Source of the DNA: Chrysophaeum taylorii
Lineage: Eukaryota; Sar; Pelagophyceae; Pelagomonadales; Pelagomonadaceae
NCBI GenBank assembly: GCA_029834535.1
Contig: JAQMWT010000045.1
Location: forward strand, 1-64,000
Reading direction: 5' to 3'
Length of the DNA: 64,000 nucleotides
Of the stretch, positions 1-64,000 are shown piece by piece. The position numbers were made by a program, and so were the translations under genes. Below the pieces are notes generated by a model. That model did not search any database and was not told where the DNA came from. It worked only from the letters and a program-made list of their open reading frames with translations. The first letter of the stretch is position 1; each line of letters begins with the position of its first letter.

Positions 1-255
1 TTCGCCAGGAGACAGCCTCACCGAGTAGATAGCACCGCCTCGCCCCCGTTTGCGCCGGTACGCCGTCGGAATCGTCTGTAGAATCGGGGCGTAATGCCGG
101 CAGCCGACTCCGTGCACCATCCCTCCCTTCCGTTAGACGCGTAATCTTCCTGACCCCTCCGACCATTCCTCGCACTCGGTGCGCCATTTGAAGCGGCATA
201 TTCCCTTTGCGAGCAATACTGCTTCGGTGGCGACCGATCTACGAGTACTTTCCGG
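1..255 (-). other. Left edge with a diverged copy of a Cys-rich coding repeat
   Basis: No complete gene is visible. Bases 170-255 resemble bases 1977-2060: both contain the block GCGCCATTTGAAGCGGCAT and, further on, GAGTACTTTCCG. Read on the minus strand, the better-preserved copy at about 2 kb gives a CPAGKYSSSG-type segment like the GCC2/GCC3 cysteine-rich repeats of receptor-like proteins. The copy here has lost that clean frame. This edge may be part of a minus-strand cysteine-rich gene interrupted by the low-complexity tracts that follow, or a misassembled duplicate. Confidence 0.3.
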
Positions 256-1145
<890 letters not shown>

Positions 1146-1176
1146 GGATATATGGATGTGGTGGGGTGTGGGTGAT

Positions 1177-1770
1177 AATTGTTTTTTTGTTGTGATTGGG
1201 GTGGGGTTTGTGTGTGTGGTGTGCTTGTGCTTGCTGGCCGTTTTTTTATTTTTTTGGGTTGTGTTGTCTGTTTTTTATTTTGTTTGTTTTTGTTGCTTCT
1301 GTTACTTGTGTGGTTGTTTGTTTGTTTTGTTTTATTTTTTTTGTGGTTTTATTTTGTGTTTTTGTTTTTCTATCTGCATTCTTCTTTTGTTTGTTTTTTT
1401 TTTTGGTTTTCGTTTTTTTTTCATTTTCTTTTTTCTTTGATGTTGTTTTATCTTTCTTTCTCGTTTTTTTATATGGTTCTTTGTGTTTTTTTTTGGTTTT
1501 TTGATTTTCTGTGGTTTGTTTCTCTTCTCTCTGTTTTTTTTTTTTTTTTTTTTTTCTTAAATTTCTTTCCTTCTTTTTTGTTTTTTTATATTTATTTTTT
1601 GGATTTTTTTTGGTTCTTTTTGCTTGTTTTGATCTTTTGTGATCGGCTTCTGGGGTGTTGTTTTGTTTTTCTTGTTTTTGTGTCTTCTTTTTTTTTTTTT
1701 CTTCTCTGTTCTTATTTTTTCTTTTTTTTTTTTGTTTTGTTAGTGTGTTGTAGTCTTAGTGTTTTTCTGC
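1177..1770. repeat. T-rich low-complexity tract with G admixture
   Basis: About 590 bases of mostly T with G and few A or C. Open frames through it are Phe, Leu, Val and Cys strings and are not genes. It sits directly after the G-rich tract. Together they separate two related coding-like segments (170-255 and 1977-2060), as if one locus had been duplicated or wrongly bridged. Confidence 0.85.
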
Positions 1771-1964
1771 CTGCTTGTTAGCTGTCTTGTTTGTGTGTGC
1801 TGTTTGGTGGTGGCACTGGGCGGGGCGGTTGGGTGGGTATCGTTAGTTATTGGATTGATGTCAGGGTATTCTAAGAAGGGTGTGGGTTTCGTCGTAATGG
1901 TCGTATGTTTGTTTGGGGGGTGGATGTGAGTCGTTCCGTGGGTCGATTGTGGAGGTGCGTTTAT

Positions 1965-2796
1965 GTTTGTTTTCCTTGCACTCGGATGCGCCATTTGAAG
2001 CGGCATCCCCCCCTTGCGACAAGACGGCATTCGTCGCCCGACGACGAGTACTTTCCGGCGGGACACGTTCGTCCGTACAGTATCCGTCGCCAGGTCGTCG
2101 CAGGATCCCGTGGTAATCGTGCCGTCGCTCGAGTACGTCCCTGCCGAGCACGACACGGCGGGACTCCTATAGCACCAGTCGGTGCTGTCGTCGTCGTAGA
2201 ACGTCGTCCCGACCTGCTTGAGCTGACGAGCTCGTGGTGGTGGTGGTGGTGGTGGTGACTCGTCGGAGAGCCGTCGCCCCCCGCACCTTTCTTCTTCTTC
2301 TTCTTCTTCTTCGAACTTGAATTGTGCGAGCAGACGCCGCACGCAGGCCGCGCCCTCAGCGGGCGTCGCGCCCGTAACGACGATTCTTCCACTACCGACG
2401 AGACGGTCCCGACCGCGTCGGCGCGCGAGCGACCGCCTCCGCAAACGTCGCCCGCGACGACACCAAAATGTCTTCCTCGGTCTCGTCGATCCCGAGCCCC
2501 ACGACCTCCAGCGCGTTCAGCCCGCGTCCCCCAGCCCAGTACCGCGGGCTTGCCGCCGTACCCGAACCCAGAGCGGTTGCAGCCTTTAAAACCAGTGCCT
2601 CCATCGCCATCGCCTCGCGCGCCGTCGGAGCCCCGTTGTTGCTGCACCCCACGCCTAAACTTCCGCGTGCGGCCGACCGCACGATCTCCCGCCACTCCTT
2701 TGACTCCTCCCCCGCAGCGGCGAAGCCGACGACCAACGCCCACCACCGCATCATCATTGGCCGAGAACGCACCCCTTCTTTCTGCCACAATATCAA
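1965..2796 (-). CDS. Possible Cys-rich surface-type protein, structure unresolved
   Basis: No single clean frame covers this stretch, but coding-like pieces lie on the minus strand. The 5' piece (from 2796) opens with a short hydrophobic leader (residues WWALVVGFAAAG) and runs for about 134 residues. Further down, two other frames carry cysteine-rich segments: one with CSAGTYSSDG, one with CPAGKYSSSGDEC, both like GCC2/GCC3 or ephrin-receptor-like repeats. Simple repeats, a (TTC)n run near 2290 and a (GGT)n run near 2235, interrupt the region. Short introns, sequencing errors or decay could explain the frame changes. It resembles the Cys-rich part of the large gene at 5.1-10.4 kb, but homology is inferred only from motif style. 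Confidence 0.3.
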
Positions 2797-2831
2797 AAAA
2801 TAAACATTTATATACCGCCATCACTTACTAG

Positions 2832-2881
2832 TCAGGGCTCACAGGGCCCAGAGCTCAGCGCTCAGGGCTCAGGGCCAGGGC
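2832..2881. repeat. Short degenerate tandem repeat (GGGCTCA-like)
   Basis: About seven imperfect copies of a 7-8 base unit (CAGGGCT, CAGAGCT, CAGCGCT) stand in the spacer upstream of the UFD1 gene. No function is apparent. Confidence 0.6.
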
Positions 2882-2959
2882 GGCGAATATCCACCTGCTG
2901 ATCCGTCACAACCTTACTTTTTTTTGGACAGCACAAACAACTCGTTTCGGGAGATGATG

Positions 2960-3033
2960 CTGCCTCATGAAGAAAGAAAGAAAAGAAAGAAAGAGAAGAA
3001 AGAAAGAAGAAAGAAGAAAGAAAGAAAGAAAAG
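2960..3033. repeat. Purine (GAAA/GAAG) microsatellite
   Basis: About 70 bases made almost only of A and G on the plus strand. It sits in the roughly 500-base spacer between the uncertain minus-strand gene and UFD1. Apart from this and the short repeat just before it, the spacer shows no gene. Confidence 0.75.
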
Positions 3034-3323
3034 GCGTGATGGTGCGCGAGGCAATAAACGAATACCCGTGGTCGATCGTCGCTCGCTCCAGTCCTGCGCA
3101 CGGCGGCTAGCGCCGAGAATTCGAGCAGAAGAAGGTTTTTTCGTATCATTCCAAAGGACAAAAGGACAAAAAAGGTCGTCGTCACATAGCATGTAGTGGT
3201 GCATCTCCTGCACTATATAGACTTGCCGCACTTCCAAGTCCCTTGGCGAATTAGATGTGAAATGCGCGTGAAAAGGTTTAGGAAAAGCATTCTGAAAGGG
3301 GTAAGGGTTGTAATAATATCGAG

Positions 3324-4217
3324 ATGCTCTTCGGCGCGCACCTCGGCGAGACGTTCGACGAGCAGTACCACTGCTTTAGCGGGGCGTTCGCCGACAAGCC
3401 GCAGCTGGAGGAGGGCGACAAGATTCTGCTGCCGTCGTCGGCGTTCGAGCAGCTCGCGCGACTCCAGATCGAGTATCCGATGCTCTTCGAGCTGCGTTCC
3501 GCCCGCGGGCGTACGCACTGCGGCGTGATGGAATTCACCGCTCCCGAGGGGAATTGCTACCTGCCATTTTGGATGCTCCAGAACCTGATGCTGGAGGAAG
3601 GTGGCCTCGTCCACGTGAAAAACGTGTCGCTGCCCAAGGCGACGTTCGTGAAATTTAAGCCGCAGAGCGCGGACTTCCTCGACATATCGAATCCGCGCGC
3701 CGTTCTCGAGCGCCAGCTCCGGACATTTTCCTGCGTGACCGTCGGGGACCAGATCTGTTTGCCCTACAACGGCCGACGGTACTTCTTGGAGGTTCAGGAG
3801 GTTCGTCCCGGCGACGCGGCCTGCATTATAGAGACGGATTGCAACGTTGACTTCGACGCTCCCGTCGGGTACCGCGAGCCCCCGCCTCCCCAGCGCGGGC
3901 CCGAGGTCCCCGAGCCCCAGAAGGCGCGACGAGAGGAAGAGGAAGAGGTATTCCAGGCCTTTCAGGGGAGCGGCCAACGTCTCGACGGCAAGGATCTCAA
4001 GGACGCTCAGGCGGCAAAGCTCCAGCCCCTGCCGACCAAAAAGCCACCCCCCCCCAAGCCCAACTTCGACTCGGCCGGCATGACGGCCTCCGGCTCGGCG
4101 CCGAAGGCTATGCCTCCGAAACCTGCGCCTAAGTTCAAGCCCGCCGCCTCCAAGTGGGCCAAAAACGCCAAACCCGCCTTCTCTGGCACCGGCAACAAGC
4201 TCTCCGGCGGACCCTAG
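3324..4217 (+). CDS. UFD1: UFD1-like ubiquitin fusion degradation protein
   Basis: A 297-residue homologue of UFD1, the ubiquitin-binding cofactor that works with NPL4 to recruit ubiquitylated substrates to the AAA ATPase p97/Cdc48. The double-psi barrel core is complete at residues 1-190, with family motifs YPMLFEL, THCGVMEF, YLPFWMLQNLML, KFKPQSADFLDI, NPRAVLE and VDFDAPVGY. The C-terminal third is Pro, Lys and Ala rich, as expected for the p97/NPL4-binding tail. The length is normal for the family. The ATG at 3324 is used because it directly precedes the first conserved block and no longer in-frame start gives homologous sequence. The gene is intronless. In a heterokont alga a second, symbiont-derived UFD1 can serve plastid import (SELMA); no leader is seen here, so this is probably the cytosolic form. 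Confidence 0.95.
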   Translation: MLFGAHLGETFDEQYHCFSGAFADKPQLEEGDKILLPSSAFEQLARLQIEYPMLFELRSARGRTHCGVMEFTAPEGNCYLPFWMLQNLMLEEGGLVHVKNVSLPKATFVKFKPQSADFLDISNPRAVLERQLRTFSCVTVGDQICLPYNGRRYFLEVQEVRPGDAACIIETDCNVDFDAPVGYREPPPPQRGPEVPEPQKARREEEEEVFQAFQGSGQRLDGKDLKDAQAAKLQPLPTKKPPPPKPNFDSAGMTASGSAPKAMPPKPAPKFKPAASKWAKNAKPAFSGTGNKLSGGP

Positions 4218-4295
4218 GTACTTGTCACCCTTGCTCTTCTCCTTCCTTCCCTTACGTTCATAGCGCGCGCGCATTCGACTCGACTCGACACAACC

Positions 4296-4680
4296 CTAGG
4301 CTCCTCCGCCGGTCGGGCCGCTCTTCTTCGCTTTATACATCCCTTTTACATACGGCGACTGCCACATTATGGTGCTGGTGGGTAACTCGTGGACCCACCG
4401 GTGCGAGGCCTGCTCTAAAGCGAACTCGCGGTCTCGTCGCGCAGCAACCAGCCCCAAATTAATACTACTCTTACTCCCGTCCGTAATCTCTCTCTCTCTC
4501 TCGATCGATCGATGAGCGCGGGCAGAATTCTTAATGACCAAAACGAGAATGCCTGCCCGCCGACCGCCCCATAATTCCTATTCGCCGACGTCGGCTGCGC
4601 CTACACTAGAGTACAATCTACCAAAAGCGGTTTGTCGACCTCGCGCGGACAAAGCCGCCGCCGCCGCCGCCGCCGCCATA
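4296..4680 (-). CDS. Candidate small mitochondrial protein, probably spliced
   Basis: The minus strand has two coding-like pieces. At 4680 an ATG opens an Ala/Arg/Ser-rich leader (MAAAAAAALSARGRQTAFGR, then LYSS) that looks like a mitochondrial presequence and soon meets a stop. The 3' piece ends at 4296 with a basic tail (KGMYKAKKSGPTGGGA) and lies in a frame open from 4541. A short intron could join them; possible GT donors lie near 4605, but I could not fix both boundaries. I do not recognise the product. The alternative is that both pieces are chance frames in a 700-base spacer between UFD1 and the next gene. The rest of the spacer to 5124 shows nothing else clear. Confidence 0.35.
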
Positions 4681-5124
4681 TGCTTTGCTTGCTCGCTGAA
4701 TAGTATCGTCTGCGGAGGCTCGGCGCAATAATATCCGTCGACGGTTAGAGCGAGATCCGCGACCTTAGAGCTCGCCAGCGAGGGGACCGCTCACGCTGGA
4801 CGGATATACGATGAACCCCGAAGAGCGTGATTTTCTCTTAAGAAAGGAATGAGACTTCCCAAACATTCATTTCATTCATTACTACGTGTGGCGCCAAAAC
4901 GCACTTAGGGGTCCGTACGATTACTCATGCGACAACAACAAATGTCCACTCCAAATTGTCAACCCAAGATGATGAGATGGGGCCGCCGCGCGAACACGAG
5001 CAACGATGCACGAGACCACAACAACAACCACCAAAGCCTGACGCGTCATCATAAATTGTCGGCACAATCCTGGCAAGGCGATGACATCATCTGCCACTAC
5101 CGAATTTTCGTTCTGACGACAGAG

Positions 5125-8100
5125 ATGATGGTCGCGTGTCTGACGACGACGACGACGATGATGATGATGATCATGGTGGTCGTGCGCGGGAACAAGAATG
5201 AATCGTGCTTTTTGATGGAGATGTTCGACGCGGGGGGTGATGGGTGGCAGGGTGCGTCGTACGAGATTCGAGCGGGTGGAGCCGTGTCGATGTCCGGTTC
5301 TCTGGAATCAGGAGAGAGCGGTGTTGACGAGGTGTGTTTTGCGGACGCATCTTCTTACGAGATTGGTGTGGTGGAGGGCCTGTTTCCCTCGGAAGTGTCT
5401 TGGCGACTCGACAGCCTCGCCGGCGGCGCGCCGGCGACGGTTTCGTTTTGGGTGAAAGAGTCGACGGTCGAGGAAATCGTCGCGCCTCCAATAGATTGCG
5501 ACTTCGACGAGGACTTTTGTTGGTGGAAACGACGCGGTCTCAACTGGAGTCTCGGATCCTCTTCGACGCCCTCCGCCGGGACGGGTCCGGTTGGCGGAGG
5601 GTCATTCGCGTACGTCGAAGCTAGCGGCCGCGACCCCTACTCGGGACCTTTCGTGCTCGAGGCGAGAAGCGCGGGTGGCTGGATGTCGTTTTGGTATCAC
5701 ATGAACGACCGCGGGGCGCGGCGGCTCGACCCCGAGACGGACTGCTATCTCGTCGACGACGGAGTTGGGGAACTCGCGGTGGAGGTTGGGGGCGAAGCGG
5801 TGTGGGAACGAAGCGGTTCGCAGGGCGACGAGTGGCTGCAGGCGGTGGTGCGGGTGTCCCCCCCGGGGTTGGTGAGATTTGTGGGTCGCGTAGGAGCGTG
5901 TTGGGCCTCGGACATTGCGATCGACAGGGTGCGTGCGGTAGGATTCGCGCCGTCGGTGGCGCCGAGTGTCTCGAAATCTCCGACCGCAGCACCCGCGCTC
6001 TCGGCTTGGCCGACGACCGTCGCGAGACGAGTGACGACCTTCGACGAACTCCAGGCAGCGGTCGACGCGTTTGCGGCGGAGATTTTCATCACCTCGCACT
6101 TCATCTCGCTCGGCGCCCCCATAGACCTCTACCACGACACGAGAATTGCTGGAGGAGCATTCGTCGAGGACACGCGGGCCGTCCTCGACGCCGCGTACGC
6201 GTTTCGCGTCTTCTGGACCAGCAAATCTCTCGTGTTGGAGCGTGTCCAGATCCAGCGCGGCTACGATACCGAGGGTGGCGGCTTGTGGGTCGATGGGGGC
6301 GAGGTGGTTTTGAGGGACTGCGTTTTCGTCGCCAACTACGCCAACTACGGCGGCGCTGTTTACGCGAACGCGGGCGTCTTGAGGGCGACCGACACGCATT
6401 TCTACAGCAACGTTGCCTTCTTCAGGGGCGGAGCCATCGAGGTCTGGAAGGGTTCGGTATTCGCGGCGCGGTCGTGCTGGCTCCAGTACAACTACGCCTA
6501 CTCTACGGGCGGAGCCGCTTACGTCGTCGACAGCTCGGCAGATATTTCGAACTCGACCTTTGCCGACAACGCGGCGGCGGAGTTCGCCGGAAGCCTCGGC
6601 ATATCCGAGTCGGTTGTGTTGTCGATGCATGGGGTCACGATGGAGCGCAACACCGCGCCTTATGGAGGGGCGGTCGTCACCAACGTCGGGACCGCCGTCC
6701 GAGCGACAAACTCGCTTTTCTCGAGGAACGTCGCATCATCATCATCATCATCATCATTGGACGACGAAGACTTATTAGGTGGTGGCGCTTTGTACTTGCT
6801 CGAAGGCAGTTTATGGCAGCTATTCGAGTGCAACATCTCGGGTAATGCGGCGGCCGGTTTCGGCGGCGGTATCGCGAGTTCGTCGTCGGAAATCGAGACG
6901 GCGAGGACAATCCTGGCAAACAACAGCGCATCCTTTTACGGCGGCGGCGCGTACGTTTCTGGCGGGTCGTGGCGCGCCACAGATCGCTGCGAGACACTTT
7001 ACAATGTCGCCGGAGAAGGGGGTGGCGGCTTTTTCGCGAACGACCTCGCCGACGTTTATTGGGTCGACGGCGCCGCGACCGCGAACGCCGCCTTCGTCGG
7101 CGGCGGCGGCGTCGACGTGTTCAACGCCTCGTTTCAAGCTTCAGAATGTCGGTGGGTCGATAACGGCGCCTTCAACGGCGCGGGGGTATTGGTGTCGTTG
7201 GGCGGGAGTTTCAAGGGCGAGCGGTGCGCGTGGGAGGGTAACGAAGCGAGCGGAGCCGGCGGCGCGGTCGCGCTGCGCTTCGAAACGAGCGATTACGTTA
7301 TCGCGACGGTCGGCGAAGACATCGTTTTCGCAACGTCGAGTTTTGAGTGCGATGCCTGCAACCTCACCGGTAACAGCGCGTGGTGGGGCGGGGCTCTCTT
7401 CGCCGAAGGCAGCAGCCGCGTCTTCGTTCGCGAATCTCGAATCCTCCGAAACCTGGCGACCATCCGCGGGTCGGCCCTCGCCGTTTCTGACAACGGAATA
7501 ATTCAGCTCTACAAGAATAGGATCGCGACGAACAGAGACAGTTTCAATCAGACGATCGCGTGCGTGTCCTTCAGCACGATCTACGCCGCTCGCAACTACG
7601 CGCGAATCGACCAGACCTTCGACGTCGCGTCGTCGTGCTCGGCTTTTTTGTATTTGGCCAACGACGACGGCGCGGCGTCGCCTTTCCTCACGCCGACGTC
7701 GACGGGCACGGTCGTCGCGAGGCCCTACACATTTCCCTGCGGGCCGGGAACCTACAGCGTCGACGGCCTCGAGCACGGGTCCGCCTTCGTAGACGTCAAC
7801 AACAGGTCCATCGATCAGAACGATCCGACGTGCGATAACGATGGCGCGCGCTGTCCCCCGAGCTGCAGCGCGTGCGGTCCCGGACGATACGCGCAGCTCG
7901 ACCTCGACAGCTACAAGAGAATCGGGCTTTTTTCTTGCGCCGAGTGCCCGGTCGGGCGTTTCCTCCCATTTTCGGAAGAAGAGGACCACCACCCGAAAGA
8001 TTCGGTCGAGGATTGCGTTCTTTGCGCACCGGGTAAATTTGCGGACACGGTCGGCTCGGCGGCGTGCGATTTCTGTCCGCCGGGCACTTACGCGAGCCTC

Positions 8101-10374
8101 GAGGGGGCTTTGTTCTGCACGACCGCCGAGCCGGGGAAATTCGTCCGCGACGCCGGAGCGACCGAACCGGTCGTTTGCCCGGCGGGATCGACGTCGGTCG
8201 GCGGCGCTTCTGTTTGCGCGTCGTGCGACCCGGGTCGCTACCAGGGAGATGCGGGGGAAACCGCGTGCTTCGTCGCGCCGCCAGGAACCTTCGTCAACGC
8301 GAGCGGCGCGAGAGAGCCCGCGTCGTGCCCGGCCGGGACCGTCTCGTTGGGCGCGGGCGCCGTCGAATGCGCGCCGTGTCCCGCGGGAACGTTCCAGCAA
8401 TCCGCGGGATCGAGCTCGTGCGAGATTTGCCCACCCCCCACCACAACCTCCGGCGTTGGGGCAGTTTCCTGCGACGCCTGCGACGCGTCTTTTTACTACG
8501 ACTCTTTTCGGTGCCCCCCCACCAACGTCTCGGCGGCGGCGCGGTGGCCAGAGTGCTGCTACGAGTGCGGCGACGGCCACGAGTGCAATCGCCCGGGAAT
8601 CGACTTGCGGCACCTCCCCATCAAAAGAGGCTGGTGGCGAGCGACGTCTTCCGCGGCGAAAGCCTACGAATGCGAGCTCGACGACAGCTGCGTCGGCTCG
8701 GGTTTTATCTCTGAAAAAAACACCACCACCACCGCGGGACGAAGCCTGTGCGCGGCGGGACACAAGGGCGCGTTGTGCGCCGCGTGCGCGTCGGGGTTTG
8801 CCATAGACCGCGCGCGGAACCGGTGTCGCCGGTGCGTCGCGGGCGGCCGCGACGTTTTCGGGCTGATCGTCGTCGCTTTGGTCTTTGGGAGTTTGGTGAC
8901 GTGGATCCTCAAGCAGCTCGGTTTCTGGAGACTTGGATCCTATCTCGTCACCGCGCTCGTCGACACCCAGAAGTTGTTGGGCGCCTCAAAAATTGAGCAC
9001 GCGGTCGCGATCGTCGCGGAGGCGAGCGCCGACGATCGCCGCCGCCGCCGAGAGGCCGTCGGCAGGTCGTTCGTCGTCAAGTTCAAGATCGTCGCGAGCG
9101 CCTGGCAGATCATGAACAGCGTGCCGGTTACCTTGCCGCAAGTCAGGTTCCCGCGCACCTTTGACCGCGCCCTCAAAATCACGTCCGTTTTCAACCTCGA
9201 TTTGGTCGAATTCGCGGCCTTGGACTGCGTCGTCGCGCGAACGTCGTACTACCAACGCCTCGTCCTCCAGACGCTGGCGTTTCCGTTTGTTGTTGCGTTT
9301 TTAATCGTCGTCGTTGGTGCCGCGTACGCGGCGCGGCGCCGAAAGTGGCCGCGAGAGGAAGTCGCGTACGGCTCGTTGGTGCTGACCTTCGTGCTTCTGC
9401 CGCAGTGCTCCGCCACCGCCTTCCAGTACTTTTCGTGCACCAAGTACGACAGTGGCGACGGCACCACGCTCAAAGTCATGGTTGTGGACCCTCTGATTCG
9501 GTGTCGCGGACGCCGCTACCGACGCTGGCTCTCGGTCGTGCTCTCGGTCGTTGCCGTCTGGCCGATCGGCGTCCCGACGTTGTGGTTTGTCGTGCTCTGG
9601 AGGGCGCGGGCGAGAATCAACCCCGAGGTGGAAGAGGAATCTTCCAAAACGCCACCACATGGGGAGGAGAGGCGCCACCAAGTCGCGGTTCGAGAAGAGG
9701 AAAAGCTAAAGCTCCGCGGCGGCGATATCCGGTCCCTCGGATTTTTGATCGACGAATACTGGCCGAAGATGTACCTGTTTCCTCTCTTCGACGCGCTGCG
9801 CCGCATCTTCCTCTCGGGATGCCTCGCCCTCTTCTCTCCGGGCTCGGCCGCGCAAATCGCCGTCGGCCTCGTCGGCGCGACCGCCTCCCAGATGGTTTAC
9901 TCCTACTCGCGGCCATTCGTTTCGTCCGACGACAACGTCGTCTCCGAGGTCGCCCAACTCCAGGTCGTCATCCTCTTCCTCGCCTCTCTCCTCGTCTTTG
10001 TGGCAAAAGAACTCGAGTCGAACGAATCCTTCTTTTCCTCGGACGCCTTCGCGGCGCTCCTCGTCGCAATCTACTTTGCCGCCTTCTTCGTCGCCGTCCG
10101 AGCTATCTTGGTCGGCGCCTTTGGGGCGCGCGCCCTCGACTCCGCGCGAACAAGACTCCTCGACTTGTGTACGAAAAGAAAGTCGTCATCATCGTCGCAA
10201 GATGGAAATCGCGAAGAGGAAGTGGCGAGCGAAGAAGACGACGTCGTGATCTTCTGCGACGACGACCCGAGACTTGCGCTGCGCCAACACCGGACCACCT
10301 CCGAAGATGGTCTCTGGGCCGTCGAGTCTCCCAATGGCGAGAAACCACCACCACCACCACCACCACCAGCTTAG
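5125..10374 (+). CDS. Giant membrane protein: MAM, beta-helix repeats, Cys-rich repeats, multipass C-terminus
   Basis: A predicted 1749-residue cell-surface protein. I start at ATG 5125 because the next residues (MMVACLTTTTTMMMMIMVVV) form a signal-like leader; the frame is open further upstream to 4927 but with low-complexity sequence. In order: a MAM-like domain (about residues 125-265, CDFDEDFCWW near its start); a Pro/Ser linker; a right-handed beta-helix region (about 320-830) with repeated GGAVY, GGGALYL, GGGIASS and GGGAYV motifs as in Pmp and pectate-lyase-like proteins; a Cys-rich stretch (about 900-1165) with CPAGTF, CPPGTY and CDPGRY repeats of the GCC2/GCC3 or ephrin-receptor-like type; then several membrane segments from about 1190 to 1640 and a basic-acidic tail ending in Pro repeats. 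This layout recalls large stramenopile surface proteins of unknown role. Adhesion or ligand sensing is an inference. No introns are apparent. Confidence 0.85.
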   Translation: MMVACLTTTTTMMMMIMVVVRGNKNESCFLMEMFDAGGDGWQGASYEIRAGGAVSMSGSLESGESGVDEVCFADASSYEIGVVEGLFPSEVSWRLDSLAGGAPATVSFWVKESTVEEIVAPPIDCDFDEDFCWWKRRGLNWSLGSSSTPSAGTGPVGGGSFAYVEASGRDPYSGPFVLEARSAGGWMSFWYHMNDRGARRLDPETDCYLVDDGVGELAVEVGGEAVWERSGSQGDEWLQAVVRVSPPGLVRFVGRVGACWASDIAIDRVRAVGFAPSVAPSVSKSPTAAPALSAWPTTVARRVTTFDELQAAVDAFAAEIFITSHFISLGAPIDLYHDTRIAGGAFVEDTRAVLDAAYAFRVFWTSKSLVLERVQIQRGYDTEGGGLWVDGGEVVLRDCVFVANYANYGGAVYANAGVLRATDTHFYSNVAFFRGGAIEVWKGSVFAARSCWLQYNYAYSTGGAAYVVDSSADISNSTFADNAAAEFAGSLGISESVVLSMHGVTMERNTAPYGGAVVTNVGTAVRATNSLFSRNVASSSSSSSLDDEDLLGGGALYLLEGSLWQLFECNISGNAAAGFGGGIASSSSEIETARTILANNSASFYGGGAYVSGGSWRATDRCETLYNVAGEGGGGFFANDLADVYWVDGAATANAAFVGGGGVDVFNASFQASECRWVDNGAFNGAGVLVSLGGSFKGERCAWEGNEASGAGGAVALRFETSDYVIATVGEDIVFATSSFECDACNLTGNSAWWGGALFAEGSSRVFVRESRILRNLATIRGSALAVSDNGIIQLYKNRIATNRDSFNQTIACVSFSTIYAARNYARIDQTFDVASSCSAFLYLANDDGAASPFLTPTSTGTVVARPYTFPCGPGTYSVDGLEHGSAFVDVNNRSIDQNDPTCDNDGARCPPSCSACGPGRYAQLDLDSYKRIGLFSCAECPVGRFLPFSEEEDHHPKDSVEDCVLCAPGKFADTVGSAACDFCPPGTYASLEGALFCTTAEPGKFVRDAGATEPVVCPAGSTSVGGASVCASCDPGRYQGDAGETACFVAPPGTFVNASGAREPASCPAGTVSLGAGAVECAPCPAGTFQQSAGSSSCEICPPPTTTSGVGAVSCDACDASFYYDSFRCPPTNVSAAARWPECCYECGDGHECNRPGIDLRHLPIKRGWWRATSSAAKAYECELDDSCVGSGFISEKNTTTTAGRSLCAAGHKGALCAACASGFAIDRARNRCRRCVAGGRDVFGLIVVALVFGSLVTWILKQLGFWRLGSYLVTALVDTQKLLGASKIEHAVAIVAEASADDRRRRREAVGRSFVVKFKIVASAWQIMNSVPVTLPQVRFPRTFDRALKITSVFNLDLVEFAALDCVVARTSYYQRLVLQTLAFPFVVAFLIVVVGAAYAARRRKWPREEVAYGSLVLTFVLLPQCSATAFQYFSCTKYDSGDGTTLKVMVVDPLIRCRGRRYRRWLSVVLSVVAVWPIGVPTLWFVVLWRARARINPEVEEESSKTPPHGEERRHQVAVREEEKLKLRGGDIRSLGFLIDEYWPKMYLFPLFDALRRIFLSGCLALFSPGSAAQIAVGLVGATASQMVYSYSRPFVSSDDNVVSEVAQLQVVILFLASLLVFVAKELESNESFFSSDAFAALLVAIYFAAFFVAVRAILVGAFGARALDSARTRLLDLCTKRKSSSSSQDGNREEEVASEEDDVVIFCDDDPRLALRQHRTTSEDGLWAVESPNGEKPPPPPPPPA

Positions 10375-10463
10375 ATCAACACATTTAAGTAGTTGTTATT
10401 TATTCTTCTTCTGTGTACACAGAGGAGAGGAAAAAATCCTCCCGTGTGTGTGGTGAAATCTGG

Positions 10464-10464
10464 T

Positions 10465-10500
<36 letters not shown>

Positions 10501-10502
10501 TT
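10464..10502. repeat. (TTTA)n microsatellite
   Basis: About nine copies of TTTA lie just beyond the giant membrane-protein gene, in the spacer shared with the convergent gene at 10637-11434. It may fall in a 3' untranslated region. Confidence 0.9.
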
Positions 10503-10636
10503 AGGACTGTTGGCAACGGCTCTTAATGACTGACGACGAGACCAGAAGAGAAGAACAACAGAGAAAGGAACTTGGCGGCGAGAGAAGAAGAGGGAGGAAG
10601 ACGACGTCGTCGTCGTCGTCGTCGTCGTCGGGGGAC

Positions 10637-11434
10637 TTAGCGGTCGATGTCGTCGGCCACGGGGGGGGCGCCGGGATACTTGGGGGGCGGGGGGTTGACG
10701 GCGACGACGGTGGCCGTCGGAGGGGCGGTCGGGTCGGCAGGGTTGGAGATGGGGACTGGTCCGGTCAGAGAGTCGCGGTACTTGATCTCGTAGTCGACCT
10801 GGGCAGTCATGCAGCCAGCCGTGGAGAAGAAGACGATGTCGGCGATGAGGTCGATGATCTGGGCGCACTCGCGGAACTCGCGGTTGAAGATGGCGAGGAT
10901 GTGGCAGATACACGAGAGGAGCTGGATACAATTATTGAAGCGGATGAGGCGGTTGTCGCATTCGTCGGGGGTAAAGCGGTAGTGGTCCATCATGACGAAC
11001 CTCGTCGAGGAGACCGCGAGGCCCGGGCAGCAGCAGACTTCGCAGCACATGCAGGTGCGCGGGAGTTCCTTCTCGCAGCACGCGCCCGGATTGAAGCAAC
11101 AACACGCCGGGAAGTACCCCTGGCAGCAGATGTAGTTGTCCCATCCACTCCCGGGCGCGACGTGGTTCAACACCTTGTACCGCATGTGGTGCTGCGCGCA
11201 CACGAAGGTCAGCGGGCACCCGCCGATGCAGCAGCAGGGGCACGCTTTACAGGGCGCGTCGCCCATCGAGATTTGGAATTTTTCCGTGTAGTTCACGTAC
11301 TTGGCGTACATTTCCCCGCGCCGCCCTTTCGTGTCATCGCTCGTCAACGGCTCGCCGGAGAAGCAGCAGCACAACGCGTTGCCTGCGGACGGTCGGGTCA
11401 CACACAATCGCAAGACGCGCCACTCACAGGCCAT
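10637..11434 (-). CDS. Conserved Cys-rich protein of unknown function
   Basis: A 265-residue protein with dense cysteine clusters: ALCCCFSG, CKACPCCCIGGCP, CCQGYFPACCCF, CCEKELPRTCMCCEVCCC. A moderately hydrophobic stretch (CIQLLSCICHILAIF) and a second (IADIVFFSTAGC) follow, then a Pro-rich tail. The composition suggests a palmitoylated or metal-binding membrane-associated protein, but I cannot name a family with confidence. It resembles uncharacterised Cys-rich proteins of protists. The frame is clean, intronless and GC-rich like its neighbours. It is convergent with the giant membrane-protein gene and lies 190 bases downstream of the ABC transporter stop on the same strand. Confidence 0.75.
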   Translation of the reverse strand: MACEWRVLRLCVTRPSAGNALCCCFSGEPLTSDDTKGRRGEMYAKYVNYTEKFQISMGDAPCKACPCCCIGGCPLTFVCAQHHMRYKVLNHVAPGSGWDNYICCQGYFPACCCFNPGACCEKELPRTCMCCEVCCCPGLAVSSTRFVMMDHYRFTPDECDNRLIRFNNCIQLLSCICHILAIFNREFRECAQIIDLIADIVFFSTAGCMTAQVDYEIKYRDSLTGPVPISNPADPTAPPTATVVAVNPPPPKYPGAPPVADDIDR

Positions 11435-11624
11435 CGAGACTACTTCTTTGTTTTAACTCTAACGGCTCTCTTATTATAAGAACAACAACGGACTGCACGA
11501 CACGACCGTTTCCGCGACGGTTCCTGACGTCACGAGAATTCTTGCATTTGCGAACAACATCCATCCATCTTCTTGTGTTGTGGCACATATAGAAGATAAA
11601 TATTATCTTCAATAGAATATAAAA

Positions 11625-14600
11625 CTATCGGGTTTCGTAGCGGAGAAAGACGAGGGCGAGGGTGGTGATGATGCGGAAGGCGACCGCGAGGCCGAGGAGG
11701 ACGCCGAGGTCGAGGAAGCGGTGGGAGTAGACGAAATAGCCGCCGAAGTTGGAGTGTTTGTAGTGGCCGCTCATGTAGCGCTGGAGGGTGACGTACCAGG
11801 GCGTGGGGTAGCCGTCGACGTACTTGAGGCCGGTGAGGACTTCTTTTGAGACGTCGTGGAACTGGGTGGCAACCATGCCCTCGAGGACGTAGTGGACGGG
11901 GGAGATGTAGTGCATGAAGAGCCAGGCTTTCGGGATGTGGTTTGGGGCGATGACGTAGCCGCTGAACAAACTGAAGAGGGAGGAGATCGGCGGGCCGCAG
12001 GCTTGGGCGGTCGCGACGTCGGGGAGGCAGACGACGAGAAGCTGGCCGAAGAAGCAGAAGACGGAGACGAAGAGGAGGTAGAAGGCAAGATACCAAAAGA
12101 ATTTGGCAGCGCCGCCGTACATGTCGACGAGACCGTAGAGGACCGAGACGAAGAGAAAGGAGAAGAAGACGAGGTAGGGGAGCTCGGCGAGGAAGAAGGC
12201 GATGCTATAGATATGCGGGCGGTACATGGAACTGGCTTGCTCCCTGTAGAACGCGGCGCGCTCGGCGGCGATGACGGGCATGGTCGTGTTCATGAAGATC
12301 AAGCCCATGAAGAAGGTCGAAACAAAGAAGAGGCCAGAGCGTCCGATCGCATCGTTGACGTCGTCGACGGAGCCCATGAAGCACGACCCAAAGATGAGGG
12401 CGACAACGACCGAGACCATCGCTCTAGAGACGTTGTAGGTTGGCGAGCGCCAGTACGCGAGCCTGAGCTTCTTGGCGAGGAAGTAGAATTGCTGCGACGA
12501 GGTCGTGGCGTACTTGTCCACAACAGGAGTAGTATCATCGCGCGACAGCAGCAATGGCGCCTCGAGATCGGTAGGCTCGACGACGAAGCGGCGTCTTTCG
12601 CCCGTTTTTTCTTCTTCTTCTTCTTCGACGGTAGGAGAGTAATAGCTCTTTTTGAGGTCGGAGTTGTTGTAGTAGGCGGCGAAGTCGCAGTGCGGGTCGT
12701 TGGCTGCCGAGAGCATCCAGGTCGCGGGGTTCTCGCCCTTGCCGAGGGGTTTCAGCGAGCTGCCGAGGGTTCGGGCTGCCGTCTGAAGGTAGGCGACGAG
12801 GTCGTTCAGATCGCCAAAATACACCGTTTTTCCTCCCGTTTTCAGAAGCAAAAGACGGTCGAAGGTTTGGAAGAGGGCGTAGGAGGGCTGGTGCACCGTG
12901 CAGACGACCGTGCGGCGCGTGAGGGCGACGTTCTTGACGGCGCGGACGACGACGAGCGCCGCGCGCGAATCGAGGCCCGACGTCGGTTCGTCGAGAAAGA
13001 GAATGCTCGGGTTTGCAGCCATCTCGATCGCCAGGGTCAAGCGCTTGCGCTGCTCAAACGTGATGCCGCCGGTCGCCGTGTGGCCGACGACGCGATCGGA
13101 GATCGGCGTGAGCTCGAGCATCGACATCACGGCGTCGCAGTAGGCGCGGCGCTTCGCGGCGGAAGATTCGACGAGACGGAGATTCGCGGAGAAATCGACG
13201 GCTTCGCGGACCGTGGTTCCGGGGGAATGGACGTCGAGCTGCTCGACGTACCCCGAGATCCGGAGCCATTTCGTCTGGCGCTTGGGCTCGTCGTTGAGGT
13301 AAATCCGACCCGTCGTCCGACCGCCCGTTTTCCTGCCCGCAACGCAGTCGAGGAGAGTCGTTTTTCCCGCGCCGGAGGACCCCATCAGCGCCGTCATCTC
13401 CCCGGGCTTGGAGTAGGCCGACACTCCATCCAGGAGCCGGAGTTCCTCGGCGGTGGTCGCACCTTTCTGCTTCTTCTTCTTCTTCTTTTGAGGCACGTAG
13501 TAGCTGACGTCGTCGAACTTCAACGTCACCTCCTCGAATGGCATCGAGGCCGCGACGCGGCCGACGTCGCGCTGCGAAGATGCGACGCGGTCCGACCGCT
13601 GCCGCGACAGCCGGTTCTTGTGGGCGACGGTCCCGCGGACGTCGGCGTCGTCGTAATACGCTCGGTCGTCGTCGGTCACGGATCTCGGCGGGCGCGCGGG
13701 AGGGCGCTGGCAGTATTCGAGAAGAAATATTTGGAGCAACACGAGGACGAGACTCGTGCCTCCCAAGACCATGAGGCCGTCGGCATACCACCTGCGTTGG
13801 TGCTGGTAGTCGAACTGCTTGAGGAAGCACACGCCGTCCGAGACGTCCTCGCCGCAACCGGGGAGAGCGCCTCGGAGGGTCGACTTGTCGTAGCGCGGGG
13901 ACCGGAACTCGTTGACGAGCAGGGTCCGGAGGCCCCAGGCAATCGGGGATACCCAGTACACCGGGAGCCACGCGTCGGGTATGTTCGTTCTCGCAATAAT
14001 AAACCCCGAAAACAGAACGCACAGCACGATCACGAGGCCCGCGAGCGGCTGCGCTAGCTGTGCTGTCGGCGCGAACGCGGCCACAGCCCCAAAAAATAAG
14101 GTCATCGTAAACTGCACCGCGTAGACGCCTAGAAGATAGCCCCCATACGCAGACGTTGCGAGACCGGACAGCCAGTACACGAGATTCGTGAACAGCACGG
14201 CTTCGACGGCTAACAAAGGAATCAAAACCAAGACGTCGGCGATCACGAAGGCCGAGGTCGGGTAAAAGGAGGCGGCGCGATGCTTGGCAAAGACGCGGCG
14301 GCGTTCGATGAGTCCCGGAATCGCGCTAAACCCCCCCAAACCCAGATACAGGGCCGTCGAGAAGCAGATTCCGTACTTGGTTTTGTAGTCGTCGTAGTCG
14401 AGATCGTAGAATAAAGTTCCCGTAGCGAGGCCGACGATCGTAGCCGTGACGAGTTTCGAGAGCCGCATCGAAGGGTTTCCGCGGATTTCGCGAATCTGGC
14501 GGGCGGCGCACCCGATCGTGTAAAAAAGTCGCGATCGCGGAAACTCGATCCGAAGGTACGACGGCCATTCCTCTTCATCTTCTTCTTCGGAGAGAAGAAA

Positions 14601-15788
14601 AGCCGGGGCCTCGCAGGCTTTCGCGAGGTCGTCGGCGGCCGCAGGAATCTCGACCAAAAAGTCGGCCGGGTCCTTGCGATCGGGGAGCAAAAAGCCCAGT
14701 CGCTCGAAGTGGTCGACGGCGCCGTCGACTCTGCCCGAATAGATGACCCTCCCCGCGTCCAAGACCGTCAGCGCGTCGAAGGACGAAAAAACTTCGGGGG
14801 GAGGCTGGAGCAGGGCGAGGACGAGGGTTAGGTTGAAGACGCGCGCGGCCGCCCGCAGCGCCACCACTATCTCGTACGCAGTCTGCGAGTCGAGCCCCGT
14901 GGTCGCCTCGTCGCACGCGACGATCTTCGCCTTGCCCATCAGCATTTCCGCCAGAGTCACCCGTCGCCTCTGTCCCCCCGAAATACCCCGCAACGACGCG
15001 TTCCCGATAATCGTATCCTGGACGTGCTCGATCCCAAAGACCCGCATCACCAGCTGGGATCTCGCAGCCTCGAGCGCTCGCACGGCGCGGTGATCGCCGG
15101 CTATAGGCGCTTGCATTATCCGCGCGAAATCGAGGGTTTCCTTCACGGTCAAGGAGGGCGCGTGGTCCTCGGCTTGGTCGACGTAGGCGGCGATCTTCGA
15201 GACCGCGAACGGCCGCCCGCGCTTCCGATATACGTCCGAGCCGTTGTACGTGACCGTGCCGACTTTCGCGACGTTCTCGTCCGCGCGACCCGCGAGCGTT
15301 TTGAGAAACGACGATTTTCCCGCCGCGGGCGGGCCGAGGACGAGGGTCATCGTGCCCGGCAAGCATTCTCCGGTCGCGTTCTTTAGTATTTCGACGCCGC
15401 CTTTTCTGTAGAGCGAGACGCCGACGTACCTCACGCGCACCGCGAGCGACTCGCTGCTTCTCGGCTGCTGCTGGCGCCTCACCCTTTCGACGACCGAACG
15501 GATGTCCCGGAGATATCCTTCCAGAGACAGGGGGGACGGCGAGGCCTCGATCAGCACGCTCGCGCGGCTCTCGAGGGCTTCGTCCGACGCTTCGGCCTCC
15601 TTGATGATCTTCTCGATGTCCTCCCCGGCCTCGGAAAGCCGCTGCTTCAACGCATCCGCGTACGCGCGCACGTTCTCGGCCCGCGCCGACCGCGCCCCGG
15701 CCTCGTCGACGCGCCACAGAGCGCGTTCCAGCGCAGCAACCTGCACTTCGGCCGTCGCCGCCTTGGATTCGTCCGTGAGGAGCTCCAT
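11625..15788 (-). CDS. Full-size ABCG transporter, PDR type
   Basis: A 1387-residue pleiotropic-drug-resistance-type exporter with the reverse order NBD-TMD-NBD-TMD. NBD1: Walker A GPPAAGKSS, signature ISGGQRRRVTLAE, Walker B IVACDEATTGLD. NBD2: Walker A GSSGAGKTTLLD, signature-like FEQRKRLTLAIEM, Walker B ILFLDEPTSGLD. NBD2 therefore lacks the canonical SGGQ, as is usual in PDR proteins. Each membrane half shows about six hydrophobic helices. The start at 15788 (MELLTDESKAA) is preferred; the frame is open to 15836 but would run into the divergent neighbour's upstream region. Plant and fungal relatives export lipids, hormones or toxins at the plasma membrane; the substrate here is unknown. 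It shares an 83-base divergent spacer with the CbbY-like gene. Confidence 0.93.
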   Translation of the reverse strand: MELLTDESKAATAEVQVAALERALWRVDEAGARSARAENVRAYADALKQRLSEAGEDIEKIIKEAEASDEALESRASVLIEASPSPLSLEGYLRDIRSVVERVRRQQQPRSSESLAVRVRYVGVSLYRKGGVEILKNATGECLPGTMTLVLGPPAAGKSSFLKTLAGRADENVAKVGTVTYNGSDVYRKRGRPFAVSKIAAYVDQAEDHAPSLTVKETLDFARIMQAPIAGDHRAVRALEAARSQLVMRVFGIEHVQDTIIGNASLRGISGGQRRRVTLAEMLMGKAKIVACDEATTGLDSQTAYEIVVALRAAARVFNLTLVLALLQPPPEVFSSFDALTVLDAGRVIYSGRVDGAVDHFERLGFLLPDRKDPADFLVEIPAAADDLAKACEAPAFLLSEEEDEEEWPSYLRIEFPRSRLFYTIGCAARQIREIRGNPSMRLSKLVTATIVGLATGTLFYDLDYDDYKTKYGICFSTALYLGLGGFSAIPGLIERRRVFAKHRAASFYPTSAFVIADVLVLIPLLAVEAVLFTNLVYWLSGLATSAYGGYLLGVYAVQFTMTLFFGAVAAFAPTAQLAQPLAGLVIVLCVLFSGFIIARTNIPDAWLPVYWVSPIAWGLRTLLVNEFRSPRYDKSTLRGALPGCGEDVSDGVCFLKQFDYQHQRRWYADGLMVLGGTSLVLVLLQIFLLEYCQRPPARPPRSVTDDDRAYYDDADVRGTVAHKNRLSRQRSDRVASSQRDVGRVAASMPFEEVTLKFDDVSYYVPQKKKKKKQKGATTAEELRLLDGVSAYSKPGEMTALMGSSGAGKTTLLDCVAGRKTGGRTTGRIYLNDEPKRQTKWLRISGYVEQLDVHSPGTTVREAVDFSANLRLVESSAAKRRAYCDAVMSMLELTPISDRVVGHTATGGITFEQRKRLTLAIEMAANPSILFLDEPTSGLDSRAALVVVRAVKNVALTRRTVVCTVHQPSYALFQTFDRLLLLKTGGKTVYFGDLNDLVAYLQTAARTLGSSLKPLGKGENPATWMLSAANDPHCDFAAYYNNSDLKKSYYSPTVEEEEEEKTGERRRFVVEPTDLEAPLLLSRDDTTPVVDKYATTSSQQFYFLAKKLRLAYWRSPTYNVSRAMVSVVVALIFGSCFMGSVDDVNDAIGRSGLFFVSTFFMGLIFMNTTMPVIAAERAAFYREQASSMYRPHIYSIAFFLAELPYLVFFSFLFVSVLYGLVDMYGGAAKFFWYLAFYLLFVSVFCFFGQLLVVCLPDVATAQACGPPISSLFSLFSGYVIAPNHIPKAWLFMHYISPVHYVLEGMVATQFHDVSKEVLTGLKYVDGYPTPWYVTLQRYMSGHYKHSNFGGYFVYSHRFLDLGVLLGLAVAFRIITTLALVFLRYETR

Positions 15789-15871
15789 TATTATTGAGGC
15801 CCTATTCCTTTTCTTGATTTGTGAACCGCCAATCAAAAAGCACTTGGTTGAACGACCACCACGTCATAATT

Positions 15872-16684
15872 ATGTTGTTGTTGTTTGGACAGTTCATCAT
15901 CATCATTATCATCCAGAGGTCGCACGCCTTAACGGCGGCGGCGGCGGCGGCGCCCCCCGGGCGGCGGCGGCTTTCGGGCGTGCTGTTCGACTGCGACGGC
16001 GTCCTCGCCGACACCGAGCCCGACGGACACCGGGTGGCCTTCAACGCGGCCTTCGAGGAGAAGGGTTTCGCAGCAGCAGACGATGTTCTTTGGGACGTGG
16101 ATCTGTACGGCGAGCTCCTGGAGACGGGGGGGGGCAAGGAGCGGATGACCGCGTTTTGGAACAAGGTCGGGTGGCCAGAGGGGTACGACACGGAGGATTC
16201 GCGGTCTGTTCTCGTGCGCGAGCTCCACGCGCGCAAGACCCAACTGTTCAACGAGATGATCTCGAACGGAGATATTCCCCTGCGACCGGGGGTGCTCCGG
16301 GTTATCGACGAAGCCCTCGCCGAGGGCGTGCCGGTCGCCGTGTGCTCGACGTCGAGCGAGCAGGCGGTCTCGAATCTCGTGAGGGTGTTGATGGGCGACG
16401 AGCGCGCCGACAAAATTCGAATATTCGCGGGCGACGTCGTGGCGAAGAAGAAGCCCGCTCCCGACGTCTATTTGCTTGCCGCGGAGACGATGGACCTCGA
16501 TTCCGGGGCGTGCGTTGTCGTGGAGGATTCTTCGATCGGTCTCCGGGCCGCCAAGGCCGCGGGGATGTGGTGCATCATCACCAAATCCTCCTACGCGCAC
16601 CGCGAGGATTTTGGGATCGCCGACAAAGTTGTCGACGACCTGGGCGAGATCACCCTCGACACAATCAAATCAATTATTATATAA
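15872..16684 (+). CDS. cbbY: CbbY-like HAD phosphatase, probably plastid-targeted
   Basis: A 270-residue haloacid-dehalogenase-fold phosphatase. Motif I FDCDGVLADTE, motif II with CSTSSEQ, motif III Lys in VVAKKKPAPDVYLLAAET, and motif IV CVVVEDSSIGLRAAKAAGM are all present and closely match CbbY. In plants and bacteria CbbY removes xylulose-1,5-bisphosphate, an inhibitor of Rubisco. I start at ATG 15872 because it begins a hydrophobic leader (LLLFGQFIIIIII) followed by SHA-L and an Ala-rich stretch. This fits a signal peptide plus transit peptide with a bulky residue at +1, as used for secondary plastids. The stop lies four bases from the stop of the convergent next gene. Function is inferred from motifs; plastid targeting is inferred from the leader. 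Confidence 0.88.
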   Translation: MLLLFGQFIIIIIIQRSHALTAAAAAAPPGRRRLSGVLFDCDGVLADTEPDGHRVAFNAAFEEKGFAAADDVLWDVDLYGELLETGGGKERMTAFWNKVGWPEGYDTEDSRSVLVRELHARKTQLFNEMISNGDIPLRPGVLRVIDEALAEGVPVAVCSTSSEQAVSNLVRVLMGDERADKIRIFAGDVVAKKKPAPDVYLLAAETMDLDSGACVVVEDSSIGLRAAKAAGMWCIITKSSYAHREDFGIADKVVDDLGEITLDTIKSIII

Positions 16685-16688
16685 TTCT

Positions 16689-17966
16689 CTACCAGTCGGC
16701 GGCATAGGCGTAGGCGTCGTAGGCGTCAAAGTAGCCGGAGGTCTGGAAGAGCCAAAAACCGGGAAAAGTGTGGTCGCCGGCATAAGTTTCGAGGATCTCC
16801 ATGAGGGCCATCGAGGTGAGGGTCGTCCCTGTTTCGTACTCTTTGATTGCCTTGTCGATCTCGTCGTGCTTGGCGTTGAGTTTGGCGTGCCAGAGGAGAT
16901 CCGAGAGGTAGCGCTCGACGTTGTGGAGCTGCACGTAGTCAAACTGGTCGTCCTCGGGAGGTTCCGAGGGCACGAAGTCGTGGGCCCGGACCTTCTGGAG
17001 CCGGGGTTTGAGGTCCGCCAGCTTCTTTTCCGCATCTTGCCACGAGAGCTGGGGGGTCGAGGCGTTCGCGTTCGGACCGTCCCATTCGGCCGGCACTCCG
17101 CCCAAACCGTCTCGTATCGCTTCGATTTCCCGATAGAGCGGGTCTTTCGTCGTCAGCAACGCCCGAGGTCTCAAACCGCTCTCCTCCATCGAGGTATCGT
17201 TAAAATGTTGCCGGAAGGAGGCCGCGAAATTCTCGATGACGTCGCGGCGCCATTCCTCGTCGTGGCGCTCGGCCGCGTCGGGATCGTCCAACTCGTCCTC
17301 CCAATTCCGCTCCACGAAGCCGTCGCCGTCGATATCTCCGTGCTCGTTGAAGTGCCGATCCACAAACTTCTCGCGCTCCTTGGCGTCCTCGCGGAGCTCC
17401 TCCAATATTTCCTCGTGGAGCGCGCGATGGCGGTCGAACGCGACCGTCGACGTCGCGAGCATCGGCGACACGATTCTCGCCTCCAAAACGTCGCGCAGCT
17501 CCTTAAACAAAGAGTCGATCGCGCCGTCGAGGAAGGGGGCCATCGCGTCCCGGGCCTCCGTCGACACGGCCTCCGAACTCAGGGCGGCGACCGTCATCGC
17601 GTGGGTGATGTTGAGCCGGTGCGTCTTCTCCAAGACGCGGAGCCTCGCGCGAAGCATGAGCGCGACCTCGCGTTCGCGCATGTCCAGCTCCAGATGTTGC
17701 TCGAGCTCCTGCCCGAGCTTGGTGAACCGACTGTGGGCGCTGTGCTGCTCGCGGCGAATTTCGGCGCGCTTCCGGGCGAGCCGGGGCGAAATTCGGCGAA
17801 GCAACGAGTCGTTCCGCCACACCACAACCCCCAGCACGCAGAGCGTCAACACCACGATCCCCACCCACCGTCCGCAGTTCCGTCGCGAAATTATGTACGC
17901 CGGCTCCGTGTCCTTCGACCCGCCCTTGGTCCGCTTCAGCCCAGTCAACCCTTCGAGGTCTTCCAT
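16689..17966 (-). CDS. Single-pass membrane protein with EF-hand-like loop
   Basis: A 425-residue protein of unknown family. A short N-terminal tail precedes one membrane segment (WVGIVVLTLCVLGVVVW, about residues 32-50). A long, charged, helical region follows, with heptad-like stretches (residues about 55-230) that may form a coiled coil. At about 225-245 the sequence HFNEHGDIDGDGFVERNWE resembles an EF-hand loop: Asp at positions 1, 3 and 5 and Gly at 6, but Trp rather than Glu at position 12, with the Glu one place later, so Ca binding is uncertain. The start at 17966 (MEDLEGL) avoids overlap with the TatD gene; the frame is open to 18152. The C-terminus is Tyr/Ala/Asp rich. Confidence 0.75.
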   Translation of the reverse strand: MEDLEGLTGLKRTKGGSKDTEPAYIISRRNCGRWVGIVVLTLCVLGVVVWRNDSLLRRISPRLARKRAEIRREQHSAHSRFTKLGQELEQHLELDMREREVALMLRARLRVLEKTHRLNITHAMTVAALSSEAVSTEARDAMAPFLDGAIDSLFKELRDVLEARIVSPMLATSTVAFDRHRALHEEILEELREDAKEREKFVDRHFNEHGDIDGDGFVERNWEDELDDPDAAERHDEEWRRDVIENFAASFRQHFNDTSMEESGLRPRALLTTKDPLYREIEAIRDGLGGVPAEWDGPNANASTPQLSWQDAEKKLADLKPRLQKVRAHDFVPSEPPEDDQFDYVQLHNVERYLSDLLWHAKLNAKHDEIDKAIKEYETGTTLTSMALMEILETYAGDHTFPGFWLFQTSGYFDAYDAYAYAADW

Positions 17967-18042
17967 CTGATTCACTCTCGTTGGTTGGAAAGCCACCACC
18001 TCCTCCTCCCCCAACGGATTTATTTCTTTCTTTCTTCTTTTA

Positions 18043-19044
18043 TTACCCCCAGCGAAAAAATCGGCGCGCGTTTTGGGTTGTGACGCCTGCGACGTGGCTG
18101 GGCTCGACGACGCCGCCGCCGCCGAGGGCGGCCGCGAGGGCCCGCGCGACACCAGGCAAAGCGGCGGGCTCGTTCTTGCCGCCGCGAATCCCGAGTTCCT
18201 TGCGCGCGGGAATCCAGGCCTTGTCGGGCATCATGAACGGAGCGTCCGTCTCGATCATCAGGGCGTCGAGGATGCGCGGACCCTCCGCCCGAAGGGCCTC
18301 GACCGTCGGCCCGCACCTTTTGGCGATCCCGACGAACCCGGTCACCCCGACGTAGGCCCCAAACTCCCTCACGAGTCGAAGCTCCGTCGAGTTTCCCGTG
18401 AAACAGTGAACGCAGCACGCCGCCGGCTCGACCCCGACTTCGTTTAAGATTCGAACGGCGTCGGCGTACGCACCCAAAGGCTCGCCCTCGTCCTTCTCCC
18501 GGCAATGGACGAACAGCGGCATGTCGAGAGTTTTCGCGAGCTCGGCTTGGGCTCGGAAAACCTCGAGTTGTGTTTCTCGCGGAGAAAACATTCTGTCGTA
18601 GTCCAATCCCGTCTCGCCCAAAGCGACGCAGTAAGGGCTCCGCGCGACCTCGCGGATGGCCGCCTCCGCGTCGCCGTCCCAGTCCTTGGCGTCGTGCGGG
18701 TGCACGCCCGCCGTGCAGTACAACCGCTGCTGCTCGTTTCGTCGTGCCGCCCACTCTTCGCAGTACGCCGCGCCCTTCCTCGACCCCTCGACGTCGCACC
18801 CCGTCAGGACCACGCGCGATACCCCCGCGACGGCCGCGCGCTCCACCAGCCGACACACCTCGCCGAAGTCGCCCCGCGACTGCAGGTTCGCGCCGATGTC
18901 CACGCACTCCCCGACCCCCCACGCTGCAAGCGCCGCCGCCTCAGATTCGGGGTCGCGCGTTGCCGACGTCTTCTTCTTCTTCATCATCGTCGTCGTCGTC
19001 GTCGCGCGTAGTGGTATGAGACCAGCGGCTAGCAGGAGGTACAT
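18043..19044 (-). CDS. TatD-family metal-dependent hydrolase (TATDN1-like)
   Basis: A 333-residue TIM-barrel hydrolase. TatD/TATDN1 hallmarks are visible: CVDIGANLQ near the N-terminus (the GxNL form of eukaryotic TATDN1 rather than HxH), AGVHPHDAKDW, ALGETGLDYDRMFSPRETQ, FVHCRE, VHCFTG and LMIETDAPFMMP. Family members are metal-dependent 3'-5' nucleases linked to DNA repair or apoptosis. The longest start (MYLLLAAG) gives a short hydrophobic N-terminus; a second start at 18987 (MMKKKK) is equally possible and would give a cytosolic protein. The gene is divergent from RAE1, with about 70 bases between the starts, so a shared promoter is likely. Confidence 0.9.
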   Translation of the reverse strand: MYLLLAAGLIPLRATTTTTMMKKKKTSATRDPESEAAALAAWGVGECVDIGANLQSRGDFGEVCRLVERAAVAGVSRVVLTGCDVEGSRKGAAYCEEWAARRNEQQRLYCTAGVHPHDAKDWDGDAEAAIREVARSPYCVALGETGLDYDRMFSPRETQLEVFRAQAELAKTLDMPLFVHCREKDEGEPLGAYADAVRILNEVGVEPAACCVHCFTGNSTELRLVREFGAYVGVTGFVGIAKRCGPTVEALRAEGPRILDALMIETDAPFMMPDKAWIPARKELGIRGGKNEPAALPGVARALAAALGGGGVVEPSHVAGVTTQNARRFFRWG

Positions 19045-19117
19045 AAGAAGACAGACAGACAGACAAGTCGCTTGCTTGCTTGCTTGCTTACCCCTTTTGG
19101 TCGTCGACGACGACGAT

Positions 19118-20215
19118 ATGATGCTCGGAGGCGCGACAACGTCAAACCCGAACGGCGACTACGTAGTGCCCGACTCGCCGTCGGACGGGATCAGCTCCTT
19201 GAGCTTCTCGCCAAACAACCGGTACCTCGTGTCGGGGTCCTGGGACAAGTGCGTCCGGTGCCACGAGGTTGCCGTCCAGGACGGCGGCTTCGGGGGCGCC
19301 AGCCCCCAAATCAACGCGCAGTTCCGCGCCCAAATCACCCACGACGAGCCCGTGCTATGCGCGGGCTTCTCCGACGACGCGACGGTGTTGAGCGGGGGCT
19401 GCGACGGCGTGGCGAAGGCCTGGCGTCTCGGAGACGCGCGGGGCACGGCCGTCGGCAAGCACGACGCCCCGATCAAATCAATTTTCGCCGTCAACATGAT
19501 GGGCCCCCTCGTGTTGACGGGGAGCTGGGACAAGACGATTCGGTTCTGGGACCCGCGCCAGCTGCGCCAGGTCTCGCAGCTCGCGCTTCTCGATAGATGT
19601 TACGGCGTCGACGTCCGCGACACTCTCATGGTCGTCGCCACCGCCGACCGCAAGATCGCCATCTACGACCTCGCCCAGGTCGCCCAGGGCAACACCCAGC
19701 CCTTCCGCACCGACGAGTCGACCCTCCGCCACCAGACACGCTGCGTCTCCACGTTTCCTAACAGAGACGGCTTTGCCGTCGGCTCCATCGAGGGCCGCGT
19801 CGCCATACACCACATCAAGGACGTCGCCCGGAACTTCGCCTTCAAGTGCCACCGCGACCAGCAGGACGCCCGCGCCGGCCAGCCCGCCACCTGCAACATC
19901 TTCTCCGTCAACTCCATCGCCTTCCACGCCCTCGGCACCTTCGCCACCGCCGGCAGCGACGGCATCTACAACTTCTGGGACAAGGACTCCAAGCAGCGCC
20001 TCATGGCCTTCAAGCCCGGCGGAAACTCCATCTCCTGCGCCACATTCAACCCCGCGGGCAACCTCTACGCCTACGGCCTCTCCTACGACTGGAGCCGCGG
20101 CTCGGAAAACTACAACCCCCAGACCAGAAACGACATCATGCTCCACTACGTCAAGAAAGAGGAAATCCAGCAGCGCAAAAAGCAGTCCGCCGGCGGCGGC
20201 GGCGGCAGAAAGTAG
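19118..20215 (+). CDS. RAE1: RAE1/Gle2-like WD40 mRNA export factor
   Basis: A 365-residue seven-blade WD40 protein closely matching RAE1: DGISSLSFSP followed by LVSGSWDKCVRCHEV, HDEPVLCAGFSDD, HDAPIKSIF, VLTGSWDKTIRFWDPR, VVATADRKIAIYDL, FAVGSIEGRVAIHHI, FAFKCHR, TFATAGSDGIYNFWDKD and YDWSRGSENYNPQ. RAE1 binds the GLEBS motif of NUP98 at nuclear pores, aids mRNA export and also acts in mitosis. The start is taken at 19118 (MMLGG) because upstream in-frame residues are low-complexity and overlap the TatD gene; the resulting length is typical. The tail is Gly-rich. Confidence 0.95.
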   Translation: MMLGGATTSNPNGDYVVPDSPSDGISSLSFSPNNRYLVSGSWDKCVRCHEVAVQDGGFGGASPQINAQFRAQITHDEPVLCAGFSDDATVLSGGCDGVAKAWRLGDARGTAVGKHDAPIKSIFAVNMMGPLVLTGSWDKTIRFWDPRQLRQVSQLALLDRCYGVDVRDTLMVVATADRKIAIYDLAQVAQGNTQPFRTDESTLRHQTRCVSTFPNRDGFAVGSIEGRVAIHHIKDVARNFAFKCHRDQQDARAGQPATCNIFSVNSIAFHALGTFATAGSDGIYNFWDKDSKQRLMAFKPGGNSISCATFNPAGNLYAYGLSYDWSRGSENYNPQTRNDIMLHYVKKEEIQQRKKQSAGGGGGRK

Positions 20216-20345
20216 TAGTAAGACTAGTAGTAGTCGAACCTGCCCTTTATTCGAAAAAGCAAGTGCAGGCCACTACCAAGTCTCTAACCCCAGCAAGTTC
20301 ACCTGTTTTTTTAATTAATTCCGAAAAACTCGTGCCCTCGAAAAA

Positions 20346-21113
20346 ATGATCAAGCTGGCGCGGTACACCGCCGAGAGCGCTCCAACGGAATTTGTGGTGA
20401 CGCTGTGGGTCGACGGGGTGAGCTCGGTGCGGAACGCCGACGTGCTGGACAAGAGCGATCCGTACGTCGAGGTGTCGGTGAAGGGTCCGAAAGGGTGGGA
20501 GCAGACACAGCGGTCGCGCACTCGCGTGAATTCATCATCGCCGATTTGGGTGCCCGGCGAAAGATTCGAATTCGCGGTCGACGGGGAGGCGTCGTTGCTG
20601 ATCCGCGTGATGGACTCCGACACCTTCACCCCCGACGACCCCCTCGCGTACTGCGTGTGCGAGGCGGGCGCGCGCGGACGTCTCGAACTTCAAACCCTCG
20701 ATCCGCGCGACAACAAGGCGCTCCCGGGCGTTGTACGGGGCCGCGTGCGCTTCGACAAGGCGAGCGATGCGCCGGCGATCGTGGAGCACGTCGTCGCCGA
20801 GAACCAGAGGTATGTTCCGGGCCGGAGTTGGGGGGCCCGGAACCTAATGATTGGCGACCCCGGTCCCTGGGTCTGCGACCAGCAGGCCGGCCGCAGCCTC
20901 TCGGGGGTGGCTCCGGAGGTTCCCGAGGGGTACAAAGTGGTTTCGGACTGGGGCTACGTCACGCCCAAGGAGCGATCCGACGGCTGGGAGTACGCCGTCC
21001 ACTTCGGCGCGTCCTTCAGAGACGAGAAGTCGCCCGCCACCTTCGTGCGCCGGCGCATGTGGGTCCGCCGCCTCGCCCGCGCCTATCTCGTCGATGATGA
21101 TATTATTATCTAG
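20346..21113 (+). CDS. C2 domain plus dysferlin/peroxin (DysF) motif protein
   Basis: A 255-residue protein with an N-terminal C2 domain (about residues 15-130). The Ca-binding loops look intact: LDKSDPYVEV and VMDSDTFTPDDP. The C-terminal part (about 165-245) has the Trp/Arg pattern of the DysF fold shared by dysferlins and peroxins Pex23/Pex24-type: WGYVTPKERSDGWEYA, then VRRRMWVRRLA. Such modules bind membranes and, in yeast, act at ER-peroxisome contacts. A Ca-dependent membrane adaptor is the likely role. No membrane anchor is seen. It follows RAE1 by 130 bases on the same strand and its stop lies six bases from the stop of the convergent ankyrin gene. Confidence 0.8.
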   Translation: MIKLARYTAESAPTEFVVTLWVDGVSSVRNADVLDKSDPYVEVSVKGPKGWEQTQRSRTRVNSSSPIWVPGERFEFAVDGEASLLIRVMDSDTFTPDDPLAYCVCEAGARGRLELQTLDPRDNKALPGVVRGRVRFDKASDAPAIVEHVVAENQRYVPGRSWGARNLMIGDPGPWVCDQQAGRSLSGVAPEVPEGYKVVSDWGYVTPKERSDGWEYAVHFGASFRDEKSPATFVRRRMWVRRLARAYLVDDDIII

Positions 21114-21118
21114 AGTAG

Positions 21119-22444
21119 TCACGAGGCGCAGAGGAAGCAGATGAACGTGTCCCGCAGAGAGGTTTGTTGTTTTTTTTGGCTCGAGAGCAGCGGCTGCCGC
21201 GCCGTCTTCTTGTCGAGGAGGAGGGATCCCGACGAAGCAGAAGAAGAGGAGGAGTAGGTTGCCTTGGCGTCTTTGACGAGGTCCAAACAGGCGCTGCGGT
21301 CGGGGTGGTCGGCGAGATGAGTGGCCGCAGCATCGCGACGACGACGACGACGGTCGCGCTGGCGCCGGCTCTTGCCGCTATCGCCGCCGCCGCCGTCGTC
21401 GTCGTCGTCATCGTGTCGTTCTTCTTCTCCTTCTTCGAGGTAGGCGTGCGCGACGACGGGGTCGGCCCCGTAGTCCAACAAAAGCTTGGTGCAGTCGTGG
21501 TCGCCCTCGACGACGGCCGATGCCAAAGGGTACGCTGACCCGGCGTCGCCGCCGGCGACGTTCGGATTCGCGCCGTACCTCAACAAAACCGCGACGCAGT
21601 GCTTGTGGCGATACAACACCGCCTTGTGGAGGGCCGTCTGGTAGTGGACGAGGTTGTCCTCGAGTTCCCGCGACAAAGCTGTCCCGGTAGTGGAGCCGTC
21701 GGACTTGACGTCGACGACGGCCCTAAACTCGTCGAAGCGAAGCGCGCACGCGAGAAGGTCGGGCTTGTTGTTGACGGCGGCAAAGTGCAAGGCCGTGTAC
21801 CCATTTCCCTTGAAGCCCGCGACGCTCCGCAGCTTGCCCCGCGCCCGCAAGGCCTTGGCAACGATTCGAAACGTCGAGGTCTGGCCGTGCTCCGCGGCCA
21901 AAATCAATGGGTGAAAGCTTTGGGCGTTCTTGCGGTCTAGTCCGCATCCGAACGAAAGCAAGAGCTTCGCAGCTCCCGCGGCGCCGGTCTTCACCGCGAG
22001 CAAAAAGGGCGTGATACACATGTGGTCCACCGCGTCGACCTGCGCGCCGGCGACGCACAGCGCGGCGATCTCCGGCTCGCACCCCTTGAGGACCGCCTTG
22101 TGGAGGCACGTGAGACCGTGAGAATCTCTCTTCTCGAGGCCCGCGTGCTCTTTTTCCTTCGGGTGCCGCACCACCAGCAGGGACTCGTCCATCTGCGGCA
22201 GCCGCGCCTCGCGAAGCGCCCGCGCGACCCCGTTTCTGTATTCCTCGAACTTAGCGTGCGCTATGCGATGCGTCGACATTCGCGCCTTTTTCGCTTCTTC
22301 GCGCAGCCGCACGCCCTCGTGCCGGAGCCGCACCAGCATGTAGAGGTCCCACCGCTCCTCCTCGTCGCTCTCCGGTTCCGAGTAAGCGAACTCTTCCTCG
22401 TGGGCGCAGCACAAAAACTCGGCGTCGACACATCTGATCGACAT
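21119..22444 (-). CDS. Ankyrin-repeat protein
   Basis: A 441-residue protein with an acidic N-terminus and about six ankyrin repeats between residues 100 and 330 (HGLTCLHKAVLKG, ITPFLLAVKTG, HPLILAAEHGQ, YTALHFAAVNNK, QTALHKAVLYRH, YPLASAVVEGD). A low-complexity acidic then basic linker (DDDDDDGGGG, RRQRDRRRRRR) follows, and the end is CFLCAS. The partner is unknown. The start at 22444 (MSIRCVDAE) is chosen because upstream in-frame sequence is low-complexity. Confidence 0.85.
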   Translation of the reverse strand: MSIRCVDAEFLCCAHEEEFAYSEPESDEEERWDLYMLVRLRHEGVRLREEAKKARMSTHRIAHAKFEEYRNGVARALREARLPQMDESLLVVRHPKEKEHAGLEKRDSHGLTCLHKAVLKGCEPEIAALCVAGAQVDAVDHMCITPFLLAVKTGAAGAAKLLLSFGCGLDRKNAQSFHPLILAAEHGQTSTFRIVAKALRARGKLRSVAGFKGNGYTALHFAAVNNKPDLLACALRFDEFRAVVDVKSDGSTTGTALSRELEDNLVHYQTALHKAVLYRHKHCVAVLLRYGANPNVAGGDAGSAYPLASAVVEGDHDCTKLLLDYGADPVVAHAYLEEGEEERHDDDDDDGGGGDSGKSRRQRDRRRRRRDAAATHLADHPDRSACLDLVKDAKATYSSSSSASSGSLLLDKKTARQPLLSSQKKQQTSLRDTFICFLCAS

Positions 22445-22690
22445 TATTATATTCTTGTTTCCTCCCCCGAAAACTGCAACTGTTGTTTTGCCGCGCGCGA
22501 AGAAAGAAAAAAAAAAATAATAATAATAATCAGACAGAGACTTCTCCTTTCTTTTTGGCTTGTGTGCGATACAGCGGCGGTGCGAGCTCGCCCTTTCTTG
22601 TTTCTCTACGACAACAACTTTAACCGCAAAACAACAACAACAACAACAAAGGGGAGTGGTAATAAACACCTACCCTCTCCTCTCTCCACC

Positions 22691-23802
22691 TCAAAACCCC
22701 CAATCCCGAGCGGCGAGGGCGAGGCGGGTGATTCCCTCGTGGTGCATGCGGTGGTCCTGGGCCGTCGCGGCCCCCATGACGAAGGAGGCGAGGGCGAGGA
22801 GGACGCCGGCTTCGAGATCCGGCGGGTCGAGAGCGCCCGGGTCTTCGGGTCTCTCGGCGAGGTAGGTCTCCCGGAGGGAGGCGTCCATTTCGCGGCGAAG
22901 GTGCGGGGGGAGGGCGAGAGCGACGAAGTAGGCGTAGTCGTAGGCACCGGCGCCAACGGAAGCGAACTGCCAATCAAAAACGCAGACCTCCCCGTCGCAC
23001 ACTCGCATATTATCGGGTCGAAAATCGCCGTGCAAGAGCGTGGGATGGGTGGTCGCGAGACGCTGCAGCAGAGTCTCGTACTTGGAGTGGTCTGCCGCGA
23101 GGTCTTCGATTACCAACTTGACGTCGTCGCCGAGATCCGCGTAGGAATCCCTAACCCTCGTCCACGCCCATCTAAAATAGGACGCGATTTGGGGGCCAAG
23201 GACCAGATGCACGGGGGTGAGCGGGATGGGGCCCGTGGGAGTCATGCCGCGCCACCTGTTGTGGAGGCGACCCAAGGCGCGAACGCAAGCGGCGCAATCG
23301 TCGCCGCCGACCTCGCGCCACGCGGAGACGTCTTCCAAGAGAAGCAAGAACGAGCCCGTCCAAAAATCGTACCTCGCATCTTCGCATTTCGGGCACCGGA
23401 CGGGGGTCTCGGGCGCGAGGCATTTGTAAAAATAGACTTCGCGTTCGTACCAGCGCTGGAGTATGCCGACGCGACGCGCGTTCGGATCCGTTGGCCGTCG
23501 CTTCGCGATGAGGGGTCCCACCCTCGTGAGCGTCGAGTTCTCGCCGCTGACACCCAACGGATCTTCGGGTCCGTTCGTCGCGTACTCGTCGCCCAATATG
23601 CGGCCCAAGAAGCGCTGGCACGAGTGAAGCGTCGTGCGGTAGAGGTAAAAATCCTGTAGCGCACGCGCGTGAGGTTGTTGTTGTTGAAACAACAACACAA
23701 ATCAACACGAAGAACGCTCGTCTCTCCCGGACCTTGGGCCCTCCACATCATCGGAATGTCGAGGAATTTGACGAGTCCGGTCCATGACGCACCATCATTC
23801 AT
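22691..23802 (-). CDS. APH/choline-kinase-like phosphotransferase, two exons
   Basis: A protein-kinase-like phosphotransferase of the aminoglycoside-phosphotransferase/EcKL group. Catalytic signatures are clear: LLHGDFRPDNM for the Brenner motif and VFDWQFASVGAGAYDYAYF for the metal-binding Asp region; SGENSTLTRV lies in the N-lobe. The main exon runs from 22691 to 23653. The frame upstream lacks a good start, but ATG 23802 opens a short exon (MNDGASWTGLVKF) that joins in phase through an intron of 53 or 62 bp (acceptor CTACAG at 23654, donor at 23706 or 23715). The protein would be about 350 residues. The substrate is unknown: sugar, choline, steroid and antibiotic kinases share this fold. 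The start lies 16 bases downstream of the previous gene's stop. Confidence 0.8.
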
Positions 23803-23818
23803 TCAAGAGATTATTTAT

Positions 23819-26725
23819 TTATTTAAGAGATCCGTTAGAGAAGATGAAAAATGCCGCTCTGATTGGTTTGTGGTCAGAGACAGACACTTGGGCGACGCAA
23901 TCGTGTTCGGTGCACTCGACGTCTAAGTAGTCGTCGTCGTCGTCGTCTCTTATGCGGAGGTCCGCGAGGGTGTGGCCGACGAGGACGCGGTCGGTGTAGG
24001 AGGGGAGGCGGTTAGGTACATATTGGAAGCCGGGGCGGCGCTCGACCTTGTAGCTGGGCATGTGGCGGCAGGGGGGGGCTTTGAAGCCGTCGAGGCAGCC
24101 CCCGGGATCGAGCTGGCGCCGGAGCTCGTCGACCGACTCGAGGAGACCGTACTCCCCCGCGGCCGCCAAGGCGAGGACCTTGTCGTTGGTGAGGGGCGCG
24201 ACCTGAAGATTGAGAGATTGATTGGAGCGATAGTTGAGATCGCCCGACAAAAACCAGACCGCCGGCAGCTCGAATTTCGCGATCCGCTGGCGGATGCGGT
24301 CGAGCGCGGCGTTGCGCTCCTCGCATTTCCCTTCGTGGGCGGGAAGGTGGACGTTGGTAAAGACGTACGTCGACCGACGTCCGCGGTCGTCCCACGCGAC
24401 GACGAAACTCGTGAGCGAGCCCTTGAGCAAACCGCCGGCGGTGATGGCGTCCTTGCCCGCGCACTCGATCCGAATTCTGGTAAACACGAGCAAACGCATC
24501 CCGAGTCTCGTGTGTGCCGAGCTCGCGTCTGACGCGTATTCGTAGCCTTTTAACTGCGAGCGCACGACGTCGGGAATGCTCGCGAAGGCCCGCGGGTTTC
24601 GGACGTTGAAGCATTCCTGGAGAGACACGACGACGATGTCGGCTTGGCCCCTGGGGGTCTGACCCCCTTTGAGCCACGGCCCCACGGCCGCCTCGTCGAG
24701 CGACCCGCACCCGAGGTTAAAAGTCGTCACCAAAACGCGCAACCCTTTCCTATCTTCCTCGTAGCACAAAACGCTTTTGGACGGCGGGATCGTCATCTGG
24801 CGGATCGTGTGCTGGATCTCGGGGGGGTTGAGCTCCTCCAATTCGTCCTGGAGGGCCGCCGCCGTCGGTCGGTATTGCGGTTCTGGCGCGAGGCACTCGC
24901 GCGCGACGCTCAGGACTCCGGCGACGGCCGTCGCCTCGCGTCGGATCGCGAGCCTCGGGTCGACGATGGCCTCGAAGAAGTCCTTCTGTCGCACCCACGA
25001 CACGAGATCTCGAGGGGTCCTCGAGGGGTCCAGCCCTTCCTGCCCGGTGACGAGGCTCAGCAAGACGACGCCAAACGAGTAGACGTCGGCCGCGGGCGTC
25101 AGGCGGCCCGTGCGCGCGAAGCTCGGGCAAACGTAGCCCAGCGTCCCCGAGATCCCGGCCGTGACGTGGGTGGCTCCCCCCTGGATCTCCCGCGCGAGCC
25201 CAAAGTCCGCCAGCTTTGCCGGAAGACCCCGCGCCGACAGCAAGATGTTGGCGGGCTTGACGTCGCCGTGCACGTATTGCGCGCTGTGCTGCGAGTGCAA
25301 GTAGAAGAGGCCGCGCGCGGCGTCCCTCGCCACTTGGATCCGGAGCCGCCAGTCGAGGTCACCCTTCTGGAGCCTCGTTTCTAACGACCCACCCCCGCAA
25401 AACTCGAACACCAAAAACCGCGACAGCGGATCGACGGCAAATCCGAGGAGCTCGATCACGTTGGGGTCGTGCATCCTCGACAGGATCTCAACCTCCTGGA
25501 GAAACGCGGCCGTCCCCCCGTGGGAATGCTTGGGCGAATCGTGGAGCCGCTTGATGGCGACGACCCCGTCCGATGGTAGCTCGGCGCGGTACACGGACCC
25601 CGCCCCGCCCTCGCCCAACAGCGCCGCCGACGGCGCCGCGATCGCCCCCAACACCGTCGACGTCTCAAACCTCCGCACCAAAATAGGCTGCCGCGCCTCG
25701 TCCACGGACGACGGCGGCGGCGGCGGCGGCGGCTTGGTGGCGGGGACCACCACAACTTGCGAATACGAGGGGGGCGGCGCCGGCGCCGACGCGAAGTTAT
25801 GGTTTCTAGGGCGGGGCGGCGGCGGCGGCGGCCTTCGCGCGGGCGGCGGCGTCTCGGGGTGCCAGTCGGTGGTCGTCCACCCGACGCTGTGGAGCGCCAA
25901 ATCCCGCAACTCGGGAGTGATCCCGTTTTCGCGTTCGTAATCCTGGAGCACCTGGGACCGCGAATCGAAGCTGGTGCCAGTTCCTAAATTAACCAAAAAG
26001 GCACAGTACTCGTGGACGCGATCGAAGTCGGACCGGTCCACGATTCCCGCGAACGCCTCCTCGCGCTCCCTGGTCCCAATCCCCCGCTCCTCCTCCCACT
26101 CCAACAACATCTTTTGGTCCTCGAAGGATGGATATTCGGTGAACATGAGCGCCACGAGCGTCCGGTATTCGTTTTGGGGAAGGTGCGCGAGCGCCCGCTC
26201 GAGCCTCAGCGGCTTGAGCCCCTCCAGCAATGCCCGGGCCTCGTGATCTTTCAGTTCTCGCAAATCGTCCAAATCGTCCGCAATGGCCGTGAAACGAGCT
26301 TCCAAATGCGCGATCCCACACACCTCGAGCCACTCCCGAAGCGTCCGAGCGCTCGCGACGCGAGGCGTCACGACCGACTCCGCCAGCCGCTCGGGATCGA
26401 GCCCGAAATTGGTTGCCAGAGTCGTCGCGAACTCGCGATCCATAAATTCCATGTCCCGCGGCTCGTCGGCCACCGACCGAATCGCGCCGGCGTATTCGCT
26501 CAGCCCCCGCTCCTCGATCCACCTCCCCAACTCGTCGTCGCACCGCAGCTCGGCCACAGCTCGAACGAACTTCTTCGCCTTTAAAGGCTTCATGCTCCAC
26601 TGCGCCGCGAGTGCCTCCGCCTCGGCGTCGTCGAGGGCCCGCAACCCTTCGACACCAACCGACCCGAGCTGCGGTAGGTATGCCTCGAGCCCAGCGCGCG
26701 AAGCGAATGTCTCGAGACGACTCAT
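23819..26725 (-). CDS. SAM-like/protein kinase/inositol-5-phosphatase fusion protein
   Basis: A 968-residue intronless multidomain protein. The N-terminus (1-290) is helical with SAM-like or related segments. A Pro-rich linker (290-340) follows. A protein kinase of the Pelle/RLK-like group spans about 365-635: glycine loop GEGGAGSVY, VAIKRL, catalytic HGDVKPAN (Gly in place of the usual Arg), DFGLARE, GTLGYVCPSF (where APE is expected) and DVYSFGVVLLSLVTG. The last third (about 660-962) is an inositol-polyphosphate 5-phosphatase domain with VVVSLQE, FTNVHLPAHEGKCEERN, FLSGDLNYR, LPSYTDRVL and SDHKPI, so the key catalytic motifs are kept. This suggests an enzyme coupling phosphorylation to phosphoinositide or inositol phosphate turnover. 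I know of no described family with this order, though I cannot search. Confidence 0.9.
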   Translation of the reverse strand: MSRLETFASRAGLEAYLPQLGSVGVEGLRALDDAEAEALAAQWSMKPLKAKKFVRAVAELRCDDELGRWIEERGLSEYAGAIRSVADEPRDMEFMDREFATTLATNFGLDPERLAESVVTPRVASARTLREWLEVCGIAHLEARFTAIADDLDDLRELKDHEARALLEGLKPLRLERALAHLPQNEYRTLVALMFTEYPSFEDQKMLLEWEEERGIGTREREEAFAGIVDRSDFDRVHEYCAFLVNLGTGTSFDSRSQVLQDYERENGITPELRDLALHSVGWTTTDWHPETPPPARRPPPPPPRPRNHNFASAPAPPPSYSQVVVVPATKPPPPPPPSSVDEARQPILVRRFETSTVLGAIAAPSAALLGEGGAGSVYRAELPSDGVVAIKRLHDSPKHSHGGTAAFLQEVEILSRMHDPNVIELLGFAVDPLSRFLVFEFCGGGSLETRLQKGDLDWRLRIQVARDAARGLFYLHSQHSAQYVHGDVKPANILLSARGLPAKLADFGLAREIQGGATHVTAGISGTLGYVCPSFARTGRLTPAADVYSFGVVLLSLVTGQEGLDPSRTPRDLVSWVRQKDFFEAIVDPRLAIRREATAVAGVLSVARECLAPEPQYRPTAAALQDELEELNPPEIQHTIRQMTIPPSKSVLCYEEDRKGLRVLVTTFNLGCGSLDEAAVGPWLKGGQTPRGQADIVVVSLQECFNVRNPRAFASIPDVVRSQLKGYEYASDASSAHTRLGMRLLVFTRIRIECAGKDAITAGGLLKGSLTSFVVAWDDRGRRSTYVFTNVHLPAHEGKCEERNAALDRIRQRIAKFELPAVWFLSGDLNYRSNQSLNLQVAPLTNDKVLALAAAGEYGLLESVDELRRQLDPGGCLDGFKAPPCRHMPSYKVERRPGFQYVPNRLPSYTDRVLVGHTLADLRIRDDDDDDYLDVECTEHDCVAQVSVSDHKPIRAAFFIFSNGSLK

Positions 26726-26880
26726 TTTTTTTGTTCAACAACCAAACCCTGCTGACTCACCTTCGACGCAGGATACATCCTGCACGCACTCAGGACCTAG
26801 CAAAAAAGAACGATCCTTCAGAAGATTACTCGAGGACTGCGTATATATTATCCCTCCATGGACCACCACCTGCGAAAGAA

Positions 26881-27036
26881 GAAGCGAAGCGAAGCGAAGC
26901 GAAGCGAAGCGAAGAAGCGAAGCGAAGCGAAGCGAAGCGAAGCGAAGCGAAGCGAAGCGAAGCGAAGCGAAGCGAAGAAGCGAAGCGAAGCGAAGCGAAG
27001 CGAAGCGAAGCGAAGCGAAGCGAAGCGAAGCGAAGC
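26881..27036. repeat. (GAAGC)n pentanucleotide microsatellite
   Basis: About thirty GAAGC units with occasional GAA insertions, upstream of the kinase-phosphatase fusion. The open frames through it (RSEAK and FASLR repeats) follow from a 5-base period and are not genes. Confidence 0.95.
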
Positions 27037-27423
27037 ACCACCAGCTCGGCGCCGCCGTACCCTCATCGGATGATCGAGCTTCGCCGGAACTGCTGCATTT
27101 CTTTAAAGATTTTTGTACAGAACCCCAGCGCGGCGGCGCCGTGTAATGATCAACGAATCTTTGAAAACGCTAGAATAACTTCCGCCGTGCCGCAAACCTT
27201 CCATGGGAAGAAGCGAACGTGAGACGTGATGGGAAAACAACGAAGACGGGATTCTTCAACGCGGGTGGACCCAAGCCGAAGCAACAGCAGCGAGGCAGAG
27301 GACGCCGGCGGGGAGGCCTGCGGTCCAGAAAGTCACCTCACCATGCCTGCGGTGGACCGCACGTTGGCGTATGCACACGGCAGGAGCGCCAGCGCAAGTG
27401 AAGGGACGAGCGAACGACATCGG

Positions 27424-27545
27424 CGCGCCTACCAAGACGCGAATCGACAAAGCACGCGTGATGATAATTATTTTATCTCGGTGACTGACCGCGCTGCCAA
27501 CGACTTAAGCGATCGATCGGAGTGCTCGTGCTGATGGTGCCAATG
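27424..27545. repeat. Flanking block repeated at 35563-35690
   Basis: Blocks such as ACTTAAGCGATCGATCGGAG and the preceding GACGCGAATnnACAAAGCACG are shared with 35563-35690. They mark the downstream edge of the tandem duplication. The two copies differ by several substitutions and indels. Confidence 0.75.
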
Positions 27546-27757
27546 AATGAGCCTCTACTTCCTCGACGTTGCTTCGTCCGTCGCCGCACTTGCTCCCAAT
27601 TCATATTCTACAGTCCGGGACGAAAACGCTTTTTTGCTCCAAGCCCATCTTCGGGCTCCCGATCGATCGATCGCGATGGCAGCTCTGCCTTCCGCGAGCC
27701 AGCTCGCACTCGACGATTTCGATTCGGTGACAACGGTGGAGGCCACCAACGACACTG

Positions 27758-28063
27758 TCATTCCTGCACCCACGCCTGCTCCTCGAGGGCCATTTTCCCG
27801 GCACTCGCGCCCAGGGCGCCCTCGTTCACGACCTCCAGGTCGTCCACGCCCCCCTTGTAGACGCGGCGCTCGGGTCGAATCCGACTCGGGTCGACGCGCA
27901 CCCCGACGCCCCGACGACCAGGCCAATGAGGGAGTACACGAAGACCCCACGGTGCAAGCGCTGGGGTCGCTCGAAACAGAATGATCCGATCGCAAGCACG
28001 GGCAGCGCCGCCAGCGCGTTAGGAACACGACGGCAGCCTATTGTCGAGTGGACCCAGCTTCGT
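27758..28063 (-). pseudogene. Decayed or spliced coding remnant
   Basis: On the minus strand one frame reads a membrane-like segment (RVPNALAALPVLAIGSF, then GVFVYSLIGLVVGASG). One base later a second frame continues with RVDPSRIRPERRVYKGG and DDLEVVNEGALGASAG to a stop at 27758. The single-base jump within a G-rich stretch looks like a frameshift in a once-continuous protein. No start is visible and the family is not recognised. A sequencing error or a missed intron is also possible. Confidence 0.3.
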
Positions 28064-28351
28064 ACTTAAAGGCCAGGCTACCCGGAGCCTGGTTAACTAA
28101 CTAAAGCCTGGCGCGTGTGGCTTCGGCTAATCCCAGCGCCGTCGTCGCGCGCGGAACCTGCTTATTTAACGCTTAATACCATTCTTGCGCTTTTCGCGTC
28201 GACTACTGGTGGAGAGGGCGCAGAAGATCGAGATTCTGTCGGCCTTGAAGACGGGAATTTCCTTCCTATATCCCTCCATCCTCAAAACAATAAAATTTCT
28301 AGAGCTCTATATTCAAAATCATCACAGTATGGTCAAAACTCGGAGAGTAGA

Positions 28352-31300
28352 TTACAGAGGAGGCTGCACGTGCTCTGCGATAGGGCTGCTGTAGTACTTG
28401 GTATAATCTTGGGCGGGGCAGCCCTGGAGGTATGTGCCGGGCGCATAGCTGTTAGAGGTTTCATCATCATCATTTTTAGCGTCTACACTCGGTAGCTGGG
28501 CCATAGGTCCAAGGATGACGCCGTCGGGGACAATGTCGCCAGCCCACGTGATTGAACTTGGATGTAAAATTGCCGCATTACCAATCTTTTTCTCGCGGAA
28601 AACTAGTCGTCCATGCATGAGGACGTGCGCAATGTTATAGGCGGTGTCATCGACGACGGCGTCGTGACCAACGATCAACAAAGGCGGTTCGAAGATCTTT
28701 GTGTTGTTCACGAATGCACTCGGGGAAACTTTTGCCCCAAAAAAGCGCATGTAAACCTGTGATCAGTATTTGCGCGCTGGCGAATATCATGCGATCCACA
28801 ACAAGAAATAGCCAGGACTCCGATGGGACACGTTGGCGAGACGAGAACCACGTAGTAGAGCCAGAATGTGCCTGTTGAGCACCGTGCACGTATGCTGGTA
28901 GTTCATGTAAACGAATTGGAACCAAAGCGGCGTGTCACCGGGGCCAATCTTCCAGTCACGCAACAAGACCCACTGCCAGGCACGAAACGCGACTGCCAAA
29001 GACGCATAAGCCACCAACGCGATTGGGCCCATGAGTAAGAGCGCAGGTGTGCGGTCGATGGGTGGGCGCCAGACTTCGATATTCTCGTCGCGAATGCGGA
29101 ACCCGTTCTCATAATAATCCGACTTGAAGAAGTGGGGCATGTCGTAAAACACTAAAACAGCTAGCTCGTACGCGGGCATGAGCGCGACGAAGCCAAGAAA
29201 GAACATGGCAGCAGCTCGCAGGCCTGACTGACTCAGAAAAGCTGCGGCGTGCGCCAGCAAAGCGCAATATTTCTTTCGTTTATCCTCGAGCGTCTTGGTG
29301 GCCGATGAAAAGGAGCTCGACATCGACGACGAAAAGGAGGAAGATGCGAAGAATGCCAAGCCCGCGCGAACAACATAGTCTTCGGACACAATACTCTGGT
29401 GGCCTACGATGCCCCTGGATTCGATGACGACACCGGCGTTGAGCCGCGAGCGAAGCCCGACTAGCGCACGCGCTCCAATCTTGACTGCCTTGTACGTCCC
29501 AGTTGCTCCTTCGCAGGAGATGCTGCAGGTAGTAATGCGAGCGCCGTCGCCAACCTCGATGAGATCGGCCTCGACCGGCGAAAAAAAATACGAGGATGCC
29601 ATGTTTGCCGTGACCCTGCGTCGTAGTATCTCATCGCGTGGTGCGCAGCACAGTGCCTCGTTTGACTTTGACGCCGAAATAGCCACCAGACGCGCATTCC
29701 CAGCGCTTTCATCAAAGCTATGCTGACGAGGCCGTTCTCCTCCCAAACAAGCGAACCAAATCCAAAAACAATGCGATACCAAATCCACTCCACGAACCAA
29801 ATCCGCAAGCGCCAGGTCCAGTCTCGGCGCGCGCGCAATCCGGGACGTAGGCGTCCAACGAGTGTCCACTTGAGGAAAACAACAATGACACCAGAGACCT
29901 ATGATGATGCACAAGGACGTGAGTGTTATGCGGAAGAGAGGACAGACTCCGCCTCAGACAAACATAGCAGCGTAGTAGCCCAATACGAAATAAGCCAGCT
30001 CGCGATAGCGAAACTGCCACGCATACCAGTCCACCTGCCGCACTTAAGTTGCAAATACCATGTTCGAGAGCTGAAGGAGGCTTAGGCTTACTTACTCGTC
30101 GCGAGGCGAAGGCGATGATGACGTTCGATGCAAAGAATGATCCGTAGAGGAAACAAGGTAACGTCGCGAGCTTTGCCATCTCAAAGCAAAGCCACGAGGA
30201 CGTGCTTGGAGACGATATTGGCACATTTGTGCTGCCCGAAGGTTGTGCTGGGCTCGACTGATACACGCCGCCAGCAGCCAACTGCATCCCGGCCATCGTC
30301 GCGGCACCATGGTCAAGCACGGCTCCAACCTCGATCTTGCAGCCTGGCATGACAACCGATTGTGATTTGGCTTCGGAGCGCGGCGTCGGGCGGCGACAGT
30401 TCAAACATGCGCGCAAAGACCGCACCGCTCACTGTCGCGTGCGAGCCGACAGAGACGAGGTCGAACTCCCGCAGGAGAACCTTGATTCTTGCGCGAAACG
30501 ATACTTCAGTGCCCATCAACACGTAGAAGCAGTTTATGAAGAGCGTGTCGTAGATAAACATCCCTACCCACAAGTCGAACTGGTCAATCAACCGATCGAC
30601 GACCCACCAGCGCAGGAAGAACGGCGTACCACGAAGCGTGGTCCCGACCCGGTAGCGACCAATAACAACCCACTTCGCAAGAATAATAAGCGTTGCGAGC
30701 GAAAGCATAAAAAGGGGAATGACCAATGGCAGCAGAATGCCGTAAGTGTCGACGTGGTCCGTCCCGGCGACTTCGATGTGCGACCACGGTGCGTTGTCGC
30801 GTCGCACCTCGATACGCTTAGATTCGATCGACTTGACATGCCACTGCACCCAATGCCCAAAATGATAAGATGGAATGAGCGCAATCGAGACCAAGACGAC
30901 CACGAGAATGAGCGACAACGCCTGGACCACATCGACAACCCACTCCGCCAGTCTCATAGACCCGAGATCTATGCCGTCGGCTAGTGGCGCAAGTGGTGCG
31001 AGCGGCGAAGATTCGTCTTCCCCGCGCGAATGCACACGATCTTATCGGCTAGTTGGGCGATCGAAAGATTTGGATCCACGATTACGTTGAATTGCACTTC
31101 CACAGACAAGTCACGCCACAGCTTTGATTGCATGTCCAAGGCTTCTTGTGATGATAGCCCAAGGTCTGCGACAGATGTTGTCTGCACGTCGACGTCGGTC
31201 TCTGCCATTGACGATAAGATATTTAGGAGAGTGGCTTGTACGTATGCAAGCTGTTCCTCGCGCGTGGCTGTCTCGAGTGCATCTGTTTCTGATGGTCGGG

Positions 31301-33651
31301 TGTCGTCCTCTCCGCGTATACCTAGCTTATTGGCCACACTTACCCGAATCGCTTCGAGCCAGTCATCACCAAGGTCACTATCATCGTCGCAGTGGATCAC
31401 AGTCAAATCCCCTTGTTCCGAGGTGTCGCTGCACGGCTCGTCCTGAGGGAGAGTTTGCAGTGAGCTAGACGAGGGCTCTTGCATATCGCCACAGCTGACA
31501 GCGTGACAAACCAACTCGAAAAAGCACGCAGCGTATTCTGTTGAATCGTTCCGCCCATTCTCGTGCCCATGATTATCCGCGGCAAGTGGTGTGTTTTGAT
31601 CGCGGCCAAGTGATGGATTCGAATCATAGACGACTTGAAGCTCGCCAGCCAAAAGTGCCTCTCGAATCGCCCGGCGTCGTAGCTTCCCGCTTGTAGTCTT
31701 CACAATCGTCTTCTGCTTGATGAACACCACGCGGCGCGGTCTCAGACCAACAGCCTTACGAACGCTCGTTGTGAGCGTCGACGCGAGAGTGTTGCACTCG
31801 GTGACGGCAGTATCGCGGATTTCGAGAACAATACACAAGCGCTCGTTGTCGTCGTCAGCGCCGACAACGGAAAAAGCGGCGACGCATCCCGGTCTCACGG
31901 CGTCGGCCATGGCCTCTGTCGCAGCGATTTCGACATCATCGCTGTAATAATTTTCGCCGCCGATAATGATTAAGTCTTTAATTCGACCGCAGACGAACAA
32001 GTGCCCGTCCTCGATGAACGCCTCATCGCCGGTCCTCAGGTATACCTTTCCGTCGTCCGGATCGAGTTGAGCGCGGAAGGTCTCGCGGCTGAGCTCCGGC
32101 TTACCCCAGTAGCCGTTGGCGACCGAGCCAGAGCTCAACCACAGCTCGCCAGGAGTGCCGTTGGGCACGACGCACCTCGTCGCGGCGTCAACAATACGGA
32201 TGTCGATGAAAAAGCCCGACCCACAGGAGACGAGGTCGGAACGTCTGCGAGACACGACGAGGCCGTTGATCTCGCCGCATGTTGCCACGACGTGCTCGGC
32301 AAGGCCATAGCTCGAGACAAAAAGTCCACAATTGTTTTTGTTCGGCAGCTTGCAATGAACAGCGAAGTATTCGGTGAACTCTCGAAGGAGCCACGGCAAG
32401 CACCTGCTGGGCTTTCAGAGGGGCGCCGAATCGCGAAGCAGCCACGGTACGCACCGCTGACCGACACCACCCACGCAATAAGCAACACAGCTGAGGTCAA
32501 TATCGCTGACATCGGCACGAGCAGCTCGCTTCGTGCATAGCTGGTAGCCGAAGTCTGGCGAGGCAGTCCAGATGGCACGATACTTTGAGACAGCACGCAG
32601 CCACATCATGGGATCCGCAAGGAACGAGAGCGGCGAGAAGTTAACCATGTGGTAGCCAGCGCAGAATGGCCCAAACAGCATGAGTATCAAACCCGTGTCG
32701 TGAAACTGCGGGAGCCACGATACCGTGATGACGCGATGGGAAGTATCGCCGAGATCGTTCAGACGTTTGCTCTGGGCCTCGCTCAAGTGAACGTCGAAGG
32801 CTCGGCTCTGCGAGGGCAAATAGATTTCATTGACATTGTGCCAGAGATTGCGGTGCGAAATCATGACGCCCTTGGGGTCCCTGCGGAAAGCAGTCGTGAT
32901 TTTCGCAACTCCTGTGACGAGCGCACCCGGTGGAACCCGACGTGAATTGAAGGAAGGCAGTCGAGTTGTCTGGGGCTTGGTCGAGAAAACCGCTGCTCTG
33001 GCCCTTGCCGTGAAGATTTGGCGAGACTCGGCCAATCACTCGTCTCGAGTCCTCTTGTCGTGTGGCATCATCATTCGAGGCAAAACGGCGATACGATGCC
33101 GACCCGACAATACCCGAGTGTGAGCTCACCAGGCGATACAACGATGATAGACCCGGGTCGTCGCTGCCGCCCAAGCCGTCCGTGTTGTGCCAGCTTATCC
33201 TCGGCCACTCGTGCCACACGCTCGTCGTCGCCCGCAGCTTGTGCACAACACTATCCGTGAGGCCTACCTCCGACCCGCAGTTGGCGCCTACAAGGCCCAG
33301 CTTCTCGAGGCCGCGTCGAAGGTTGACGGGGTCGGGAGGGTAATTCGGTACGGCCAAAACGCCAGCGCGAAGACACGCGACGAAGGCGACGAAGAACTCG
33401 GGGCCGGGAGCGTAGACGAGCATGGCGCGATCGCCCGGTGCGAGGCCTACGTTCTCGAGGAGCCACGTAGCCACGAACGCCGAGCGGCTCCAGACATCGT
33501 GAAAAGACAGGTTGACAGCTTCGGCGCCAGCACTGTCGAGCCACGTCAGGTACGTCTCTTTGTCGAGCACAGTAGCCGTCTTGCGCGCCTGTGCGTGCCA
33601 ACTCGGTTCGTCGCTCCAGGGTCGCCACCAAAGCGGCTTGCTCGACGTCAT
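28352..33651 (-). pseudogene. FAAL-ACP-membrane beta-helix enzyme, copy 1 (frame-damaged)
   Basis: This is a diverged tandem copy of the gene at 35723-41083. By comparison it keeps the first intron (32881-32926, 46 bp) and four later introns (about 30035-30095, 29899-29959, 29616-29686, 28757-28831). It has one additional 51-bp intron (32404-32454) absent from copy 2. Two frame lesions are seen: near 31018 one base is missing after the carrier-protein domain (CIRAG against CIALGED), and near 30390 a segment is 23 bases shorter and altered (FELSPPDAALRS against FELNGVMRFART). Together they put the middle membrane part out of frame. Motifs FTSGSTG, DPKGVMISH, YGLAEHV, YLRTGDEAF and DLGLSSQEAL are intact. 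The adenylation and carrier part (about 680 residues) could still be made as a shorter protein. Sequencing error cannot be excluded for the one-base lesion. Confidence 0.75.
32404..32454 (-). other. Copy-specific 51-bp intron born from a tandem duplication
   Basis: In copy 1, exon sequence CAGCGGTGCGTACCGTGG is followed 51 bases later by the near-identical CAGCAGGTGCTTGCCGTGG. Reading through meets a stop. Removing GTGCGT...CAGCAG restores QRCLPWLLREF, which aligns with QRCVPSILLEF in copy 2, where no insertion exists. The intron length equals the duplication period. Confidence 0.7.
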
Positions 33652-33865
33652 GATGTGTCGTCGTGTTCTATGCCTTGTTCAGTGCCGCGCCCGGCGTGTT
33701 CGACAACATGTCGCGAGAGGTAGCTTCGAGTTTAGCCACTCCGTTTGGAAAAGACACGACCAGACACCTTCCCAATCTCTGAAGTTCACGGTCCCAGTAA
33801 GTTCACCTAGTCCCAATGCCTTAAGATACAGGTTGGAGGAGCCTCGGTGACAACGACACGATCGA

Positions 33866-34144
33866 TCATGTATCTGGTACCGTTGCAGTGGCCGTGCGAC
33901 GGGTCGAGGTTGCGAACAAATGGGGTAGATCAGAGCGAGGTGAGCGAGGCGTCGTCTTCCGACCCAACCTAGTCAGCCGAAAAGAACTCCGACGCCTCGT
34001 CTCCGGGAAAAAGGCCGCGGTCATGCGCGCGTTGTCAGCATCGACAACATCGTTTCGACGGGGCGTGAGAATGGCGCGCTGAAAGAGCCGCCGCGGGTCG
34101 TGGAAATAGTCTGCGAGGTCGCCGTAGACGCCTTGGAGGATCAC
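33866..34144 (-). pseudogene. PIF1/Helitron-type helicase fragment
   Basis: About 90 residues on the minus strand read GVYGDLADYFHDPRRLFQRA, then ILTPRRNDVVDADNARM and FFPET. This matches the C-terminal half of PIF1-like helicases of Helitron transposons, where ILTPRNDDVDxxN is a hallmark. No other helicase or Rep motif is nearby, so it is a short relic. It lies just upstream of copy 1 of the duplicated enzyme gene, where copy 2 has no such sequence. Confidence 0.6.
33912..33951. repeat. 40-bp direct repeat, first copy
   Basis: Forty bases starting GCGAACAAATGGGGTAGATC are identical to 34451-34490. This copy lies inside the helicase relic. Confidence 0.9.
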
Positions 34145-34151
34145 TGTCTGG

Positions 34152-34197
34152 CTCTCGCGCCTACCTGATCCTTACTCTCGCGCCTACCTGATCCTTA
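34152..34197. repeat. Two-copy 23-bp tandem repeat
   Basis: The unit CTCTCGCGCCTACCTGATCC plus TTA occurs twice head to tail, just upstream of the helicase relic (which reads on the minus strand). Confidence 0.9.
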
Positions 34198-34450
34198 CCC
34201 TAAATCGAGGGACAAACAGACAAACATCTGTCGATTAGTAGTTAGGACACGACGACTTCATTTGAACACGAAGGAGAAAGAAGTCATGACTTGCCAGAAT
34301 CTTACGGTTATCCTGTAATGGAATGTTTCGGAATAGTCCGAAACGCAGCGGCGCGTTCTGAAGAATCTAAAACCTATAGATGTCGTCGTTTATGTCTGGC
34401 ACCAACTTTCTTGAACGGATCTCCACACATAATTTTACGAGTCGGGTCGG

Positions 34451-34490
34451 GCGAACAAATGGGGTAGATCAGAGCGAGGTGAGCGAGGCG
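34451..34490. repeat. 40-bp direct repeat, second copy
   Basis: Identical to 33912-33951 and 539 bases away in the same orientation. The sequence after it (GAGAGCAGAGCGGGGCGAGC) continues a GAGCGAGG-like pattern. Confidence 0.9.
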
Positions 34491-34926
34491 AGAGCAGAGC
34501 GGGGCGAGCGAGGACATGAAGACGGAGACTCGGGTCGTTTTTGAGGACACAATAGGGTTAGAGCGTTTGAACACCATGAGCATCGTTGGGCGCGTGGGGG
34601 GAGGAAGTGGGGCATGGCCACGCCGATGGGAAGAGCCGGAAGGAGACTGAGGCTGGGCGGCGGCCGCTTCCGGGAGGGGGTCGCGCGAGAGCACGATGGA
34701 TGGAACCCCCCCCTTTAGCAGAAAGTTTGGCGCTGGGGAGTCGGTGACCAATCCCATGAGCCATTTCTATAACGCTGGGGAGTCGGCGACCTCCCCCCGG
34801 AAGATGGGCGCTGCACCACCAGAGTAGTTCTACAAGGTAGGCTACAGATTGGCAGGTCAACAATTGGGGTTCGAGGGGGGGGTGTGGCGACGCTGGATTG
34901 GTCGCAAGGAATGTGTCGGTCTCGTG

Positions 34927-35121
34927 TTAGAGTGCGGCGCCCCAGAGGTCCTTGAGGCCGTCGTGGAGGTTCTCCTCGGGAGCGGGGCTCTCCTCCTCCT
35001 CCTCCTCCTCCTTCTCCACGAGGGCGGGCTTATCGACGGAGGCTGGCTCGATGGCCTCGTGTATGTTCACAGCGCGCGGGTACGTTGTCGCCATCGTCGT
35101 CGTTTGGAGGACAGGACGCAC
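34927..35121 (-). CDS. Possible small acidic protein
   Basis: A 64-residue frame, or 55 from the second Met (MATTYPRAVNIHEAIEPASV), with a Glu run (EEEEEEE) encoded by a (CTC)n stretch and the end GLKDLWGAAL. The composition before and after the Glu run is protein-like, but it is short, unrecognised and in a spacer. It may be an exon or a chance frame. Confidence 0.3.
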   Translation of the reverse strand: MRPVLQTTTMATTYPRAVNIHEAIEPASVDKPALVEKEEEEEEESPAPEENLHDGLKDLWGAAL

Positions 35122-35722
35122 GCACTACCTCGTAAATGTTTACATTTCGGAGTCGACCGTATGTCTAAGGCGCAGTGATCGCCCTGCCGCCGCGACCCCT
35201 CTGGTCCGATTCTTCAACGCCTCTGCCCGCGAAGAGTGTGAGGATAGCAGAAGTGTTCCCTCCCAATCGAGTCGCCGGCCCCGCGGCCGTCCGCAGGTCT
35301 ATAGCTCTGCTGACCCCTCGGCAAGGAAGGCAGGCAAGCCTCGCGCATTGGCCTCTTCTGGCGTTCGCGCGCGGTGGTCAGACCTACCCCTAGCACCAAG
35401 CTTCATTGCTGGTGAGTCGCAGACCCCGCCCCCCTGGCACAAGACCCCAGCGCTGGGAGGGCGCGCCCGCCTCCGCCCACCAATGCAGTTGTTCTCGCGC
35501 GCACTCCCCCTGGAAGCGGTCGTCGCTCAGCTTCAGCGTATTTCCAAGGACATGTGCGCACCTACCCAGACGCGAATACACAAAGCACGTGTGATAATAC
35601 ACACGGATCATAATAACTCCGTGACCACGCTGCCAAGGACTTAAGCGATCGATCGGAGTGCACGTGCTGATGGGTCCAGTGCCATCGAGAGCCTACAGAA
35701 AATTCAAAACTCGGAGAGTAGA

Positions 35723-38700
35723 TTACAGAGGAGGCTGCACGTGCTCTGCGATAGGGCTGCTGTAGTACTTGGTATAATCTTGGGCGGGGCAGCCCTGGAG
35801 GTATGTGCCGGGCGCATAGCTGTTAGAGGTTTCATCATCATCATTTTTAGCGTCTACACTCGGTAGCTGGGCCATAGGTCCAAGGATGACGCCGTCGGGG
35901 ACAATGTCGCCAGCCCACGTGATTGAACTAGGATGTAAAATTGCCGCATTACCAATCTTTTTCTCGCGGAAAACTAGTCGTCCATGCATGAGGACGTGCG
36001 CAATGTTATAGGCGGTGTCATCGACGACGGCGTCGTGACCAACGATCAACAAAGGCGGTTCGAAGATCTTTGTGTTGTTCACGAATGCGCTCTGGGAAAC
36101 ATTTGCCCCAAAAAAGCGCATGTAAACCTGTGATCAGTATTTGCGCGCTGGCGAATATCATGCGATCCACAACAAGAAATAGCCAGGACTCCGATGGGAC
36201 ACGTTGGCGAGACGAGAACCACGTAGTAGAGCCAGAATGTGCCTGTTGAGCACCGTGCACGTATGCTGGTAGTTCATGTAAACGAATTGGAACCAAAGCG
36301 GCGTGTCACCGGGGCCAATCTTCCAGTCACGCAACAAGACCCACTGCCAGGCACGAAACGCGACTGCCAAAGACGCATAAGCCACCAACGCGATTGGGCC
36401 CATGAGTAAGAGCGCGGGTGTGCGGTCGATGGGTGGGCGCCAGACTTCGATATTCTCGTCGCGAATGCGGAACCCGTTCTCATAATAATCCGACTTGAAG
36501 AAGTGGGGCATGTCGTAAAACACTAAAACAGCTAGTTCGTACGCGGGCATGAGCGCGACGAAGCCAAGAAAGAACATGGCAGCAGCTCGCAGGCCTGACT
36601 GACTCAGAAAAGCTGCGGCGTGCGCCAGCAAAGCGAAATATTTCTTTCGTTTATCCTCGAGCGTCTTGGTGGCCGATGAAAAGGAGCTCGACATCGACGA
36701 CGAAAAGGAGGAAGATGCGAAGAATGCCAAGCCCGCGCGAACAACATAGTCTTCGGACACAATACTCTGGTGGCCTACGATACCCCTGGATTCGATGACG
36801 ACACCGGCGTTGAGCCGCGAGCGAAGCCCGACTTGCGCACGCGCTCCAATCTTGACTGCCTTGTACGTCCCAGTTGCTCCTTCGCAGGAGATGCTGCAGG
36901 TAGTAATGTGAGCGCCGTCGCCAACCTCGATGAGATCGGCCTCGACCGGCGAAAAAAAATACGAGGATGCCATGTTTGCCGTGACCCTGCGTCGTAGTAT
37001 CTCATCGCGTGGTGCGCAGCACAGTGCCTTGTTTGACTTTGACGCCGAAATACCCACCAGACGCGCATTCCCAGGGCTTTCATCAAAGCTATGCTGACGA
37101 GGCCGTTCTCCTCCCAAACAAGCGAACCAAATCCAAAAACAATGCGATACCAAATCCACTCCACGAACCAAATCCGCAAGCGCCAGGTCCAGTCTCGGCG
37201 CGCGCGCAATCCGGGACGTAGGCGTCCAACGAGTGTCCACTTGAGGAAAACAACAATGACACCAGAGACCTATGATGATGCACAAGGACGTGAGTGTTAT
37301 GCGGAAGAGAGGACAGACTCCGCCTCAGACAAACATAGCAGCGTAGTAGCCCAATACGAAATAAGCCAGCTCGCGATAGCGAAACTGCCACGCATACCAG
37401 TCCACCTGCCGCACTTAAGTTGCAAATACCATGTTCGAGAGCTGAAGGAGGCTTAGGCTTACTTACTCGTCGCGAGGCGAAGGCGATGATGACGTTCGAT
37501 GCAAAGAATGATCCGTAGAGGAAACAAGGTAACGTCGCGAGCTTTGCCATCTCAAAGCAAAGCCACGAGGACGTGCTCGGAGACGATATTGGCACATTTG
37601 TGCTGCCCGAAGGTTGTGCTGGGCTCGACTGATACACGCCGCCAGCAGCCAACTGCATCCCGGCCATCGTCGCGGCACCATGGTCAAGCACGGCTCCAAC
37701 CTCGATCTTGCAGCCTGGCATGACAACCGATTGTGATTTGGTTTCGGAGCGCGGCTCGAAAATAGTACGGGCGAACCGCATGACGCCGTTGAGTTCAAAC
37801 ATGCGCGCAAAGACCGCACCGCTCACTGTCGCGTGCGAGCCGACAGAGACGAGGTCGAACTCCCGCAGGAGAACCTTGATTCTTGCGCGAAGCGATACTT
37901 CAGTGCCCATCAACACGTAGAAGCAGTTTATGAAGAGCGTGTCGTAGATAAACATCCCAACCCACAAGTCGAACTGGTCAATCAACCGATCGACGACCCA
38001 CCAGCGCAGGAAGAACGGCGTACCACGAAGCGTGGTCCCGACCCGGTAGCGACCAATAACAAGCCACTTCGCAAGAATAATAAGCGTAGCGAGCGAAAGC
38101 ATAAAAAGTGGGATGACCAATGGCAGCAGAATGCCGTAAGTGTCGACGTGGTCCGTCCCGGCGACTTCGATGTGCGACCACGGTGCGTTGTCGCGTCGCA
38201 CCTCGATACGCTTAGATTCGATCGACTTGACATGCCACTGCACCCAATGCCCAAAATGATAAGATGGAATGAGCGCAATCGAGACCAAGACGACCACGAG
38301 AATGAGCGACAACGCCTGGACCACATCGACAACCCACTCCGCCAGTCTCATAGACCCGAGATCTATGCCGTCGGCTAGTGGCGCAAGTGGTGCGAGCGGC
38401 GAAGATTCGTCTTCCCCGAGCGCAATGCACAGGATCTTATCGGCTAGTTGGGCGATCGAAAGATTTGGATCCACGATTACGTTGAATTGCACTTCCACAG
38501 ACAAGTCACGCCACAGCTTTGATTGCATGTCCAAGGCTTCTTGTGATGATAGCCCAAGGTCTGCGACAGATGTTGTCTGCACGTCGACGTCGGTCTCTGC
38601 CATTGACGATAAGATATTTAGGAGAGTGGCTTGTACGTATGCAAGCTGTTCCTCGCGCGTGGCTGTCTCGAGTACATCTGTTTCTGATGGTCGGGTGTCG

Positions 38701-41083
38701 TCCTCTCCGTGTATACCTAGCTTATTGGCCACACTTACCTGAATCGCTTCGAGCCAGTCGTCACCAAGGTCACTATCATCGTCGCAGTGGATCACAGTCA
38801 AATCCCCTGATTCTGAAACAGTCAAGTTCCCTGGTTCTGACACGGTCAAATCCCCTTGTTCCGAGGTGTCGCTGCACGGCTCGTCCTGAGGGAGAGTTTG
38901 CAGTGAGCTAGACGATGGCTCTTGCATATCGCCACAGCTGACAGCGTGCCAAACCCATTGGAAAAAGCACGCAGCGTATTCTGTTGAATCGTTCCGCCCA
39001 TTCTCGAGTCCATCATTCTCCGCGGCAAGGGGCGTGTGTTGATCGTCGCCGGATGATGGATTCGAATCACAGATGACTTGAAGCTCGCCAGCCAAAAGTG
39101 CCTCTCGAATCGCCCGGCGTCGTAGCTTCCCGCTTGTAGTCTTCAAAATCGTCTTCTGCTTGATGAACACCACGCGGTGCGGTCTCAGACCAACAGCCTT
39201 ACGAACGCTCGTTGTGAGCGTCGACGCGAGAGTGTTGCACTCGGTGACGGCAGTATCGCGGATTTCGAGAACAATACACAAGCGCTCGTTGTCGTCGTCA
39301 GCGCCGACAACGGAAAAAGCGGCGACGCATCCCGGCCTCACGGCGTCGGCCATGGCCTCTGTCGCAGCGATTTCGACATCATCGCTGTAATAATTTTCGC
39401 CGCCGATGATGATTAAGTCTTTAATTCGACCGCAGACGAACAAGTGCCCGTCCTCGATGAACGCCTCATCGCCGGTCCTCAGGTATACCTTTCCGTCGTC
39501 TGGATCGAGTTGAGCGCGGAAGGTCTCGCGGCTGAGCTCCGGCTTACCCCAGTAGCCGTTGGCGACTGAACCAGAGCTCAACCACAGCTCGCCAGGAGTG
39601 CCGTTGGGCACGACGCGCCGCGTCTCCGCGTTGACGATGCATAGGTCGATTTGGAAGTCGGAGCCGCACGAGACGAGGTCTTTCCGCCGCCGCGACGTGA
39701 TGAGGCCCCCAACCTCCCCGCACGTAGCGACAACGTGTTCGGCCAGGCCATAATTCGGGATGAAGATGCCGCCGCTCCCGTCGTCTGGGAGTTTGCAATG
39801 CGCGACAAAATACGCGGCGAACTCGAGGAGGATCGAAGGCACGCATCGTTGTCCAGCCCCGCCGACCAGATAAACCACACAACTGAGGTCGATATCGTGG
39901 ACAGATTCTGCCCGCATCGCAGCTCGTTTTGCACACAGCTGATAGCCAAAGTCTGGCGCCGCCGTCCAGAGCGCGCGGTACTTGGACACGGCGCGCATCC
40001 ACATGAGGGGGTCGGCGAGGAACGAAAGCGGCGAGAAGTTGATCATATGGTAGCCAGCGCAAAACGGTCCAAGTAGCATGAGTATCAAGCCCGTGTCATG
40101 AAACTGCGGGAGCCACGAGACCGCCGCGACGCGCTCCGACGGATCGTGGAGATCGAGCAAAGGGCCGCTCTTGGCGGCCTCACCCAAGCGGACGTCTAGG
40201 GTCTGGCGTTGCGCAGGCAAGAAAATCTCGTTCAGGTTGTGCCAGATATTGCGGTGAGAAATCATGACACCCTTGGGGTCTCTGCGGTAAGCAGTCGTGA
40301 TTTTCGATAACTTCCGCGACACACGCACCCGGTGGAACCCGACGTGAATTGAAGGAAGGCAGTCGAAACTTCTGGGACTTGGTCGAGAAAACCGCTGCTC
40401 TGATGACCCTTCCCGTTCAGATATAGCATACTCGCCTCATCTTCGCAGCTGGAGCTAAGCGAGACTCGGCCAACCACCCGTTTAGAGTCCTCGGGTCGTT
40501 GGGCACCATCAATCGAGGCAAAACGGCGATACGATGCCGACCCGACAATACCCGAGTGTGAGCTCACCAGGCGATACAACGATGATGGGTTGTCGCTGCC
40601 GCCCAAGCCGTCCGTGTTGTGCCAGCTTATCTTCGGCCACGCGTGCCGCACGCTCGTGGTCGCTCGCAGCTTGTGCACGACACTATCGGTGAGGCCTACC
40701 CCCGCCCCGCAGTTCGCGCCTACAAGGCCCAGCTTCTCGAGGCCACGGCGAAGGTTGGCGGGGTCGGGAGGGTAATTCGGTACGGCCAAAACGCCAGCGC
40801 GAAGACACGCGACGAAGGCGACGAAGAACTCGGGGCCGGGAGCGTAGACGAGCATGGCGCGATCGCCCGGTGCGAGGCCTACGTTCTCGTGGAGCCACGT
40901 AGCCACGAACGCCGAGCGGCTCCAGACATCGTGAAAAGACAGGTTGACAGCTTCGGCGCCATCACTGTCGAGCCACGTCAGAAACATCTCTTTGTCGAGC
41001 ACAGTAGCCGTCTTGCGCGCCTGTGCGTGCCAACTCGGTTCGTCGCTCCAGGGTCGCCACCAAAGCGGCTTGCTCGACGTCAT
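35723..41083 (-). CDS. FAAL-ACP-multipass membrane/left-handed beta-helix enzyme, copy 2 (intact)
   Basis: Six exons (41083-40329, 40281-37467, 37405-37331, 37269-37058, 36986-36203, 36127-35723) with GT-AG introns of 47, 61, 61, 71 and 75 bp sum to 5046 bases, exactly 1682 codons, giving 1681 residues. Domains: a fatty-acyl-AMP-ligase-type adenylation domain (about 1-650; FTSGSTG joined across intron 1 to DPKGVMISHRN, then YGLAEHV, YLRTGDEAF, GRIKDLIIIGGENYYSDD and TTSGKLRR); a carrier protein (about 785-865; DLGLSSQEAL with the phosphopantetheine Ser near 832); then a long membrane part with repeated modules of the form VGRYRVG..LRG.PFF followed by beta-helix segments (LVSVGSHATVSGAVF, LIEVGDGA, LLIVGHDA). 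This C-terminal part resembles the NRPS-terminal domain seen in epsilon-poly-lysine synthetase-type proteins. It probably loads an acyl or amino acid onto its own carrier and transfers it at a membrane. Confidence 0.85.
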
Positions 41084-42028
41084 GTCGTGTCGTCGCGTTC
41101 TATGCCTAATTCAGCGCTGCGGCGGGCGTATTCATTCACACAGAGACAAATAAGATGGGAAAAACCATAATGTCTAGCAAGGGCACGACTACACCTCATA
41201 ACGGAAGAGCGAGAAGTCGTGATTTTTGCCAGAATCTTAGGGCGGTACGATGCGAAATTCTCTCTTGAACCTACTAGATGATTTGTCCACAATCTTTTTC
41301 AACGGAACCCAACGATCCAAGCCGCCTCCAGCCGCAATAGATGGTCCGCCTTAACCACGAAAGACGAAGAGTGATCCGAGTGCAGCAGAGCTGCAGCAGG
41401 CGTTGGCTGCTGGGGGAAGGTGAGGTGCAGCAGGAACCCGAGGTGTGAGGCGTATTTGTCATCGAGCAGCGTGAGCCAGCCATCGATGACAAGCGACTAC
41501 GCTTGGCGCACCTAGTTCGAGCGTGTTTATTATGCTCGTGCTTGGTGGCTGCTTAAAGGACATCCCCGCCTCCGGCGGAAACATCCCTAGTATAAGAAGT
41601 CCAGGCCTTACTAAAAATAGTTTCGGCTTCCGAGGAGAGGTTGGTGCCCCCGCTACGAGACGGCACCCCGCGACACTTGGCTATTTCCCGAGCGCGGCAT
41701 CTGGCCGGTGCCACATGCATGTGCGCGGCGCTATTTTCCGAGCGCGGCATCTGGCCGGTGCCACATGCATGTGCGCGGCGCCGTCCCCACTGCGAGCGAC
41801 AATAGGTCTTGATGTCGCGTGGCACGAGCCGCTGCCCCCAACCGTGCTGCCCGGCGCGCAGCAGCATTTCATTCGTTTGCACCGCCCGGCCTTCCGAGTC
41901 ACCAAGTCTCCGAGAGAGGGGAGACTCAGCGAATCATAGGCACGCCGAATAAACAACAGAATTGCGGCGCTAAGCACGCACAGAGAGACGTTCGCGTTGT
42001 TGGTCCCCTTTCGCGAACGTCAAGCCGA
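41084..42028. other. Spacer upstream of copy 2, no gene seen
   Basis: No convincing coding frame. The first 50 bases resemble the region upstream of copy 1. A 50-bp perfect-type tandem repeat is at 41681-41780. The rest is mixed GC-rich sequence. Confidence 0.5.
41681..41780. repeat. Two-copy 50-bp tandem repeat
   Basis: Two head-to-tail 50-base units (CTATTTCCCGAGCGCGGCAT through GTGCGCGGCG) differ at one base only, so the duplication is recent. Each contains the palindrome-like ACATGCATGT. Confidence 0.95.
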
Positions 42029-42190
42029 TCAAGGGGGCTTCTTCTCAGGCGCGACCATATCGTCGCCGCCGAGAGCGTTAAGGACGCCAGTGTCGCTTCT
42101 GGCAGGTTTGTTGGCCCAGCAGCGGCGGCCGAACTTCTTTCTCCAAGGAACACGCAGTAGCGTCGCGTCTTTGGCGAAGGCTTCGGACAT
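42029..42190 (-). CDS. Candidate small basic protein
   Basis: A 53-residue frame from ATG 42190 (MSEAFAKDATLLRVPWRKKF and onward to DDMVAPEKKPP). The composition is protein-like and Arg/Lys-rich. It is divergent from the methyltransferase, about 90 bases from that start. The frame is open upstream to 42277. I do not recognise it. It could be a small mitochondrial or ribosome-associated protein, an exon, or chance. Confidence 0.4.
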   Translation of the reverse strand: MSEAFAKDATLLRVPWRKKFGRRCWANKPARSDTGVLNALGGDDMVAPEKKPP

Positions 42191-42279
42191 GGCGGGCTTG
42201 GTGCGATAGGCCGGCGTCTGGGTTCGAGTCTGGGGGCAATCCTCGACCACTGTTAAAGCTTGTAGGGTAAACCACAAGA

Positions 42280-43092
42280 ATGCTGGTGGTACTTCGGCAC
42301 CTCAGCCGGCGCGCTCGGCGTCCCACCCCGGCAGCCTTAGAGGAGGCGGTGCCGTTTTCGCGCGCTGCGCTGTACACCGTCGCGGGAGGGACCGTGTTCG
42401 GGCTCGCAGCCTCGGGGGCTTGGGTTCTCGCCCAGGAGAAAACAACGCCCGACGACAAGGATGTGGTGTGCTCGTGTGCGGAGCGCGTGCGCGTGTTCTC
42501 GGCCGTTTCCGGCCAGTACGACGCGACCGTCGGCCGCGACGAAGTGGTGATGGGATTGCCGATTTTGAGGTGGTGGCTCCTGCGGCGCGCGTCGGGCGAC
42601 GTTCTCGAAGTTGCGGCGGGCACCGGATCAAACTTGAAGTGGTACGACATGAAGAAGTGTAATCGCATCACGGCTACCGACGCCTCGAGACCCATGCTCG
42701 AGGTGGCCGCCCGCAAGATCAAGCACAAGCCCTGGGCCCACAAAGTTGTTCTCCGGGAGGTCGAAGTGTCGAGCTTGGGGGTCGAGCAGTTCGACACCGT
42801 CGTCGACACGTTTGGTTTGTGCTCCTTCGAAGACCCCGTCGCCGCCCTCGCGACGCTCCAGCGGTCCTGCAAACCCGACGGGACTCTTCTCCTCCTAGAG
42901 CACGGCCGATCCTACTATACGCCGATCAACAACCTCCTCGACAAGTACGCGGCCAGACACCTCCGCGCCTGGGGCTGCACGTGGAACCGCGATATTATCA
43001 AAATCCTCCAAGAGGCTGGCCTCCAAGTCGATTCCCTTACGCGCTTCCACTTCGGCACCACCTACCTCATTGTCGCGAGACCACGTCCGTAA
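42280..43092 (+). CDS. Class I SAM-dependent methyltransferase, Oms1/METTL7-like
   Basis: A 270-residue methyltransferase. The N-terminus is Arg-rich (VVLRHLSRRARRPT) with no acidic residues, then a hydrophobic segment (LYTVAGGTVFGLAASGAWVL), so mitochondrial import with an inner-membrane anchor is likely. Motif I is VLEVAAGTGSNLKWY, followed by ITATDASRPML (the acidic motif II) and FDTVVDTFGLCSF (post-motif). LLLLEHGRS matches the Oms1 and METTL7 groups. Yeast Oms1 is a mitochondrial membrane protein; the substrate is unknown. The gene is intronless. Confidence 0.85.
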   Translation: MLVVLRHLSRRARRPTPAALEEAVPFSRAALYTVAGGTVFGLAASGAWVLAQEKTTPDDKDVVCSCAERVRVFSAVSGQYDATVGRDEVVMGLPILRWWLLRRASGDVLEVAAGTGSNLKWYDMKKCNRITATDASRPMLEVAARKIKHKPWAHKVVLREVEVSSLGVEQFDTVVDTFGLCSFEDPVAALATLQRSCKPDGTLLLLEHGRSYYTPINNLLDKYAARHLRAWGCTWNRDIIKILQEAGLQVDSLTRFHFGTTYLIVARPRP

Positions 43093-43179
43093 CGACGCAG
43101 CCCACTAGCTCCTAGAAGTAATAGCGAATCAATCGGCGGAAAAGCTCTAACGCAGCAGCAGATTGTCGTATCCAGAGCG

Positions 43180-43185
43180 CATCAC

Positions 43186-43225
<40 letters not shown>
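43180..43225. repeat. (CAT)n microsatellite
   Basis: About fifteen ATC/CAT triplets in the spacer between the methyltransferase and the FYVE gene. The 670-base spacer shows no other clear feature. Confidence 0.95.
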
Positions 43226-43226
<1 letters not shown>

Positions 43227-43766
43227 GAACGCCGGTGCGCGCGTACACCCATCATCGCTCCCCCGTTTCTTCCATATGCGCATCACCAGCACCGGCTCCT
43301 CCTGGGAGAGAGAGTCAGTCACCAAACAGTCGGTTTTTTTCGAGGTCGCGACAGCGAGGCAGGCTCGCCAAACACAATCCTCGCCTCTTCTTTGGTGCGG
43401 TCCCTCGCATTTCCGTCGAATGAGCAGCCGACTACTGAGCCACACGGCTGCGAGCACCACGGAGTGCCGTAGAGTCAAGAATTGGGCGGCAACGCCTTCC
43501 AGATACTCAACGGGCCCGCGAGCTTCGGGAGCAAACACAAAGGTCGTCGTCGTCAACCGAGGTGCCGGAGGAACCCGACGTGAGGCCTATTTGCACTCGA
43601 AGAGCAGCAGCGTATGCTGGCCCTCATCTCATCGCGTTTTGCGCTCGTGTGGACCTCCGAGAAAAAGGACCGTGTCAATAAAAATTCATCCCGTTGCCAG
43701 AAGTTGAAGCAGCCGTTATTATATAGTCTCGGGGCTAGTTCGTACTGGTGGCTAGAATTCTTGAAT

Positions 43767-45464
43767 ATGGCGGCCGGGCCGGAGGAGGAAAGGCGACCGA
43801 GTAGCCCAACGAGAGCGGAGGTCGCCGCCGCGTACATGTCGCGGCACAAGGAGAAGGACGAGCTGGATGAGTTGATCGAGGCGGCTATTCTCGGGTCGGC
43901 GGGGAGCGACGTGCGACGTCTGGGGCTGGAGGTGACGCCGGGGCCCCGGGACGTGAGCGAGATCGAGGTGCTCGTCGCGCGGCTCGCTGCCGGGCACCAG
44001 GAACCGGTGGACTTGCTCGAAACGCCGCGGACGCTGGTGCGCGCGGGGAAGGTGAGCGCTGGGGAATGGCGGACGTCGCGTCGCGAGGCTTACCTCCTCA
44101 ACGATTGCTTGCTCCTGTGCGAGCAAAAGCAGGCCGCCCTCGTGCTGCGGACCCGGATCGACCTCGCGAGCGTGGCGCGCGTGAAACGCACCAAGAAGGG
44201 CTTCGAGCTCGACAGCGGCGGTCAGCGCGGCGGCCGCAAAGTGTATTCTGACGAGGACTTCGCGACGGCCGTCGGAAGCGCGGTCGTCGCCATCAAGCGC
44301 GACCAGGGCCTCGTTGGCGATGTTGGGTGGCAGCACGCGGTGCTGACGGGGACGGCGTGGGCGTGCGCATTGGGGTTTGACGCATCGGAGTGGCCGAGCG
44401 TTGGCCTCGACGACCTCGACGAGGAAGGGTTCGCGCCTCTCCACCTGGCCGCGTACCACGGAAAAGTCAAGGGCGTGCGGGAGCTGCTGCGGCGGGGCGC
44501 AGCTCCGGGGATCCCCTGCACCGCACCTGATTTCGCGGGCGCGACCCCGCTCCACTTGGCGGCGCGACGGTGCGACGAGGCCGTCGTCGTCGCGTTGCTC
44601 GAAGCGGGCGCGCCCGCCGACGCCGTCGACGCCCGAAGGTTTACCCCCTTTTCGGCGTGCGCCTCCTCGCGGGCCTGCGAGGACGCGCCTGGGGCCAGTC
44701 GGCGGGTGCTCGCCGCCCTGCCGCGAACGGACGCGGCCCTCTACGCGGCCGCGAACGCGGGTTTGACAGAAACTACGCGCCATCTCGTCGTCCATCTGCG
44801 ACTCGACCCCAACGCGCGCGTCGACGGCGCGACCCCCCTCCACGCCGCCGCGGAAAGGGGCTTCGCCGACATCCTCGAGGTCCTCTTGGAAGCGGGGGCG
44901 CGGCCGAACGCCCGCGACGCGAACGGGGCAACTCCGCTCGACGTCGCGGGCGCCGAGGACGCGGCGAGCGTCCTGCGCGCGCACGGCGCGCGGAGGACTA
45001 CGGGCGCCGCGGCGCCCGAGTGGGAGACCAAGGAACTAACCGCCGGGTGGAGGCCCCGCGTCGCGCTCTCGAAAAATGGCTGGACCCCGGACGCCGCGAG
45101 GACGACGTGCGCTCTGTGCGACGATCTCTTCACCAACGTCAAACGCCGGCACCACTGTCGCAAGTGCGGCTGCCTCTGCTGCGGCGCCTGCTCGACCAAG
45201 ACGGTCTCCCTTCTGGACGGCCTCGAGGCCGACAGCCCCGACCACAAGCGGGTCTGCGACGCCTGCTTCAACAAGCTCTACAGGTCCTCTGCTTCCGTGG
45301 TGAGCGAGGCCGTCGCAGACCTCGGCGACCAGCTCCGCCAGCGCGGCGAGGCCCTCGAGCGCGTCGCCGAGGGCGCCGACCACCTCGAGCACGCCGCGGC
45401 AAACTACCGCGACAACGCAAAGCGCCTGCGCCAACACCTCGAGCGCAAAAGGGCTTTTTTCTGA
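43767..45464 (+). CDS. PH-like/ankyrin/FYVE protein with SNARE-like C-terminal helix
   Basis: A 565-residue protein, started at ATG 43767 (MAAGPEEERR) because upstream in-frame residues are not protein-like. A PH- or RhoGEF-type module is suggested at about 70-190 (REAYLLNDCLLLCEQKQ). Ankyrin repeats follow at about 215-405 (GFAPLHLAAYHGK, ATPLHLAARR, ATPLHAAAERG). The FYVE zinc finger spans about 439-502 with WTPD, the RRHHCRKCG signature, four CxxC pairs and KRVCDAC, so PI3P binding on endosomes is expected. The last 50 residues (LRQRGEALERVAEGADHLEH, then AAANYRDNAKRLRQ) match the second half of an R-SNARE motif, with Arg at the zero-layer position, and no membrane anchor. It may tether or regulate endosomal fusion; the SNARE call is by eye. 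Confidence 0.88.
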   Translation: MAAGPEEERRPSSPTRAEVAAAYMSRHKEKDELDELIEAAILGSAGSDVRRLGLEVTPGPRDVSEIEVLVARLAAGHQEPVDLLETPRTLVRAGKVSAGEWRTSRREAYLLNDCLLLCEQKQAALVLRTRIDLASVARVKRTKKGFELDSGGQRGGRKVYSDEDFATAVGSAVVAIKRDQGLVGDVGWQHAVLTGTAWACALGFDASEWPSVGLDDLDEEGFAPLHLAAYHGKVKGVRELLRRGAAPGIPCTAPDFAGATPLHLAARRCDEAVVVALLEAGAPADAVDARRFTPFSACASSRACEDAPGASRRVLAALPRTDAALYAAANAGLTETTRHLVVHLRLDPNARVDGATPLHAAAERGFADILEVLLEAGARPNARDANGATPLDVAGAEDAASVLRAHGARRTTGAAAPEWETKELTAGWRPRVALSKNGWTPDAARTTCALCDDLFTNVKRRHHCRKCGCLCCGACSTKTVSLLDGLEADSPDHKRVCDACFNKLYRSSASVVSEAVADLGDQLRQRGEALERVAEGADHLEHAAANYRDNAKRLRQHLERKRAFF

Positions 45465-45619
45465 GCTAATAAAACGGCTCGAGGTGGTTCCAAAATATTT
45501 ATTCTACGAACAGTAATAATAATAATAACTGTCCGGACGTTGTCGTTTCTTGGAATATTGCGAAGAGGGGGAATGTTCGAGGAGTGTGCACTTTTTCTGA
45601 GGGAAGTGAAGAGTGCCAT

Positions 45620-46069
45620 ATGGACGACGACGACGACGACGCGGTGACAAATTTGCAGATCATGTTCTGCGAGGACGGGTGGGACGAGGCGACACTGCGG
45701 GAGATCTTGCGGTCGAACGGGGGCGTCGAGGCCGCCATCGACGAGATCCTCGCGGCCGAGTCGCCGGCGAACTGGATGATGCAGCGCGTGGGTCTCGGCT
45801 ATGTCGAGCCGCCGCCGCCAAAGCATCATCATCAGCATCATCATCATCATCATCATCACAAGTTCGTGACGGTCGTTGTGCCGCGCATGCGCGACGCGAA
45901 CAACGTCCTCCAGGTGACAGAGGACGGGCGAAACTACGCGGTCTCGGTACCCGAGGGGCTCAAACCGGGGGAGAGGTTTGTCGCGAGACTTCCAGACTAC
46001 CAGGCTGACCAGCAGGCGGTCGATAATCCGCTCATTTCGGCTTCTTCTTCTTCTTCTTCACCCTCCTAG
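45620..46069 (+). CDS. CUE/UBA-type ubiquitin-binding small protein
   Basis: A 149-residue protein, started at ATG 45620 (MDDDDDDAVTN). Residues 7-48 fit a CUE domain: LQIMFCEDGWDEATLREILR and then GGVEAAIDEIL. A His-rich linker (about 67-78, from a CAT run) leads to a small beta-rich module with VSVPEGLKPGERFVARLP. This resembles the short P-G-x-x-F repeat seen in some eukaryotic membrane-trafficking or stress proteins. The tail is Ser-rich. A role in ubiquitin handling is inferred. The stop overlaps the stop of the convergent dioxygenase gene by four bases. Confidence 0.75.
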   Translation: MDDDDDDAVTNLQIMFCEDGWDEATLREILRSNGGVEAAIDEILAAESPANWMMQRVGLGYVEPPPPKHHHQHHHHHHHHKFVTVVVPRMRDANNVLQVTEDGRNYAVSVPEGLKPGERFVARLPDYQADQQAVDNPLISASSSSSSPS

Positions 46070-46953
46070 AGGTCCGCCGCTCGGTGGTTGCGGCGGCGAA
46101 GCGAGGGAAATGTCCCCGATTTTGTCTGGAGCCAGTTCGACGAATCCCAGGAGATGCCGTTATCTGCACCCTCAATCGCGTGGAGCTGAAACGTGTGCCG
46201 GTCGAAAGGGGAGGTGTTCGGGAAAGAGAGGTGGTCCAGAGTTCCGGATATGACCACGAGGGTGCCCGCTTTCGCGGGGATAGGCTGGAACCCCGCGCGT
46301 CTGGCGTCTTCGTATTCGATGTTCCTCCCTTCCCACGGGTGGGGTGTTGCTCTAGTGTCCATTTCCATCACGTTGTCCCGTCGTCGTACGAACTTGCGAC
46401 GGAGAGGCTCGCGGTGTGAACCGCTTCGCGCCCACAAGCACCCGTTATCGGCGGACGCGTCATCGATCGCGAGCCACAAACCAACCACCGTTTGCCGCGG
46501 GGACGTCGCGAGGAAGGTCGCGTCCTGGTGGGAGGTGACGGCGCCGCCCGTGTGCTTCGATTTGAATATGTACATCGACTGCGGAAGCCGGGGATCGACG
46601 TACCCCAAAGTCTCGAGGACTCGAGACACTTTGTCCGAGAAGGAGTAGGCTTCGAACACGGGGTCCAACAAATGGAGGCCGTGGCCGATTTTGTTCAGAC
46701 CGCCCCCGGGTTCCTCGAAGAGATGGATTTTCTCCGCCGAATCCAAGAAGTACTGGCTCTTCTTCGCCTGGGCTTCTGCCTGGCCTTCGTCGGTTCGAAA
46801 AACCGCACCGACGCTCCGATTTTTATTGAGGGCTACGACTTCGGCGATGCGCGATCGCATTCGTCCCAACTCGGCGGCGTCGCTAAAGTTCTCGACGACG
46901 GCGAACCCATCGTGATCAAAGGCCTCGCGCAGTCCGACCAACAGCAGAAGCAT
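46066..46953 (-). CDS. Phytanoyl-CoA dioxygenase family protein, PHYHD1-like
   Basis: A 295-residue 2-oxoglutarate and iron-dependent oxygenase. The iron-binding HxD is in TSHQDATFL, followed by VGLWLAIDDASADNGCLWAR and SGSHREPLRR; the distal His is probably in LDHLSFPNTS. An N-terminal block AFDHDGFAVVENF is typical of the family. It is closest in style to PHYHD1, whose substrate is not settled. The start at 46953 (MLLLLVGLREAF) is used because the frame upstream runs through the divergent TTL-like gene. The starts of the two genes are only 21 bases apart, so they must share promoter sequence. Confidence 0.88.
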   Translation of the reverse strand: MLLLLVGLREAFDHDGFAVVENFSDAAELGRMRSRIAEVVALNKNRSVGAVFRTDEGQAEAQAKKSQYFLDSAEKIHLFEEPGGGLNKIGHGLHLLDPVFEAYSFSDKVSRVLETLGYVDPRLPQSMYIFKSKHTGGAVTSHQDATFLATSPRQTVVGLWLAIDDASADNGCLWARSGSHREPLRRKFVRRRDNVMEMDTRATPHPWEGRNIEYEDARRAGFQPIPAKAGTLVVISGTLDHLSFPNTSPFDRHTFQLHAIEGADNGISWDSSNWLQTKSGTFPSLRRRNHRAADL

Positions 46954-46974
46954 AGTAGGGTTTGGAGGTTTAGG

Positions 46975-47751
46975 ATGTGGGTCTGGGAGGATGCGCTCCT
47001 CTCCTTGAGCTGCAAAGCGACGCTCTTCGAACGACTCGGGGACTCGGAGCTGTGGCCAGAGACGTGGGTCCTGCGACGGGGCGACGCCTGGGACGTCTCG
47101 GGGACCGACTTCTTCGTCAAACATCCGCGCAGGGGCGGAGGTACCGGCACGCGTCGCGCGCACAGTGTCGACGCCGCTCGCTCGCTCGCCCACAAGTGGC
47201 TCCAAACCGCCGAGGCCGCCGTCATCCAGCGCGCGGTCCAACCCGCGGAGCTGCCGCTGGGTCCCTCGATCTTCGAATTGCGGGTGTGGGGGATCCTCCG
47301 GAGAGGAGGCGCGTGGGTCTGGCAAAACCACCGCGCGAAGACCGCCCTTCGCGGCTGCAACCTCATGAACCGCAGGGTGCAGCAGAAAAAGAAGGAGTTC
47401 GGCGCCTTCTACGACCACAACATCGCCTCGGAGCAACACATACGGGACGCCCTTCCTGGATACGACGACGCCAAGCTCCTCGTTCGAGAGGCCGTGCGCC
47501 GCGTCCACGCGGTCGTTCGCGACGACATCCCTCCCACCGCCTTCTTCTTCGTCGGCTTTGACTTTATCCTCGACTCCCGCGCCCACCCCTACCTTATCGA
47601 GGCCAACATCAAGCCCCCAGCCCGCTTCGAAAACATCGACGTCCAGTTCCCCAGCCCTATCGTCCGTCGCATGGCGAGCGACGCCCTCGACGCTCTGGCC
47701 CACCTCATGCAAGGAAATTGCCAGACCGGCTGGATCCGAGTCGACGCCTGA
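46975..47751 (+). CDS. Tubulin-tyrosine-ligase-like (TTL) ATP-grasp protein
   Basis: A 258-residue TTL-like protein. Motifs in order: SELWPETWVL near the N-terminus; FFVKHPRRGGGTGTR for the ATP-binding loop; VIQRAVQPAELPLG; FELRVWGILRRGGAWVW for the core strands; and FFFVGFDFILDSRAHPYLIE with ANIKPP, the usual metal-binding E-x-N. It is compact relative to TTLL enzymes and lacks tubulin-binding extensions, so it resembles the stand-alone TTL class. It may add Tyr, Glu or Gly to tubulin or another protein. The gene is intronless. Confidence 0.85.
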   Translation: MWVWEDALLSLSCKATLFERLGDSELWPETWVLRRGDAWDVSGTDFFVKHPRRGGGTGTRRAHSVDAARSLAHKWLQTAEAAVIQRAVQPAELPLGPSIFELRVWGILRRGGAWVWQNHRAKTALRGCNLMNRRVQQKKKEFGAFYDHNIASEQHIRDALPGYDDAKLLVREAVRRVHAVVRDDIPPTAFFFVGFDFILDSRAHPYLIEANIKPPARFENIDVQFPSPIVRRMASDALDALAHLMQGNCQTGWIRVDA

Positions 47752-48090
47752 GAAGTGTGACCTCTCTAGTAGGGTATTATTGTTACGTTGTGGGAAATAT
47801 ATCAAATTTCGGCATCTCGAGAAGGAAGGAAGGAAGGACGGACCTGCTGCTTCTTGATCAATCAGGCTCTCTTTCGCGTTCTAAAGAACCCTAGTTTCTT
47901 TTTTTTTCTTTCTGGGTGGTGTCTTCTCGCGGAGCCGCTTCTTCTGTGTGAGTCAAACGCCGCCGCCCCACGGGCGAATTTTTTTTTTTTCGCCGGGAAC
48001 CCCTATCTTCTTTGTCTCTCGCTCGCTCGCTCGCTTAGCCCTGCTGGTCGAGATTGCTCGCCATCCATCCCCGCCGCTGTTTGTTCAAAA
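47752..48090. other. Spacer between TTL-like gene and LTR element
   Basis: A 340-base spacer with T-rich runs and no coding frame of note. It ends at the left LTR. Confidence 0.6.
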
Positions 48091-48474
48091 TCCAGAGAGC
48101 TACACTATTATGCGTGCGACACTGGAACATTTTCACATCTCTACACGAGGGTTTTCTCTCCGTAATACGGCTTTCCCTCTTTCTTCCTTTTCCTTACCCT
48201 TCCGCCCTTTTATCTTTCATGACTATGAAGAACCCAGTCTGAAGCTCTTAGTAGGCCTCCAGGTGCGTACCGTCAGGCACGGGGTTGTCTGTTTAATTAA
48301 CAGAGGCTTCGTTCCTCGTTGTCAGTGTAAACGCTTCTATGGGACCTAAGGTCCTTAAGGAGTTAGGACTCAAAGCCCTACCTTCTGTAGTAGCATGTGT
48401 GACTAGCGGAATGGTCTGTACACGCCTAAGACTGCACGCAGTCTCTGCCATGTACCCGGAGAGGGTCAAATCTC
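48091..48474 (+). repeat. Left LTR of the copia-type element
   Basis: Shares nearly all its sequence with 59813-60212, from GAGAGCTACACTATTATGCG to GAGAGGGTCAAATCTC. Exact ends are uncertain because no clear TG...CA termini or target-site duplication is visible by eye. Confidence 0.85.
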
Positions 48475-51400
48475 TCCAGGTTTATGGGCCCAGATGCGTA
48501 GGTGTGTCAGCCCAACTGTGTTGTACGCCTAAATCGAATGATCAATTTACGCCTTATCACGAGTACAACGCGACAATGTGTTTGGCGGTGGTCTACTGTA
48601 CATATTTGTTGTGTGACGGTATGCGCCCACCAGTTAAATTGGTTTGTGACCGAGTTGGGTCGGTCACTGGTCACATGCACTTGCATAACTAATAAAATTA
48701 AAATCTTTCCTATACTAGCCGCGGAACCTTGTACGGGTTTTTCCTTCCATTCCCCAACAAAAGACTGACTGCTCGAGAACTACTCCATTCTTCAGTCTCA
48801 AGTCACCCTGTTTTAAATAACATGTTGATTTGTTTGGTCTTGTCAATAAGCCTACTTTTTTTTAATCGCGTACTGTACATAGAACCCACACTTGAGAAGC
48901 CCTTCATTCTTATGTGTCGAATCTGTCTATCAATCCTCTATAACCTATTTCTTAATAGGTCACAACCATGTCAAAACAAAAAACAATATCCACCACGGAT
49001 ATCTACAAACAAGAACAAATCCTCGTTGATAAGATTAGCGCAGGATTGCGTTTCCAAGACAATTCAACCAAGGTGAGCTTGCAAATTGAGGCGCTTCGCA
49101 GGCATATGACAAGTCCATATGTGGACGCGTTATTCTGCTTTGATTCATATGAAGCTTACACCCGGAATGCTCCGGAATATAATCAAATCCTTGAACGAGA
49201 AGCTGATATCATCTTCGCTCAATGGAAAGCTGAACAAGTTAACGATTTAAACTTACCTGATGAAGATGCCCTGCCTGACCATCTTAAAACTTGGCACGTC
49301 AACTCATCGCATCAATTATCAGTTGATGTCCGTAATAAACTTGAACGACTTTACTATCAAGAGTCGTACAACATTATTCGTCCCGAATTAAATGAGGATG
49401 TCAAACGTGCCTTTACAGGTCTCTTTAATGCCGATTGGATCAAGCACTGCGAAACTTATGCCGGTTTCTTGTACACATTCTTTAACCTTGAGTCCCAGGA
49501 GAAGCCCGCTCTCGCCATGTGGCCTCAACTAAAGAAAATTTATGCAATTACTGCACATCCCAATAAATTACGTGCTATAATGCTTTTAGCATACCATTAC
49601 TATGAGACAGTGTCTTGTACAGATGTAACTGAGCTTAAATCTCAATTTAATCGAATGTCTTTAAATGTTAATTGGTATGCCCATGTATTTGTCGAACAAC
49701 TCCTTTCCTTTCAATCTCAGGCAAAGCAATTAAATAATGATGAAGCATCAATCCAATTTAATAACTCCATAATCACTCTTAAAGCTCACGAGGAAGGGGA
49801 TCTACCGTCCATATGCTAATCCCTCGGATCGCGAACCCCCAATCGTTATTGGAATGGTGTAAACTCTACGAGACACGCTCTGGTAACAACTCGAGTCACG
49901 ATCCCGAATTGTTAAAGCTAGTTAATCCTAACGACGTTCGTCCACTATTGGAATTCTTGTTAAAGATACATAATGAGAATGAGACAAAGTTTTCTTCTAA
50001 CCGACGCTTGGATAAACCCGCTTCCTGGATCCCTTACATCCCTTGTACCACTGCTACCAAGCCACCTAAGGTATTATTGATGGATACTATTCATCAATCC
50101 GACGACTCTCTAAACAACGCTTACTCGTTGTTAGCCACTGTAGCTGGACAGTCTGGCTTCAACGCCCGTAAGCTTCGTAATGCATAAGATAAAGCATCGA
50201 CAATCTCACCCCGTGACACGTCGTACTATCGTTCACCCTCAAATTATAACATCAAAGGTACCAGTTTCGATCGTCCTGTCTGTTCATCTTCCTCTAACCG
50301 TAATGCACGCTCTAATATGTCTCTTATGGACCGGGCTACTTATCGAGTTGATCGTCTTCGCCACCTGTTTGGTAAATTGCAGGAAGCGAATCCCAATCCT
50401 TCCACCGACTCTAAAATGGTACAGGAGGAAATGAAAAGCTTATTGAGTACCCTCTGGACAACCGCTTCTCAAGCTTCGACACAGTCCTTAGATCCTGATG
50501 AAGCCACCCAAGTTCATCTCTACTTATCTCGAGTTGATATTATGTCCAATACCATATCGAACCTCTTGGAAGCCGATAAGGAATCTCTTGTTTCAGAAGA
50601 AAAGTATCAAACTGAAACATCTGCTCCGGAAGCGTCCCCCAGTGATGCGGAGCAGAGGGGGACTGCGAATACAGAGAAAATGTTCCACACTTTCCTGTCA
50701 ATTAAAGATGATAAAATCGATAACATCCCTCAGCCGCTACTGCAGCACAGAAATGCTAAAGCTCAGAATGCTATTGTTCGTCGTCAAGATCGGGAAACTT
50801 CTTCGCACTCTGAGCTCCCCAGTAATTTAACCAATGAAGATAATGAAGATGGTACAGATCCCCCTGTGTTGCTACCAAAATTAAATGCTGGTTCTACACT
50901 CGTCGTTGTGCCTTCCGAACAAACGCAAAGTTTCATGACACAGTACGTGTTTGGTCAAAGCTCAACACATGCCTGTTATGCACCAATGCTTAAACTGTAC
51001 AACGAGTACAATTTGCCGCTAATGACTACGCCAGGATATGCTGACACATGTGCTTCTCAACATGTAATTAACTTTAATAAACGTTATGCTGATCCTATCC
51101 ACATCGTAAAGCTACCCGAGACTTTATCACCTGCTATCCAGACTGCTACGGATACGCAGAGAATCACACATGCTATGATTATAAGGACCGTCATTCCCGC
51201 TCTGCCAAAGCATCCAAATGTGGGATATGTAAAGCTAGACGTTGCGCTTTTTCTACCCAAGCAAAACGACCATAACGATCCCGATCTGCACATCATCAGT
51301 ATGACTCAATGGGGAGAAGATAAACTTGGTATACACCTTTATGGAGTTGAATTTAAAGGACAATCATCTATCCAGAGTAAAATTGATGATAATGTCAAGA

Positions 51401-54400
51401 TTACTTTGTTTAGACTCAGTAACCTGTTGCCAACTCTACCAATTTACTCGCTGCAACAAGCAAAAGCGCGTAAAATGGAACTTCGCTCACTACAGTTCAG
51501 ACTATGTGCTTTTAATGAACAACGCGAAATGCTCAAACTATATTCCACCCTCATGGAACGAGTAATTTATGTCCCATGGCTTAAAACCATTTTGGAGTCA
51601 ATGCATTCGCAGCTGCCTTATATACGCAAGCATTTCCCACCTCCAGTATGACGCAAGGTTACAACACGTTTGCTCCATACAGTAACTTCATCTACTAGCC
51701 CACGAATACCTACAGTAACTTTACTTTGCTCTGGGATGTCCACTCCTGCATTCTTGGCTTGCGCTTCTAATGACTTGCAAATCAACATCAACGTTAAAGT
51801 TCTTGTTGAGAGCGACGACAATATCACGCACATGCTACGAAGACGTTTTGGTAATTCCATCGAAGTTTTCCCATCCCTACCTAAGTTTTTGACATATCTC
51901 CATCGAGCATCGGACGTTGAACGTGCACGATATTACACTGACATAGTGGAATTGACATCACCATGCACAAATCGCAACATAATCAATGGGAGATCCATTT
52001 CCACCTTCGAACGCGATATGGATGATTCCTTGTTTCCAAGTGCTCTAAGTGTACTTGAGCTTTTAAAGCCGCTTGTTCTTTTCATGGAAATGGCACCACC
52101 ACACTCTGCATCGTACGAAGACCATATACGAGTTGCTAATCTCATCTTCTCAACGATGCACTACACGGTGGACATATGTGACCGATTTCCATGCTATCTA
52201 TGTGGAGATTATCAAAAGCTAGAGAAAGATGGATCCTCGTTGCACGCAAATATAACACCGGCCCTCTCGATCTGCTTTCATGGCCTAATAAACGAGTCAC
52301 TTCTTTTCTGGATATTGCAGACCACGCTAATTCCATCAGTCGCAAGTTGATAGTCGACGAACCTTGGACGCAGGTCTTTCCTGACATACCATTTGTGTCC
52401 TCACCTAAAACCTACAATATTATCAGTCGTACAGGATCCGTGCGCTTAACTGTGACTGAGCTTGAAACCTTAACTATGCTGTTCCTTCGTCTGCACTCTA
52501 ATAAAAGAGTCGAACATCCCAGTCAAGATGAAATGGAGGGCATTTCTAACTTTCGCCTGGGATTCTTGACTAATTCAAGAAAACCACTTGCTTGCATGAG
52601 ATCCCCTATTGAACTCAAAGCTTTTGTGCTCCTCTATAATATTATGGGACGATTATTCCCTAAATCCATCACATTGCCTGTTTCCTTTCGTATTACAACT
52701 ATCGAATCTAACCAACCATCTCACAGGTTATTCTTAAATAAATCCCCTACTTCATCCATCATTTACATCACTGGCGGAAGATATACGGGCGGAGACATAA
52801 CAGTTTCTAACTCCTCTTCTAAATACCAAACACACATAAATGCTTTTGGCGAAACCTACTCCTTTTTAACACACGATGCCGGAATCGATAAGACTGCTTC
52901 TCTCGAACCAGTTACAGGTTTTCTTTGGCTTTGCCAAGCATACCATCATAATGAAAATCAAGACACGCGTTGTCTAGTACAAGCACTGGTTTCATATGCC
53001 TCTCCTGTATTTCACGATTCTTTTGTCTTCTACCCTCAGGAAAATCGTCTTGAATTTATCGACAAAATATTTGCTTTAAGTGACATGCATTTGTCCCAAA
53101 GCAGATATTCGGGCTTTATAACATCAAGCGATAGGAAGATGGGTGCCAAAGTTCACTCAATATATACTCCCACTCCTACCATTCGTGGATTTGCAAATAT
53201 GCTGGTGTACGACCCACGACTCGATCGCATTCGACACTACTCAACTCGCGAATTGGCACGCGCCAATAATTTCACAGCGTACCAAATCAATTTTCTTTTG
53301 TCTTTGTCCCCTGACCTATGCTGTGATGTCATCGCAAATGCTATTCCAGCTGGAACATATCATACAATTCATAAACACTTATGTCAGCTTGTTTACGACT
53401 TGCGTACATTAACACTATCACCATCGTGTGACCCTGATCACGCTCCTCTAACCAAAAACTATAGGTCAACCTTCTTCACAAATATATTCCCAACAGATAC
53501 ATCTTTAACATTACACCAGAGTTCTATTACTATGTTCTACATTTCTAATAAAAAACTTTTATGTTGTGATACTATCACTTCAAACCACGAACTTATCTCT
53601 TTTCATACTGATTCAGTAGCTCATGCTTTCCTCTCTAACATCTTATCCGCAGATATATCACCTCCTACTAAAGAAAAACAAATACCCGTTATAACACCAA
53701 GACAGCTCCATGAGAAGCATGCGCCCTTCGATAAGAAAGCCCATGCCAGGGGCACCCTTGCATTTCGAGATGCGCAACAACGAGCTACCAATTTTCACAA
53801 CATTCACCATTCCAGTGATTCTCAAGCCATAAAAGCTGTTCAGGTTATTGCCAGTCCTGGACACCACCCATCTGACGTACCCTACCGTAAGTTCTGTGTG
53901 GATTGTACGATTCATAAAAACGCTTTCCTCATCCACACCACCTTATCAAGCAACCATCATTCGAAAAATTTTTTCAACCTGGTGAAGCTTGGGCATGTGA
54001 CGGTGGTTACGTCTCTGTGCTCTCGGAGTGGGGATCCTTTCGACATATCATTGTCTTCAAGTGTCTCATTTCTAAATTTTTGTTAGTGTACTTTTGTCGT
54101 AGCACTAACTCCAGCGAATTTTGTAACGCCCTTGAGTTTGTTCGTAATTTTTGCTCTACTTATGTTCATGTACAACTAAAACAAATTTATTGTGATTCCT
54201 TTAAACCCTATTTATCCCAGCATGTTACAACCCCCTTCCGTGTGGAACATGGTATTAATATGTCCGCATTCCCCCTTACTTACATGTCTTTAATCATGAA
54301 GTCGAAGCCGCTGTTGGTCACATAGCCACTGCCGCGTCTACACGACTCAGGCATATGCTTAATGTATCCTATAAAGGTCACCCCCTAATAGATCCGGCAC

Positions 54401-57400
54401 CACACTACCCGTGGGCTGTTATACATGCCATCCAATCGTATAATCTCCTCCCTAACGTTTCCCTCGAACGTACCTACAATAAAGTCCTAAGTCCCCAACA
54501 AGTTTTGTTAGACCAATGTAATGTTCCCCAACAAGACTACCTCAAACCTTTTGGCTCCGTTTGTTATTTGCATTTGGAACCTAACGAATTTCATAAATAT
54601 GAACCCCGATGCCGTCCCTACATCTACTTATGTGGTCTAACGTTATAAACCCCTTAATAACACCCCATGTTAATCATTAAGCCGATGTTGTCCTTAATCC
54701 TGAAAACGATCAAGTCCGTGTTTCCTCTAAACTTACTTTCCCCCATCTTAATTCTAAATCTCCTCCTGATTATGAACAACATCCACCTCCCGCACCTTCA
54801 CCCGACACTCCCTTCTCTGTTCACAGCACCCCCAATGATGCGACGCAGAGGGGGAATGCTATGCCTACCGACCCTGACCATGAGAGGGGGACTCCTTCTT
54901 CTCATCTCCACGCCCCCTCTCCCGCTCCCGCAAGTCCAGCTGCTCCTGCACCCGCTACTTCCGCCACCACACCTACATCTGAAGTGTCTCCCGACACTCT
55001 CCCACTTTTACCATCTTATCGGTCTCTCTATTCCCAGGATGTCCTCTGTCTCACCCGTGGTCCTCATCACCCTCAGCCTCGTCGCAAAACCAACAAAGAT
55101 GTTCTTACTCGTGTTGCTTCGCCTACTATTGCCGCTTATAAACAAGCCGGTGGTGCGCTTGCCGACTTCAAGTACGACCTCTCCAAGCAGTACATAACAT
55201 TCTGCGACCCCACCCTCCACTCCCTTCATATCGCTCATGGCATCCACTGGACGGCTATACCTCCAGAGGGGGAATTTACACCATCCCTTCATCACCATGT
55301 GCACCAAGCGATTTCACAGTCCTCTTCAGTTATGTGTCATAGGAGCCATAGCCACCCATCGCCTGATGCTCCTCATGTCCACTTCTACGACGACGTCAAC
55401 CTTGCCGACTTTCACCTTCCTCAGGCTCTCGTTCATTTAATTTCTGAACATGCTCACGCCTTTCAAGTTCCTCCCGCTCAATATGCTTATGCTTTGTTCA
55501 CGCCCCACTCCATTTTGGATCATAATGACGCTTCTTATGGTGCTTCCGAGCCTCATCTCTCCGCCATCGAAGACTATATCACCGTGCAATCGCATTACAT
55601 TGAAGCCCACCTTGGTGATGCTCCTCTACTAGTCGTTCAACTCATCGAAGATCCCGATCACGCTCATCTGCCAGATAATGTCGCTTCTTACGCAATTACT
55701 CATCTGACGACGACTCATGACCCCAGCACGGTTGGTTCGGACGAATACAAGATTCAAGCCAAAGATATCAAAATTGATGAATATGAATTGAACTGCCTCA
55801 AAGGTCTCTCAGACGCTGATCGCAAAGCTTATGTTGCTGCCATCTCCAAAGAGATTTTTGACATTGTTAAGTTTGGCTGCTTTAAACTAGCGCTGCCAAT
55901 GGTCAACTCAAAGCCTATTGACACCCGTCTCGTCCTACGTATAAAAACCAACGCTGCTGGTCAGTACATTAAACATAAAGCACGCCTGGTACTACGAGGA
56001 TTCTTAGCCTCGCTGGGCACCGATTTCTTCAACACATTCAGCCCTATGGCACAGCTTACCGGCATCCGCTGTGTTTTGGCGCTAGCAGCTCATCTGCGAC
56101 TTCCGTCTATCATGTCGACGTACCTAACGCTTTTGTTCAAGCTCCCATCGATTCGCATGTCTATGTTAAACTGCCACAAGGCATTTACCTTCTCGATCCC
56201 GAAGATACTAAATACCAAGGCCGCCGTCTCCCAAAGCTACTTAAATCTCTCTATGGATTGCGTCAGAGCCCTGCCCTTTGGAATCAAACCATAAACAGCT
56301 TCTTTGATTCATTAGGCTATACACGATTTCGAACAGACACATGCATTTACGCTAAAGTCCAAACTGACGCTACATTTCTAATTTGTACGCTCTCAGTAGA
56401 CGACGTCGTCATTACTTGTACTTCGGAAACTCTACGTCGTGAGTTCCAGCAAGCCCTGAAAAAGGAATACTCAGTCGACACCTTCGAGGAAGTCCATACT
56501 CTCCTAGGCATGCGCATAACGCGTACAACAGATGGCTCTATATCACTGGATTGTCAGGCTAAACTGGACGCATTGTTCGAAGAGTACCCCATTTTAATGC
56601 AGTTACGTCCCACTTCTACACCGATGTCACCATCAGCCACGTATAAAACTGGAGAGCCATCTTCTGATATGGACAAGTTTATTCTTCAGACTTTCTCTCT
56701 ACCTACTTGGTAAGCTTACTTTTGTCCAATTGGCTTGTCGCCCTGATCTATCCCAAGGCCTTAGTCGTTGCTCTCGAGGAGTGCATAATCCAGCATTTCT
56801 ACATGTTCAAGTACTAACAGGAACGCTCCGCTACTTGCGTAAGCAAGCCCGAAAATCGTAATCTTCGCCTCTGGTACTACTCTGGTTCTTCCGCTCTAAT
56901 GGACCATCTTCGACTTCTTATCGGTAATCGTACTGACATGGCCACCATGTTGGACTACACTAAAGAACAAGTTAATTCAGGTAATTTTGATCCACTGGTC
57001 GCATTCGTTGATGCCGATAATGCACCTTCTTATGAACAAGACCGCAAATCTACAACAGGCTACGCCATCTTTTTGTTTGGTTCTCTCATCACTCGGAAGT
57101 CAAGCTGCAGCCTATAACAGCTACTTCTACGCATGAGAGTGAACTTATCGCCCTCAATATGTGTGCCGATGATGTGGTTTGGTTACGCAAATTGCTAACG
57201 GAAATGACATTCGCATAAACCCTCACTTCTATCTTCGCCAACCTTCAGGGAAAGATTTGTTACTAGATTATGATGCTCAAGACAATCCCCTCCCATCGGA
57301 CATGTCGTTCATACGTAACAGTCCCATACTTGGAGATTCGGCCTCTGCTATTCATCTATCAAACAACCCCGACAGCGCGACTAAGGCTAAAGCTATCAGC

Positions 57401-59812
57401 ACACGCTGGTTCCGTATACGTGACTACGTACAGTTAAAACGAATCCGCCTACATCATGTTTCCGGTACCCATAATATTGCCGATGGATTTACCAAACCCT
57501 TTGGAGTTCCACTCTTCAGCAGATTTCGCACGTTACTCGGCTTACAACAACCCATAGCTCAACAAGACGGTTAATCATTACCCTCCATTATGTTCGAAAT
57601 GACTTTAAACTAACCCTGCTATGCACAGGATACTGGCTTGCTAAAATGTGAAATGCTACATAAAATGTGATGTGGAGATTCCTCTCATGATGAATCCCAC
57701 TAAAAACAAAGATGCTGCGAGCCGACGCCACTCTACCATGAACCGTGGTCGCGGTGGTGGTATACTGTCACTGTCTCCACCTTTTAATGCTCTAACTCCA
57801 AGCGCTGCACCGACTAGTTCCCCTAATCGGAAACATCAAACCTATTTGTCGGTGGCGCAAGGACATCAATCGAAGCCCGTGACGCCCAGGGCGCGCAAAG
57901 CAGCTGCCCAACAACAGTCTAAATCGCAAGCTGCAAAGTCTGAGTATTTCCTACTCGAACATTGTAAATTTGACGTATTAGCGATGATGTCCGGGAACGT
58001 TACTGCTCTTGGCTCATCACCACCCAACTTTTTTATTCCGCAACACAAGGACCCCCAGTGCTGGTTTAAGTCTTTGCAGCAGCTGCTTACGGAAGCACAA
58101 CAGACAGTGTTTGTAGACAACGTCCATTATCTCAGCTCCGTGTTGTGTGTCAAGACTAAGCGTATCCGAAACGCCCCCGCTATCTCTCCTAACGAGGGTA
58201 TCCGTTTTCATCGCTTCCCACTCATTAAAGGGGTTGTCAAAGTACATGTGACATGTACAAAGTGCTACAATAAAGTTGATGCGCCAGGCACACCAGTCGT
58301 GCTCATCATTTGTAATGAAGATGAACTTAAAACTGACAGGATTCGCCAAATTATTGAGGATCATCTCGCGTCTGAGCAACATGCATCCCACTGCTTCGAC
58401 GTACCGCGCCCTTTCTTCTTGTTGATTTGTGCGCTGTGCGATCGGTCACATCATGGGATAGCTTTAATTCGCAACAGTCAGCAGCCCTTCCAACTTTCCT
58501 GCTTTAACGATCCAGCGGCCCACACCAGAGCTATAATCCTCCGCCTTGGAAAGTCCATTGCTATTAATAAGCAGCTCAAAGAGGCAATCATGCAAACTGC
58601 GACATCCCTTAAAGTTGATGCCTCAAAAATCATTGTTAACCCTGACGATAGCAGCATGCTTTTACTTCGGCTGCCCTTTATCTCGAGTGTAAATCTTGAG
58701 ATTCTTGTAGCAGCTTGGTCTCTGTTACATTCTGTTGAAGATAAAGTATGCGTAGTAACCAACCCGGATAAGTTGATCTTGTCGAGCGCTTCGTTGATGA
58801 TGTTTCCCACCAATTTAACGCAATCTCCTCAGAGACGTTACCGCTAATGCTTAATTATTTTCGTCAACTATCACCTGTAAAGCAAGCTGCCTTAAAAAAT
58901 ATGCTAATCCAGGTTGGCTACCCTTCGGACATAGGTGATGTCTTTTCAGATGATACTTCTTCTGAAGATGTTTCACCAGCGCCGATCGACAATCCACCCG
59001 CCGAACCCACGCTAGATAAAACTAACGATAATATGACTGAATCTTTACATCAATTATAAGAAGAGGTTCGGTCTTTATCCTTGCGTCTCACTAATACCGA
59101 ACAGCAATTGATGGCGCAAGATCAACAACTATCGCTTGCATTAACATCTCTCACACAGATGCAAGAGACTTACGAAAATTAAAACACCCAAGTGATAGAG
59201 AACATCAAGCATGTGCCTCTATAAGAGAACATCTTGTCAAGTCTTCAGATGCATCAGGACATCATAATCCCGTCCTCTGCTGTATTTGTCCATATCATTT
59301 CTCGGTCGCTTATCTCATCTATTGGACAGCTCCCCCCAGATACGTATAATGAGGCACAGCAAGTTCAAATCGACGCAGCAGCTCATCACCTCCACACAGC
59401 TATGTCTGATGCAAATGACCGTGTTATTCCTGCATTGGATCTACACGCTCTTACACCCGACTCTGCTATGTCTTTCTTTTCATCTGTCATATCACCCTTG
59501 GTTACCTTGAGTGATGCAATGACTACGCACAATACCAACACTACTAACGACCCACCATCTGATGTTCATAATTCATCTTCTCCAGAGTTAAAGGAACTGG
59601 ATGATAATAGCGAAGATGAATTGGACCATACATCTGATGTTGTGGATACCGATACTGCTTCTTTGCGCAACATCACAACACGCTCGACGTCATAATTAAC
59701 TTGTCCTGTTCTGTTGTTGTTTGTTCCATTGTTCACTGTTCTCATGTATATTGCACAAGTTGCGCCTCAAGAACGTCTGAAATGCATAGACCGTTTCCAC
59801 ACGTTGAGGGGG

Positions 59813-60212
59813 TCCGGAGAGCTACACTATTATGCGTGCGACACTGGAACATTTTCACACCTATCTCTACACGAGGGTTTTCTCTCCGTAATACGGCTTT
59901 CCCTCTTTCTTCCTTTTCCTTACCCTTCCGCCCTTTTATCTTTCATGACTATGAAGAACCCAGTTTGAAGCTCTTTTCCAGCATGGAGTAGGCCTCCAGG
60001 TGCGTACCGTCAGGTACGGGGTTGTCTGTTTAATTAACAGAGGCTTCGTTCCTCGTTGTCAGCGTAAACGCTTCTATGGGACCACCTAATGTCCTTAAGG
60101 AGTTAGGACTGAAAGCCCTACCTTGTGTAGTAGCATGTGGCAAGCGGAATGGTCTGTACACGCCTAAGACTGCACGCAGTCTCTACCATGTACCCGGAGA
60201 GGGTCAAATCTC
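59813..60212 (+). repeat. Right LTR of the copia-type element
   Basis: Matches the left LTR with a few substitutions and short indels, and is preceded by a G-rich polypurine-like run. Confidence 0.85.
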
Positions 60213-60721
60213 CTCACAAAAAAACATTCCCCCACAGACCGACTGACTCGAGCACCCGCCAAAAGCGATAGCTATCCATCTTTAGCCCAATTCTGTCACG
60301 CCTCTATATACTCTCGCTGTGCGGATGGGCCTAGTGACGCTTCCGACGACCCTGGGACCCGCTCCCTCCGCGTATCGCGCTGAGAACAGCCGCGGCGGGC
60401 ATCTCTATGTCGCACAAGCTGCGATTCTCTTTTGCTTCTGGAAGAACCTTTCTTTCTTCTTTTGATGACAATCAGGGCGCTGTGTTCGCTATACTGGAAG
60501 AAGCCTGCAACACATTGCACGCAACGCGACGCATTTCGCTTACCATAGTTCATACAATGGACCAGTTGCTTGCCACAGCCAAAAGCTTTTGGTGCGGTTA
60601 TACAGTAGTTAGGAAGACTCATAAGCTGCGGGGGTGTTAGGATTCGGTTCTCTAGTTTTTAAAATAAAGGCTCAACAAGAATGTATAGTTTTCTTCCATT
60701 ATTATTATTATTACAATTACT
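60213..60721. other. Spacer upstream of the exostosin gene
   Basis: About 500 bases without a convincing gene. Two overlapping short frames on opposite strands (near 60.3-60.6 kb) have no recognisable domain. The exostosin promoter should be in this stretch. Confidence 0.5.
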
Positions 60722-62002
60722 ATGAGAGCGCGACTTCTTATGTTCGCCATTACGACGATGGTGTGGTTTTGGGAAGGTGCCGGGTGGCCGCGGGTGTACG
60801 TGTACGATGTGCCCGAGTACTGGGACATGAAGACGAAGCTCCGGGACCTCGCGCGCGTCCCGGCGGAGAATCCGGAGATCTTCGGGCCGAAGTGCAGCGC
60901 TGGGCTGTATGACGAATACGCAACGCACATGTACTCCGCGCCCATGATATTGCTGTGGCGTATCCTCCGGAGCCCGCGATGGACGACCAATCCCGCCGAG
61001 GCGGATTTGTTTTTCGTGCCAATGTGGCCCAAGCAAAAGTCGCAGAAACTGTGGGAAGACAGATGCGCGCGCGACGCGAATCTGTTTCTCGCAGAGAAAT
61101 TGCGACATCTGACCCCAAAAACGGCGCATCGACACTTTTTTGTTGTTGGAAAGGGCCACGTCAAGGTTGGGGGAAAGTGCGACGCGTGGTGGAAGAAGCC
61201 GGAAAACCTATTGCTTCGGAAAGCAATGAGATTCGCGTATTCTTCCGACTACGGGACGTCGGACAGGATCGGCCAGGAGCGGTACGGACCGTACACCCTC
61301 GACACCCCCCTCGAGGCCGCGAGGCTCGCCGCCGATCTGATGGACAACGAGAGCCCCTATCCCCACCTCGTATCGATACCCTACCCGTCGAGCGTGCACG
61401 TCGACGCCGCGACCCTCCGCACTCAACGTCGCGTCGACTGGGTCAGGACCTCTTCGACATCCTACCTCGCAAGCTTTGTCGGGGGCTCGCACTCGAGATC
61501 AACGTTTGCCATGGCGCGCCGCGTCCTTCGGAAGGACTGCGCGGCCAGACCCGACGCGTGTTTCTACTTTAATTACGACCGCAGCCACGGCGTCTTCACC
61601 TGCGGCCTCCACAGATTCATGTCCAACGCCACCTTCTGCTTCCAGCCCGGGGGCGACTCGCCCTACCGCAAGAGTCTTTACGACGCCTTTCTCACGGGCT
61701 GCATCCCCGTCGTATTTTCCCAGTACAACGCCAGAGTCGCGCCCTTTCACTTTTGGGCCGGCCACGCGGCAAACGCGATGGTCGTCCTCAACGCCACGGC
61801 CTACCTCGCCGGCGACCTCGATGTCCTCGCCCATTTGAGCGCCATCGACCCGTCCATTGTGCGCAAAATGCAGGCCACCATCGCCCTCCACGCCCACCGC
61901 CTCCACTACGCCATCGACGACTACCCCGACGACGCGGTCGACCTCCTCTTGAAAGGGGCGGCACACCTCGCGGCGACCAGGGACCGTCTCTCAAGTCAAT
62001 AG
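60722..62002 (+). CDS. Exostosin-family glycosyltransferase (GT47)
   Basis: A 426-residue protein of the exostosin/GT47 family. The N-terminus (MRARLLMFAITTMVWFWEGA) is a signal peptide or type II anchor, as for Golgi enzymes. Typical motifs: RVYVYDVPEYW, TTNPAEADLFFVPMW, HFFVVGKGH, SIPYPSSVHVD, ASFVGGSHSRS and CFQPGGDSPYRKSLYDAFLTGCIPVVF, the last being the conserved nucleotide-sugar-binding end. Potential Asn glycosylation sites are NATF and NATAY. Members make cell-wall or proteoglycan polysaccharides; the sugar specificity cannot be read from the sequence. The gene is intronless and GC-rich, unlike the adjacent AT-rich retroelement. Confidence 0.92.
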   Translation: MRARLLMFAITTMVWFWEGAGWPRVYVYDVPEYWDMKTKLRDLARVPAENPEIFGPKCSAGLYDEYATHMYSAPMILLWRILRSPRWTTNPAEADLFFVPMWPKQKSQKLWEDRCARDANLFLAEKLRHLTPKTAHRHFFVVGKGHVKVGGKCDAWWKKPENLLLRKAMRFAYSSDYGTSDRIGQERYGPYTLDTPLEAARLAADLMDNESPYPHLVSIPYPSSVHVDAATLRTQRRVDWVRTSSTSYLASFVGGSHSRSTFAMARRVLRKDCAARPDACFYFNYDRSHGVFTCGLHRFMSNATFCFQPGGDSPYRKSLYDAFLTGCIPVVFSQYNARVAPFHFWAGHAANAMVVLNATAYLAGDLDVLAHLSAIDPSIVRKMQATIALHAHRLHYAIDDYPDDAVDLLLKGAAHLAATRDRLSSQ

Positions 62003-62903
62003 GATTTTTTTTTTTAATACGCCGAGGTCCTTTCACTCACTATTACCCTTGTTCGTAGTGCGGTGGTCGCTCGTCGTCGCGACAAGTCCGAATAAAGGAC
62101 CTCCCTCGTTTTTTCGGAAACAACAGGCAGCGTCCTCGGGTACTTAAAAGTTGGAGGTGAATATTTTTCCTTAAGGCGTCATCATCACATTGTTCTTTTG
62201 AACTATAGCACACTACAAAATTTCATCATTCTCGCTCTCGTGCGAGGGAAGTAGCTAACCATCATAATATAATTTACGCCACCACCACTCCGGCGGCGGC
62301 GGCGGCGGCACGTATGACTTCGAAAGTCCTTGCAGTCAACACCAGCACATTTCGGAGGCGGCTTCACTTTTTTTTTTGTCACCCACCCCTAGCGTGTCGG
62401 GGACGAGGATTAGCAAACAGCCGTAACACTTTCCCCTTTATTATGGGACGTCACCATCACCCAGCGTGGACCAGCACGTCCGCGGCCTGCGACGCTTTTG
62501 CACGACCTCGCACAAGACCGCGCGCAGTGGCAGTCCACCATCAACAAGTCCGTCCTCGTCCCTCGCCTCTGCCCCAACTGCGTGATTTTCCTCTGTGATT
62601 CCGTACCGGCTCCTGGCGGTCCTGGCTCCCATGCTCCGGAGAAGTGTGTCTGAAGTTAGTTAGTTCAGGAGTAAACTCAAAGGTTAGCGAACGAAGCATT
62701 GCCCGAAGGGTTAGCTAAACAGCCGCCCCAGTACCCTTATGGGATGTCACTCGCTCTTCTGATGACAGCGCACACGACAGCACCAGAAATCAGAGCTCAA
62801 AACGCTCGAGAAGAAATGGGTGACGTGGTTTGATTCTGAGTCAGTATACCCTCACGTTTACCTTTATATCTCATCAACAGAAACCCATAGTCGCGTTCTT
62901 TCG
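62003..62903. other. Spacer with degenerate duplicated block
   Basis: No gene is supported. Two loosely similar blocks are seen, near 62410-62455 and 62708-62750: each has TTAGCnAAACAGCCG, then CCTTTATTATGGGACGTCAC or its relative ACCCTTATGGGATGTCAC. Short frames here lack domains. Confidence 0.5.
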
Positions 62904-63824
62904 ATGTCGGTCCTGCATTCCCCGAGCGCCTCCCAAGAGATGGCAGTTCCGCCGGAGAAGACGTTGCTCAAGCGGAAATCCTCGTTTCGTGTGGTAAGGA
63001 AGAGGGCGGCTCGGGTGACGGGGTTGCATGGTTTCTTGAGCGGCAAGGCGAGGAACTCGCTCCTCAAGAATGATTCGAGCGTGCGTGAAGCGCCTATGTT
63101 TGAGAAGGAGGAGACCAAGGAGGAGCCGGTCGAGGTCGAGCAGTTGCTAGTGAAGCAAGGCTTGCCAGTGGAGGAAGACAGGAAGGAGCCGGTGGTCGAA
63201 CCGCCTGCGGTCCGTACCGAGAAAGAGGCGGACGACACGACGATCGCGCTTGCAGCTGACGAGTCGCTCGCGAAGACGCCTGAGCTTGAGGATGTTGTCT
63301 CCAAGAAGGAACTCAACGACGCGGCTGAGGTCGAGCCAGAGCCAGTCGAGGAAGACGTGCCAGTGGAGGGAGACAGGAAGGGGTCTGCGGTTGGCCAGGA
63401 TGCAGTCGTTGCAGAGGAGGAACACGCTGCAGAGGAGGAGCACGCTGCTGACGAGAAGCCGGTTGAGACTGCGTCGACGAAGCCGCCGGAGGTGCACGCT
63501 GCTGATATCACGCCGGCGGTGGGGATGCCAGTGGATCCAGCGGCTGACGACGACAAGCCGGTGGAGACGCCAATCGAGTCGGGTTCTTCGCAAGAGGCGG
63601 TCATGCAGGACGTGCCGGTCGATGAGGCCATTAAGGTTGTCGAAGTACTCTCCGAGCCTGTCAAGACGATGCCGCTCACGACGATGCCACTGAAAACGCT
63701 CGCATGTGAAGAAGAGAAAGAGCTCGAGCACATGTCGCGGTGGACCACGTCCCGCTTGTCGACATTAAGGGTCAGGGATGCCACAACAGTCGATCCAATC
63801 GTCGTCGTGCTGTGCAACCTCTGA
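62904..63824 (+). CDS. Acidic low-complexity protein, Glu/Pro/Val-rich
   Basis: A 306-residue protein from ATG 62904 (MSVLHSPSASQEM); the frame is open to 62820. A basic start (KRKSSFRVVRKRAARVTG) precedes a long acidic part with loose repeats of the type EEPVEVE, PVEEDRKEPVVEP, PVEEDVPVEGDRKGS and EEEHAAEEEHAADEKPVE. No domain is recognised. The disordered composition suggests a scaffold, surface or nuclear protein. It may be a partial or lineage-specific gene. Its codon use is GC-rich like the host. Confidence 0.55.
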   Translation: MSVLHSPSASQEMAVPPEKTLLKRKSSFRVVRKRAARVTGLHGFLSGKARNSLLKNDSSVREAPMFEKEETKEEPVEVEQLLVKQGLPVEEDRKEPVVEPPAVRTEKEADDTTIALAADESLAKTPELEDVVSKKELNDAAEVEPEPVEEDVPVEGDRKGSAVGQDAVVAEEEHAAEEEHAADEKPVETASTKPPEVHAADITPAVGMPVDPAADDDKPVETPIESGSSQEAVMQDVPVDEAIKVVEVLSEPVKTMPLTTMPLKTLACEEEKELEHMSRWTTSRLSTLRVRDATTVDPIVVVLCNL

Positions 63825-64000
63825 GCCAACACCTACGCGTGTCGGTGCCAAGTGACCCGTGAGGCAAACAAACAGATATCACGCTGGTGGCTGCGCACAC
63901 GCCCCCCTGTTTTAAAGTGCGCTTTGTTTGGAGAAGTCACGAGCGTTTGAAAGTACAGCGCATGTCAGTTAAAAAAACGTTATTTAATATATGCGGTGAC

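Follow-up and report, generated by a model that had tools for sequence, protein, structure and literature searches.

An open reading frame of Chrysophaeum taylorii predicted to join an RLK/Pelle-type protein kinase to an inositol polyphosphate 5-phosphatase

We describe a gene of the pelagophyte Chrysophaeum taylorii whose product we read as a single-chain signalling enzyme, with an RLK/Pelle-type kinase followed by an inositol polyphosphate 5-phosphatase, that works in the steps proposed below, a reading to which we give a probability of about 0.65. The computed support consists of a single frame, the presence of both domains, a 5-phosphatase fold, the residues we take to be catalytic in each enzyme, and relatives that carry the fused parts in the same order. 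Such a chain could plausibly couple protein phosphorylation to lipid signalling.

Results

One uninterrupted frame carries both enzymes

The window, that is, the whole 64,000-nucleotide stretch of DNA analysed, holds on its minus strand an uninterrupted frame at positions 23819-26725, stop-free over 968 codons up to a TAA, in agreement with the clean 968-residue frame reported in a preliminary description of this DNA. From its start the frame encodes three SAM-like domains, two helical repeats, a proline-rich linker, the kinase and the 5-phosphatase, all on the minus strand. A Pfam scan placed the kinase family PF00069 at residues 369-625 (E 8e-41) and the 5-phosphatase family PF22669 at residues 668-957 (E 1.4e-25, 90.9 bits vs a cut-off of 27), and the motifs that had been quoted for both enzymes were all located in the sequence. 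We delimited the kinase domain to residues 359-632 (24830..25651), using the profile, solved relatives and a tree, and the 5-phosphatase domain to residues 660-962 (23840..24748); between them the sequence outlines a linker of residues 633-659 (24749..24829), and the translated frame has no stop codon between the two enzymes.

Some 30 bases upstream of the start codon, at 26755-26763 of the minus strand, lies AAG/GTGAGT, which resembles the splice-donor consensus, and from this sequence an intron in the 5' untranslated region of the gene is possible. Just upstream of the gene, at 26881-27036, the pentamer GAAGC occurs in an array of 32 copies.

The N-terminal 300 residues were modelled as SAM-like domains plus short helices, with domains at residues 1-61 (26543..26725), 62-124 (26354..26542) and 125-186 (26168..26353), the third assigned from a sub-cut-off SAM_1 match and the fold. 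The predicted structure has the SAM fold, its closest solved match being the EphA2-SHIP2 SAM-SAM complex, a likeness of models that does not show common partners. The SAM_1 profile stayed under the Pfam cut-off in the frame (E 0.047-0.056; 14.5 bits vs 23) and likewise in the relatives P0003 (18.7 bits, E 0.0023) and P0122 (14.9 bits; P numbers designate listed database proteins). Thus, the SAM-like segments of the preliminary description held at the level of fold and not at that of the Pfam profile. The two helical repeats that follow, at residues 187-290 (25856..26167), were drawn from alignment and modelled helices and also occur in P0122, P0003, P0004 and P0005-P0007; the C. taylorii copy gave no Pfam match, and the P0004 copy matched TerB below the cut-off (E 0.0079), a name that we do not claim. 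The proline-rich linker, read from the sequence, spans residues 291-358 (25652..25855). An Aureococcus-like relative has WWE and SH3-like parts in place of the SAM-like domains, and a search of the C. taylorii genome with the N-terminal 300 residues gave no second match at E 0.1.

A non-RD kinase of the RLK/Pelle type

The best solved relatives of the kinase by sequence include SYMRK, BAK1, PBL2, BIK1 and IRAK4. The careful kinase tree, built on 44 of 75 rows, unites 10 fusion kinases with L002, a kinase of C. taylorii, and with 11 receptor-like kinases, 10 of them from plants (support 100/98), and leaves the other 22 rows outside. The profile and the similarity to RLK and IRAK kinases place the domain in RLK/Pelle, in a tree without any IRAK row. 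An aromatic gatekeeper is a trait of RLK/Pelle kinases, and the C. taylorii fusion has Phe440 at this position, which is Tyr in 8 of the 10 fusion kinases and Leu in 1. Unlike plant RLK and animal IRAK/Pelle proteins, to which it is tied by SYMRK, BAK1 and IRAK4 and by the tree group, the C. taylorii fusion has no receptor part or death domain according to Pfam, carries HGD in its catalytic loop and lacks the Glu of APE.

Lys392, Glu411, Asp488, Asn493 and Asp507, which we take to be the catalytic set, are intact, so a phosphotransfer-competent kinase is predicted. The catalytic loop HGD (residues 486-488, 25262..25270) has Gly487 in place of the HRD Arg, and the domain is not an RD kinase; this loop suggests an activation that does not depend on the interaction normally made by the Arg with a phosphorylated activation loop. 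Across the alignment, Gly replaces the HRD Arg in 10/10 fusion kinases vs 3/65 other kinases, and the APE Glu is absent from 9/10 vs 1/65, counts that omit P0010, P0123 and P0127 because the length filter was set at 215 residues. The departures from HRD and APE pointed out in the preliminary description are therefore genuine and common to the fusion family. Among the best-scoring 30 of 147 places in the C. taylorii genome, the kinase loops read HRD in 26, HGD in 1 and otherwise in 3.

These shared departures also feed a serious rival, in our judgement unlikely, according to which the kinase domain would chiefly scaffold the 5-phosphatase or control it allosterically and would transfer phosphate weakly or not at all, as has been proposed for a non-RD plant receptor kinase. 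Since P0122 carries EFG for DFG and HGDVTPSN, in which Thr replaces the loop Lys, phosphotransfer may be lost in some members, and L002 (C59:148435-149124), a standalone relative of the fusion kinases in the same genome, appears pseudokinase-like from its HGDLAAAN and its DFV for DFG. Moreover, BAK1 is reported to be allosterically activated by EFR, a non-RD plant receptor kinase (PMC11259431, in part). Activation-loop phosphorylation has nevertheless been reported in non-RD EFR (PMC8463890, in part). Also against an allosteric role, the C. taylorii domain and the other aligned fusion kinases keep the presumed catalytic residues, the exceptions being P0122 (DFG Asp and loop Lys) and P0008 (Glu411). 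By eye, the N-terminal part of L002 is similar to the module at the C-terminus of P0004 and P0123.

The 5-phosphatase domain

A fold search on the last third of the protein had been set beforehand as a possible refutation, and the 5-phosphatase fold is present there, with INPP5B, OCRL, SHIP1/2, synaptojanin, INPP5E and INPP5K among the structural or sequence matches. The family signatures, (F/Y)WXGDXN(F/Y)R and P(A/S)(W/Y)(C/T)DR(I/V)L(W/Y), lie ~60-75 residues apart (PMC6563779). Both are found here as FLSGDLNYR and PSYTDRVLV, with 74 residues between GDLNYR and PSYTDR; the former departs from its signature in having Leu for Trp, and the latter in having Val for the last W/Y. The residues that we presume to be catalytic are all present in the alignment, and the D, H, K and P of the SDHKP motif (residues 950-954, 23864..23878) are kept in 9/9 aligned fusion domains. 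The fold and these residues are shared with the type II-IV enzymes INPP5B, OCRL, SHIP2 and INPP5E, which to our knowledge have no protein kinase domain, whereas identity to type II-IV enzymes in structure alignments is 22-26%. From fold, profile and catalytic residues, we predict removal of a 5-phosphate.

The substrate could instead be a soluble inositol phosphate such as Ins(1,4,5)P3, as for type I enzymes, which would couple the protein to calcium signalling and not to membrane lipids. We hold this to be rather unlikely: although the frame has no membrane-binding domain among its Pfam matches and resembles solved 5-phosphatases weakly in sequence (best E 2.4e-4), the structural and sequence matches are type II-IV enzymes, in a comparison without a type I structure, and the wider neighbourhood in the 5-phosphatase tree contains C2-bearing diatom enzymes and one GPCR-linked enzyme. 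In INPP5B a Lys contacts the 4-phosphate, and a Pro is seemingly aligned with it here. We made no use of this position for the choice of substrate, the contact being unconfirmed in the portion of PMC13047053 consulted.

The deposited gene model

The database protein CTAYLR_009798 (P0002, 1263 residues) is identical over 97% of the query and has the same start Met, and after residue 943 it departs into a neighbouring APH/EcKL-like frame (22691..23653, minus strand; PF01636 E 3.9e-15 for 22691-23701). The junction is a GT..AG intron of 243 bases at 23654..23896 of the minus strand, whose removal deletes the last 25 residues, including SDHKP, plus the TAA. If this model were correct, the product would be a kinase with a truncated 5-phosphatase and an APH/EcKL-like kinase, perhaps as a splice form. 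The junction preserves the frame, no ATG lies close to the start of the listed downstream frame, and a spliced form is possible because RNA-seq was used in the genome annotation (PMC10366177, in part). Nonetheless, we consider the three-enzyme product improbable. The lost residues contain the conserved D, H, K and P and resemble their counterparts in P0004-P0007 and P0009; the PF22669 score falls from 90.9 bits in the uninterrupted frame to 74.5 bits in the deposited model; none of the ten other fusion proteins scanned (P0003-P0010, P0122, P0126) has an APH match above the cut-off; and alternative first exons for the APH gene are available downstream of the TAA. We judged the intron doubtful and the APH/EcKL-like frame a separate gene, so that the main product is probably the uninterrupted frame and CTAYLR_009798 a merge of two genes by annotation error. 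The public gene model thus seems to hide an intact phosphatase.

Distribution and origin of the fusion

A local scan of 203 listed proteins, the query P0001 among them, and 515 frames of the own genome, which omitted the deposited copy P0002, found both enzymes in 13 proteins, the C. taylorii fusion and 12 others. Four of the latter are from Aureococcus anophagefferens (P0008, P0010, P0126 and P0127, the last with a partial phosphatase) and the other eight are P0003-P0007, P0009, P0122 and P0123. They are not independent: by alignment P0005-P0007 hardly differ from one another, and P0004, P0008, P0010 and P0127 seem to be variants of a single gene. The same domain order, which had been suggested as something to seek elsewhere, is therefore present in relatives, and the claim of an RLK/Pelle-like kinase with a full 5-phosphatase on a single chain is borne out by Pfam matches, fold and these 12 proteins.

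Two separate genes are disfavoured because the fusion recurs in other species, and a mis-assembly of two adjacent genes, for which we found no supporting point, is extremely improbable given the stop-free stretch between the enzymes and the same order in four Aureococcus proteins on contigs of four different lengths (124,769; 4,502,484; 163,883; 761,685) and in further proteins; we reject both.

Among 86 matches to the P0004 phosphatase, a kinase family is given for 9, all known fusions or the deposited copy, and the remaining matches include several diatom enzymes. Relatives of the query were taken from the best 120 of 412 matches, with ~8000 candidates scored per database search, so fusions elsewhere may have escaped.

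In the careful 5-phosphatase tree (58 rows, after removal of the long branches P0179, P0203 and P0169), 9 fusions form one group with a support of 100/99, and in the careful kinase tree 10 fusions form one group with a support of 85/62 (88% of 200 bootstrap trees), which is not strong. Both domains resolve two subgroups. Subgroup A comprises the C. taylorii fusion, P0122 and P0004, together with P0003 and P0008 in the kinase tree and P0123 in the phosphatase tree, and subgroup B comprises P0126, P0005, P0006, P0007 and P0009. Their support is 97/92 and 91/82 in the kinase tree; for the phosphatase, A has 99/98 in the careful tree and B an SH-aLRT of 85 in a quick tree. Since Aureococcus holds both an A copy (P0008) and a B copy (P0126), the simplest reading of the sequences would be one fusion followed by a duplication, both predating the split of C. 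taylorii and Aureococcus.

Only an A copy was found in the C. taylorii genome. The kinase catalytic-loop motif occurs at this locus alone among 18 PF22669 places (stop-to-stop frames with 1.5 kb flanks, introns ignored), and a search of the genome with P0126 found both enzymes in one frame at this locus only. A phage or viral origin was also rejected: 14 pattern matches in one scan of viral contigs encode no relative, and 37 phage records matched, of which the 5 listed do so through the kinase part alone.

Discussion

Cells normally couple protein phosphorylation to phosphoinositide turnover by recruiting separate enzymes. We propose that in the C. taylorii fusion the SAM-like domains, or the WWE and SH3-like parts of the Aureococcus-like relative, would bring the protein to a receptor or membrane complex or make it oligomerise there, and that clustering would turn the kinase on. 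The kinase may then phosphorylate itself, the phosphatase domain or nearby partners, while the tethered 5-phosphatase would strip the 5-phosphate from PI(4,5)P2 or PI(3,4,5)P3 locally.

The overall analogue, and the closest functional parallel we can suggest, is EphA2 with SHIP2, which are joined by SAM-SAM binding with a Kd of about 2.2 micromolar (PMC5993539, in part). There too a kinase and a 5-phosphatase are united via SAM domains, in the very complex that our N-terminal model resembles most, but as separate, non-covalently bound proteins of which one is an animal receptor tyrosine kinase, whereas the link proposed here is covalent. In PIKfyve-Sac3, autophosphorylation of the kinase activates the phosphoinositide phosphatase of the same complex (PMC9138534, in part); a kinase there controls a phosphatase held alongside, as may be the case here, although the chains are separate, the kinase is a lipid kinase and the phosphatase is of the Sac type and not of the 5-phosphatase fold. 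The same review of bifunctional kinases treats AceK and Rv1364c, in which a kinase is paired with a different phosphatase activity, besides PIKfyve-Sac3, none of which is the pairing described here, and its text contains no word beginning "inositol" (PMC9138534, in part).

Among stramenopiles, oomycetes have GPCR-bigrams, proteins with a 7TM receptor fused to either a TKL kinase or an inositol polyphosphate phosphatase (PMC6033456, in part). They share with the C. taylorii fusion the attachment of such an enzyme to a signalling module, but place it on a 7TM receptor, while here enzyme is joined to enzyme, with no 7TM family among the Pfam matches of the frame and no N-terminal 7TM in the modelled N-terminus. 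Our 5-phosphatase search met P0124 and P0125, with a class C GPCR (PF00003) and PF22669 as in the GPCR-INPP type, P0125 also having C2. Another predicted protein, P0128, carries PDZ and C2 families along with a tandem pair of almost identical 5-phosphatase stretches, an arrangement that may stem from the assembly. Oomycete kinases with PP2C or PhoD also hold a kinase and a phosphatase on one stramenopile chain, although of phosphatase kinds that differ from the inositol 5-phosphatase (PMC3019232, PMC10925823, both in part), and the P. infestans kinome table, in the part consulted, lists PP2C and PhoD with kinases and no inositol phosphatase (PMC3019232).

No kinase/5-phosphatase fusion was found in the literature searched by titles and abstract openings, a scope lying outside domain-architecture databases and most subscription papers. 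There is thus a fair chance that the pairing is undescribed, in a protein that belongs with the multi-enzyme signalling fusions of stramenopiles. More tentatively, and with rather more doubt than confidence, this could be the first described family with a protein kinase and a phosphoinositide 5-phosphatase in one polypeptide, a self-contained pelagophyte device in which the state of the kinase sets local PI(4,5)P2/PI(3,4,5)P3 turnover and the recruiting domains are swapped (SAM-like vs WWE/SH3-like) around a conserved core. One chain with both enzymes, kept in pelagophytes, would offer a system of fixed stoichiometry, in which the direction of control, from kinase to phosphatase or from lipid to kinase, is approachable by point mutants, and the fusion adds a 7TM-free form to the signalling proteins of stramenopiles, where TKL kinases and inositol phosphatases are habitually fused to other signalling parts (PMC6033456, in part).

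Surroundings in the window

The neighbours of the gene at 18935-22666 are a WD40 protein and a C2-domain protein on the plus strand and an ankyrin-repeat protein on the minus strand. At 260-1130, several hundred bases of nearly pure G on the plus strand are followed by T-rich low-complexity sequence, and the G-run may be an assembly artefact. Positions 48000-60000 form a low-GC island (0.42-0.47), where two other long frames scanned gave no Pfam match and the frame at 54861-56291 holds a piece of a reverse transcriptase (RVT_2, E 4.1e-10).
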